A stretch of 64,000 bases of DNA from Powellomyces hirtus (taxonomy: Eukaryota > Chytridiomycota > Chytridiomycetes > Spizellomycetales > Powellomycetaceae): the NCBI GenBank assembly GCA_025526995.1, contig JAHLKG010000005.1:1488001-1552000 (forward strand), given 5' to 3'. The position numbers and the translations under genes were made by a program. Of the stretch, positions 1 through 64,000 are shown piece after piece; within the stretch, counting starts at the first letter, position 1; each line of letters begins with the position of its first letter. Below the pieces are notes generated by a model. It saw only the letters and a program-made list of their open reading frames with translations. It did no database searches and was not told where the DNA came from.

Positions 1-698
1 GCGGATAAACGACGCACATCTGAAATCAGCCTACTTGTAGAAAGAAACACCAAATCAGTAGGCCCGTAGTCCGACTGAACACCTGAGCACAAGTTTACAG
101 AGTACCGTAGTGAGACAATCCAACTGGTGAGAGTCGCAGAGCTTTCCAAGACCGTCCATATTTAGGAAACGGTACATATCTCAAATGCGCAAAAACATTC
201 GCAACAAGTCACACAGAGTCAAGTGTACTGCAGTATCACCAAAGACAATTGTAAAAAGTGTTGTAAATTCCACAGACATCCTAGATTCATTTTGTGACCC
301 CCATGACGCACAAACAGTACAAGCCTCGACAGAAGCCCAACTCTGTCGACAGTATTATCAGAAGCCTAAGAGAAGCACAACAGCGCGCCCTCATTATTTC
401 CAACATTCCCTCCCTTTACTTCTACAGTCGCCAAAACGCCTGCGAACGCGGTATGCGGGTCCGTTTGGCGACCCACTAGCAGCCGTCCATATATCACCGC
501 CAAACACGCATGGGTTCTCGAGGAGTTTGAGTATTGAGGCGAACCTCGCCAACGTTATCGTCACAGTTCCCATTATTGCCGGTTAAGTCGCGCGTGCCTC
601 CTTGGGCTCACGGCCATGTGTAGCACAATGAGGCAAGATTAATCCACTGACATGCATGAGTTGAGGCCTCAGGACTTTACAACGAGGCGATATCGGTT
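1..698. other. intergenic, no gene recognised
   Basis: Nothing recognisable is seen on either strand. One open frame of 133 codons (185-586, plus) starts with ATG, but its Arg/Ser/Pro-rich product matches no family I know and it has no visible domain. It lies beyond the 3' end of the minus-strand Myb gene and may be its downstream flank. Confidence 0.4.
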
Positions 699-1571
699 TC
701 ATGTAGCGCTGTTTTTGACCTTGCCCTGTCGTTGAAGCTTACGCCACTTCGACGCAACATTTGTGCGTGCCCGGTCCATTTCGAGTGCAATGGTCCGCCA
801 GGGTATCAAGGGATTCTTATGGGTGCCGACAAGGGCGAGGAGTTTCTTGTGCTCCTCATCGGTCCACTCTCCCGTCTTGCCCACGAAGAAATGACATTCC
901 CATGCAGCGACAACAGTCTGTCTGGTCCTTTTCATTAGCTTGCCGATCTCCGTCCAATTCGGTCGTTCCCCTTCTTTGGTGTACTTTTGCACTTGAGTGC
1001 CCAGTAACTCGATCTCATCCAAGCTTAAACGACCTTTGCGAAAGTCCGAGCCGGTTCGAAGCTCGCGCATTTGAGATTTACAGGAGGCGGATGACCGATT
1101 CAACATGTAGCTGATTTCGCGGTACGGAAGCCCCTCTGCCCGATACCTGCTCAATGTGGCTAGTTCTGAACTGGTCCACCTTCTAATCGGGTATTTTTTC
1201 GTCGGTCCTTCAGAATCCAAACACTTATACCGGCAAACAATGTCCTTGAGCACCGCTCCAGTAGTGTCCAAGCCCATTTGCTCGCGGAATATGCGTGCAC
1301 ACTCGCGATAGCTGATGTTTTCACTGCGCAGCTTCCACAGGAGTTCTAGGCGCTCAGCGGTCCATGGGTTCTGCGGTCGAGGGGGTACGAGGGTTGAGGA
1401 GACGTTATCCGCTGACTTCTCAAGCTTGAGTTGAGCATCGCGAGGAGATATCTTTGACGGCGGTGTGGCGTAGTAGCGCAATGGTAATACAGGTGCAGGG
1501 AAGAGATGGCAGAGCACGCTCGCAAAAGGCGACCGCAATGGAAGACGGAATAGTTGTTTGATGAGAGGCAT
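699..1571 (-). CDS. Myb/SANT-repeat protein with mitochondrial-type N-terminus
   Basis: A single-exon frame of 290 codons. The ATG at 1571 is chosen because it gives an N-terminus rich in Arg, Leu and Ser without acids, ending in a motif RYYAT, typical of a mitochondrial presequence and processing site; the frame stays open upstream, so a longer start near 1739 is possible. Downstream are three or four tryptophan-anchored helix-turn-helix modules (beginning near NPWTAERLELLWKL, RRWTSSELATLSRY, PNWTEIGKLM and GEWTDEEHKKLL), the spacing expected of Myb/SANT repeats, with basic recognition helices. Such repeats bind DNA. The combination with a presequence suggests a role on mitochondrial DNA, but this is inference; a nuclear factor with a chance presequence-like start is the alternative. 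It is transcribed divergently from the MGR3-like gene, 200 bp away. Confidence 0.7.
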   Translation of the reverse strand: MPLIKQLFRLPLRSPFASVLCHLFPAPVLPLRYYATPPSKISPRDAQLKLEKSADNVSSTLVPPRPQNPWTAERLELLWKLRSENISYRECARIFREQMGLDTTGAVLKDIVCRYKCLDSEGPTKKYPIRRWTSSELATLSRYRAEGLPYREISYMLNRSSASCKSQMRELRTGSDFRKGRLSLDEIELLGTQVQKYTKEGERPNWTEIGKLMKRTRQTVVAAWECHFFVGKTGEWTDEEHKKLLALVGTHKNPLIPWRTIALEMDRARTNVASKWRKLQRQGKVKNSAT

Positions 1572-1771
1572 ACTTGGCAATTTGTGTGTTCGAGTGGGTG
1601 TCCGCAAATTGTCTCTGGCAGGTGTACAGTAAAATGGCGAAAGGAAAAGGAAACACGACACGCGTAGGCCAGACTTTCTCGAACGAAATTCATACGAGGC
1701 ACCGATACCTATCTTGGCATTGCACATCAATATCGGCAAAGCTACCTCTTACAGTGTCTGTGGATCCCAAT
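1572..1771. promoter_or_regulatory. divergent promoter between two mitochondrial-type genes
   Basis: The 200 bp between the two facing-away ATGs must hold both promoters and both 5' leaders. No clear TATA box is visible in either direction. Both flanking products look mitochondrial, so shared regulation is plausible but not shown. Confidence 0.45.
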
Positions 1772-3236
1772 ATGAATGCCGCCAGTAGGGCATTTCGCTT
1801 CCTCGCCTTCAAACGAGGCTCGATAGTCCACGCCACCGGTCCGCGCACCCGGGGCCAAACATCATTCCACACCGACTCCGCTTCCGTTTCCCCACCACGA
1901 AGGCTCCCGCATCCCGCAGTTGTTATAATTTCGCTTCTACCACTCGCCGCTTATGGAGTATGGTACTGGTACACTTACAACACGTTTCCGTCAGGTTTGT
2001 GCAATGTGGGCGGGATGTCACTTATCGGAGTGAGACCACCACTGACGGAGACGCATCTCATGTTGTGTATGATAGGGGCTAGAAGACCGCTGCGGAGGGC
2101 TATGATGAAGCACTACTATACTGACGATCCAAAGGGCGCTGTCGGGGAATATCTATCTGGTACATATCTATGACCTATCCGTACGGGCTTTAGTTGTCAG
2201 CATAGCTCACCTCCTGCATTCAAAGCCATAGATGAGTGTCGGAAAGCAGGGTTACAAAACGACTCGAATGAGATTACAGGGATCCAGCTCCGTCTCGCCG
2301 AAATGTACGACACACACCTCGCATCTCCCAAAGACGCTCTCGCCCTCTACACAACGGTCCTCCACATGCTATCCGGCCACATCACCGCCACTGATGCCGA
2401 CCCGCAGCAGATGAAGAAGATGGTCGGCATCGCTCATCGGCTAGGCGACATCCACCGCGATTACTTCGATGACCTGTCAACAGCGCGGGAGTGGTATGAG
2501 TGGGCTATCCGCTTTATGATAGGCTTTCGAGAACATCCTCCAACGTCACCAATGCCGGAGATTGGAGGTGCGGACCCACCTGCGTTTGTACCTGATGAAC
2601 CAATGGGTCCGTATACTAGTCCGGCGACGAAGCCAGTCAAGTTACCGGATTGGGTGTCGCCCACTGATATTGGGTCTGCGATGGAAGCCCTGGCGGGGAT
2701 CTATTCACGGCAGAATCGCCCGCAGTTGGCGTTGGCTGGTATGACCTGAGCGTTACCGCGATCCCAAGCATTCTGTTCATTTTCTTACCGGGCCTCCATT
2801 TTGCTTTGGTTTAGTGTACCTCCGCGCTCTTGAGATTCTAGACACAGACAACTCCCTATCAACCGCCGACCGCCACTGTCGCAAAGCCATCCTACAGAAC
2901 AACATTGCTGAGACCCACATTGCCGTCTCGTCCTCTATACCACCGTCCTCCGTCCCTACAGCGTCCCCCTCTATTCTCTCTCAAGCCTTAGAATGGACAA
3001 CCAAAGCCGCCGCGTCCGCGCAACTCGCCGGCGGGCTCGAAACGTGTCCCGAATGCACTGTCTGTGCGGAATGTAATACTGGCACCATCAAACATATGAT
3101 GAAAGATTATAAAGCGGCCAAACGACATTTTGTCACGTGTAGAGATCTGGCGGCCGAGATCAAGTTTGTGGATGGAGTCAAGGCGGCACGAGAGGGAATG
3201 CAGAGGGTGAATGACAGTATTGCTCAGCTTCCATGA
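1772..3236 (+). CDS. MGR3-like TPR protein of the mitochondrial inner membrane
   Basis: Four exons fit in frame: 1772-1994, 2076-2159, 2226-2738 and 2815-3236, all with GT-AG introns. The product begins with an Arg-rich presequence-like stretch, followed by one membrane segment (around VVIISLLPLAAYGVWYWY). A conserved block follows, RRPLRRAMMKHYYTDDPKGA, and then helical TPR-like repeats (QLRLAEMYDTHLASPKDALALY; AHRLGDIHRDYFDDLSTAREWYEWAI; AEIKFVDGVKAAREGMQRVN). This order matches fungal Mgr3, a subunit that with Mgr1 feeds substrates to the i-AAA protease. A Cys-rich patch near the end (CPECTVCAEC) is also present. Family call is by motif order only; another mitochondrial TPR adaptor is possible. 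Confidence 0.68.
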
Positions 3237-3325
3237 GTGGGGCTTTATGGTGATAACCACTACGGAGGCAATTGGGATAGCGGCAGTAGTCTAAAACTGC
3301 AGACAATAGTCACAGATAGATACAA

Positions 3326-3990
3326 CTATACTAGTACGCCCCACTCAATACATCCCAGCACCACCAATAACATAAAACCGTTCATAGTCGACGACGCAAC
3401 CAAACTACCAGCGCCGCTCAACACAGGCGGGTTGGCTTCCGGAACCACCCTCAGCATCTCCGACCCCCCAAAAGCATCACACTCACAAGGTCCCCAACAC
3501 GTTTTATCCTTCTCCCCACCACCTCTAAACGAAAACTGCAGCGCCCGTCGATTCCCACACACCCTATCACATTCCCAATCCAGCACATCACAGTGTTTCG
3601 CGACATATATCCTTGCTGCAGCCGCCACGCCCGCCGGCTGGACAGGGCCGTACGGGCATAAGATGCAGATTCCAGCACATGAGGTGGTAGTTTGGCCCGT
3701 GCGTGAGGTTTTGTTGTAGCTGAAGGTCAGCGCGGTGCTGGAGGAGGAGAGATTGTGGCGGCAAGGGATGGTTCGTGAGGGATCGTGCGCCCGGATGAGC
3801 GTTTCGCAGGCGGTGATAAATTGGGCGCAGGCTGTGGGAGATGAGAAAGAATGGTGTGAGGAGATCTCGGGATGAGGAGAAGGAACTTGGGCTTGCCTGG
3901 ATCTGTGGATTGAGCATGAAGGCCGTGGTGTGCAATACATCCGAGCAATATAACGATCGCTATTAAGTTCCGCGGGAATGGAACAATCAT
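3326..3990 (-). CDS. small secreted, probably GPI-anchored Cys-rich protein
   Basis: Two exons, 3897-3990 and 3326-3831, give 199 residues. The first exon encodes a signal peptide (MIVPFPRNLIAIVILLGCIA, then AQ). The mature part is Cys-rich (about ten Cys in pairs such as CDVLDWECDRVC and CWGPCEC), with a Ser/Thr-rich stretch. It ends in a short hydrophobic tail (FMLLVVLGCIEWGVLV) after small residues, the layout of a GPI-attachment signal. The frame needs an intron whose donor reads GC (AG|GCAAG) and whose acceptor is CACAG. The exact ligand or function is unknown; cell-wall or surface location is inferred. It converges with the MGR3-like gene, with 89 bp between stop codons. Confidence 0.62.
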
Positions 3991-6633
3991 AGTTCCTCCC
4001 TTGCTGTTTCTTGGGCTCAACAATACCTCCTGGACAGAAAAGACTGCTTTCAGCAACATCTTGGAGAGATTGGAGCAGGGAAATACTTTATATTTCAACC
4101 AACGCTCCGACTGACAATGGTGGCAGTGCAAGCTCCGCCAATGTGGCGCAGAAGGTACCGGCTCAGCCACGCCTTGCTTCGCGCGTTTCCTTCCAGTTCT
4201 CAAAGATGGAGTATGTGCGTAGAATGCGTATGGGTATAAGCTGGGTGGGTCGCGGAGATCCTGAACACAATGGACGGATCATATGCGAAGCAAGAAAATG
4301 AAGCGTTTTTTTTCTTGATCAGTGAGTGGTCAGATGTCATTCAGAGGAATACTGATCGGCAAACCTCCCACGCCACTTTGGGATACAATGGAGATGAACT
4401 CTACTCAAATTTGCAGCAAACATTGTTATTTTGATTCACGCTATTGCTAAAAGTCAATAGCTGTGTACTAGCACCCCGAATGCAAGAATTTCCCAGCACC
4501 ATCATTGTGGTGGGAATATATTGCCCCTGGGGGACACCGCCAGACGTGCATTACTCGTAGCTTTCACTAGCGTTTGGAAAGCTAAACTCTCAATGTGTTT
4601 CCAGATACCAAGCATTCACAAAGTCCCCCAAAAAACGCTTTGTCTCGCTGTGTCCATCATTGAAGAGCTCAGAGAGTGCATTGGACGGGCTGCAACGGGA
4701 CACAAGGAGCAAAGTGCGTAGATGCGGTCATGCGCCCTCATTCCCTCACACCGCAGATCTGACGAACCCATGCCTAGAGGTAAACCATGCCATCTGTCGT
4801 TACACATGAACCCCATCATCTTTGGCGCACCGCCATCTTCCTCCCGTAAGCAGCTAGCATTGGTCCGCGCGATTCGTCCCACTCCCGCCACGCTTCCCTC
4901 ATTCCAAAAGAAAACAAGTGCATTCATCCAAAGCCCCCACGAGAAGCAGAATGCTTCCAAGCTCAACTTCAAAATAAAGGGAAAAAACAAAAGAGACACC
5001 ACCACAGGTGTGGGATCCCCATAAATGGAAGCTCCCCCAGCTATGTCTCTTTTGCTCTGTTACAACTGTGCATGACCGGACATGGGGCGTCAGTGCTAGA
5101 ACAGAGAGGCGATGTTATCCTTTATTTGATACAGGGCAATACGCAGGAAATACCAGAACATGACATTGCCCCAATATTGCCTTCCTTCTCCACGAAACCC
5201 GCACATCCCAGCAAACCAGCACCCACACGCCCCAAGGTTTCCAAACGATACAGGGTGGGCGCAGTCTGATTTTGACGCGCGACTAAGCCTCTCTCACAGT
5301 GCACGTAAGCATTGGGATTGACGATGTGAATTTTTCCCTCCCGACCTCGAAAAGAGCAAAGATCAGCTTGTAACTGCATGCATGCAGGGGAAGAGAGCGG
5401 GGCATCTCCTCTTCCGCAGATCACTCTTGTGCTGCTGAATTGAATGGTATGTGACTTCAGAGTGCAACACTCATCCGCGGTTCGCAAAATCCATCTTTTC
5501 CTCACCCAGTTTGAAACGGTGCAAAGCACCCGTTGACGTGTGTCTCACACACTTCAAAGGAATCCTCAAAGTCAGCCTGATCCACGTTTTTATTTGAGCT
5601 TGCCCACCCAACAGAATCATTCACATTGTGGCATATCGGCCACCGTCTATAAATAGCAACACCACCACCCACCACTCCTATTTACCGCTGGGCCTAGGTC
5701 GAATCCACTTAAATGACGAAAATACAGAGCAGATATCCTCGGCGGGGCTTTTTTTGACGTATTTACGTACCTGCACACGCCGATCGTATCGAGACCTAGC
5801 TTTCGCCTTCCTCTACGCCTCCCCGCGCTATTATTACTATCCGGGAGGTTTTTTGCTTTAGTTGTTTTGCTTCTGCTCCGGTATCCCTAGCTACCTGATT
5901 TGTTGAGGTTGGGTGCGTGGTCTTTTTTACGCATTGCGGATTAGCGTGGCCCCCGGATCTTATTTCTGCTGTTTGGTGTTTCTTTTATTCTGCAGGGAGC
6001 ACCAAGTGCAGGCCGGGGTTTCTTTTCTTTTTCTTTCGTCACATGTTAGGTTCCCTTCTCGAAAGCTTACCGTCACACATCTCTGCTTGTAAATTAACAT
6101 CCACAGTCGACATCTCAACCACTTCCGGTAATACCGTCGATCCCCGTGCTCTGTAATGTGCCTGTTTCCAAAACTCTCCCTTTTTGCGTCAACACAACAC
6201 CCCAGCCTCATGTGCTGACAATTAACATTCAAATTCTAGAACTCTTCGTCGCTAGACCCTTAGCACTCCGCTTACCTGCGACGTTTCCTCTCCCCACGCA
6301 CACAATCAATACCCCTACTCCGTCACTTTTCATCCGAAAACCCCTCTCAGTAGATACGTGTGGGTCGATCTAGACATAATCTGCTCGTGAAAGTGGGATT
6401 CGGAAAACGATTCTACCATTGGCAAGCAGCAGCTACCTCACGCTCGTATCACAGTATCACACAACCGCCCCCACCCGCCACTGTTTACGCTCACGCTAGG
6501 GTCACGACAACAGCACTCAAAAATCGCTCAGATCAGAGAACATATTATAATCCACACACGCGCAACACAATCACCCCAACACATTCCTTTATATCCGCAC
6601 TCACTCATTCCTGATCCTGCTCTATAAGCTACG
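3991..6633. other. long intergenic region upstream of the MARK-type kinase
   Basis: About 2.6 kb without a gene I can support. Short open frames of 60-135 codons occur on both strands but none shows a family motif, a credible splice pattern or biased composition. The last 1 kb is pyrimidine-rich, as expected for a fungal promoter or 5' leader, with an AT element (TATAAATAG near 5648) far upstream of the kinase ATG and another AT-rich stretch (ATATTATAAT) near 6541. Confidence 0.45.
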
Positions 6634-9474
<2,841 letters not shown>

Positions 9475-9929
9475 GAACAAAACTCCTCCTTCCCTCCACT
9501 TCCTGACTACTGAGTATTTATAGATTTAATGACAAAAAAAGTTCCCGGTATCATACATGTCGCGTATGAAAAGACAAAACGAAGTCCCATGCACCGTTAA
9601 ATGCGGATTGCATCATATCTGTGGAGCATGTCAACGTGTTGCGCCACACATTTGCTCCCAAGAGACTGAGTGAGATACGAGAGAAACTTTTGTCGCTCAT
9701 GTCTTCTTATCATTCAAGTGATATACCGGTGAAGCATACACGATGATCTTGTATATACATCGAGAGCAGTGGCTTAACCTCTGCGGCTCTAGCGCAGGTG
9801 GTGGCCAGTCATGTTGCATCACTTGTTGTTTGCTACAAGAGTGACAGGGTGGCACTACCCACCCTGCACCTTTACGTAAGGGGGGCGTCAAGCAGCGTCA
9901 ACTGCCTCGGAAAAAGAAAACTAAACTAT
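9475..9929. other. intergenic, downstream flank of both the kinase and the Fanzor-like gene
   Basis: Convergent 3' ends of the kinase (plus) and Fanzor-like gene (minus). No protein frame is credible. In Fanzor/OMEGA loci the guide RNA usually overlaps or follows the 3' end of the nuclease gene, so this is where such an RNA and the right end of a carrier transposon would be expected. I found no terminal inverted repeat pairing with the other side. A sequence cagtggcttaacc near 9767 looks like a transposon start but has no visible partner. Confidence 0.4.
9845..9866 (-). ncRNA. 8 bp hairpin in the Fanzor 3' flank, possible guide-RNA element
   Basis: CAGGGTGG and CCACCCTG form a perfect 8 bp stem around a 6-base loop, 64-85 bases past the Fanzor-like stop codon on the coding (minus) strand. 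The structure is real in sequence; that it belongs to an omega RNA is only inference from where such RNAs usually lie. A transcription terminator-like fold is the alternative. Confidence 0.25.
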
Positions 9930-10862
9930 TTACTCGGATCTACGCAGATGGGCTGGCCTGCCATTCCCATCAATCATGGAACGGACAATGAGATCAAAGT
10001 TGCGAGTGGCAAGAAGATCACGGTTCCAGTACTTGAGCCGCGAGAGGGTGCGTGGATTGACGGCCCACGAGGCATCTGCACATGCTCTGCATCCGAGCAA
10101 GCCGTGGACCTCATCCATCTGCCCTTGAGCAGCTCTCCAAGGCCGTGGCGAGAGTCGCTTTGGGAGTACATGTGTGTGCACACGTCCGTGGCTCTGTGGG
10201 CAACAGGAAGAAGTGCGGTATTCGTCGAGGAGGAAGCAGGGTATATGATGCTTTTTGAAAAGCTTGCGGAACCCTGCTACCTTTGTAGGCTCTACCCATT
10301 TCCTGTGCCGGCCTCCCGTCTGGCTTGACCAGTCTCCCATGACCACCAGAAGTTTGGGGCCGAAGCGTTCCCGCATGTGCATGATGAGCTTGTCCTCCGC
10401 TGACATCTTTTGCCGCAGAGCGTCAAACTTCATGGTTGCCCAGGTGCCTAAAAAAATGAGAAAAATTTAAAAACAACTAGCAACGCCAGCGGCTAACAAA
10501 AACTACTTACCCGTGTTGTAGCAATTAACCAAAGAAGCACGGTTGACTGCTTGCCACTCGACCCATTCAGAGAAAGCAAGGACATTCATGGTCTTATGGG
10601 AAGGGGATGTCGATTCCAAGTGCATGATAGTTCTCGGAGGCCCTTTAAAATTTGCGGGTAGTACTTCCAAAGTTTGCGCTTGAATAGTTTCTCTTTGTCG
10701 GCGCATGCGGCGAGAGTTCGTGTCGCTGGATCGTTGCATCGACGTGTACCGCAGTGTCCAAGGAAAGGTATGAGGTATGTCCGGGTGATGAGATCCCGCT
10801 CGATATAACTCTTTCATGTAGAGGAGGTCTCTGACGCCGGGGTCGATGAGTATAACATTCGT
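9930..10862 (-). pseudogene. Fanzor-like RNA-guided nuclease, 3' half (RuvC core and zinc ribbon)
   Basis: Two coding segments, 10511-10862 and 9930-10447, separated by a GT-AG intron. The first begins TNVILIDPGVRD, the RuvC-I strand whose Asp (codon 10842-10844) is catalytic in TnpB/Fanzor nucleases. The second holds VVMGDWS at the RuvC-II position, then DEYRTSSCCP, a zinc-ribbon pattern with HGLLGCRAC, and WNRDLLATRN with the RuvC-III Asp. The RuvC-II position has Asp rather than Glu, while a Glu occurs about 37 residues later in DEYRTS, the alternative-glutamate layout described for Fanzors. The 5' half lies at 24919-26556; a retrotransposon sits between, directly before the first segment. 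Without the insertion the frame is continuous. Fanzors are eukaryotic RNA-guided DNA nucleases, one of the best studied coming from the chytrid Spizellomyces. Here it cannot be expressed intact. Confidence 0.82.
10858..10862. repeat. target-site duplication of outer retroelement, left copy
   Basis: TTCGT immediately before the 5' LTR (which begins TGTGAG) is repeated at 24919-24923 immediately after the 3' LTR (which ends CTCACA). A 5 bp duplication is usual for gypsy integrases. Removing one copy plus the element restores the Fanzor-like reading frame. Confidence 0.85.
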
Positions 10863-11257
10863 TGTGAGATGGCCATAAAGGCATATATACATACATATCT
10901 TTTTCGGCTAGTAAAAAGCCATGTCCTACATCAAGGCAGACGCGCCTCATAAGCGATTACCATAATCGCTCATAAGCGACCCCCAAAACTACCCTGCAGT
11001 TTCATAACTGCTAAGAGATCATCTCCACGTTACTATAGTTAGAAACCCACTTTTCCTATATAAGGGGAGGGAAAAGACCCCCCCCTTTTCATAACCAGAG
11101 ACAATCCACACCCGCGATTGCCTTTCCCCTTAAGAAATCAAAGACTTCCGCACTCTCTTCTTCTTTTATCCTGATAATCCGGCACCTCCTATCGTCACTC
11201 TCGCTTGGATATCAGTCCTAGTTCACTTCTCCCGCCTGAAAACTCACGCACCTCACA
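10863..11257 (+). repeat. 5' LTR of element 1
   Basis: 395 bp starting TGTGAGATGG and ending CCTCACA. Positions 10893 onward repeat at 24555-24918. It contains a TATATAAGGGGAGG element near 11057, a likely promoter for the genomic RNA. Short repeats of the word CTCATAAGCG occur near 10950-10980. Confidence 0.85.
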
Positions 11258-11270
11258 TGGTAGCACCACT
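11258..11270 (+). promoter_or_regulatory. primer-binding site of element 1
   Basis: TGGTAGCACCACT directly follows the 5' LTR. It would pair with a tRNA 3' end of the form GGTGCTACCA; an initiator-Met-type tRNA ends in this style, which is the best guess. Element 2 uses the same 12 bases. Confidence 0.75.
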
Positions 11271-11342
11271 CTCGTTCTTTCCTAACAGTACTCACTTCCT
11301 CTCCGCTTATCTTTCTTTTAGTAATCTTTAGCTACATTTACA

Positions 11343-12532
11343 ATGGCTGCACTTGTCGCTGCCGCTTGGACCATCCCAGCCGTTATTGGCCCAGTCCTAC
11401 AGAGCAATGATCGACTTGGCAAATTGACCCTTCGAACTACTCTCGCCGCTAATACTAAGACCATTCCATACTATTCCGGCGAACATGATATGGAATTGAT
11501 CGATCTCTTTGTCACGACTAATGTTCGAGCATGCAACTACCTTGTTGCAACCCATACTGGTATTGCTTACAACCAGTTTACGTACTTTGATGAGTATGCC
11601 GTTACGAACATGGACGCTTCCGTTATCCTCTGGGGGCAACGGGCATCATGAATGTTTTACGTGTCATGCCGGCGGCCCCCGGTGAGGGTGTCACTACTTG
11701 GTGGGCCAATCAGTTCTACCAACGTTGGATGTCCCGAAATGTCACAACTCGCTTGCATCAGAAACTGGTAGCTCTTTCCCTTGGCGCCTCCTTGGAAGAC
11801 TACATCTGTGAATTGGAACGTTACCGCCATCTCGAAACGATTGCTGTGCAAGCTAACGGCACTATCACTGAGCGACTCTTGAATGAGGGCGAGATGATTC
11901 AACTCTTTTGAGCCAGCCTTCTTTGAAACACAACTTATGGCCTCTACCTTGTTCAAGCCCTCCAGAATTTTATGACCCTACGGTTGACCATGGGTCAGGC
12001 TATGACTTGGCCTCTGGCCGTCATCTGCGTTTGGAATGCAGCAGCTTCTCGCAACTTGGTCGATGGTCAGCTTATTGCACCTAAACCTCAGAGTCCAATG
12101 CCGACTCGTTTTCATCCATACTCGGATATCGAGCAAGGTCCTTCTTGTCCCTATCGACGCGAGTTTCAATCTACGCGAACGACTCCAGCTTCTAATGCTC
12201 CACAGAGATCCATGAATGAGAACCCTCGACGAGCAGCTCCGCAAACTCCTGCCAGGAGACCCACCTTAGCGGCGCCTAATGCTGCACAGCAGAGAACCCC
12301 AGCAAGACGACCGGCATTTTCCAATACCACAACAGCACAAAGGACTTCTAACCCTCGACGCGGGAATGTGATGTTATGTCAACGTTGTGGCCAAACTAAT
12401 CACCGTATGCAAGATTGTTACGCCAAACGAGATGTCAATGGTGACACTCTTAGAGATGACCCTCCCAGTACCTACCGCAATGCGCGAATTGCTCGCATGG
12501 AATCCAGACAAGAAGATCACTTGGACGCATAA
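11343..12532 (+). pseudogene. gag: gag of element 1
   Basis: Begins at an ATG about 70 bases past the primer site. The capsid-like part runs through 11343-11911 with one frameshift near 11640, then continues in one frame interrupted by TGA at 11909 and 11924. The nucleocapsid end is basic and Pro/Arg-rich with one CCHC zinc knuckle (12377-12418, CQRCGQTNHRMQDC). The frame ends with TAA at 12530. Gag forms the particle that packages the element RNA; this copy is broken. Confidence 0.8.
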
Positions 12533-15500
12533 CTCCAGGGGATCAGCCAGACCAAGATCCTACGGATTTTCTGAATGGCTGGGAGTAGAGATCGGTCCCT
12601 CTCAGCATCAGGGGGGTCACATAATCCTCTCTGAATCTGACATCCCATTGATGACTTGTAATCGGCCACCCAAGAGCCCTCAGGGCAATCCGACTGCGAT
12701 TCGGCGAGCTAATCTTGAAGCTAATCTTAGACCAGGCAAGGCTTCGAGCGCGCCTAGCTGGGTATTCCGTATCAAAATTGGCAATGCACCAATTATAGCC
12801 CTTCTGGATACTGGCTGGAATACCATGGTGATCCAAGATCGAGTTGCAGAAGAACGACAGCTCCAAAGGAAACCCCACAAACATCCTTACAGTGATGACA
12901 CCGCTGGCGCAGGACAGACTATCCGAATTACATCCCTTACAACTCAATCAATAGCGATCTTCAACAACCTCTTGCAAAGCTACACTCCCATTGCATCGTT
13001 CAAGTTCGAGATAGCATCTATCGGGATTCTGGTTATTCTGGGATTACCGTTCTTTGAAGCAATAGGAACTTTCACTTGTGTTACTATTGAACGACCACAT
13101 CACATTACGTTTACATTGAATGATCAACCTTTTGATTGTTCTTTGCTACGATCTCCGCGACACGCTGAGGACCCGGATTCCTTCGTCCGTAAGACTGGAA
13201 CATTTACTGTCCGAGGAGCCGCTAAAAGCGTGAAGCAAGAAAGACAAAAACCTTATCAAGGTATTGCCGCTGTATTGACTAAGCGATTCAATAAACAGCT
13301 ATGACACAATCAGTATCGTGAAGCTTTCGCAATCCACGTACGCCTACAGTAGAGACGGACACATTTGAATCCGCTCATAAATCGTGGCCTACGTTCCTGG
13401 ACTCAGTACTCCGGAAGTTTGAGGAAACTCTCTTTAAAGAAAGTGATGACTTACCTTCCGATCGGGGCGACAATAATTTTCATATTGATGTCGTTCCTGG
13501 ATCGAAACCAGTGTTTCAAACCTTACGCCCATTATCGCAAGATCAACTGACTGAACTTTGGAAGCAACTAGATCATCTGCTTTCTAAAGGATGGATACAA
13601 CATTCCAAATCTCCTTGGGGCACCTCCGTGGTTTTTGCTGTCAAGAAGACTGGCGGGATCCGTGTCTGCTGGGATTATCGCGGATTAAATGCAGTTACAA
13701 TTAAGGACCGTACTCCGCTTCCAAATTTAAAAGAAATGAGAAACCAGCTATTAGGTGCCCGTTTCTACACACTCATCAATTTGAAAGATGCTTACCATCA
13801 GCTACTTATCGCTCCAGAAGACCGTGAGAAAACAGCTATCCGCACGAGTTTTGGGCTTTTTGAATACGTCGTTATGCCCTTTGGTCTATGTAACGCACCC
13901 GGCGCTTTTCAACGACTTATGAATCAAGTCCTTGGTGACCTTTATGATCTCTGTGTCATTTGTTACTTGGACGATATCCTCATCTTCTCGGCCAACTCTA
14001 CAAAGCATTGGGAAGATGTAGCCGGGGTGCTCCAACAATTAGAAAACCATTCCCTTTATGTCAATGCAGCGAAATGCCAATGGGGCCAACCGGAAGTCGA
14101 ATTCTGTGGACACCTTTTTAGTGTCAATGGCATGCATATTGCCAACAGCAAGATTGCAGCTGTTCGAGATTGGCCGATCCCGCAGACTACGAGACACATT
14201 CGACAATTTCTTGGACTGACCAATTACTTCTTGGATTATATCGAACGATATGTCGAAATTGCCGCTCCGCTTTCAGCATTACAAGTCGTCAAAGCCGCCT
14301 TCGAATGGATATCAAAGGAGCAAGATGCTTTTAATGCCCTCAAAGCTGCCGTGACAACGGCTCCAGTTCTAGTCACCTTCATTCCCGACAGTCCGATTTA
14401 TGTTCATACAGATTCCTCAGGATATGCCATTTCGGAATGGCTAGGACAACCTCCTGACGGGAAGCCGCTCCCGATGCCACTACCGATTCATCGTGTGTGA
14501 GCCATGGAGCAACTTCCTAAACTTCGTCCTGTTTTCTTCTTTTCACGGAAAATGAATGGAGCCAAAACTCAATATCCAGTGCACAAGCAAGAGCTCCTAG
14601 CCCTCGTCCGATTCCTTAAGACCAATCGATTTTACCTTATCAATTGACCCTTCATTGCACTCGTCGATCACCGATCGTTAGAACATCTACAAACTCAACC
14701 ACATTTGATCAAACGGGAAGCCAGCTGGTTTGAAACCCTACAGGAGTTTGATTTCTCCATCCAATATTTTCCCGGTCGATTCAATACTATTGCCGATCTC
14801 CTCTCTCGCAGTCCCACTTATGCACCACGTTGCATTGAATGTCAGAAACAGCTAATGATCACAGCTTATATGAATACCAACGAACATCCATTCCCTACTA
14901 CATTCGGACTTGAGGAATGGAAGCGTGAGTTACGTCAAGATGACTATGCAAATCATATTCTTGAAGTACTACAGAAACTCAAGCACGAGTGACCAGTTCA
15001 ATATCGACAATTTGCGATACGACCGGATGGGATCATCACATATGAAGATGAACGTCTCTATGTCCCATACTCGATAAGACCGCATGTACTACGAGAATTC
15101 CATGACGAGCTACCTAATGGAGGACACCAAGGCCCGCTGGCTACCTATGCCAAAATGTTACGCCGCTACTTTTGGCCTAAGATGCAACAAGATATTTGTT
15201 CCTTTGTTCGTACCTGTACCAAATGCCGCTCCTTTTCGCGCCCACAGCGCAATGGCCTTTTACGACCGCTTCCCATACCATCTACTGTCAATCATACTCA
15301 TGCGTTTGATCTCTTCGAGTTACCGCGACCCCGGGAAAGTTCTGAGCACCCATTCATTATCTGCATCGTGGATTACCTATCCAGTTGAACACATCTTGTC
15401 CCCGCGGAAAGCACTCTCTCCACACGTCAATTGATGACGCTTATCTTGAGCCAAGTTTGGAAACATACAGACATACCTGTCCTCGTCATTTCCGATCAAG

Positions 15501-16407
15501 AACCACGATTACTAGTGGACCTTTTCTCTGCCTTGGCTAAGCTGACTGGCGTTCGACATGAGTTTGCCACGGCCCGACATCAACAAACAGACGGCCGAGT
15601 GGAAAGGATGATCCAAGTCACCAAGTCCATTACCCGCAAATACCTTGATTATAGCGGAACAAATTGGCGTGAGTTCCTTCCTCTTGTGGAATTCTGTTTG
15701 AACTCTATGCCGCAACGACACCTTAACGGTCTGGCCCCATTCGAAATTGAGCTAAATCGAATGCCGCGTCCTCCTGGTTGGAATATTAATTCTGAACAAC
15801 TTGCCCGAATGACACCACCAGACCGAGCACTCTCAACTCTATCAAGAATGTGCTGCAGATATACATCTTACGGTTCAACAAGCCCTCCGCAATGAGCAAG
15901 ATTGTTTCGACAATATTCAATCAGGGGCAAATCCCCATCGTCTTTGAAATCGGCAACCTTGTTGATTTCAATCGCGCGCAACTCACCATCAACTTTGCCC
16001 AAGTTAAACCACTCAATCTTACCCCCAAATGGATCGGGCCATTCAGCATTTCAGCCAAAGGACCTCATCCCAATACATATCGCCTAGACCTATCTCATAC
16101 AGTCCTTAAGGCCATTTGGCCCTACTTCCACGTCAACATTCGACGGAAACATGTACCATCTATGCATCCGCTCCGCAATAGAACACCGCCTCCACCAGAA
16201 CCGGTCTTAATCGAGGCAGAGCTTGAATATCCTGTCGAAGCCATACTCAACGAACGAATAACCGGCCAACGCCGTAACCGCCGCCGAATGTTTCTGACCA
16301 AGTACATCGGCTGGCCAGAACCTTCATGGCAACCAGAAGCCAATATCAGAGACACCGAAGCATTCGAAATATGGAGGGTTAACAATCCTCTGCTGAAATT
16401 TAGATAG
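12387..16407 (+). pseudogene. pol: pol of element 1 (protease, RT, RNase H, integrase, chromodomain)
   Basis: The protease has an intact LLDTGWNT motif near 12800. After a frame change around 13310, one frame runs from about 13310 to 15895. It carries RT motifs (LPNLKEMRNQL, LINLKDAYHQL, FGLCNAPGAFQ, CYLDDILIFS), the RNase H motif HTDSSGYA, an integrase H2C2 finger (CTKCRSF) and the D-D-E core (SDQEPR; QQTDGRVERM). It is broken only by TGA at 14498, 14645, 14990 and 15386. Frameshifts near 15850-15950 precede the last part, where a chromodomain is seen (PVEAILNERITGQRR... FLTKYIGWPEPSWQP). Confidence 0.85.
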
Positions 16408-16554
16408 ATGAACAAAGCTTAAGCTCCCTGTTCAAATGGACAAAGCCGCTCAGGAGCCGCTCCCTATCCAGGCTATAAGCCGAACTTCATACCGAACCTG
16501 ACGGGGCTTTGAGTACCAATCTACTCAACGGAGAGATTGAAGCCAGTGTAAGCC

Positions 16555-16640
16555 TAAGTGCTGCTCCAGGAGCTGACACCATATGGGAGCTCGTCCTATG
16601 GCAAGCCAGCAACTGACGCCGCATGGGAGCTCGTCCTGCG
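16555..16640 (+). repeat. short direct repeat upstream of element 1 3' LTR
   Basis: Two copies of a roughly 50 bp unit sharing GCTGACACCATATGGGAGCT / ACTGACGCCGCATGGGAGCT and then CGTCCT, located between pol and the interrupted 3' LTR. The 16 or so bases expected at the start of the 3' LTR do not match the 5' LTR well here, so this end has been altered. Confidence 0.45.
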
Positions 16641-16696
16641 ACTCAGTAACCTCATGCCTCCTGCTCTAAAGCCCAAGAGGCAAAGGCAGGCATATT

Positions 16697-16701
16697 TACA
16701 T
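16697..16701. repeat. target-site duplication of element 2, left copy
   Basis: TACAT precedes element 2 and recurs at 24550-24554 directly after it. Joining the two flanks rebuilds the element 1 LTR sequence GCATATTTACATACATATC, matching the 5' LTR at 10881-10899 apart from one base. Confidence 0.88.
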
Positions 16702-16976
16702 TGTAATAATACTAGGTCCGTTGCCAGAGTCTAGTCTTCTATTCGGGAATTCCCTCTGTCTAATTCTACTGTAAGATCTCTAAGTCTTGAATACGCCCTC
16801 GTCGGAGTATTCCTACTTTTCTTCTGGACCGCGGAGCGGTCCTGGTCACGTGATGGCCATCCGTGGCCATCCCTAAGGCATAGTACCCTGCGGGGTGCTT
16901 ACGCTAGCATCCATCTCGCGCGGGGCCCTCCCCGACGCGTGTCTAGGCTTAGGCTGGTGAGCCACACCTCATTACA
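16702..16976 (-). repeat. 3' LTR of element 2
   Basis: 275 bp, reading in the plus direction from TGTAATAATAC to CTCATTACA. It is near-identical to 24275-24549. It contains an inverted motif GGACCGCGGAGCGGTCC and the palindrome-like GATGGCCATCCGTGGCCATC. Confidence 0.9.
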
Positions 16977-16985
16977 CCCCCCTTA
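16977..16985 (-). promoter_or_regulatory. polypurine tract of element 2
   Basis: On the minus strand TCTAAGGGGGG abuts the 3' LTR start (TGTAATGAGG). This is the position and composition expected for the plus-strand primer. Confidence 0.75.
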
Positions 16986-17392
16986 GATTCGCAACTATCT
17001 CGTAGGCTCAAAGCTCTTCAGCAAGGCAAGGCTTGTCTAAGCCGAACGGCTGCAGGATAACGGATGTGACGTGGCCGTGGGAGGATGAGGCTGGTGAAGC
17101 GGTTCTGGTACAGGTCGCATCACGGTAGTCTCCGGCGGGTAGTCTCCGCCCTTAGTAGGGCGCGATTTCGTCGAAAAGTCTATTTCTCTCTTCGCAAGGG
17201 CCCTAGATGAATCTCGAGTAGCTTTCTCCGTGCGAATCTCGATAAGTAACATCTGCTGCGCTCCGTAGGGGGTGAAACACTAACACCTGGATTTCCGAGT
17301 GTTCCCAGCCAGGTCAAGCCTTCAAAAGGCGCTGCCCGTTGAATTTCCCCCCTCTTGCTCTTCTTTCTCCCGTAGCTCAACGTCCACCCACA

Positions 17393-17436
17393 CACACACA
17401 TACCCGCACACACACACACACATACATACATACATC
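17393..17436. repeat. CA/CATA microsatellite
   Basis: Alternating CACACA and CATACATACATA runs directly upstream of the antisense Cys-rich frame. Confidence 0.8.
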
Positions 17437-17438
17437 CA

Positions 17439-18176
17439 ATGGCCGAGACCGCCAGCAACTCTTCCCCGCCCCCGACATCACCACCACGGGCAAGCGCAGG
17501 CCCACCCAACAACCTCCGAAAGGCGCTGCCAAGCGGGCCCAGCCCGCCCGGGTAAGTAGGAGTCGGTGTCCGTCCCCGGTTGTGACAACTCGTCTCACGT
17601 CACCCATCTTCCCTTGTTATCCGTAGGACCCCTCGGTCCACGAACAATCCACCGCCGAGGGGTCGGTTGGGCTGCCCGCATGTTGGAAGTGCCACCAATT
17701 CTGAAACGGCAAGATGTTCACTTCGGGATGCCACTATCTGGTGTGCCGTCCTTGCATCGTTGCAGAGGCTGATGACACGGTATGTTCACCATCGTGGGAA
17801 TGCGGCTTGATATCTGCCTGACGGTGTGATCCCCTTGTTCCTTACTCCTCAGACCAACGGCCTCCAGGGCCAATTGACATGCGGCGCATCTGGCTGCGGC
17901 CGGGCTTTGTTCTTCGCGGCGATCCCTGCCGGCTGCCAGTATGACGGCTGCGCCCATGTCGGGGCAGACCTCCGCGTGTTCCCATGCAACCACCTCCACT
18001 GCATGGTCCATGTTCGTGCGTAAGTAGTACTCTGCGGCTCACAGCTGGCTTACCTGGCTAACTCAGCTCCCTTCGTAGCAAGATGAACGTCGCCAACTAC
18101 ACACCCCTCCGGTGCGGGTTGGCGACTGGTGCCACGGCAATCGGTGCCAGTTCTCCTTCACCAAGATTGGTTGATT
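17439..18176 (+). pseudogene. Cys-rich spliced frame, antisense to element 2
   Basis: Four blocks can be joined through GT-AG borders (donors at GTAAGTAGG near 17552, GTATGTTC near 17780, GTAAGTAG near 18021; acceptors CCGTAG, CCTCAG, CGTAG). In the frame kept across the last three blocks the product is Cys/His-patterned like a RING or treble-clef finger: CWKCHQF, GCHYLVCRPC, LTCGASGCGRAL, GCQYDGCAHVGADL, FPCNHLHCMVHV. A TGA follows CHQF, and the ATG at 17439 is not in this frame, so the start is unclear and the gene is probably dead or mis-modelled. An AATAAA follows at about 18262. Introns opposite to the element's own transcript would survive retrotransposition, so an antisense cargo gene is plausible. 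Function unknown. Confidence 0.38.
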
Positions 18177-18369
18177 AGTCCTTTCCCCCCCCCCTTTATT
18201 TCATGTACATACTTTTGTTTGCTGTCTGTCGCTGCCTCCGGGCCTGGCCTTCGGGCCGTAATAAATTCAGTACCCAAATCTCATCACTGTATTTTTCCTC
18301 TCATTGCTGTGCTTCTTCAAGCTCTGTGGTAATTTGTATGTGCCCGCTGTGTCCAATATCACTCGGCTT

Positions 18370-19120
18370 CCTTCCGGCTATGGTGCTCATGGTCGATGCC
18401 CTGCAGCACCCTTCCCCGCTGGGGAAGACCACCCGGCGGTCCCTCGGCCATCGTCCAATGATGCCGGCATCTCACCTAGTGAGGTCTACTGCTTTGCAGT
18501 CTTCGGCTCATTGCCCAGCGATCCCGGCATCTCGCCCAGCGAGGTATGTCGCCCAGCGACCTTTGGCCCCTCGTCAAACAATGTCGGTATCTTGGCCGAA
18601 GCCCTTCTCTTCCCCTTCGCGTGGATATGTACTACGGCCATGGTCCCCGCGTGTCTCGAGGTACGCTGCCATGCAAATCTGGTGCCGGTCACCTTGCATT
18701 GGCCAGTCGGTCGATGCCCAGCATCACCCTTCTCACCCAGTGAGGTATGCCGCCCAGCGGCCTTCGGCCCATCGTCAAACAATGCCGGAATCTTGGCCGA
18801 AGCCCTTCTCTTCCCCTTTGCGTGGGTATGTACTACGGCCATGGTCCTCGCGGGTCTCGAGGTACGCTGCCATGCAAATCTGGTGCCGTCACCTTGCATC
18901 GGCCAGCCGTCGGCTCATCGCCCGGCGATCCCGGCATCTCACCCAGTGAGGTATGCTGCCCAGCAGCCTTTGGCCCATCGTCCAACGATGCGGGCATCTT
19001 GCCCAGCGAGGTATGCTGCCTTGCAGCCTTCGGCCATTGTCCAACGATGCCGGCATCTCGCCTAGCGAGGTATGCTGCCCAGCAGCCTTCGGCCATCATC
19101 CAACGATGCCGGGACCTCGC
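18370..19120. repeat. GC-rich tandem repeats in the 3' region of element 2
   Basis: Two nested periods. A unit of roughly 50-60 bp built on CCCAGCGAGGTATGCTGCC, GCAGCCTTCGGCC and CAACGATGCCGGCATCTCGC recurs many times. A unit of about 200 bp (18590-18910) is duplicated, each copy holding GGCCGAAGCCCTTCTCTTCC, TACTACGGCCATGG and CATGCAAATCTGGTGCCG. All frames stay open across parts of it, which is typical of repeat DNA. Confidence 0.85.
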
Positions 19121-19181
19121 ACTATAATGTCCTCTACCTCAAGTAGCATATCTCTTGTTAATTTACGGTACAGCTCGCCAT

Positions 19182-22100
19182 CTAGGTTCTCTTACGTCGC
19201 CTGGCTGCTAGCCTTTGGCCGCGGTCCTCTCCGGGGTGCTCCCTGAGCCATTCTTCCAGTGCGGTCGTTCCCTTCACGTGTGCGTAGGGCTCCCACGTGT
19301 TCTGGGTGTTGTCGTAACCTGTCCATTTGACTAAGAACTGCTTGGTGTTCCTGTGCCATCTTGCATTTAGGATCTTGTCCACTCGGTAGGTTTCCTGACC
19401 GTCCTCGTCCTTCTCGGGCTCCGGCGGAGCGGTGACCTGTCTGTACAGTGTACCGCCCGGGTCATGGTAACGTCTCAGAATGCTGACGTGAAAGACTGGG
19501 TGCAACCCGGTGAACTCCTTGGGTAGTTCGAGCTCGTAGGTGTCAGGATGTGTGCCCTTGTTGCGTACTGTGATTGGCCCAATCCATTGCTCAGCTAGCT
19601 TTTTGTTCCTTGTGGTGACGCTGGTGATCGCAATACCCTCTCGATGGAGTAAGACCTTGTCACCCTCTCGGTATGCTTCCGTGTGCTTTTTGCGATCATA
19701 GTACTTTGCCTGCTGGACCTGTGCTTTCTGGAGCCCTTGCTGCACGATGCGGCTCACGTCGGCGGATTCCTTAATTCGTCTCTCCACGGCGGTTCGTGCT
19801 GATTGCCGTATCATCTCCCCGGGATTAGATGCTACCCATTGGTTCGGTACCCGGGGAATGCGGCCTAGGTCAATCTCGAAAGGAGACAGTCCCGTCGATG
19901 TCTGCAGTGTTCGGTTGTAATTGTACTCAAGTGTGGGGAGTAAGCTCTTCCAGTTGGAGCCGGCATAGTCAAGGAAAGGGCCCATGATCCCCTTGACTGT
20001 CTTGATGGCGTTCTCCGCCTTGCTGCCGGTCTGTTGGTGTCGTGCCGACGAGAGTTCCTGCTTGACGTCGAGTGCCTGCATGAGGTACTGCCAGAATTCT
20101 GATAGCCACTTGGGGTTCCGATCACTCACGTTGGTGTGGGGCAACCCCGTATGGCAAAATGCCTGTTCCAGAAAGAGTTGAGCCGTCTCCTGAGCTGTAG
20201 CACGTGTGCTAGTAGGTAGGAGTATCACGCGGCATGAAAGGTAGTCAACAATGAGGAGTACGGCGTCCGCCATCTTGGTCAGTCTCTCGCCGGTGTCTTG
20301 CAAAGGGTTCTTCGTCACATCGGGCTCTACCCGAGGTTCCCCCCCTTAGAGCCTGATATGGGGAAGAAGACATCCATGTTGATTTGTTGCCAACGAGCGT
20401 CGGGGATTGGTAAACTGCGGAGGAAACCAATCGGTGCAGCGCGCTTGTGACGTTGGCAGGTAGGGCAGGTGCGGACATATTGGTACACATCACGCTCCAT
20501 GTGGGGCCAATAGTACGACTCCAGAAGTTTGGCGAGCGTCCGTTGGACGCCGGAGTGACCACTGTTTGTGAGGGAGTTGTGATGAATCTGAAGGAGTGGC
20601 CCCCGTAAGCTGTCGGGGACGTACCGACGGCTGTGGTACATCAAGAATCAGTGCGGAGGGGAGTGCATCGTCCAGAAGCGGCGCGCATGGCCGGACAGGT
20701 TCTCCTGTGGACTGTTGATAGTTAGTAAGATGTTTTGGCCGAAATCATCGGATGCGAGCGCTCGGGTCCATTCCGCATCGGTTGGCATGTGCATCGTGAC
20801 GGTCTTCTCCATGTGCACAATGGTGGTGACCACGTCGATCCTGGCCTGGCAGGTCGCACACTTGGGGGCGTAAGTCGGGTCGCGACTTAGGAAGTTGGCG
20901 ATCGAGTTCCATGAGCCGGAGAGGTATTCCACTGAGAAATCGAACTGTTGGAGGAACTCGACCCAGCTCGCTTGGCGACGTGACAGGTGGGGTTGTTCCT
21001 GAAGGTAGATCAGGGATTTGTGGTCGACAAAAGCACGAAAGGGGCAGCCAATGAGGTAATGGCAGTTGACGTGTATGGATTTGACCAGTCCCAGCAGTTC
21101 TTGTTCATGTATGGGATATCGGGTCTCGGCTGGTTGCATCTTGCGGGAGTAGTATGTCACCGGGCAAAGTTGCGGAAGGTTAGCTAAGCCTGATTTGGTG
21201 GTAGGTAGTGGATGAGGGTATGGGAAATCCCCTGCGGCCGGCTGTGCCAGCCATCCACCATAGGCGTAGCCCGATGCGTCTGTAAACAAGTAGGTGTCAA
21301 GCGCCGGGTTGAAATACGCTAGGGTAGGTGCCGAAGAGCATATTTCCTTTAAGCGATTGAATGCCTTGTCCTCCTCGTTGCCCCATTGCCATGGGCGATT
21401 GCCGGATTGTAGGTTTGTTAACGGTAGGGTGATCTGTGCATACTCGGGGATGTATTCTTTGACGTAGTTGACGAGGCCCATGAAGCTGAGGAGTTCCAGT
21501 GAGTTGGTCAGACAAGGTCGTTCCCGGACCGCGGTCACCTTGGAGGGGGCGATACTCAAGCCATCCTTGCCGACTCGGTGGCCGCAGAACTCGACTTCGT
21601 CAACCGCCCATTGACATTTGCTGGGTTTGACGTGGAGGAGATGTTTCACCAGGGTCTTGAGGACCTCATCGACGTGCTGAATGTGCGAACTCATGTCGGT
21701 GCTGAATATGAGAATATCATCGAGGTATGAGATCACGTAGGCATCGTACTTGTCGCCCAAGAGTTTGTTGGATAGTTGCTGGAATGTAGCAGGTGCATTA
21801 GTTAAGCCAAAAGGTAGAACATTGTTGTCGATCGCGGTGAATACCCGCATGTTGACAAGCCTGTCGCGCAGCTCCGAGAGGTTCGGAAGTGGCGTGGCAT
21901 CCTTGTGGGTCATCTTGTTCAGTGCCCGGTAGTCAATGCAGCAGCGTAAGCCACCATCCTTCTTTGGGGCAAATAGGACGGGTGCACTCCACGGACTGCG
22001 AGAGTGTGAGATCCAACCCTTGTCCATTAAACGCTGCATCTGCTGGCCGAGCTCGTCCAATTTGTCAGGGCTCAAATGCCAGAGTGGCTGCATCACGGGC

Positions 22101-23026
22101 TTTGAGCTGGGTTTGAGCTGAATGGTGAAATTGTCCTCGCCTCGATCCGGAGGCATGCTTGACTGCTCGGTGAATAGTGTCGTGACATATTTCTCTAGGG
22201 TCGGTCGGAGTGGATGGTCGGCCGCCAGCGCCTCTAGCTGGTCCTCTTGATCTGCCGTCTTGGCTTCGGTGTTGGTGTGGGGTCGTTCCTCCAAGATTGC
22301 CCTTTTCTTGGCATCGACCGTCCGTACGAATTGAGCCTCTACGACTGGAATCGGATCTACGATGTGTACCTCGAAGACTCCAGTGATCTCGCCCTTCTTC
22401 ATCAAGCGTTTCCATTGCTTGGCCATGTAGATTCCCTCTGCATTGAGTGCTGGCTTCGCCAGCTGGAATCTGCGGGGCCGTATCTCTCGTGGGGAGAGCA
22501 GGCGGGTGGCACACGCGGACGGTGCTTCCCAATGGCGATTAGTCGATTTGGCTCGAAGGCTGAGGGTCTGACCGTTGTGGTAGAACGTCATCGTTGGGAA
22601 GCCTTCTTGGTCGAAGAGCCCTCAGACATCCAATCCCAATATGAATGGCAAGCCCAGTATGACATCGACCCTGATCGGCATGACCACGAATGGTACAGTA
22701 TCCTCCCAGTAGGTGATCTTCTCCTCGGTGAACACCGAGAGGTCCCCACAGGTCATTTTCATTGCCCCGTAGTTTCCCGCTCTGTTGCTCCATCTGACTT
22801 CCAGCAGAGTTGGAGAGGTGTAGGTCCGGAGGCCGTGTTTGGTGGCCCAAGTGTCGCTGATGATCAGGGTGTTACATCCGGTATTGATTAGGATGCGGGC
22901 AAAGTGCCCTTGTACCTTCCCGTGGACCACGAATGTCTTCCTGTGAATGCGGGGTCCCAGTCTGTCCGTGGGGATCTTGTCTTGCATCCGGGGTTGGGGT
23001 ACTGAGATGGTGCAAGCGTTCAGCAC
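19182..23026 (-). pseudogene. pol: pol of element 2 (protease, RT, RNase H, integrase, chromodomain)
   Basis: It overlaps the gag end by a few bases in another frame. The protease region (23026-22622) has ILINTGCNT where DTG or DSG is expected, so the catalytic Asp reads Asn. RT-RNase H (22591-20648) shows LPNLSELRDRL, FGLTNAPATFQ, SYLDDILIFS and FTDASGYAYGGW. The integrase finger (20644-20327) has HHNSLTNSGHSG and CPTCQRH; the core (20318-19182) has SDRNPKW and QQTGSKAENA. It ends with a chromodomain (YRVDKILNARWHRNTKQFLVKWTGY) and a basic tail. Two TGA codons and one frameshift interrupt it. At 2% LTR divergence this copy is decayed but its relatives may be active. Confidence 0.87.
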
Positions 23027-24246
23027 CCGGGGCGAAAATCCAAGCTCTTGACTGAGCCCCCGTCGCTGACCGCATCGTTCTTGGACTCTTCGGTGATCTC
23101 TACAGGGGCGGCGAACGTCTTATGCTCGCCGGTCTTACCTTTACCTGCTGAGCACCCACAGGCGTAGTGCCCCTTGCCTCCACAATTGAAGCATTCGTTG
23201 CGCTCACGGGGCTTGTTGTAGATGGTGCGCTCACAGTGTGAAATCCCTTGGTAGTTGTCCATACCGCGTGTGGGGCGGCCTGAGCCGTAGGGCGTGTGGC
23301 GCCCCCGTTCTCGCACTTGATGGTTTCCTCGGTGTACCTGAGCCAGCTGGACTGCGGCGTACTGATGTCTTCTCCCGTCAGAGGTCACCCGCGCGAGGTC
23401 ATCCGCATAGCCTCGAATCTTGTAGCATAACAGGGCTTCGTTCTGTAGCTCGGTGATCGGGATCTTGGCGCCATTATTTCTCATGATCGCGGCGTAGCAG
23501 TGGTCTCGAATGCGCTGGCCGACATGGTTGGTTGAGAATCCGGTCAAGAAGTAGTCACGCTCTTGCCTTGAGGTAAGTCGCTCCTTGTCGTCGAGCGTTG
23601 CGATCTGGGCCCAAAGGGTATTGAACTTGGCGATGTACTCTGATATGCTATTAGTGAAAACCAGCCGCTTCATCTTTGCCTCCGCGGTGTTTCGTAGGTT
23701 GGCGGGATAGAAGCGGGTGCAGAGGATCCTCGTGAACTCTTCCAATGTCGTGGGCAGGTCGTTGGCATCCCTGAGCATTTGCCACCACTCGTCGGCGGTC
23801 TCCTTGAGGTACCCTGAGATGTGATCGACGTCCCGGTGGTCTGTCCTGAAGTCGGTTGCCTCAAGGTAGCGTGTATGGACCTTCAAAAACTCGTTGACCT
23901 TAGACACCATTTCTTCGCTGTTTCCTTTGCCGTCAAAGTGTGTCAGCTGCTTGCAAAGGTTCTCGCGGCGTTCCTTTTCAGCTTGCATTCGTGCTCGGTT
24001 TTCTTCCGCCAGGATAATGTCGTCGTGTGGTGTTGCAGCCGTCGGTTGGGCTTGAGCTGGGATCCTCAAAAGGAGAGCAGCGAAACGTGCTTCTCCCATT
24101 GCGATCTGCTCCTGCAGTAGCCGTTGGGTCTCCGCCAATTGTGCAGCCAACATTATGACGGGGTTGTCGGTCGGTGTGTCGACTTCGGGTTCTCCTACTG
24201 CCGGGCTTTCTCCTGCCATTGGGCTGTTCCTGGTGCTACGTGCCAT
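23020..24246 (-). CDS. gag: gag of element 2
   Basis: An intact frame of 408 codons starting 28 bases past the primer-binding site. It has an acidic Pro-rich start, a helical stretch with heptad-like Leu/Gln (QLAETQRLLQEQIAM), then the conserved gypsy capsid core (ETADEWWQMLRDANDLPTTL; RFYPANLRNTAEAKM; SISEYIAKFNTLWAQI). An Arg-rich nucleocapsid with one CCHC knuckle follows (CFNCGGKGHYACGC). It is the only retroelement frame in the window that looks fully open. Confidence 0.85.
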   Translation of the reverse strand: MARSTRNSPMAGESPAVGEPEVDTPTDNPVIMLAAQLAETQRLLQEQIAMGEARFAALLLRIPAQAQPTAATPHDDIILAEENRARMQAEKERRENLCKQLTHFDGKGNSEEMVSKVNEFLKVHTRYLEATDFRTDHRDVDHISGYLKETADEWWQMLRDANDLPTTLEEFTRILCTRFYPANLRNTAEAKMKRLVFTNSISEYIAKFNTLWAQIATLDDKERLTSRQERDYFLTGFSTNHVGQRIRDHCYAAIMRNNGAKIPITELQNEALLCYKIRGYADDLARVTSDGRRHQYAAVQLAQVHRGNHQVRERGRHTPYGSGRPTRGMDNYQGISHCERTIYNKPRERNECFNCGGKGHYACGCSAGKGKTGEHKTFAAPVEITEESKNDAVSDGGSVKSLDFRPGC

Positions 24247-24259
24247 TGTTGTCGTCTAC

Positions 24260-24274
24260 AAGGTGGTGCTACCA
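24260..24274 (-). promoter_or_regulatory. primer-binding site of element 2
   Basis: On the minus strand TGGTAGCACCACCTT directly follows the 5' LTR end (TTATTACA), matching 12 bases of the element 1 site. Confidence 0.78.
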
Positions 24275-24549
24275 TGTAATAATACTAGGTCCGTTGCCAG
24301 AGTCTAGTCTTCTATTTGGGAAGTCCCTCTGTCTAATTCTACTGTAAGATCTCTAAGTCTTGAATACGCCCTCGTCAGAGTATTCCTACTTTTCTTCTGG
24401 ACCGCGGGGCGGTCCTGGTCACGTGATGGCCATCCGTGGCCATCCCTAAGGCCTAGTACCCTGCGGGGTGCTTACGCTAGCATCCATCTTGCGCGGGGCC
24501 CTCCCCGACGCGTGTCTAGGCTTAGGCTGGTGAGCCACGCCTCATTACA
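24275..24549 (-). repeat. 5' LTR of element 2
   Basis: 275 bp partner of 16702-16976; about seven base differences seen by eye. Followed by TACAT (24550-24554), the right copy of the target duplication. Confidence 0.9.
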
Positions 24550-24918
24550 TACATACATATCTTTTTCGGCTAGTAAAAAGCCATGTCCTACATCAAGGCA
24601 GACGCGCCTCATAAGCAATTACCATAATCGCTCATAAGCGACCCCCAAAACTACCCTGCAGTTTCATAACTGCTAAGAGATCATCTCCACATTCCTATTG
24701 TTAGAAACCCAGTTTTCCTATATAAGGGGAGGGGAGAGACCGCCCCTTTTCATAACCAGAGACAATCCACACGCGCGATTGCCTTTCCCCTTAAGAAATC
24801 AAAGACTTCTGCACTCTCTTCTTCTTTTATCCTGATAATCCGGCACCTCCTATCGTCACTCTCGCTTGGATATCAGTCCTAGTTCACTTCTACCGCCTGA
24901 AAACTCAGGCACCTCACA
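24550..24918 (+). repeat. 3' LTR of element 1, body
   Basis: It matches 10888-11257 of the 5' LTR with about 14 differences. Its first 30 or so bases lie on the far side of element 2 (about 16671-16701) and are only partly recognisable. It ends CCTCACA, and the TTCGT target duplication follows. Confidence 0.87.
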
Positions 24919-26556
24919 TTCGTTTTGCCATCTGTCTGTGCTGCACGTCGAACACGTTCCAAATTTTGGAGCACGTCCACATAGAGGGCCTCGACCATAG
25001 CTTTCCGCTTTGCCTTTGTCATTCTGGTTGGCTTCCGAGTACCGCTGCTGGTTACTGCTCGAGGTGCCTTGAGCCATACAGAGATACCTGTGCCATGGGT
25101 TTGAATGGTTCCTTCAAAATGATGAGTAAAAGGATGTTGTCCTCGTCGATGAAACGAAGAGTGTCCCAGATTGAAGCACATAGCCCAGATGTTCATCTTG
25201 TTATTCAAGTTGTTGATTGGCATCCTCTTGCAGAGCAGAACTACATCACGGAGAAGCTTGGTGTTGATGGTAACATACGTCTGAGTATGACTTGTTCGAA
25301 GAGGCAAGACGTTGAAGAGGGGGAGACCATGCATTTCGAAAAGGCGGGCCACTCCTGCGTAACTTTCCAGATAGAGCTCAGGACACACTACAACATTGAC
25401 AACCACAGTAACATCTTCAAAAAGATTGAAAGCTCGATCTGGATATGTGCCCCATATGTCTTCGAGTACCTCCAGCTCCAGGGGAGAGAGTTGCAGCAGC
25501 ACTTCTGATGACTGTAGGAGCCCTTTGGGATAAACCGCAAGCTCCTTGACATGGTGCGCTCGTCGATAGAGATGTCTGAGGCTAAGTCTCAAGTCGTTGC
25601 CTGAGCGGAACCTCTTCATTACATCAGCAAACTGCTTGATTCGCAATCGCTGGTTGATGTAACTTCAAATCTTCTCCCCAAAGTGCATCTTGACATTCGT
25701 GTGCATGTTGGCAAGGATGCTTTCAGCACAGTAATTGATGGCATTTTGGATTGCGTTTCCAGTTGTTGTTGGAGTGAACCTTGCTTCAACAACGTAGGCT
25801 TGAATGATTGGACAAAGACTGTGAATGTTATTAGAACATGAAACTAGATGAGAATTGCCGGGAACTTCTGACTACCTTGTAGTAATATAGACCATATCTG
25901 CTGCTCTCGGGTTGTAACGCGGGTTGTTGAGGAGAGTAAGAATAATTCGAACATGCTTGAGAGTCAGCACAGGAAAAGACCCGGCAACTTGGTGCCGCAA
26001 TAGCCAATATTTGATTGCCCACGTAGCATGCTGAGCAAAGTGATGAACAGTGTTGATGAAGGACATGAGACGCACCCGCTCTTGTGCAGTACCAAACCAG
26101 GCCCTGGCAAAAGAGCCCTTATTGGTAACAACCGACGGCACTGCAGGTGGTTTCTTCCTCTTCTTTCTCCTCCGTAGACGGCGTGCAAGTTCTCTTGAGT
26201 AGGAGTTGTCACCGGAGGTGTCCCAGTCAGAACTGGATGAGCTTGAAGAGCTGGAACTTGGGTTGGAGTCCGGACGATGTGGCTGCCGAAGCTTTTTTTT
26301 TGGAGTGGCCGGTATCTGAGGGACCGGGTGTTCTTGTGGAGGCGTATGGACATTGGTGTTGCTGCTGGCAGGATTGCTGCTCCATGGTGAATCTGCGCTG
26401 CTGCCTCTGGGATCGTGGACGTCTCCATATTCCTCGGGACTCCTGGTGTCATTGTAAAGACTGAGACTTTGATATTGGAAACATCAAGTCCAAATGTGCG
26501 ACGAGCCTTTACCTGGTGCGCTGTTTCTTTCTAGGAGGGGACCTTTGGTCGCTCAT
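24919..26556 (-). pseudogene. Fanzor-like RNA-guided nuclease, 5' half
   Basis: Three coding segments: 26513-26556, 25876-26466 and 24919-25818, with GT-AG introns. The start (MSDQRSPPRKKQR) and a cluster around residue 110 (RRRKKRKKPP) look like nuclear localisation signals, separated by a Ser/Pro-rich unstructured stretch. The rest is the helical N-terminal part of a Fanzor: NTVHHFAQHATWAIKYWLL, HTNVKMHFGEKI, SYINQRLRIKQFADVMKRF, then the strand block HHFEGTIQTHGTGISVWL just before the RuvC core. Joined to the 3' half, the exons total 2,400 bases, exactly 800 codons, which supports the model. One in-frame TGA interrupts it at 25665-25667 (after GEKI). Whether the TGA or the retrotransposon came first cannot be told. 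A TnpB-like origin is the family-level view; no search was possible. Confidence 0.78.
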
Positions 26557-28609
<2,053 letters not shown>

Positions 28610-28648
28610 TGTTGCCTTATGTAGACATAAATTCAATATGAAACAAAT

Positions 28649-29417
28649 TCACTGAAGTCCTGTTTCGTATGCGAGGAGAAATGTATTTCGTTCAGATGTA
28701 CAAGTGAGGAAATGATAATAGGCCATACAAAAAACATCAAATGTTGTGCATATACAAAACACCAAAGGCCAACGTTTGTTTCCTCCCCACCCACCCTTTT
28801 CACTCGTCGTCCTCATCACTGAGGTAGCGGCCCTCCCCCCACTGTCCGAGTCCCCAAACAGGGCATCATTGTCCTTGTCGTCTTCATTGTCCTCGTCTTC
28901 ATTGTCCTCGTCTTCATCGTCCTCGTCTTCATCGTCCTCGTCTTCATCGTCCTCGTCTTCATCGTCCTCGTCTTCATCGTCCTTGTCGTCGTTGTTGGAG
29001 GAGGAGGAGGAGAGGGAGGAGGAGAGGGAAGAGGAGAGGGAGGGTGAGAGGGAGGAGGAGAGGGAGGAGGAGAGGGGGCAGGAGGGGGGCTGAAAAAGAA
29101 GAGAGGGAATCAGTAAGACTGAAAGGAATATTCGTCGAATAACAGTAGTAGCATACCTTAAAGAGCAGAATCGCAATCTGTCCCAGATAAAAGTAAATAA
29201 AATGCTTCGTCTCATGGGTCACGTACGATCCAAAGTTCCGTTCGACAATGCAGTGCCAGGTGGGGTTGTATTTTTTGTCGAATTCTCGCTTGATGAAGGC
29301 CGCGATATCCTTTTCAATGTTGTACTTTTCCATAGCTTGAGCTGCGCAGTCGACGGCATACTGCTGCATCTCCTCCGACATGTCGGCCTTGTTGATGACG
29401 GCACTGCGGTCAGACAT
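28649..29417 (-). CDS. dynein light chain LC8 (DYNLL type), with possible acidic-tail isoform
   Basis: Exon 1 (29157-29417) encodes 87 residues of nearly textbook LC8, ending [20 protein letters not shown]8 is a homodimeric hub that binds short linear motifs and serves dynein and many other complexes. Two acceptors follow. One 38 bp downstream adds Ser-Tyr and stops (29110-29118), giving the standard 89 residues. The other (intron 29090-29156, 67 bp, a commoner intron size here) opens a 147-codon exon ending at 28649 that adds a Ser/Leu repeat, a run of Asp-Glu repeats and a hydrophobic end. The short form is the conservative choice; the long one is noted because its frame is open. CDS bounds given cover both. 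Confidence 0.85.
28885..29090. repeat. tandem 15-mer and GA-rich repeats
   Basis: On the plus strand a 15-base unit (CGTCCTCGTCTTCAT, with one-base variants) repeats about seven times. GGAGGAGGAGAGGGA-type units follow. On the minus strand these read as Asp-Glu repeats and Ser-Leu repeats in the possible LC8 tail. Confidence 0.85.
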
Positions 29418-31002
29418 GGTGAATGCAGGTGGGGGGTGGTGAATGCGGGTGAGGGGGTTTGATGTGGTGGTGGTGATGATGTGAATATTGGATTGAGAAA
29501 AGTACAAAGTGGGTTGAAGAGATGCGGAGGAGAGTGTACAATGATTGTGATGCAGATGGGCCGTGATGCTGGAAGAGAGTAAAAAGCTAGAAAAGCACGA
29601 GCAAAATTAACGTGGCTGCGGTTCTTTTATACCAAAAGTTCGAAAAGCTTGTCTCGCTGTGAAAGCACAAAAAGAGTCTGTTGTTATGAGGAAAGGGATG
29701 GAAGTCTATTTCCGTCAATTTCACATGGAGCTTAGTCGCGCGTTTAGTGCAAGATGGGCTGGCGATTTGGTTAGTCGCCAAAGGAATCTGCGTATTGCCA
29801 ATCGTCGGCGCGGAGGCGATTACGCGATACGTGGCTCTTGCAATAGCCGGTCCCTTGGCGCGTGGTAAAAGTTCATTATTATTTTGATGAACTGGGGCGA
29901 CACAAGGAAGATCTTCTCAACAACGACTGACTAAGCGTGTAACTTTCGCACGTGGTGCCCAATTGCCGATCGTGAATTTCGTGTTGAAAAGAAAAATGCA
30001 AACAAACACAGTATGCCCTGCCGCTGGAATGGGCGCCTGATCGATGGCTTACGCGAGGCGGCTTCACCACACGTGACGGTGACGAAAGAAGTCTATTTTA
30101 CGCGTGGAGTTGCATATTTCATAAAGAACATTATCAGATTACGCACACAGCGATTTGCAACAAGTTGTCATGAGTCTCATGCACTCCTTTGATGCCCATT
30201 TGTCAACTGCTTCAAAAGGTCTTCAAATGTACAATGACAAGTCTCTGCTTACCAGGACAGGCTTCCGACCAATGGTAGCTGACATCTAATTGGCTCTTGA
30301 AAATAGTCTCGCCGAAAAACTGTTTTTAGACGAAAAGGTCGGATTCAAACACTTTAAAAGTCATCAAGATAAAATTCAAGCACTCAAAAACAATTAGTTT
30401 TCCGCCCGCGTGCCCGCTATCAAGGAGCAAGCGGGGTTGGTGGCAGAGCCAACGCCCTCCCAATGGTACCGCAAACCCAGAAAGAAAGAATCATGGGCGA
30501 AAACAAAGAGAATGACAAACAAAAGTCTGCATCGAAGTCACTCTGGAAAAGAATATCTATTCCTCTGCCCGTTCTTTTGCTAAGTACGACTCACTTTCCA
30601 GTGATTTGAACTGGGTGGTCGCGGGATTGTCATCACGTCCGACAGTTTCTTGTCGGTAGCCACCACTCTGGTGGTGGCTGCTTCTATCGCAGTACCTGTT
30701 GCCGTTCTAAGTGCGACCGGTGCTAACGAGACAGTTGATTCAAGTGAGCACTTCTACTTGGCCGCAGACTGCGGACTTGCTCTTGCATTTATGTGCGAAC
30801 TGCGTGAATATTTTCAATCTATAACTCCAACACCAATTGCGCATTCCGCCGATGCTCCTCGTCAATTTGCGTCAGCACGACATCCATCATCTGCAGAGCT
30901 AGACTCGTGGATCGTATAGCCTAGGAAACGCGAGAGGTAGGAAGATACAATGAGAAACAAACGTGTCGATTGATCGAGTAACGGAAGTGGGCTTGGTCGA
31001 TA
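29418..31002. other. intergenic with a possible sensor-gene fragment
   Basis: Upstream region of LC8 and downstream of the glomulin-like gene. Apart from the fragment at 30493-30919, no coding signal is seen. Confidence 0.4.
30493..30919 (+). pseudogene. possible N-terminal fragment of a membrane sensor
   Basis: An ATG frame (30493-30583) encodes a basic, Lys-rich start followed by IPLPVLLL. After a potential intron to 30645 another frame reads SVATTLVVAASIAVPVAVL and then a Ser/Asn-rich stretch ending at 30919. The pattern (charged start, then a long membrane segment) resembles the Cache-type protein at 61596. However, the two blocks do not join in phase and nothing follows. It is probably a broken copy or chance. 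Confidence 0.25.
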
Positions 31003-33359
31003 TCATACCAGGACGGCATCAGTATCGTCCCCCGCGGTGCGCATGTCCGCAGCTAGCTCGTTCTGCAATCGTGTGATGCCGGTGGCTAGCGGGCCGAGCA
31101 GGGTTTCGTGGATTTGAGCAAGGTGGGCTGGATCCCACAGGCCAGTCTAAAGGAGACGTAAAAGCAGAGACCGATGGTCAGTCCCGTTCAGGACCTTAAT
31201 GTCCTCATGAATCAGCGCTTCTCTTTACCCTATTCTTTGTCTTTCCCCGCGCATCCCGTGCCAACATGTACAGATAGAGATTCAGCACGTGCATGAGAAG
31301 CGGGATGCGGTCGTAGAAGGGGTTCGGGTCGGTGGTGGTCGTAGTTGTTGTTTGGGCAGAGTGCGGCAGAATGGAGCTGTTCCCGTCGGCTGGGTAAACG
31401 CGGGAGGTTGGATCGAGGAGGATGCGGAGGAAGGTGACCGTGAATGGACGGCCGGCAAACAGGGACTATGTCAGTGGGGAAAGCAACGGGCGTGAAAGCT
31501 GTTAATGGGCAATGGTGTCCAGGGAGCTTAGCGTCATTTTTGTTACCCCTCCATCTTTATCCCAACACCCATGCACATTGTCTTTCAGAATCACCATTGC
31601 CGCGACCTGCACCGCCAACACAGGTGGTGCAGGGTCCGCATCGGGGTTCAGAAGGAGAAGGTCCAGCAGGATGCGTGCGCGATTAGATTCGTCGAAACGG
31701 GCTAAGAGTTCTTTAAAAAGGGTGAAGCAGGCGGTACGGGATGTGTTGTTGCTGGTGGTTGCGAGGTAGAGGACCATATTCTGTGAGCGGAAGCCTGCGG
31801 ATTAGGGACGTAGAAATGTTGTAGCAGTGGAGAGCATCTTATACCTGTACTAGATCGTCGAGTTTTTGGGTAATGTCGCCTGCGCTGATGCTGTCTCGTT
31901 GCACGGGCTCTAGTCCCCTCGACAGGATCTGGAAAGCCTTGGCTCCGAATTCCGGATGTGGCGGGCTAGGCGGCCAGTTAGGATGAATTTCTGGCACTTT
32001 CGACCGACTGCTCCTCACCAAGTACTCGTTGCCTCACTCACCCATTGAGCAATGATGCAATATGACTTCCACATCCCGCTAGAAGGTGAGCTGGGTTTGC
32101 ACTGGGTGGCGGGGCAGTCGGATTGTTCATTGTGAGCGCCATCGCGATCAGAACTGCGCGGCCGACGCCCGTTGTCGAAGCTTCGGATCCCTCGAAATCG
32201 TCCCCGCTGACAAGAGTTTCGAACCCAATGTTGGCGCGGTAAAGGATCCCCATCGTCCGCTGAACTAGGTCAGAGTCAGGGGATGAGATGCCGTCCTCGC
32301 CCAAAGGGAGAGGGCCAAGACATACGGCGGAGAACTGCATGAGCAAGTTCATGAAGCTCGGGGACAATTTCTTCGGCTCTCCGTTTAATGCATCCACTGC
32401 GGGTCCGGCATTGTTGAATTTCAGCTGCAGCGTCTCCAGAATCGTGAGATATAGGTTTAGAAGCCTGTTGTGCAGGTCATGCCGCTGGGCGTGATCACTG
32501 GGATCCGACAGCTCGCTATCGTCGCGAAGCGCCGCACAGAACTGCATTCCGCGCGTTAACACCTTTGATGCGGTGTCCACGTATGAGGAGATGCGTTTCA
32601 CGAGTAGACGGCGGACGGCAGTTTCCCACATTGAGAGGAACGCGATGAAGACGGCGGCGCGCTGGGCCACATCTTTGACAGTGTTCTCTGGCTTCTCGTC
32701 CCGGTTCGCATACTCGTCCCCATCCCCGTTCTCGTCATCATCGTTATCAGTTGCACTACCGTCAGCATCACACTGCCATTCCAATTCCGCAAGATACTCG
32801 ACTGTAAATAGAGCCAGTTCGCGGGGACTGCACGTTGCGGCTATGACGTCTAGTAAGGGCTCCGGACCTCGATGTGTTTCATTATTCATTTCCAACGGAG
32901 CTCGAATGGAGGGTGCAATTAGACGAGCAATATCCCAGCCGAGCTCTTCCAGCACTACAGTAGCCTGACCGTCTGGGGTGAACAGAATCTGTTCGAGGTG
33001 CGCAAACAATGGGATAGAGTTTGAGCCGCGTGCATCGCGGTCGGTGGAGGTAGCGAAAACCTCTTCCAACGTCTCGAGAAACGTTGTTCTCAAGGTTGCA
33101 TTATCAATGTCCTGTGGAAAGAGTTCAGCGTTGGCATGAGAAAGGGAATGCTTTTGGCCAGCACCCCTACCTGTTCCAGGTCTTTGCAGATGCGCTCAAG
33201 TTTTTGAATTGCTTGGTCGAGTGAGGCCAAAAGGGCCGCTGATTGTGCGTCGAGTGTGTTCGCTACCATACCCTGCGGGGCCATGGGAGTGGCTGGAGGC
33301 AATGTCGGTATATACGCAGTAGCAGCGGGGTCGGCTTGCATCCTTTCCAATGCTGTCAA
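31003..33359 (-). CDS. glomulin/ALF4-like helical-repeat protein
   Basis: Six exons fit in phase (33171-33359, 32042-33111, 31845-32007, 31547-31780, 31229-31465, 31003-31146) for 678 residues. The protein is all-helical in appearance, with an acidic loop (ATDNDDDENGDGDE). The recognisable part is TSRTACFTLFKELLARF ... VLAVQVAAMVILKDNVH, the pattern of glomulin, plant ALF4 and fungal YAP1-binding relatives (length of human glomulin about 594). Glomulin binds RBX1 and restrains cullin-RING ligases. The fourth intron (31466-31546) is inferred by phase and is the least certain. Family call is moderate; another HEAT-like protein is possible. Confidence 0.55.
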
Positions 33360-33780
33360 CGTTTCGCGGCTCCAATATCGTGTATGTGTTTAGAGCAGCA
33401 AAACTGTCAAGGCTTAGATGAGGCGCAGCTGATAAAAGTGCAAGCGCGTGGATGCGTTAAAAAGCGCCGTCCCTCTGTCGCCGATCAAAGTCCGCAAATC
33501 TCAGCAAAGCAGCGACTTCGACGTCGGTCAATCCATGTCGTCGTTGTCTTGTTGACAGGCCAACGAAGAGGATGGCAGAAACGCAGCTCTGTCTGCAAGA
33601 GGGCACGTTGATAATCAGATTGTGTTTCTAGTGAGCAGATGCGCACTTTGGGGAGATCGATATCTGACAATACCCTTTAGCATTGGGCTACTGTGGAAAC
33701 AGTTCACGTTCCTTTTTCGGCCAAGTGTACAGGATCCCACTTCCGCCTTCGAAAAATTCTACCCCAAGTTTAGCAGCCCG

Positions 33781-33788
33781 TATAAATG
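33781..33788 (+). promoter_or_regulatory. TATA-like element of the histidine kinase gene
   Basis: TATAAATG lies 39 bases upstream of the proposed ATG at 33820, close for a TATA box; it supports a start in this area but could be chance. Confidence 0.4.
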
Positions 33789-33819
33789 GGCAAGATCCGT
33801 GCCCGATAGCTTAGGATCG

Positions 33820-35575
33820 ATGATAACGAGCGATACTGCGGCCGTTTTTGAGAAGAAGAAGGAGAAGAAGAAAGCCCCGGTATCGCTTGTTGTGCATCAA
33901 TTTGAACCACCACTGCGTTCATCGTTCTACGTTGGGGAGAATTCGGTCAGAAGGCGTACAACGGCGTTCATCGGCAACGCGCAGTCACTGCGCCACTCAA
34001 TAACAACCCACGTACGGGAGGAGACCCGATCTCCAAGTTTGAAGATTTGCAGACAATCGCTATCAGTAACATGGAGGATCTGAAAGAAAAGTATAGAGAT
34101 TACATGTCTCCAAGAGACTATGCGTATTTCAACGTATTCAATGCGGAAGACCGCCAGCTTGTGTTGACTGAAGCGAAAGAGAATCTCCAGGAGGACAACG
34201 TTCATAAGATAAAGATGAAAACGTCGGGAATGGAGTTTCTTGGAATTGTTTCACACGTATGTAACGACTAGCCGTTTTAGGTTCCAGGATAAGGTGGACT
34301 CATCTTTCATAGGAACTGCGAACTCCATTGAATTCCCTCATTGGACTGATCGACTTGATGCAAGCGGATGACATGACCAACGATCAGCGACTATACATCA
34401 AAACATTGGAACAATCCTGCACCCACTTGATGTCAGTAGTGAACCGTATGCAAGATCTTGCTGCATTGCAGCAGTCGGATGCAGCTACAGTGAACATTAT
34501 TCCCTTCGACATAGTAGCAACGATGACCGGCGTCGCAGAGGCGATGCAGCATCTAAGCACTCATACCGGGAAAGGAACGCAGGTCGTCCTCGACTTGGAT
34601 TCGAATATACCCTTATCCGTCAACGGAGACCTTACGAAGATCCAGCAAGTCCTGAGTAACCTCGTGGGGATTGCCACCACATCAAGTCTCACAAAACTTG
34701 GATCTTTAAAAGCAACCTTCGAACCAACAACGGGTCAAAATGCAAATATCCACATCGTCATCAAAGGCGTTAAGACACAAACGCCTCAGGCGTTGCTGGA
34801 AGGGATTGCACTCGAGTTTTCCTTCCAAGACCTGTTCCAACCGTTGACTTTCAACAACTTGTCGCAAGGAATCGTAATTAGCAGAGAGTTCCTGGCTCAG
34901 TTAGGGAGCACTTTGCACATGGACATCGATGAAGAAGGTACCTTGATCTTTACGTTCGATCTGAAGCTCACGTATGAAACAAGTTCCGATGTTGCACGCA
35001 ATTCGCAATCCAATCGAGGTGAATTTAAAGCCGATCGAGCCTCTGTCAAAATTCTACTCGCCGAAGACAACAAAGTCAATAGACAGATTGTGAGGAAAAT
35101 GCTGTCTAAGATGGGATTTGCGAACGTTGATGGGGCGGAGAATGGGAAGGAAGCGATCGAAAAAGTAGAAGCTGAACACTTTGATATCATTTTGATGGTA
35201 AGGTTTGTTTTCCCTCGGGTGGCGAAATGGAAGGATCACTAATTGTCCCTTACATTCTATCAGGATTGTGACATGCCCCTAATCTCCGGATACGAAGCTG
35301 CGGGTTCGTAACGAATCTGAATTTGAATTTGTGTGGGGGAAAACATCCACCGCCTTGAGTTGACAATACTTATGCCGTCGCCATTTGTAGAGCATATCAG
35401 GACGGTAATGAAGAACAACACAATCAAAATCATTGCTCTTACCGCCAACAGCACAAACAACGCCAAACAACGATGCATATCGGTCGGCATGGACGACTAT
35501 TTCACGAAACCAATCACTATAAAGACTTTATCAGAAATGTTACATAAATGGCTACCAACCGTCAAGCTCAAGTGA
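33820..35575 (+). CDS. short hybrid histidine kinase with degenerate ATP-binding region
   Basis: Five exons (33820-33879, 33951-34256, 34313-35197, 35264-35303, 35391-35575) total 492 codons exactly. A Lys-rich start (KKKEKKK) is followed by a helical segment and the H-box SHELRTPLN, whose His is the phosphoacceptor; an intron falls between His and Glu. The catalytic region keeps the N-box position only loosely (QQVLSNLVGIATTSSL) and shows no DxGxG or GxGLGL box. The receiver domain looks intact: acidic start LLAEDNKVN, phosphoacceptor ILMDCDMP, ALTA and Lys in FTKPI. There is no sensor or membrane segment. It may receive phosphate from a partner, or an upstream sensor exon was missed. Confidence 0.75.
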
Positions 35576-36081
35576 CGCCTCCAGCTCGGTATCGCCGCTG
35601 AACTCGGATCCGTATCAGTTTCTTTCAAGCGTCTGATGATAGTCCGAGAACTTGTTTTTTTTCTGGAAAGTTAGTGATATATAAGCGTAAAATATGGGAC
35701 TAACGTATAAGATGACATCACTACGTCAGCGATTCAACAGAGCAGTAGCAGTGGAAACTTAATCGTGATGACGAAGAACCTTTGACTGGTAGTGCACCGT
35801 GAGCCTTTGTACAGATCTGTATATTACGTTGAAATATATTTCTGGAAGTTCATCTCGGGCGACATTTGGCCGCCGACGCGTTCGTGATTGTCACACTTTG
35901 GTGATAGATTGGATTGCACAGCCACCGCCCGTAACGCCCTTTCCATCTCCTTTCCCCCGCTTTTCTCGTTCTTGCACTTGCGTTTTTGTTTGGGTATATT
36001 TCATCACGCTATGCTCTGGATTCGTTGCTAAGACTTTCCGACCCTCGTATTTTTGATCTTTGTACCACAACCTCTACAAGC

Positions 36082-39000
36082 ATGTCGCAGCAGCAGCAGC
36101 ACTGGCAGGTTCGTGAACAGGCCCCTCTTCACTCCTGCGCGTCTGTCATTCGTACCTTCATGCACTCTATTTCCGCGTTTCTGACACCTTGAACCATCAC
36201 CCTCACCGTCTGCAGGACTGCACCAACCACAGCCTCCGCTTCCTCGCTCTCGCCAAAGCCTCCTCCGTCCCAGCCGACCAAGCCGACCCGTTTCTCGCCT
36301 TCCTACAGAGCCAATGGGAGACAGCTGCTGTGCGTGTCACGTCCAAAGACCGGTGAGCACCACATCACGATATGGGACTCGATGTAGAAACAACACATAC
36401 TTATATGGGTGTGTGTGTGATCAGCGACGCGGTGTATGCGATGACGGCGTTCGCAACCCAAATTGCTGCGCTTCTTATGACTGACACCCTTGTGCCGCCT
36501 GCCCTGTGCGCTGCAATTGAGGAGAAAGTGGAAGCTGATCTGTAAGCGTTTCTTTGCAGAACAATGATGATGGTTCGCTAGAGGACGCGTGGCTCGGCGT
36601 GCGCAATCCTATCGCTCATACCTCCTCATTTTTGACGCCGACAGAACCGCGTGGCTCGAAACGCAGCTCAACACGACATTCAAGAATGAATATGTACAGA
36701 CTCATAAACAGGAAGCCGCGCTGTATGGCTCGCTGCGCTCCGTGGAGATTGGTACGTTTCAATTCAGTTCTTCCTCATCTGGGGTGGGACCGAGTCCGCT
36801 GCGAGAGAAGTGACGAGAAGGATTTGGCGATTGGAATCCTTGAGTCCAAAAAGACCACTCGCAAGACCTGGGAGTCTCGTACCGGCAAGTCAACCTAACA
36901 TCATGCCATTGACAGCAATCGAGACTGCTCTCGCTTCCAAACCTTTAACAACGATTACCCCTTTCGTGCCCATCATCTACCTCCCCTCCAATATCGGCCA
37001 CGAACAATTCGAAATCAACCTCGCACACACCTTAACAACGATATGCCCCAAAGCGCTTCTTCGCAAAGGTAAACCACTGCGATTTCCCACTTCTCATTTC
37101 CCCTATCAACGTCTCATAGATCACATCCCTACTTTTTGTGTGATTTCTTAGCTCCCGCCATATCGGAACACGAACGCATCAACGTCGCTGCGCTCGAAAC
37201 CCTCGTCGCGGAAGATAGACAACTGGGACACTGCCCCTTGATGGTCGTAGCCCGTGTTGCGACTTGCGTCACGGGCGAGCGAGACCCGTTTGTAGAGTTA
37301 AGGGAGTTGTGTGATACAGAGAAGATGTGGTTGCATGTTGATGGGTATGAATGAAGAAACAGAACAGTGGAACGATCATAGCGGGCTTTTCCTTTTTACG
37401 ATTCTAAAGCGGCTTTTCCGCTTTCCCATCAGATCGACGTTCAATCACCTCGAAACATGGGACTCCCCTCTCCCCGTCATTGCCAAAGCAGCTCACTCGT
37501 ATTCCCTTTCCCTCGAGCACGGCGCGCCGGGCGTCTCGCCCCTAGCTTCTGTCGTGCGTGTGCAAGCTTTTTCTCATTTCTCGCTTCTGATATGCGCTCA
37601 AGCAACGAAATCTCATCTGGTTTACTGTCTTTACTCCAGACCATCTTTGCCACCAAACCACCGCCGCCACCGCCAAGTACCGCGACACCAACCATCTCAT
37701 CTATACCAAACAGCGCGTCTGGTGACAATGCCGCTCCGGCGCCGCTGTTGGCGAACAGAACCGAGAAGGGGCGGTGGATAATTGAGCAGTACCTGAAACA
37801 AACAGAGTCGATGGCGAATGACGCGCACATTGCTGCAACAACAGCAATGGTGGCAGAGCCGGGAAAGATTGACAACAAGATGGCCGCCACGTTTCCGCTC
37901 TGGGTTGCTACCAAAGTCTGGGATTGGGATGCGGTCTTGAATGATGCGAGACAAGCGATGGGATTGGTATGCGGGCGTCGGACACATATTTACCCTTTGG
38001 TCGCACGCTTACACACCCATCACCGGCTTTATCATCGTTCGTGTATGATGTTTTTTGTTCACTTGATAGACTCAGACAGTGCTCGATACGGCTCGCGAAC
38101 ACGGCGCGTACCTCAACTCCTACGCGTCCTCCACATGTCCCCTCGCCCTCTTGCGCTTTGAGGACCAGGCCAGCGGCGATGAGAAGAATGTGGTGGCAAC
38201 GAAATTCGTAAGTTTTCTTGTCTACTCTTGAGCTGGCGTTCGTGTGCGGTGGCATACACAGACCCACACATTGGTTCATGAACCGCTCGCCCCTGGCATG
38301 GGCTGATCCAATTTCGCCCTTTTCGCAGATGTACGCGTCCATCCCCGAAGACCTCCGCACCCAACTCTCCATCGACCTCGTCCAAGCGTTCGGAAAGCTG
38401 TGGATTCGATATCGCCCCTTTTACTCACGTAAGCCCCTGCCCTTTTCTGCCCTCACGCCATATCTTGACCCTCCACACCCTCTTTCCTTTATTAAATCTA
38501 GAACCGCCCATCGCTCACCAACCAGCCCTCCTAAACACACTCCTCGATACTCTCGCTTCCACAGCCCGCCGCGTGCATGCCGCGCAGGAATTGAGGGAGA
38601 CGTTTAGGCAGGTGGTGGAGAAGAGGAAGGAGTTAACATTTGTGGAACGGTTGGAGAGTGAGAAGGAGGAGGAGGTGGGGGAAGATGTTTGGATTGGGTT
38701 GGGGGCTTTGAGGTGAGTGCGGCGCTGGTCTTGCGTCTAATTCCAGTGAATCTCACCACATCCTTATGTTATCTCTCCACCTTCCCCACACCAGATACAC
38801 ACCCCCTTACATCGACGCCCTCGCGGACCACATTGCTCCCGAAGTCGTCTCCGATCTCGATGGGCTCAACATGCAACTCGCTGACGTTCTGTCCCTCCAC
38901 AGCGCCCAAACCTTCGCCCTGCAGCAATTCCGACCAGCTACGGCGGAAAATGATACACTGCCTCTGGCGTTGAGAGGAGGAGACAGGAGCTGTGTTCATG

Positions 39001-40807
39001 TGGGTGTGGGACCCGTGGAGAAAAAGGATGTGGAGGATTTGGTGGAGGAGATTGTGAGAGAGGCGGGGAGGTTGGAGAGGAATAGTGAGGTATGGGGTGA
39101 ATGAAAGTGAAGAGAGAGGAACGAGTGAGATTGAGAGTTTGATTTTTCGTATTGTGAATTTTTTTTTCTTTCTTTTTCTTGAGTAGTTTGTTGCGAGAAT
39201 TGCGAGTGTGATCAAACGCGGAATCGAGCAAGCTGAGCGACAACTGCAAGAGGAAAGTGCCGAAGAGGTAAGCAAGGAAGCAGAACCACACACTCTACAT
39301 TGTCCCACTGACGTCTTTTCCGCTTTCTTCTTGTCACAGCAACCCAGCATCCTCCGCATGCTCCCCATCGTCGGCTCGGTTCTCTCCTGGTGGCGGCCCG
39401 AAGTGCCGCGCAACCGGATTCCCGTTGCCCGGACCTTCTCCATCGCGACGGGCTTCACGACCATCCCGCTGGATCCCGAACAGCAACAAAATGAGTTATC
39501 ACCCAATTCGCATCATCAGCAGCCGCGACTGTCGATTAGTTTGCCCCCGAGAACGAATTCGAATCCGCGGAAGGAGTTGGCGGTGGGTGGGAGTAGTGGT
39601 GCGAGTGGGGTGGTGGTCAACTCCCCGCCCCCGCCTGCGAATGACGTGCTGGTGGGAGTCGGGAACAAAGAGAGTGGTATGGGGGAGCATGAAAAAGTGG
39701 GACTGGATGCGAATGGATATTTCAATCAGGAACTCGAAAGTGCGTTTGAGGGAGGTGAAGATGAGAGTGAGAATGGGAGGGCGAGTGGAAGTGCGAGGAA
39801 TAAATTGCAGCCTGTCCATACGAGACCCCCGTTGCCGCCTCCTTCTCTACAACCCACAGCACCCAAAGAGCAACCTGCGACACCAGTAACAGCGACCACA
39901 GCAATATCAGCAGCGGCAATGACGCCCACCACACCGCCCATTACCCGCGATGTGGCCACCCCACGCCCACGACCGGCCACGCCTATCGATCAACAACAAC
40001 AACAACAACAACAGCAACAGTCGCCCCAGCAGAACAGCATTGTGAGCAATAAACCTCATTCTCCACCACAACAATCACCCAAACAACAACAACAACCCGT
40101 CAAACCGCAACCCTCACCGCCCCGCCTCACCCCGTCAGCCACCCCCTGGTTCCTGCTCGCGACCTCCACCACCCCTCGCCCGGACCCCGTCCCTGAATCC
40201 ATCGTTGTCGACGACGAACAGCGCGAACGACGCAGTAGTAGTAGTAGTAGTAGCGGCAGCAAGAGTTTTGATCGGGCGAGACCTGGCAGCGGTGGCAGTA
40301 ACAGCCACCGCCGCTCGGCAGGGGCAATGGTGCCGGGAACACCCCCGACCCCGCCGGCGGAGAACCAAGCAGGTAATGGGAATGGAAGTGGGAGGGCGAA
40401 TGGGTCGGTGATGGAAACCCCGCAAGCGACGACACCGGGACGTGAGAAGCGGGCAGTGACATTGTCGTCGCCGCCGCCTAAACAGCCCCAACAGCAACAG
40501 CAGAATGCGGGAGGAATGAGAGGGGATGCGACGACGCACCAATACCCGACGAAAGAGGACATTGAGCAAGGCGTGCGTGAGATTTTCGCAGAGTATGGTA
40601 AGTGAACAGAAAATCACACTCCCAAAGAACAGGATCCTGGTTGATCGTCCTTTTGATGACTGATTACCCCCCGCTACAGAAACCCGCATGGCGGAACTCA
40701 ACAACAAGAAAATTCGCATCCTCCTGCAAGACCGCTTTGGCGGCATCGACCTCCGCAACCGCGTTGGCCTCATCCGCGATGTTGTCGATGCGTGCTTGAA
40801 TGGATGA
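36082..40807 (+). CDS. PDXDC1-like (PLP-dependent decarboxylase fold) protein with long disordered tail
   Basis: A multi-exon gene; the clearest joins are at 36108, 36353, 36541, 36752, 37070 and 37347. The front half follows animal PDXDC1: AVYAMTAFATQIAALLM, YRSYLLIFDADRTAWLE, PFVPIIYLPSN, PLMVVARVATCVTGERDPFVELRELCDTEKMWLHVDG, then KAAHSYSLSLEHGAPGVSPLAS. Further on is MAATFPLWVATKVWDWDAVL. The lysine-bearing HK motif of active group II decarboxylases is not seen, as in PDXDC1. After SILRMLPIVGSVLSWWRPE comes a 400-residue Gln/Pro/Ser-rich tail with a poly-Gln run. The end (ETRMAELNNKKIRILLQDRFGGIDL) is a helical module recalling DEK C-terminal folds. Function of this family is not firmly known. 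Internal exon borders after 37450 are uncertain. Confidence 0.7.
39994..40130 (+). repeat. CAA/CAG run encoding poly-Gln
   Basis: CAACAACAACAA... with CAG interruptions, in frame with the PDXDC1-like tail (ten Gln, then a second shorter group). A (GTA)n serine run follows near 40232. Confidence 0.85.
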
Positions 40808-41001
40808 TGGACAGATGCCCCTGCAAACCGGGGAGAAGCAGGCTAAGAAACTATCTATGAATATCTATGATACATTTTATACATACAGACACAAAACAAG
40901 AGTGGAAAAGCAGAAGAATATAAAACCTGTCCTTGACCTACGTAATCTGCAAGACTATCTGAAAAGGATTTCTTTCCTTCTTTCTCTCTTTCCTTTCCCC
41001 C

Positions 41002-41578
41002 TCACAACTTTGGGGCCGCCAGAAATTTCACATGTCGCCCCACAAACACGTCCTTCCCATCGCTCAAGCGCGTTCCCGTGCACCGCGTGAAGGCCAAGTT
41101 CCGCCCGCGTTTCTCGACGGTGGCAACAATGTGCAGTTCGTCGTCCTGGTGGGCTGCGGCGAGGTACTGCACGTTGAGGTCGATGGAGGACCCGGCTGCG
41201 GGGGAGCCGTGTGCGAGGAGGGCGAGGGTGGTTGTTGCATCCACCAACTTTTGAGAATGGAACAAAAAAAAAAAGAAGTGGAATGCAAGTGGGAGCGTTG
41301 GAATACATTTATTACAACGACCGCATCGCATTTAAAATGCAGTTTTGTTTTCATTTTCTAGTACTCACGAGTGCAGCACACCCCCCATGCAACGCCCCAA
41401 ACGGGTTCAGCATCTCGGGTGTCACGGTGAATGAGAAGCAGACCGAGGCCGGTGGGTGGGTGGGTGGTGCGGGGATGACGGTGAGGGTGGAGAGCGTGGA
41501 CGCGCCAAAACCGGCCGTGTCACTGCTAAGGTGGGATAGGATGGTTTGGAGGGATGGGACGTCGGGGGACGAAGGCAT
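41002..41578 (-). CDS. hotdog-fold acyl-CoA thioesterase (THEM2/ACOT13 type)
   Basis: Exons 41369-41578 and 41002-41247 give 151 residues. The motif NPFGALHGGCAALLVDATTTLAL matches the 4HBT active site of THEM2: Asn, the HGG loop and the Asp two turns later are all kept. The following strands (SSIDLNVQYLAAAHQDDELHIVATVEKRGRNLAFTRC) complete the hotdog fold. It hydrolyses acyl-CoA thioesters, in animals mostly in mitochondria or cytosol; no clear presequence here. It converges with the PDXDC1-like gene, with 194 bp between stops. Confidence 0.9.
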
Positions 41579-42645
41579 TTTGAGCGGGATGAAAACAAAA
41601 AAAAAAAAAAAAACAGAAAGGAATGGAGGCAAATGGGGAAGGAAGAGATGGAGTTCAACGGACGCGCGTGACAAACCGCTATAGGGATAGATATAGGATA
41701 CAATCCGTCCACGTGTCACTGGCTGGAACCATCGCCAATGCGAACCAGTTGGTGACGGGCGGATGGACCCGACATTGGCCGTAGGTGAACTACCCACCTG
41801 TGTGCAATGTATCGTAAAATCGCAGTGGTGTCAGAGTGCCAGAAGTCAGAGAGCCCACCTGGGTTGTAAGGTCGCCCTCTCTTTCGGTTGGCCTCTTATG
41901 CAGTCTTGTCCAGGCTCAAACTATCACGGCTATTGTTGGCACCAATGGGGCCTCCAGCATGAACACTGTCATCTATGATATATCACGCCACCAACAACGA
42001 GTTGAAAACCGAGGCCGAGCGTTTTTGATTCGAAGGAGAATATCATCACAATTGTATCGCCAAGACTGGTCCACTCGTCAAGAGCGATTCCTGCCATTTC
42101 GCAGTGAGGAGTCAGTCGATCTCTCTCTGTAGGAATCGTATCTTTGCTTAGGTTTCTCGTTGGTCCTTTTACTGGGAAAATGATGATGACATCATCACTC
42201 CTGTCTGTGTGACATAATGATTCCTAAGCATGCTACATCCAGCGTCCTTTCGTCATGTCCGTCGCCTTTTCACACCTGAACTTTTTCACAACTCTCCGAT
42301 CCTTCACCGCTGTTTTGCCGTACCGCACGAGTCCACTCCAAAGCAAGATTGGGTTTTCTAAACAGAAGGTAAGGTGCGAGAAACATTCTGCCGAGGGATG
42401 CAGGGAATCATCATCAACGGGTAACGAACGCTGTTTCAAAGCTTTGTAGTGTGCCTCGCCAAACGCATTTCCCCGAACCCGTCACTACACGGAGGACTAA
42501 AGGACCAACATCGACGAGGAGTCTCTTATTACTTACCGCTCGGCGCCGCCGCCACGGGAAGGGAACGAAAGAAGCAAAGAAACATCTTTGTCCTCTATAT
42601 CTCTCTCTCTCTCTCTCTTTCCGCCACTTCTTCGAAATTGCCACA
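41579..42645. other. intergenic, thioesterase and RING promoters
   Basis: About 1 kb between divergent genes. There is a run of A at 41597-41613 beside the thioesterase start and a (CT)n tract at 42600-42619 just before the RING gene ATG, typical of fungal promoters. No further gene is supported. Confidence 0.5.
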
Positions 42646-44023
42646 ATGCTCGTCCCTCTTCCTTACGCCATCGAAGACATCCCTCAAACCCCTGCATCCA
42701 CCTACCTCTTCTCCCTCCCGCACGCACCCACCCGCACAGCGTCCCAAACAACCATCACCCACACCCACGCCGTCCACACTCCGCCCCCGCCGCTGCCCAA
42801 TGCAACACCGCAACAACAACCACAGAGCGACTCGTACTTTAACCTCCCCACTCGCAAAACAAAACGACCCCACCCGACCTCACCCGGCGGTATATACGAA
42901 CACCTCGTCTGCCCGTTATGTTTTGTTCTCCCGCATCGCATGAGCCTCTTGCCGTGTTGCGGCAACAGTATCTGTGCCGAGTGTGCGAGTGTGTGGGTCA
43001 AGACCCATCCGACTTGCCCCTTTTGTAGGGCGGACCTGGATGCGGTTGTTAATGGGGCTGACCCGCAAGATCCGCCTACAAAAGATGGGCATACAGACAC
43101 AATGGATGGAGAAGATGTGCCCGGGCATGATATTATCACCATCGAGTCGGTCGATGGAGACGCCGACGACGCAGATCCACAGGTTCAGCCCATCGACCCA
43201 CTATCGGTGGGATCGCCATTACAACAACAACAACCGCAACCGCAGTCTCAAGGGCAATCAATGTCAGACTCCAGCTACCGCGGTGGCGCTCCTGAACAAA
43301 CCTCGACCTCAACGCTGGTTTCCCCCGCTACCTCGCCGACACCACCCGCCACATCCCCAGCATCTCCACTGCCTTCCACCGTGCGACCGCGCAAAAAGAA
43401 GCACCGCCGACGCATCATCCATCTCCCGCCCCAATCCGCTGCCCAGACCTTGCTCGACGACATACCCGTGTTTTGCCCGTTCCGCGAAAAGGGTGCGGAC
43501 GAGGCCGAGAATGTGGCGTGGGCTGGCGGGTGTAGGTGGACTGGAAGCAAAAACATTGTGAGGAAGCATTTGGAAATGGAGTGTCAGGGCATCTTGGGTA
43601 TGTTTTTACCCAAAACGACGCACCGCTCTGTCCTGCATTTTTTATTGTTCTGATCTTCTTTGATTTCTTTTAGACCCTAATACGCACCACCGCACCATCG
43701 ACCTCTCCACACTCGAATTCATCGGCCTCGACACCCCTAAACCTGAACCGCCCCCTACCTCGAACGAGTCCGACGACTCTGACGACGACGATGCCCACGT
43801 CGAGCACGGAACAACGATTGTCCACATCCACGGCAACACGTACGTTGTCACCGATGCCCCGCACCAAACCATGCGCGCCCCGGGTCTCTTTGCCAGCCCC
43901 GTCCGATTGTGTTTCTTGTTTGGAACGTCGTTGTTGATAGTGGTCGTGGCCGTGTATCTCGTCATCCAGAGAGTGAGCACGCCGACTACGATGACGACAA
44001 CGTACATGCCCGGCATGGGGTGA
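42646..44023 (+). CDS. RING-finger membrane protein with TRAF-type zinc finger
   Basis: Exons 42646-43597 and 43674-44023, 433 residues. A Thr/Pro-rich start precedes a RING (HLVCPLCFVLPHRMSLLPCC, GNSICAECASVWV, HPTCPFCRADL), the C3HC4-like E3 ligase fold. After an acidic and Gln/Ser/Pro-rich linker comes a second zinc module (VFCPFREKGADEAENVAWAG, GCRWTGSKNIVRKHLEMEC), like a TRAF/SIAH-type finger. The C-terminus is a single membrane segment (LCFLFGTSLLIVVVAVYLVI) with a short tail. RING plus TRAF-type finger suggests a ubiquitin ligase; the tail anchor places it on an internal membrane with the RING in the cytosol. The ATG used is the first after a pyrimidine-rich leader; the frame is open further upstream. 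Confidence 0.75.
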
Positions 44024-45749
44024 GACGAAGCCTCAACTCAGAAGATGTGTGTCATGCGCCGCCCCCCCCCCCCCCCCCCTCGTCCCCGCTTCCGAGCGGT
44101 CAAATGAAATGTATATACACCACACTACGCTTCCAAACTCAGTCACACGGACTGGATACCGTCATCAGAATACCGTCATACCTCGCCTTCGCCCGCCGGA
44201 ACACGCGCTGTCGACCACAACACAATCTTTACAATACCTCTTGTTACACCGTAATTCTCCCCGCCAACGTTATTTGCTTATGACTCATTGTTGTTGTTTG
44301 TGTTCATGTTTTTGCTTGTTGCATTATCTTTTCCTCCTCGCCCTTGTCCACACCCTCCCGTTTCTATCTACTGTCGCATCTGTAACTTCCCCATCTCTCT
44401 GGGTTGAACCAAACCCTGGCTGGACCATGTTGGTTTCTTGTTTCTTTTCCGTTTCATTTTTGTTGTGTGGGGTTGTCTGTAGTGAATACATCTATTTTCT
44501 TCCTGCAAGAACTTCATCTTGTGCCAGGCGGGAAGAATTGTGATAAACATCACGTGGAGAAAGTGGCTTGCTTACTGCTGCGCCACTCGTGTCGAAGTGT
44601 GGAAATCTTTTTGTCTTTCCGTCCTTCACACTTTTCAAGGCATTTCGAAGATCGTGTCGTTATCCCTCTCCCCTCTCTCTTCCTTGTCTCCTCCGACCCG
44701 CTGCCAGTTGCGAGACGAAAGTGGGTATCTGGGAGGAATCAACGAACAGATAGAAGAATGGATACTGGAGAAAACAAACTCATTTTTCGAGCTCTTCGCG
44801 CGGATATGGTCAAGTGGCCCGCCAGTCTGGCTCCTCCACTTGATCCCAATTCTCCCCATCTTCCGCGTATCCCATATCGTCCCACTGTGCATGTGTATGT
44901 GACATATATGACTGGGCCGCACGTTTTTTTCACCCGCTATCCGCAACCGCTTCCACGGGTACTTGCGGGTCGTAAAGGCGTGCAAGAATGAGAAATCAGA
45001 GTTTTTCCCTCCATTTTTGGGGGGCATTGAGGGGACCAGCGGAAACGCTATTCTTTTCTCTCCACCGCCCTTTCTCTTTCTTTGTGAGGAGGAAGGGCTG
45101 GGAGGCTTTGAATGACATTACAGTACAGAACCAGTATAAAAAGGGTATTGCTCTTATAAATGGGGATTTTCAAAGGATGATAGGAAGGGTAGAATGGATT
45201 TTGAGCGGGAAGGGTCAGTTTGGGGATTGGAGGCAGAGGGTGTTGTTTACCGACAGCATGTTTGTTTCATCAATGGGATGGGATGTGATGAATAGTACAT
45301 GAACGGTGAACGAGTTGATGAATCAAACAATCAATTCCCCAGGAAGGATGGAGAGAGGACAAATAATGCATTTCGTCGTTGGCTACTCCATCTCGGTCGT
45401 TGTCGTTGTCGTAATAAATGGTGGTTGCATCTTGTACGTGTCGCTAAGAAGTAATAATGATGATGACAGACTGCTTGTAAAAAGAAAGGGAGAAAGAAAG
45501 AGAGAAAGAAAGAAAGAAAGAAGGAAAAAGAACACTCTTCTGATTGACTGACTGACTGACTGCATGAACTGCGCGTCGGACACGCGCCAAGCTCATCTCA
45601 CTTCGTACTTGCTTTTTGTTTTTGCAACTCAACACCGTAGATCCGCCCACTACATTCCACAGCACATCGAGAAACTGCAGCAGAAACACTCTACATCCCG
45701 AATCTCGTTATCTCCCTACTTTCCACCCTTTGCAAGAAATTCACAGACA
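44024..45749. other. intergenic
   Basis: About 1.7 kb with no supported gene. A run of about fifteen C at 44066-44080, a (GAAA)n tract at 45485-45528 and a (GACT)n tract at 45547-45561 are present. Many short open frames overlap on both strands without domain signals. Confidence 0.45.
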
Positions 45750-48569
45750 ATGGCTGGAGGTGGCAGCAGCAGCAAGGACGAGGCCAAGCGCCCAGCCAAC
45801 GACGAACCCGACTACCTCACCGACTCGTTCGACCCCAAAACCCTCAAAGTCCCCCAACTCAAGTCCATCCTCGGACGCCACGGCGTCACGACCCCGACCT
45901 CTGCTCAGAAAAAGGAGGTCTACGTCGACCTATTCAAATCAAACATTACCCCAATACGAGAGCGACTCAGGCAGGAGGCAATGAAAGATCACGGCAAACC
46001 CCCCAAGAACTTTGCATCGGGCGAGACGCTGGTTTTTGATTCGGGACATGGATCCTCTAGCAACCCGACTACCCCTGCTACCACGAGAAAGGGACGCAGA
46101 GTCACGATGCAGCATACGCCGGCGGCCTTGCACCGCCCTGAAGACGATCCGGAGAGCCCCTTCTCCGAAGACAATATTTTCCAGACCAGCCCGTCGGAAG
46201 ACGCGAAAGCGAGGATGTCGACCAAGAAAAAGACGCTGGTCAAGCGCCGCAAGTCGGAAGGTGCTCCTGCGGCTGCGGCGTCCTCCAAATCGGCGCTGGC
46301 GAGCTTGTCGGATTATGTCGATGTCGCGTCCGAGTCTGACGAGGCTGCGGACCAGCTCCCCGTCACCCCTGTGAAGCAGCCCGCCAAGAGAAGTTCGCGT
46401 GTTGCCGCTGCGGTGGCGTCCATTGAACAATCTTCTGTGTTTGTGGATTTGACCGGTTCCGCTCCCGCTCGTCGAGGCTCGACAAGGCGTAAGACGCTGC
46501 CCGCCGATCTCCCTGCTCCCATCACACCCGTCAGAAAGACGGCCGCGGGCAAACGTAAATCACTAGCGACCACGACTCTGAGGCAGGACAGCGATGATTC
46601 GGGCGACAAATCTGATGGCGCCGAGGAGGCTGTCATTGTCAAGCCCGTGAAAAGAAAGGGCAAGGCCCCTGCCACATCTGGAGAATCTTCAGCCAGTACT
46701 ACTGGGGCAGCGCAACAGCAGCAGCTGCCCGGGACCCCGGTCCGATTCATGAACCTTCCGGCAGGCACCCCAGCCAACGCAACGTATTCCGATGCGCAGC
46801 TCACCAGTATTCCCCCTCCATTTGGAAGCGATTCAGCTACTGAAAGTCCCGGCGGAGCAAGCGGCGACAACTGGTCCACCGTGACCCCCAAGACCCCCAC
46901 TCCCCCATCTTCCCTCACACCCGTGGACCCCACACGAACCCCCTCGCGCCACCAATTCAGACGTCCCACTGCGACCCTCCCGCGCGGTCGCTCCGACGGC
47001 TGGAACGTGCTCATTGCCCTCGCCATGCTCGCCGTCCTGGCCCTCGGTCACTGGTACTGGGAGCAGAAGGAGGTGCTTGAATTCTGCGACCCCAACGACT
47101 CGGCCAAACATGCCGCACCGTTCCCCGGTTACAACCCTCTGCGTTTTGTTCTCCCCACGTGCAAACAGTGTCCCGAGAACGGCATCTGTGTCGGTCAGAC
47201 GATCCTCTCTTGCGAGCCGGCAGACTATATTCTCAAACCCAGCAAATTGGCAACCCTGGTTCCATCGGCCCATCATTCGCCTTCGTCCTCCCCCTTGCCC
47301 TTCTTCCTTTCCCATCCCACCTGCGTCAAAGACGTCAGAAAACAAAAGGAGGCATTGAAAGAGCAGCAGCATATCGAAACACTCCTCGAGCTCCTTGACA
47401 CCACCGTCCGCACCTGGATCGGGACTGCGGAGTGCGGCGGCTTCAAGGAGAACATTGTCAAACCCGCCCGCAGTAACCGCACGGGCCAAGTGCTTGGAAT
47501 GCCCCTTGGCCTCGCCAAGGACGAACTCCGCAGACTCGTGGGAAAGAAATGGCCCGCCGGGAAATTCGATTACTTCTTTGACCGCGCCATTGACGAGATC
47601 CGCGGCAACCCATCCCATGCCAGCACCATCAACCAGGACACAACAACACCACCACTACGCATCGCACCCCCAGAAATCTCAGAACGCATCTCCGATTCAA
47701 GGGACCAAACTCGACTTCTCCACCCCCACAAACCCCCCATCATGCCATTAACCTGCCGCCTCTCCCGCTCCATCCTCGAAACCTGTCGAGCCTACTGGAT
47801 GCAGCTGTCCGGCCTCGGCATCACCTTGGTCTTCTTTGCCTGGTTCTCCCTCAAACGCCAAACGATTGCCCGCGAAGCCCGCATTTCGGCCCGACTCATC
47901 CAGGACGTTCTTGGTGCGGTCGCGGACCAAGCCGACAACCACGCCCTCGATCCGACCCACTACCCGATCCCTGGCATCTCGGTCACCCAGCTCAAAGATC
48001 ATTTCCTCCCCGCCCACGCACCACCTCCTCCTCCCAGCTCTAACCAAGACACAACCACCGCGGTGAACGCAGAGGGAGGCATCTTGGATGAAGAAACGGG
48101 CCGAATGCAGTTTTATGTGAGAGACGACGCGGCACGCGATCGGATTTGGGACGATGTCGCGCGGCGCGTTAACAGAGACTCGTCCCTCCGTGAAACGGTC
48201 ATGGACCTTGGCGGCCAGTCGCATATGGTCTGGCAATGGATTGGCAGTCATGCCCTCAGTCCCCGTCCTGCGACCCGGAAACAAGCTTCCCTCCTGCATC
48301 AGCAGTCTTCGTCTTCTTCGATCCCGGCATTGGACTTTGGAGCCGCCAAGGAGCACCTCAAGGCCGCCGCCGCTGCTGCATCGTCTTTGTCACCGTCACA
48401 ACCGGCATCCGCAGCTGTGAAAAAGAGTGCGGCAAACCCTGATGCGGGGGAGAAGGAACCAAAGCGCGGACTAGCCGACAAGGTCGCGGCCACAGCCCAC
48501 CACGCTGTCGATACCCTCGTCGACGCGGTCGTGCCGGAATTAGATTCGGTCTACCCCAAGGCGTCGTGA
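45750..48569 (+). CDS. MAN1/Src1-type inner nuclear membrane protein
   Basis: A single exon of 939 codons from the ATG at 45750 (Kozak-like ACAATGG). Residues 20-70 form a HeH/LEM-like helix-extension-helix (YLTDSFDPKTLKVPQLKSIL, GRHGVTTPTSAQKKEVYVDL). A long basic, Ser-rich nucleoplasmic stretch carries NLS-like clusters (KKKTLVKRRK; KPVKRKGK). A first membrane segment lies near residue 420 (NVLIALAMLAVLALGHWYW), then the lumenal MSC domain with paired Cys (CKQCPENGICVGQTILSC). A second membrane segment sits near 690 (LSGLGITLVFFAWFSL), followed by a nucleoplasmic winged-helix-like end (RIWDDVARRVNRDSSLRE). Yeast Src1/Heh1 and animal MAN1 tether chromatin and act in nuclear envelope surveillance. 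Alternatives are few; the layout is diagnostic. Confidence 0.92.
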   Translation: MAGGGSSSKDEAKRPANDEPDYLTDSFDPKTLKVPQLKSILGRHGVTTPTSAQKKEVYVDLFKSNITPIRERLRQEAMKDHGKPPKNFASGETLVFDSGHGSSSNPTTPATTRKGRRVTMQHTPAALHRPEDDPESPFSEDNIFQTSPSEDAKARMSTKKKTLVKRRKSEGAPAAAASSKSALASLSDYVDVASESDEAADQLPVTPVKQPAKRSSRVAAAVASIEQSSVFVDLTGSAPARRGSTRRKTLPADLPAPITPVRKTAAGKRKSLATTTLRQDSDDSGDKSDGAEEAVIVKPVKRKGKAPATSGESSASTTGAAQQQQLPGTPVRFMNLPAGTPANATYSDAQLTSIPPPFGSDSATESPGGASGDNWSTVTPKTPTPPSSLTPVDPTRTPSRHQFRRPTATLPRGRSDGWNVLIALAMLAVLALGHWYWEQKEVLEFCDPNDSAKHAAPFPGYNPLRFVLPTCKQCPENGICVGQTILSCEPADYILKPSKLATLVPSAHHSPSSSPLPFFLSHPTCVKDVRKQKEALKEQQHIETLLELLDTTVRTWIGTAECGGFKENIVKPARSNRTGQVLGMPLGLAKDELRRLVGKKWPAGKFDYFFDRAIDEIRGNPSHASTINQDTTTPPLRIAPPEISERISDSRDQTRLLHPHKPPIMPLTCRLSRSILETCRAYWMQLSGLGITLVFFAWFSLKRQTIAREARISARLIQDVLGAVADQADNHALDPTHYPIPGISVTQLKDHFLPAHAPPPPPSSNQDTTTAVNAEGGILDEETGRMQFYVRDDAARDRIWDDVARRVNRDSSLRETVMDLGGQSHMVWQWIGSHALSPRPATRKQASLLHQQSSSSSIPALDFGAAKEHLKAAAAAASSLSPSQPASAAVKKSAANPDAGEKEPKRGLADKVAATAHHAVDTLVDAVVPELDSVYPKAS

Positions 48570-49017
48570 ACACGAAGTATCCGACACATGGGAATGGATA
48601 TGGGGTAACATGCCCGGTGGAACTAGACCTTTTGAGGGGGACTGAGAGAGCAATGTCTGATAATAGAACGGGAAAGAAATGGAACGAGTGGATGCGGGGG
48701 CATGAAGAGGGAAATGGGAAATGTGCACTTGGCTATATGTATGTAATAAAGAACGGGAGAGATCACCGCTGAAAAGCAAAGCTATATATAATAGGTACTG
48801 CACTACACAGGCAATTCATGACAGGTGGTAACCGGGTAACGTGTCCACCGCATCACAAGAGTCCCTATTAAACTTGGCTCTCAAGGCTCTTGGTGGTGAA
48901 GGCGAGCCGGGAGCGAATTCACTGGGCCGTGTCCCGGGTGGAGCGGATGGTCGTTGTGATGCATGTTAACAGGGGATAGTGAAGGTTTGAGTTGGGTGGA
49001 AGTGAAAAACCACGGCT

Positions 49018-49833
49018 TTAGCCAGAGAAGGACGCGGCTTCGTACGCGCGTACAGGACCTGCATCGCCAGGCCTGAGGTCCATTTCGTCAAGCATGTCGG
49101 TCATGAGCTTCATGTGGCTACGCATCGATTGCACGAGATTGTTGACGACGGTTACCGGAACCACAAGAGGCCAACCAACAGTCATGACACCAGACAGGTC
49201 ATCGACGTATTGTGTCACCGGGTGCTAATTGATGGCCAATTTCCCCACGGCAATCCTCAATGTAAAAGTCGTTTAGGTTCTCATCACCGTACTTGAGCGA
49301 CAAAGTGTCCAATGGTTGCGGCATACGCGGCTTCCTCCGACATCATTATCAAAGCTGCTTTAGATTGCTGGAAGAGTGGTACGACTTGTCGGTCAATCGC
49401 CGCATTGCCGCCGAAATTCGGGTGTGACGCAGAACGGGCCGCGCGAAGGTGGGCAAAGGTATTGTGGTCGGTAATGTCGAACTTGACCGATTTTTTACGA
49501 ACTTACTCTATGTTTCTGCCCACCGTATTGCCCCGCAATAATCCCACTACCTATGTTCCTGTTCTAATACGGTGGGCAGAAACACAGAGTAAGTTCTTAA
49601 GAATCGCGTATCCTCCGGACTCAACGGCGGCGTCAACTCCCGTGTTGATTGCGGTGCCGTGGCATGGTCGCATTCGGGCACGGCCCAGGCTCCTCCACCG
49701 GTTTCGGTTCGTTCACCTCTGCCCCGTCATCTTCGCTCTCCACCACAACCGGCTCCTCCTCCTCCTCCTTATCATCATCAATAATAACTTGTTCCACGAC
49801 TATCACCACCACCACGTCCTCTGCGGCCGACAT
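49018..49833 (-). CDS. unrecognised multi-exon gene, structure uncertain
   Basis: A start at 49833 (MSAAEDVVVVIVVEQVIIDD) leads into an acidic Glu-rich stretch. Further down, frames with coding character appear: TDHNTFAHLRAARSASHPNF with QVVPLFQQSKAALIMMSEEA, then SLKYGDENLNDFYIED, then VDDLSGVMTVGWPLVV and NNLVQSMRSHMKLMTDMLDE ending at 49018. They lie in different frames, so introns are needed, but I could not fix all borders. The hairpin at 49499-49596 falls between the first and second blocks. No family is recognised. Confidence 0.35.
49499..49596. repeat. 31 bp inverted repeat with 36 bp loop
   Basis: GAACTTACTCTATGTTTCTG continuing to CCGTATT (49499-49529) is the reverse complement of 49566-49596 with one mismatch. 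The loop is 49530-49565. Arms of this length and quality suggest a small foldback element or a structured RNA. On the minus strand the arms start next to GTAAGT, a splice-donor-like word. Confidence 0.85.
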
Positions 49834-52239
49834 TGTGGTGCTAGTGCTGGTGCTGTAGGTTCGTAATGATCGGGAGGGAGGGGGGGGGGGGGGATCGAGA
49901 CGTAGATAACTTGATAAGATTTCGGCGAAGGTGGCGAGTAGATGAGTCGGAAAAATTGCTAGGGGAGGCGGGAAGGCGCGAGGGGGCGGGAGAGGGTCGA
50001 GTTCTCTTCCATAAGAGTCGTAGGTTGAGTACAAGTTTGCATGCACTGGCAGGTAATTGCAAGGGGAGAGGGGAACTTTTTTGAGTGCAGGTGGGTTCCG
50101 GGTGGGCTGGGAACCTTCTGAGTACCGTTTGGAGTTCGTCCATCAGTTGAGGTTTCGAGTTTCGTCGGTCAGCTGGAGTTCCAGGAGTTTCGTCGGGAAA
50201 GGATTTTCGGGACTATTGAAGGGGAAATGCCTTTTGGAGTTTCGCCTGGAAAGTCGAGGGCGGCTTTTTCGTGCAGAGGCTTTTGGATGCCATCGGTTAA
50301 TGTCGACGCTATGGCCAAATATACCTTTGCGCACACGACGGCCCGCACGGGGTCACAACCGAATAGCCGTTTCCCCACGACGAAACCGAGACCAAAAGCC
50401 TTTTCCTCATGACGAAAAAGCCCTACTACGAGGAAACTCCAAAAACGTTTCGGGCAATTTCGTCGTTGAACCTTTCGTCGTCGTGGGGCAGTTTCGTCGT
50501 GGGGAAAAGATTCAATGGTGTCAAAAAGTGTGAGGTTAAACCTCTCAGCAACGCTATCGAATTGTGGGGAAGGTTACTTCTCAAGATGATGATTGAGATT
50601 GACAAATTCTCCGCGTCGGGTGTATCTAAGGTCCGCAAAGGCTCATTTTATCCTAGTGTCGAAATTGACCGATTCTGAGTGATTTCGTTGTTTGAGTTTC
50701 GGTCTTTTGGCACGGATTATCGTGGATTATATGAGCTGAACCAATTGCCGTGAAATTCGGTTTGTCGGGGTTGACCGATTCCGAGTAAATTTCGTTATTA
50801 TTGGAGTTTCCAGTTTCTCTTTTGGCACGGATTCTCCAATCGACGAACTGTTTCGTCCGTTTCGCGTATTTGAGCGATGCGAGAGACAAAACTGGCTAGG
50901 CGACGATGATGATCCAATCGATGGACTGGTACTAAGAATGAGTTCAACAGAGCAATTGGGACAATAGCGGGTAGAACATGTACTCAAGAGAACTGGGCCG
51001 TGAAATTCGATGGAGTGTTTTGTCGTTTTTGTGCGGGCACGTCGTTTTTAGAACTGAAAGGTTGTGATCGAAACACCACTAGCAGGTGCGAGTTCGGGGA
51101 AAAGTCGCGATCCAGCAAGGTGAATCCGGCTAGTATTGATCGCGAGACGAGCGTGGTGGTATCGAGATTGACGTCGTGGGGAGAAGGTCCGCCGTTGAGT
51201 TCAGGAAAAGGTTGACGCGCGTGTTGGGGAAAAGGTGACCCGAAACCCAATGGGCGTTGAACCACGGTGTTTCGGGATTCGCAAGTCCTGAACAGAGCGC
51301 GACAGAAAAAACATATGAGAGGAAACGTTTGTTTTCGGGTGTGGCGAACGAAAGCGTCGCAAGGAGGAACACCGTTCGGAAGTGTCCACGAGCGAGCCTT
51401 GTCATTCTTTCGTAGAACGTCCGTAGAACGTCTTTGTTTCCGTTGCGCGTCGTTGTCTCGTCGAATGAACGGGGACGCGTTGAATGAATGACCTCCGCCG
51501 TTAAATTGCTCGCGATCACACTGTCCGAAGCGCCCACTGTGTTCGGTGTCGTTCCGACGGACGGGTATGCAGCAGTGACTCGCGCCGAAGCAGGGGAAGA
51601 AACGCTCGATTTGGAAGAAGATGCCCCACTGCGCAGGTGCTGATGGATCTCCGAACTTGAATCGATCCGATCTTTTCCCGGCGATAGCGATGACAATGCC
51701 GATCGTGATGGCCCGCCTGGTTTCGTACGACTTCGTAATGCTTGTTTCAATGAACGCGGCGTTGAGTGACTTTGTTTCAATGAACCGTCTTTTGAATGGC
51801 CCGGTTGAACTATCGTCGTCGTTGTTTCAATGAACGCGAACTCAAAACAAGAACGCGGCGCTGAATCACCGCCCCCTCTTTTGAATGAACTCGTCCCGCA
51901 ATGAACGCCGCCCAGTTAAACGCGGCGTTGAATGAACGCCCGGTTGAACTGAGGTTCAAAAAAGAGACGCCTTTGGAGTTTGAAGCCCTTTCTTTTCAGC
52001 CTCTATTTATATTGAACGCCGCAATGTTGAATGAACGATGCCGCCGCCGTTGAATGAACGCAAGCGTCTTTGCTTTTCGTTAAACGCAAGCGAAGCATCT
52101 TTGTTTCTTCCTTGAACGCGAGCAAGCGTCTTTGTTGTTTCGTAGACGAAAATGACGAAAAGCGTCCTACGACGAACAAAAAGAGACGCTTTTGGTGTTT
52201 GAAATGTCGGTTTCGACAATCACGAGATGCTTGAAGTGA
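49834..52239. other. repeat-rich, gene-poor stretch
   Basis: No gene is supported. The words TTTCGTCG and TTTGGCACGGATT recur. Two degenerate tandem units of about 110 bp lie at 50665-50870, each starting GACCGATTC(T/C)GAGT and holding CTTTTGGCACGGATT. A poly-G run is at 49881-49894. A 216-codon frame at 51130-51780 (minus) has Ser/Arg-rich composition and no domain; I do not call it a gene. Confidence 0.5.
51460..52070. repeat. cluster of the short word AATGAACG
   Basis: AATGAAC, mostly as TTGAATGAACGC or TTTCAATGAACGC, occurs about nine times in 600 bases, interspersed with GGCGTTGAA and GTTGAACT words. Spacing is irregular (roughly 20-110 bp), so it is a dispersed cluster, not a strict tandem array. 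Confidence 0.7.
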
Positions 52240-52274
52240 CCGAAGGACCCTAACCCTAACCCTAACCCGAAGGA
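52240..52274. repeat. interstitial telomere-type tract between 8 bp direct repeats
   Basis: (CCCTAA)3CCC at 52248-52268, the telomere unit of most fungi, has the direct repeat CCGAAGGA on both sides (52240-52247 and 52267-52274). The short uninterrupted tract and the flanking duplication look like capture of telomere sequence at a repaired break rather than an old chromosome end. Confidence 0.85.
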
Positions 52275-54201
52275 GGACGAAACTCTCGCGTCTTAAGAAG
52301 CTCTTTCGACGTAAGCTGGCAACCAATTTTGTCAAAGATGCGGATTTCAGTTTGTGAATTCCAATGCACTTGTTTCGAACGGTTTGCGTTTCCCGCGACT
52401 GAAAAATGAAGCAACTTCTCTTACGTTTTCCCGTGAAGATACGCTTTGGATCCACGAGAAAACGACGTGGTGGCCCGGTCAGCGTCTACTTTGGTGTCTA
52501 GGGACTTTTTGAACTGTCCTCAAAGGTATACAGCACCCAGCTCCCCGCGTATGGCTATCAGATTTGTAACAACTTGTGGCTTTGCTAATGTCGATTGACG
52601 GAAACTCTTTCGTCGTAAGAAAGAGGACGACAGATTCGTAAGGAGGACCAAAAAGGCAAGGCCGGGGAGGTTGGCACAGAGCGCGACGAAAAAGAAAAGC
52701 TTCTCTGATTGATTGAGAAGAACTTTGTTTTCTGGTAGGCACATCGTCTAAGACAAGCGTTCTTGCGTGTCGGAAACGTTCTTGTTGTTGGTTTCGTAAA
52801 ACGGACGAGCGTTCTTTGTTTCGCAAAAAACCGTGAATACGTAACTTCCATGTTTCTTCGTAGCGAACGCAGCGGCTTTGTTTCTTGAGCATGAAGTCGT
52901 GCGGGAGGCGGTCACCCGACTGAGAGGCGGTCGGTCGACGGTCGATCGACGGTCGGTCGATTGAGGTCTATCCCCCCTCCAGTCCTTTTTTCGTAGCTCG
53001 TAAAGGAACCGTCGTCAAACGAAGGATACAGTCACAGCTCATAGTAGACACCAACAACTGGATTGCCTCATGCAACTAAATCAAAATTCAAGCAAAGTCT
53101 ACCTTCTTTGCACAAAAATTGTCGAGTCTTCGAGCGCCCGTTCGTTTACCAGTCAGAAGGGCTTGAATACTCCACGGCCGCTCGCAGTGCTTGTTGCGTT
53201 GATGGCCAGGGGATCGAGTGGATGATCCGGCAGCTGTCGTTATCCTTGAGTGTACTTTCAGTGTGGTCCGACAGACTTGATGCCAGCTTTGTCATGGTGG
53301 ACTTTCCCCAGCGGTCCAGTACAAAAAAATTCAACATATTAGCATGGATGTGAATTTAATCCAAAACCTAGCATCATTTCTAGCTAGTCAAAGCAACCCC
53401 GAGGGACGCGTGCCGCGGCTATGTAAGCGGGGACCACGCCAGGAGCTAAGCTGCGGGGTCTTAGACCCGGGGCCGCCCCATCTGAACCCTAGGGCAGAGG
53501 TTCAGATCCCTTCAGGTACTCCTGCATTTTGATCGGCATATTACCAGACAACGGACACCAAAAGCTGATTGTGGTAATAAACCGGGACATAAGCCGTAGC
53601 TCTTGCGAGCGGAGACCATATCACAAAGAAGGTGTGCGCCGAGTAATAGACCTCGGGGGCCTTCCCGTACTGCCCTTGTCACTCACAGCCTCGGTGCGGA
53701 GTTGTCTCAGCAACACTCAGAACACTAACCTGAATGCATAAAGTCCTTTTTCCGGAGAGCGATGCGCAGATCTGTACAAGTTTACATAGAAATTGATTTC
53801 TTCCCCACGTTTCAGCTGAAGCGATAACAACGTTTTCCTGAATCGCGATTTCCAGGTTTGCTTGGTCCTTCCCTTTAAGCCTATTCGCCCCGTTGAACAA
53901 AGGAAGCTGGAAAGGCAGATCCTTCGAGAACACTATGTTCCGGTTGCTGCTGCGGAGGTCTTTGTCAAGCCGGTCCCAGCTAAGAATGTAACGGTCGACG
54001 TAGGCTTTATTGATCAAATGCCCGACTGTCTGCGTGCGTCCCTCAAGATCACGTGCCTTGTTGGAGGCAGCGTCATGTGGAAGGAGAAGCACATTCTCTT
54101 CGTAAAACTATCCGAAAACTAAAAGTCTTCCGTCCCCTGCAACTGTCACGAACAAACCTCGCCCCTGAGACCGAAACCTCGAGGAAGAACCAAGAACACC
54201 A
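52275..54201. other. intergenic, no gene recognised
   Basis: No supported gene in about 1.9 kb. Inverted GGTCGGTCGACGGTCGATCG words occur at 52928-52960. A GC-rich palindromic patch at 53450-53510 (GGGGTCTTAGACCC; ATCTGAACCCTAGGGCAGAG) has the look of a folded RNA but does not fit a tRNA. A 138-codon frame at 53679-54092 (minus) is unassigned. Confidence 0.4.
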
Positions 54202-55665
54202 ATGCCAAGCGAAATATCTCCCCACGGAGCGCAAACTCCGTCAAGAGGCCGACAAGCAGCTGAGCGAAACATACCCGACGACGGTGAGGACGTTAATCTC
54301 GAAGAGTCATACGACGAATCTGCCGTCGATGTAGAGAGGGTTGATCGATCAACCAGGAATGGCCGGGAGCGGACATTCCAGCCCGATTTGCAGCCCAAGA
54401 TGTTGATGCAGATGCAAACATTACTGTTGACGCGGTTGGTGCAGATGGAAACATCAATGTTCGAACAGATGCAGAGGCGGATGGACGAACAAATGGAGAA
54501 GATGAGGAACGAATTCATGTCGGCGATGCTGAAGCCTTCCGCTACACCATCTTCCCATTCGAAGAAGGAAGAAAGGGCCAACCGAAGAAGCACACACTCG
54601 GAAAGCCTATCTTTGAAGATCGTCATGATGATCTTGCGAGAGATACCCGTTTACGACGGCAGGGGCGGAGTCAACAAACTTACCGATTTCGTGGATCGAA
54701 TCGACAGTATCTTCCCTCACGAAGCCTTCACCGACAACGACGAGTTGATGTTCATCAGCGGAAAAATAGCTGGCGATGCACGACACTGGTACAATGCTCG
54801 CCAAAGGGGAGCCGAAAGAGGTGAAACCCCTCCAATCACGAATTGGCTCACATTCAAGGAGCCATTTCTCAAGCGATTCCGCCCCTATCATTACAATGAA
54901 ACTTTGTTCTCTCAGCTTGAAAGCCTTCGTCAGACTGGCACGATCCAACAATACAACGGATCCTTCACGAGATTAGTCAACCAACTCTCGTTTCCCCTAC
55001 CTTTCGAAGTTGCCAAATACTGGTATTTCCGTGGGCTTAAGGACTCGATCGCCCCGTTCGTCAGGACCCAGGCATTTACCGATCTGGATTCCCTGCAAGC
55101 CGCGGCTCATCGTATGGACCACACCAACTAGAAGCATTCGGACAATTTGACGAAGAAGAGCGAAAACACTGCTCTGGAGGCCCAAACAACGGCTAAGAAG
55201 GAAGCCCCAAGTCAGAAGAAGACTGACGCGAAGAAACGTGTTGGTTATGCAAATCAGACAAGCATACGCCTTTCCATTGCCCTCTGAAGACCAAGGCCCT
55301 CGAAGCACTAAAAACCGGTCGCTAATGCCAACATTGCAGAAGCGCACATTGCCAAAGGCGTCGACCTGGCATATCTCGATTCGGGCTGCACGCAGCACAT
55401 GACGAATGACATTTTCATTCTCGAATCATACGAAACTCTCACATCTTAGCGTGTAAAGTCTCGAAACAACACGTATCTGGATGCTGAAGGGAAAGGAAAT
55501 GCTACATTGAAGCTTGCAGATGCAGATATCTCTCTCTCTGAAGTACTCTATGTTCCGAAACTCGCGAAGACACTGATCTCGGTATCGGCGCTCGCTAAAG
55601 ACGGGAAGAAGGTTACATTTGAAGATGACATCGCCCGTCATTTCAGACTGCAATGGTGTTCATAA
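54202..55665 (+). pseudogene. broken copia-type retroelement, gag to protease
   Basis: The gag-like frame (54202-55131) contains a Met/Gln-rich helix and the retrotransposon capsid core (DARHWYNARQRGAERG, NWLTFKEPFLKRF, LRQTGTIQQYNGSFTRLV). A TAG ends it. A CCHC knuckle follows in another frame (near 55243, CWLCKSDKHTPFHC), then in a third frame the aspartic protease with the copia-type active site AYLDSGCTQHMTND. The sequence runs past a TAG to LSEVLYVPKLAKTLISVSAL and stops near 55665. No LTRs, integrase or RT are seen around it. It is an old truncated insert. Confidence 0.75.
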
Positions 55666-56356
55666 CGACATCACCATACCTTGAGCAGAAGCGTAGCATT
55701 GGGATAACCTGGTAGCCCGAAGGTCATGTCTCTGCGTCGGGATCCCTTCAAGGTTGGCCTTGGTCGCGGGGGCTTGTTTCGGCTATTCCGTGCCAGGGAC
55801 CGCTTTACGTCTTTAGGGGCGTAATAGTGCCATTCCCTGGTAGCCGAGAGGTCAATCCTTGTTGGAGGTCATGTCAGCATTCAAAACGTTCGAGGAAGTG
55901 TTCCGTTCGATGAGGAAACTGGGGTGCTCTGGGCGATGGTATTTGGCGCATGGCAGTGTGCAGGAATGTCCGTGCATAATACACTCGAAATAGAATCCCA
56001 AATTTGCAATATAAAAGTGAAGTCAATGTCCAAACTTTTGTCATTTCCACATTTTACATTTCCACATTTTAAAAAATATTGACAGCGTTGAGTCGCGCTT
56101 CTTGCCATGTTGGCGGTGTTGAGTGCGCTAATCGACGCATGGCATCTATATCGTGTGATTTGAACTGTTAAAATGAGCAAGATCGATATCTTTCTGCTAT
56201 GAAAACCAACTCGGTGTTAGGTCGAATATGAAACACCACACCAACCTATCTAGGGGTGCAAACAACAATCCGTTTCTATTCGTTTATTCTAGTTACAAAG
56301 ACTATACCGAAACATCTAATTTACGGTTCCTGGCATGGTTCATGGTTCAAGGTTCT
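55666..56356. other. intergenic
   Basis: No gene is supported. The phrase CTGGTAGCC(C)GA(A/G)AGGTCA occurs twice (near 55709 and 55840) about 130 bp apart, a possible decayed repeat. AT-rich stretches follow to the kinesin 3' end. Confidence 0.4.
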
Positions 56357-58399
56357 TCAAACCTTCAACGGGCCCACCACTAGCACATAACAAGCTGCCT
56401 TATGCAACCACATCATCTCCACCCTCTGATATTCACCTTCTCCCAGCTCCTTGACCGCGTCATTAGCATCAAGAACATAAACTTCGATCTCTTGATCGAT
56501 GACCATCTGTTTTATCGCACGCAGCGGACATACGCTCAGCTGTCCCTTCCCCCCGTGCACCATGGCATATGTCTTTTCAGCGTTGATGTACACGAAATCC
56601 CCCGGTTGGAGTTCTTCATCGAGTTGGTCCGTTGTTTTGACGTTAGATCGCCCAAGCTTGGCATTCCGACCCCGAGTGCGAGCGTCTACGATCTTTTCCC
56701 AGAACGCTTCGTAGATCCGTATGGCGGCTTCCGGAGACAGATTGGCGGACATAAGGCGCGACAAAAAGTTGGTGCGTGATACGCGGGAGAGTTGGAGGCC
56801 GGTTTCGGTGGGCCAGAGAGCATGTGAATCAATAGCGGTGGTGGAAACGGACGGCGGCAGACTCTTGAAAAACGATTGCAGTGTGTCGCTCGACCATGTG
56901 AGAGGATTCGTAGGGTCCGGTACCGGAGGCGGTGGGGACGGGATGCGGAGGTGAGAAATGTAGCGGAGGGTATTGAGAGTTTGAGGGCAATCGAGAATTC
57001 TACATTGAAGAAGCCATCATGAGAAATGTACGGATATGGACCGCAACGTCAATCGACGAAAGCCATACCCAGGTGCAATGTTGGCCATGACCACAGTTCT
57101 GCATTGCCTCATACTGCTGACCTCAAAGGCATCTTTCAGAAGCATTGTCAGCTTACTGTTCCGATACGGTACATGTGTATGTGTCTTTCCTCCAGATCCT
57201 GCAAGTGCACGACTGCGAATGCACTCTTTCAGCTGCATCAAGGAAGCATTAATCTCCTTTGTTTCCGCCATCAGCTCGGATGAATGCATGGAACTATCCG
57301 CTGCGGACTCGGAACCCGCCAAATCCACTAGATGGAGAATTCCATCTTCAGCTGTCATGAACGTATGTAATCAGCACGTCAACCTCTTGGCAGTAATCAA
57401 ACGCCCTAGAAGTTACCGCTAGGCACAGCTTTGTTGACAGCACGGAATCTTGTTATGGCGTGACTTCTGGAACTGGTATCGTTTTTCATGGTTGCGCTGG
57501 TTTTTCTGCATTCAGCCGCCCTCTCCAAGAGTTCCTGTATTTCTTCGGCGCTGTGTACGGAGATCTCTTGGACACCCTTGATATTGATGGAACCGGTCGA
57601 GTCTTCCATGAGGGAGAGCGGGGCATGGTCATTGAGAAGATCCGACAAACGTTCGCCTAGAAGCTCAAAACATGACACGTATATCTCGAATGGAGCCGAA
57701 GGACCCTTGGCAGAATCGAACCCTGATGGAAAGATTTCATGACTTGTTAAGCGCTGCATGGCAGTCAAGGTGTAAGTCTTTCCTGCGCCTATATATTGAG
57801 AGATGTATGTTAGCTGGATTCGAGATGATTTAAAACAGAAAGCCGAAGCAATACCAGTTTGTCCATATGATAGAAGAGTGCCAATTCCTCCTCCCTGGGT
57901 GCAATCCCACAAATATTTTCCGCAAACATCAAAAATGGCTCTTTCTTGATCAGCTGGACCAAATGCTACATCGGCTTCAAAAGTACTACTTCGTAGTGAA
58001 GCAGTGCCGTCGAACCTACTCAATCAAACACGCATCAGGCACCTCGTTTCGCCCCGCATTTGCGTGAAATGCATACCTGAAGTGCGGCTTGCAAACGTGG
58101 ACCACCGGTGATTTCACAATGACCGAGGCACATGGCTGATAAGCGTCAGTAACCTTAGCTCCTTCTGAGTCTGGGTTGCCGAGCTGACCGGTGTCACAAT
58201 GGGCTTGTGTTTCCCTTGCCAGCAGCGGCCGTACTCGGACAGCCACCAATAAGTCTGGTTCGTCCCCACGCTTAAAAGGTAGCGGAGGAACGTGTGCCCC
58301 TACTCCGATTGCATACTGCGACGTCAATGCAGCAAGTTGTGCTGCACTGGATAGGATGCGCTGTCGTTCTGTCTGGCGCCCGCCTCGTGTTCCAGTCAT
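56357..58399 (-). CDS. kinesin motor protein of unusual type
   Basis: Five exons (58077-58399, 57855-58015, 57417-57788, 57069-57351, 56357-56999) total exactly 594 codons. The motor is complete: LLVAVRVRPLL, P-loop GQTGAGKTYTL, switch I NDTSSRSHAI, switch II LVDLAGSE, NASLMQLKECIR, and HVPYRNSKLTMLLKDAF. The insert GGGIGTLLSYGQTG and the short N-terminus do not match the common classes well; kinesin-13-like RFD in the FRFDG motif is a weak hint. The 200-residue C-terminal part has no coiled coil and looks globular (FLSRLMSANLSPEAAIRIYE, LQPGDFVYINAEKTYAMVHG), so it may be monomeric or a specialised depolymerase. The TTG-led stretch before 58399 follows an acceptor-like AATCAG, so an upstream exon is possible. 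Confidence 0.82.
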
Positions 58400-61300
58400 C
58401 AGAGTGGGCAACTGATTTGGAGGAGATTGTCATTCTGTATTGCGCTAAGCTACATGGGACTCCAAAACATACTCACGAGGCGGGTGGGGTGCGTGGAAGC
58501 GTTTTCAGTCTTGAATATTTTAACGATGGAAGGAAACTGACGTCGCAGCCGTCTCAACCAGTCAGAAAGCACACCGAGTTACTTGAGGGACGCGTGAGCT
58601 CCGCGTGGCGCATATCGGTCGGGGTGGACTTTGCTTTGCCCCATCCACTCTTTTGCGATGAAACAGCTGAGGGTGCGTCCGCTGCGTGCGATAAAAACAA
58701 GATGGTCATCAATCATCAGGTCGAAGTTAAGTCTGTGGTCTTGTATGCAAAGATAGCAGCTTTGATGGATTCAAATGACCAGGTCAAGAGCGTCACGGAA
58801 CAGTTTATTATAAGAGTATTTCATTTGAGCACTTCTGTTAATTCATCCCGCAAGCTTCAACCACCATCATGATCGCTACCCTCCCTCGGCTTGCTGCCTC
58901 GCTCGCTCCGCTAACTACCACCTTTGGTGGGTGGGCCCTGTCGGTCGATATCATAAACCTCTCGTCCCTCCCGGGGTCGATCCAACGGACTCATGCGTGG
59001 ATCAAGATCCATGCAAGAAGTAATGAGTCGTGCGGATCAGGAAGAAAGTTCATTGAATTCGTCCGCCCGCTTCTGTTCAGAACGCTGGAGTGGTGAAGAG
59101 AAGTTCGTTGAATTCGTCCCGCTGGCGGTCGGCACCTCAGGTGAAGGCGTCAAATTCGTCCCGCTCGCTTCTATCCAGAACGCTGGAGTGGAGAAGTCAT
59201 GAGTCATACGGATCAGGAAGAAAAACTCGTTGAATTCCTCCCGCTCGCTCTATCTAGAAGGCTGGAGTCTTGTCAAAAAATACAAAATCCAAGAATTTTT
59301 TCAAAAGAATCTTGACTGTGACTTCCTTGTCCAACAATTCTGCCAGCTTTTGCTAGGCAATGCGATTTTCTTCAGGCACATGGAGGGTTGGGGGTATGGA
59401 GGTATGCCGGTCGGGAGTCGCACAGGAGCGGCCAGCATTGTGTTGTCCTTTACTCATCAACTTACTGTTTTACGATTCCAGTCGATGTGTGGGATTTCTT
59501 CTTCCTTGAACCTATGCGAGACAGAGGTAAGGCCAGGAGGAATGTAATGGGCGCTGTGATGAATGCTACCGACGTATTGATGTCTTGGCAGCTACATCCC
59601 TTCGGCTGTAACTAGTTTATGATAATGCCAGCAGTGTGGCAGGGGAGGTTAGAAGAAAAGTTGTCGAGAGGGCGAGCCGCTGCCGCGCGCTTTTATAGGG
59701 TGGGAAGAAAAAATAAATTGGTAACCGTTGGCCGTTCTCCACATAAAGAGGAACGTGAGCTGCTGGAGGCAGACCATTCATATAAATTTCGAGCGGACTT
59801 CCTTGGAAAAAGCAACCTTGCCTTTTATTAGAGGGAAAGTAGATAAATTTCATGCGCCGGCAGCAAAGGGTGCTGGGAAAGCTGTAGCTGGCGAGTTTTA
59901 GTGCTAGCGTTTGTACCTGTGCGATACGTGTTCGCCCAGTTTCCGGACAGTATCCGCTCAAAGACAGCACACACAGGCAGTTCACGTTTCCATCGCGCAA
60001 GGGTCTGCGAACATTGTCTGCAACCGTTCAACACGCTTCAGCTCGAAAGTCTGGCCTACAGCAGCGTTCCTACTTCAACACGTTCAGGATGATCACAACT
60101 GTGACTGATCATGATGCAACGAGACATTTGCTCACGATGAACATTTGCAAGTGTTGATTTTGCCGTTCTGTAACATGCCCAGCATGATCGATAGAAAAGC
60201 TCACGTAGCTGCCAGCATAAAGTTTCCTTGCACCAGCAGCTCATGCTCGCAGGTATTTTCTACAATGGGCATTCTTAAACGCTTCCCGGCGTTTCGGTTA
60301 GACGATACCGAGGATGCGCCATCTGATTTGAGGCCACAACCTCTTATTTTTCGCTCCATTTGCTCCATGGAGGCAGGCGGGTCATGGAGGCGGTGAGGGT
60401 TCGGTTCGGGGTAAGATCCCATGAGGGTGTGGTGAGGGTTATGACCAAGCAAGTTTCTGATTGCTCGGATTGACTTGAGGGTTGGGAAAGCTGTCTGCTT
60501 TTATTGGGTGGGGAAAAAAGAAAGGCTAAGCTGGTCATTGCTAACCCCGCAGTGCGTCTACATAATGGTGTGGCACGGGAAGACTTGATACGACTCTATA
60601 GGTGAGCTGTACGTTGCCGGCATGAGAGGCCCCGTACAACAAAAACCTACTAACTGTGTGAAGCTGTAGAGAACAATAGTAAATTCCCCCATCGTGTCTC
60701 ATGTGGCGTGGCGCGCATCATTTACCCTAATTCATGATACAGTTTTGGCGCTGCAATTCTAACTTGTGAACTGCCATGCTTGTTGCGACTGGTGATGGTG
60801 CTAGTGTATTTTGTGCAAGATTCAGCTGAATAGATCAATAGGAATGTAGGCGCGACCGTCGACAGCGGCATACTTTAGAGATAAACCTTTGCCATGCGAC
60901 GCAACTCGCGCGCTGTAGATTGGGGACCCAATTATGTTAAACTCAGTTTCAGGAAAACACTTTCCGGGATGAACACAATCTTGATGGTTTAGAACTGACA
61001 ACTATTCCAGTTCATAGTTGAGGAGTGATCCGCCGTAGATCGTAACGGCAGAGAAACGTCTTTCACAATACGTCCAAAAGCAAATCCGACGGTAACGTGG
61101 CTCTATTTCGGCTGGTCCACGGTTCACGGAAGACCGAACTCCAATGTCAATTGATTACATAATCGGTGCGTCGCACAACTCCGACGGGTTTTAAGGTTTG
61201 AGAGGCGACTCCGCAGGCGTGGACTATGTGGGGTTTCGGTAAAGACCAAGCAAGACCTGGAGACAGTTCCTATCTTTTATTCCTCCTTGAACCCCTTCTT

Positions 61301-61595
61301 GCTGTCATAAGGTTCTTAGTGATAATGCTGCTATTATTGGGTTGGTACCCCTAACCCTGCGGGACCCAGCGGGGCCTATGAATCCTCATCCCCCGCGGGC
61401 TTGAGGCCAAGTGACTAGGTGCCAAGTGAGTGAGCGTAGAGATGGTTAGCGACAATTAGGAGCTGATTATAAACGTTAGCGCTTTCTTCCCATCGAATCT
61501 GTCTCTTGGCAGATACACAATCCACGTCCAACACCAGTCGTTTTGTTTGACTAGATCGTAACTCGACACACCTTTAACAACACCAAACAGTAGCG
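58400..61595. other. intergenic
   Basis: About 3.2 kb without a gene I can support. It includes the degenerate tandem repeat listed separately. Short frames on both strands have no domain signal. Confidence 0.45.
59045..59275. repeat. degenerate tandem repeat of about 50 bp
   Basis: Four units share TT(C)GTTGAATTCGTCCCGCT and AGAACGCTGGAGTGG (starts near 59050, 59106, 59146 and 59230). The unit differs from every other repeat in the window. Confidence 0.7.
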
Positions 61596-64000
61596 ATGGC
61601 GGCGGCATCTGCTGAGGAACTCAAAATCAGTGACCTTGCACAGGAGTCAAGTCATAAGGCCAAAAAGTCATGGCTTCCGGCGATTCCCTTGACCATCCTG
61701 GCGCCGATCTTGGTTGGCCTTGCCTTGACGGGAGTGCTGGTTCCGGTATTGAAAATTGTTCTGAAGAGATTGCAATCCGATAAAGTCTCAACTAAATCAC
61801 CTGGGCGCCATTTTTGTATGCAGAGTATACTCATCCTGACAACCGCAAGCGATGATACTGCGGACTTCATATCTGCCAAATATTTCTCAAGCCTCATTTC
61901 AGACGTAAGTTTGGATTAGATGTGAAGTTTTCAACCTGCGAAAAGATTCATCCGGCTCATTCTACGGAGATCAATTGGTTGGAATTCCTTTGATACCTAA
62001 TTAACGCTTATATCTCACTCCGTGGCCTACAGGTTAAATATCGGTGCGCCAGCCCTATTCAGGCTCTCCTCCCAACCATCAAAGCCGCGGTCCGATTCTC
62101 CGATGTCAAGGATGTATTCACCGCTCGTAAGCCAAGAATAAATCAAACACTGCCTGAAATGTCGGGTTGAGTTTAGAACTGATGTGACGTTCTTTCAGCT
62201 AATTTTACTCAGATCCACACATCGCCGTTCATGAGCTCCGTAGCAATTCTGAGAGAACAAGCTGGAAATATCGATCTGTTAGTCTGCAGCGGCGCGCGAT
62301 GGAGGCCAGGATACGGAGCCCAGTGAGTATCGCAGCCGAGTCTGAGTGCATGCCTGTTTTGGTCGCAACTGAGGTCTGACAAATTCTTCGTATAGGAACA
62401 CTACCGTCATGAACCACACCACGGTGTCTCTGGCCATTGTAAGGCAGAAAGAATTCAAATTAATGCGTAGAGAGCTAACTCAAATGCCGTATAGATTCAG
62501 TCCATTGCCGACCCTTTCACTCGGCGTGATGTTGGTGCTGTTTATGATGATTCTAGTGTGTTTAACGTTGTTCCTTTTGCTACCCAAAACGAATCACAAG
62601 TTCTAATGCCACTTTATAGCGCCAGGATACCTTAGAGCCTACGCACTGGATCCCGATTGTACGTATTTGTTAGTTGATCAAACGGATTCCCTTTTTCTCA
62701 TCGTCTTCTCACAGCGCGCAAAGTGGTGAATACATCACAAACCACTTTTTATCCTTACCTTGACTACACCCCAACCGTTCGGATGACGCTAGGAAACATT
62801 CCAGCCACTAAAGAGCCCTATTTTGTTGGTGAGTACTTTTATTGCAAAGAGGGCATAAGGCAAAGCGACTGATAGACTCACCCCTGTCTCTTCAGTTAGC
62901 CGCGTCACTGCAAGCGGATTGACATCAGGATACCTAGCTATAGCTCGATTCGACAATGGCTCGGCTATTCCTTTTTTCGGATGCAGTGCTGGAATCAACG
63001 TCGATAATTCATGGGTCACCATGCTACACAATACGAAACCTATGGAGAATAGCGGTAAGTCACCTAAGTAGCCGACTTGTATTTCTCAAGGCACTTACAA
63101 TTGGCTGCATAGTCGTCGCATTGTTCGACGCAAACAACGACAACTTTGCAATTTTGTCGAGTAGCGATCTGATAACAACGGTCAACAGCGTCGATGCGGC
63201 CGGGAATCCGAAATACGGAAATGCTATTGTGGACAGCAAGACTGCCAGTCTTCGTCTGGAGATTCAGAAAAACTATCCCAGCTTGGCGTTGGCGACTGCC
63301 GCGGTAGCAAAAAACCAGCTAACAACGGTCGAACTCGATGGTGGGCGTTATGTATGTATGCGCAATGTGGACACTTCTCTGAGACATGCACTTACCGCAC
63401 GTTCATCCCACGATAGATTGTTGCAATGGGACTAGCAAATTTGGCCTTCAATTACAAAGTCCTCATTGTGGTTGCGCTACCGAGAGACGAGGTACACCTG
63501 ATGATTTGTTGTAGGTTCGCTTGTTGGCGGATGACTCACTCAACTGGTTCAGATCTATGGCAAAATTGATGCGGCTCGTTCCCGGAGTCGAGCAGCGGCT
63601 GTGGGCATTAGTGTAGGCGTGACTTTTGTTATTGCAGGGATCTTTGCGCTTGCAATGCTGCCACTCTTCTCCCTGGCGCGTCAAATGGAAGCGTTGACCA
63701 AACTTGACTTTGGAAAGCTTGAATCATCGGGAGCTTTGGATAAGCGCTCGTGGGTGTGGGAGGTACATCGAGGCGTGCTTTCTATGAAGGAGTGGCGTTG
63801 CCCTGGTGCTTACCCACTTTTGATGCCGCAGCTACGCAAGGTTCAAATTGTTTTTGGAACCATGGTCAAAGCCTTGTAAGTTGTGGTCTTCTGTCTTTGG
63901 GTAGGGCTCGCGGCTTTCTTGCATTCGCTGGTTAACCACTATCTGTATCCATAGCGCGGGTGCTATAAAGAAAAACAAACAAATGGTCTCGAAACAGGGT
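61596..64000 (+). CDS. Cache-like membrane sensor, N-terminal part (gene runs off the window)
   Basis: Starts MAAASAEELKISDLAQESSH with a Lys-rich cytosolic end, then a membrane segment (LPAIPLTILAPILVGLALTG). A large external domain of about 400 residues is spread over many small exons with recurring motifs (SPFMSSVAILREQAGNIDL, YPYLDYTPTVRMTLGNIPAT, SGYLAIARFDNGSAIPF, VVALFDANNDNFAILSSS). A second membrane segment follows (ISVGVTFVIAGIFALAMLPL). The HAMP-like linker is SLARQMEALTKLDF, then VQIVFGTMVKAF and a Lys-rich patch at the window end. The layout (TM, Cache-like domain, TM, linker) is that of sensor cyclases or histidine kinases; the output domain lies beyond the window. Most exons join in phase by GT-AG; one junction (about 62445-62621) does not, so a piece is missing or broken. 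Confidence 0.6.

Follow-up and report, generated by a model that had tools for sequence, protein, structure and literature searches.

The window analysed here is a 64,000-nucleotide stretch of the Powellomyces hirtus genome. It contains two halves of one gene on the minus strand (26556-24919 and 10862-9930), which are parted by an insert of 14,056 bp (10863-24918) with a duplication of TTCGT at its edges. When one copy of TTCGT is dropped, the halves join to a modelled spliced length of 2,400 nt (1638+933-5-166, with introns of 46, 57 and 63 nt). The exon-intron structure is an inferred model; an alternative first intron of 70 nt, using the same donor and a CACCAG acceptor, would also keep the frame and give a total of 2,376. 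The join falls at V-I-L-I, i.e. four codons ahead of the RuvC-I Asp of IDPG. The original prediction had placed the gene halves at these positions, with a 2,400-base join located four codons before the RuvC-I Asp, and all three claims hold: a contiguous paralog matches each half, the lengths add up, and V-I-L-I is followed by IDPG. Its claim that the joined introns are in phase stands with respect to phase (2,400), but the frame is not open, as it contains an in-frame TGA (25667-25665).

The insert consists of two LTR elements, with the inner one sitting within an LTR of the outer one. The predicted nested retrotransposon is thus confirmed by two LTR pairs, one element lying in the other's LTR. 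The two LTRs of the outer element differ by 13 mismatches in 375. The inner element contains every Ty3-type domain in order, its integrase matching at E=2.9e-5, under the curated cut-off, and it resembles Ty3-type (Metaviridae) elements with a chromodomain in the order gag-protease-RT-RNase H-integrase-SH3/chromodomain, in its LTRs and in its 5-bp target-site duplication. In contrast to such elements, both the inner and outer coding regions here are split over several frames. In the domain search of the insert the integrase of the outer element had no Pfam match, and its Ty3 type therefore rests on its other domains.

Table 1. Features of the split gene, the insert and the flanking regions (window coordinates; exons follow the inferred model).
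Feature	Position	Strand	Remark
Guide-like flank	9814..9833	-	beyond right end; differs in each of 13 right ends
Candidate omega-RNA scaffold	9834..9929	-	post-stop right end; predicted hairpins 9908-9890 and 9870-9840; ends TCACTCTTGTA
Last 72 nt of CDS	9930..10001	-	nucleotide-level conservation across the 7 Fanzor right ends identified
Fanzor stop codon TAA	9930-9932	-	end of exon 4
Fanzor exon 4	9930..10447	-	GDW motif, relocated Glu in LLDEYRTSS, zinc ribbon, RuvC-III Asp in WNRD
Fanzor exon 3, downstream part	10511..10862	-	RuvC-I Asp in IDPG; one TTCGT copy inside
Target-site duplication TTCGT, left	10858..10862	.	insert edge
Outer element 5' LTR	10863..11258	+	10884-11258 aligned to other LTR copy
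Outer element coding region	11927..16407	+	zinc knuckle, protease, reverse transcriptase, RNase H, SH3_Tf2-1
Inner element target duplication TACAT	16697-16701 and 24550-24554		5 bp
Inner Ty3-type element LTR	16702..16976	-	275 bp, 97.5% to its partner
Inner element coding region	19182..24255	-	gag, protease, RT, RNase H, integrase, SH3_Tf2-1, chromodomain
Inner Ty3-type element, other LTR	24275..24549	-	LTR pair
Outer element 3' LTR, main part	24550..24918	+	interrupted by inner element; 96.3% over 375 bp to 5' LTR
Target-site duplication TTCGT, right	24919..24923	.	insert edge
Fanzor exon 3, upstream part	24919..25818	-	broken by insert; other TTCGT copy inside
In-frame TGA in exon 3	25665..25667	-	sense codon at same place in C19 paralog
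Fanzor exon 2	25876..26442	-	starts at 26466 with 46-nt first intron
Fanzor exon 1	26513..26556	-	ATG at 26556; C19 paralog with same ATG and donor
Fanzor 5' region common to C19 paralog	26557..26683	-	homology stops at 26683
Unit in other Fanzor copies and dispersed tandem arrays of about 171 bp	26596..26769	-	sequence matches

An uninterrupted paralog

A search for uninterrupted copies elsewhere in the genome, which had been proposed with the prediction, yielded a paralog on contig C19 that is 96% identical and carries TTCGT once. The window halves were compared with it separately, one piece at a time; they match C19:653636-655273 and 652710-653640 at 96% each, and the two matches overlap by exactly 5 bases, such that a natural empty site exists. 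An accidental join of unrelated fragments, as might be imagined from the 14 kb between the halves and the stop inside the window frame, is excluded for practical purposes because the contiguous paralog matches both at 96% with an overlap equal to the target-site duplication, and LTRs lie at both ends of the insert. Once spliced, the paralog has a frame without stops and a modelled product of 793 aa.

Family assignment and lesions of the window copy

Fanzor proteins are eukaryotic relatives of CRISPR nucleases. The spliced C19 paralog matches the solved Fanzor1 proteins SpuFz1 of Spizellomyces punctatus (8gkh; E=7.3e-96, residues 87-790) and that of Parasitella (9cf0; E=1.7e-44), bearing out the proposal that the gene is a Fanzor relative. 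The proposed test against TnpB/OrfB profiles was also run and did not help the assignment: Pfam and NCBIfam searches over the window pieces, P0001 and three relatives returned no model above cut-off. The best TnpB match was the sub-threshold NF040570 (E=0.22), and a Ser/Arg-rich N-terminal stretch matched SR-25 below cut-off. Named relatives occur in Geranomyces variabilis, in S. punctatus and in a second series of P. hirtus annotations; precomputed domain entries assign PF07282 to 2/10 relatives and PF26935 to 6/9. Because the profiles give nothing above cut-off, the assignment rests on direct comparison with the solved Fanzors. The gene could instead belong to another RuvC-fold family (e.g. 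a transposase or a bacterial-type TnpB), as the lack of a TnpB/OrfB profile match might suggest; however, two Fanzor1 proteins solved by experiment are matched over nearly the full length, which makes this very improbable, and the four further sequences within an E of 1 are weak (0.017 to 0.82). At the level of sequence, identification of the gene as a Fanzor1 of the SpuFz1 type is supported.

The metal-binding residues reported for SpuFz1 in PMC10432273 (D383, E541 and D606) align with IDPG, LLDEY and WNRD, respectively. Both the window copy and the C19 paralog have the RuvC-I Asp, the relocated Glu and the RuvC-III Asp (IDPG and WNRD in both); a copy on C4 reads WNRG. The paralog sequence EYRTSSCCPQC fits the relocated-Glu pattern ExxxxxxCxxC, with Glu six residues ahead of CxxC, as given in PMC10711439. 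The window copy keeps this Glu but reads CPQS where the paralog has CPQC, so that one Cys is lost and the zinc ribbon is incomplete.

The original prediction held that this copy had been inactivated by retroelement insertion. The insertion stands, but not as the sole lesion, for the copy also carries the nonsense codon and the lost zinc-ribbon Cys, neither of which was mentioned there. The Fanzor might already have been dead through these two lesions before the retroelement arrived, leaving the insertion as a passive scar. Consistent with this, the window copy carries both the TGA and CPQS, and its divergence from the paralog (dS 0.045) is similar to that between the outer LTRs, so that divergence does not separate the order of insertion and lesions. 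Such substitutions would, however, also be expected after insertion, once constraint was gone, and we regard prior death as a serious possibility while leaning against it. The dN/dS of the window copy versus the paralog is 0.69, which points to no more than weak constraint on these two copies; activity of the C19 paralog is therefore putative.

Right ends and left sides of the elements

The right end, a hairpin followed by a copy-specific flank, occurs at 13 distinct places in the genome, some of them without a Fanzor ORF. A hairpin of 9-14 bp is predicted, together with a different flank, in 13/13 of these. Conservation extends into the coding sequence: within the last 24 codons, 21/22 are alike between two Fanzor copies, versus 31/72 elsewhere. 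An Rfam search of the Fanzor pieces and right end had no match up to E=1. Of the 13 flanks, the guide-like one beside the window copy was searched; it has no second place in the genome, and thus neither a target nor an empty site turned up.

The right end of the elements is precisely defined. To look for an inverted counterpart on the left, three queries derived from the right end were compared with upstream stretches of 1.1 to 3.2 kb, using 100 shuffles and an element on C40 as control. Scores were at chance upstream of 7/7 Fanzor copies (between 20 and 95 of the 100 shuffles did at least equally well) and in 4/4 short ORF-less elements, with the C40 positive control recovered; this element, which lacks the ORF and lies on C40/C6, shows inverted copies at its two ends. 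In a whole-locus inverted-repeat scan with one shuffle each, some of the best matches were downstream or coincided with the right end. A simple insertion history for the left side of the C19 copy was considered and rejected, since a dispersed repeat forms the left flank of that copy, and no continuation of this repeat was seen on the copy's right side at the loci examined. Among the reading frames listed near the left-end repeat arrays are some that, by eye, we take to be Tc1/IS630-like DDE; a transposase sharing the Fanzor ends was sought among these frames, and no link to the ends was found.

Proposed history and comparison with known Fanzor systems

We conclude, with a probability of roughly 0.94, that the window gene is a copy of a chytrid Fanzor1 element of the SPu-1/SpuFz1 type, split by an outer LTR element that carries a nested Ty3-type element, and that intact copies would be RNA-guided nucleases with a guide RNA at the right end. 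The gene structure, the empty site in the paralog, the homology to a solved Fanzor and the two pairs of LTRs, each with its target duplication, are direct observations. According to the model, the outer retrotransposon entered exon 3 at a point four codons ahead of the RuvC-I Asp, generating the TTCGT duplication, and the Ty3-type element afterwards inserted into its LTR. The window copy cannot make the complete protein. Uninterrupted copies such as that on C19 would produce the nuclease, with its guide RNA presumably transcribed from the element right end and the guide taken from the flank. Because its right end keeps the conserved sequence and hairpins, the dead window copy could still supply guide RNA in trans. 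More speculatively, dispersed guide-RNA ends in dead Fanzor copies (the window copy included), in short ORF-less elements and in an element of 0.9 kb whose two ends each carry an outward-facing scaffold might be usable by at least one uninterrupted P. hirtus Fanzor, and the last 72 nt of the CDS might be dual-use, as part of the guide RNA or as a promoter or processing signal for it; such a role would account for the freezing of these codons between subfamilies. We consider this proposal unlikely.

A multi-copy family of the SpuFz1 type is now described in a second chytrid genus, together with a clean natural pair of empty and filled sites that includes an uninterrupted paralog. The reference system is SPu-1/SpuFz1, the Fanzor1 of S. 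punctatus (Bao and Jurka 2013, PMC3627910; Saito et al. 2023, PMC10432273; PDB 8gkh), for which a Ty3 inserted in a Fanzor gene (PMC10432273) and ORF-less 'ghost' elements that share only the post-stop region have already been described. The question of whether Fanzor acts in trans on guides from elements that have lost the protein-coding part is left open in PMC10432273, and P. hirtus could be used to ask it, since its guide-RNA end persists in dead copies and in those that lack the ORF. The two systems belong to the same family over 700 residues with catalytic residues aligned and share a conserved region from stop codon to right end followed by a variable flank, ORF-less elements, and TA at the element end (PMC3627910). 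They differ in that SpuFz1 is a single ORF whereas three introns are modelled in the P. hirtus gene, that SpuFz1 has DPN where the C19 and window copies have DPG, that SPu-1 has terminal inverted repeats and no left one was found in the 1.1 to 3.2 kb searched upstream of the seven P. hirtus Fanzor copies, and that P. hirtus shows nucleotide-level conservation over the final 72 nt of its CDS. For this conserved tail a possible parallel is GtFz1 of Guillardia theta, whose omega-RNA shares the final 17 codons with the CDS (PMC10432273); the corresponding overlap in P. hirtus is suggested by DNA conservation.

A Fanzor gene interrupted by nested retrotransposons

In the 29.3-Mb genome the window belongs to contig C5. 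The original prediction, that a Fanzor gene here is split by a nested retrotransposon, was followed up by searching each half of the gene separately against the genome. Besides its own locus, the upstream half matched a single place (C19:653636-655273, 96%). The downstream half gave 10 matches: its own locus, C19:652710-653640 (96%) and eight of shorter length. On C19 the two matched stretches share exactly 5 bases, indicating an uninterrupted paralog with one copy of the target site. From exon 2 to the stop, through the target site, the paralog's frame is open, and the paralog is modelled with the same three introns as the window copy. Thus, the two halves belong to one gene. The expected joined length of 2,400 bases was reproduced with introns of 46, 57 and 63 nt; an alternative first intron of 70 nt keeps the phase just as well, for a length of 2,376. 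The prediction had not mentioned an in-frame TGA at 25667-25665, where the C19 paralog has a sense codon, nor that the second Cys of the paralog's zinc ribbon (CPQC) is Ser in the window copy. Compared piece by piece over 768 codons, the two copies differ with dS 0.045 and dN 0.031 (ratio 0.69).

Two repeat pairs explain the insert and bear out its nested structure, with the inner element (target site duplication TACAT) lying inside the distal LTR of the outer one. The outer 3′ LTR has a short start just before 16702, too diverged for exact placement. In both elements the coding sequence is spread across several frames; the integrase frame of the outer element had no Pfam match, and the inner integrase scored below the curated cut-off. 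Judged by domain order, the inner element is Ty3-type, and the outer element is probably Ty3-type. Internal tandem duplications were observed in the inner element between the coding region and LTR (18441-19120). Separately, an inverted fragment at 27163-27257 is ~80-83% identical to the outer LTR. It lies immediately upstream of a reading frame on the plus strand, near 27371, that by its motif looks like a cyclin-dependent kinase.

Features of the split gene, its insert and an ORF-less element (window coordinates unless a contig is named)
Feature	Position	Strand	Details
Fanzor gene, upstream half	26556-24919	minus	first half of one gene
Fanzor gene, downstream half	10862-9930	minus	second half of the same gene
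Insert between Fanzor halves	10863-24918		TTCGT at both edges
Outer LTR pair	10884-11258 with 24546-24919		96.3% of 375 bp
Inner LTR pair	16702-16976 with 24275-24549		97.5% of 275 bp
Outer element reading frames	11927-16407	plus	zinc knuckle, protease, reverse transcriptase, RNase H, SH3_Tf2-1
Inner element coding region	24255 to 19182	minus	gag, protease, RT, RNase H, integrase, SH3_Tf2-1, chromodomain
ORF-less element	C40:22078-22956 and C6:1201471-1202349		0.9 kb; Fanzor right end inverted at both ends, TA at each end

The assignment to Fanzor was upheld by the spliced product of the C19 paralog (793 aa), which matched SpuFz1 of Spizellomyces punctatus (E=7.3e-96, residues 87-790; seven PDB entries, 8gkh among them) and Parasitella parasitica Fanzor1 (9cf0; 1.7e-44); the other four distinct sequences within E of 1 were weak (0.017 to 0.82). 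The metal-binding residues of SpuFz1, given as D383, E541 and D606 in PMC10432273, align to IDPG, LLDEY and WNRD. The protein shares with rearranged TnpB/Fanzor-type proteins a DPG motif and a Glu placed as ExxxxxxCxxC, the pattern described in PMC10711439. The profile comparison with TnpB/OrfB models that the prediction had proposed gave nothing over cut-off in Pfam or NCBIfam, and PF07282 matched two places in the genome, both loci other than this Fanzor. These two (L021:3298-3867, minus; L022:4233-4889, plus) are zinc-ribbon fragments of the TnpB/Fanzor kind, unlike the window family. Protein searches found 10 relatives in one case and 9 in another, the latter among the 7,995 candidates with the highest word overlap, the only ones scored; named relatives were from P. 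hirtus, Geranomyces variabilis and S. punctatus, and precomputed domains were PF07282 in 2/10 and PF26935 in 6/9.

Right ends with and without a coding sequence

Homology of the window element to the C19 copy spans 26683 to 9834. Seven Fanzor copies (window, C19, C4, C34, C23, C1 and C11, the last a remnant keeping only the ~last 30 codons) have a sharply defined right end: the alignment stops at CA(C/T)TCTTGTA, and the flanks beyond differ. A genome search with the right end returned 15 matches. Because the C40 and C6 places have identical flanks and near-identical, though not identical, loci, they were counted once, leaving 13 distinct right ends, namely the seven Fanzor copies, four short elements (C3, C23:133 kb, C30 and C2) and both ends of the C40/C6 element. 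In these five non-Fanzor elements the match is post-stop only (query 73/74-168, or 82-167), and 19 Fanzor-type proteins detected no coding sequence there or within ~1.5 kb on each side (best E 0.054). The C40/C6 element would yield two outward-facing guide-RNA ends. The C4 Fanzor copy, whose RuvC-III motif is WNRG, directly adjoins sequence resembling the upstream portion of ORF-less elements (locus L016:4150-4281), the junction falling on a stretch similar to TATAAAAG.

All 13 right ends are predicted to form a hairpin of 9-14 bp immediately ahead of the terminus, and for any of them at most 5/500 mononucleotide shuffles fold as well. The longer region of 94-128 nt gave z-scores of only -0.55 to -2.28 in six copies, so the structural case is carried by the terminal hairpin and not by overall stability. 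Pairing in the terminal stem appears to be retained despite base changes, as in the C2:298 kb version with its GAAA loop. Of the 13 right ends, 11 have another small hairpin around CAGTTGACGCTG, pairing GGCAG..CTGC in one subfamily and GGCCAG..CTGGCC in the other; the exceptions are C1, without that stretch, and one deviating end of the C40 element.

At the other side, 1.1-3.2 kb of upstream sequence was examined for each of the seven Fanzor copies, and no left inverted repeat matching the right end rose above chance (20 to 95 of 100 shuffles scored as well), whereas the C40 control lay far above all 100 shuffles. PMC3627910 describes SPu-1 as having inverted repeats of 33 bp and putative TA duplications; the C40/C6 element, which has TA at each end, agrees with this, but such inverted-repeat ends were not seen in the P. 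hirtus Fanzor copies. The Fanzor 5′ region holds a ~171-bp unit found elsewhere in tandem arrays (34 genome matches, including the window and C19 copies). Ten matches lie at C13:462779-464380, beside a gag frame resembling the one in the inner retroelement, and each of C7, C11, C12, C22, C41 and C2 has two or more; several of these loci are near frames that look Tc1/IS630-like by eye.

A frozen end of the coding sequence, and precedents in S. punctatus

Across the last 24 aligned codons of C19 and the diverged C23 copy, 21/22 same-residue codons (Met and Trp excluded) match exactly, compared with 31/72 in the preceding 143 (Fisher p=5.7e-6); for the window copy against C23 the counts are 18/22 and 31/75. 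Earlier 24-codon windows of exon 4 show 49-81% identity between C19 and C23. In the C34, C23, C1 and C11 copies this final block has 94-96% identity to the window, and it stops within ~7 bases past the stop codon. According to PMC10432273, the GtFz1 omega-RNA overlaps the last 17 codons of its CDS and that of SpuFz1 is located after the stop. Since the ORF-less elements lack the block, the scaffold would not strictly require it even if it belongs to an RNA. Equally compatible readings are a promoter or processing signal and recent exchange between copies.

No earlier mention of Fanzor in Powellomyces was found in the open-licence PMC papers searched. The window Fanzor is well verified and of a kind already known, the frozen CDS tail being the one feature for which the parts of PMC10432273, PMC3627910 and PMC10711439 consulted gave no earlier report. 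For S. punctatus, PMC10432273 records 42 Fanzor loci and 134 'ghost' elements consisting of the omega-RNA region without an ORF. It also lists 11 loci that carry additional genes, among them Ty3 inserted on either side of the Fanzor gene or within it; both the interruption and the ORF-less elements therefore have precedent.
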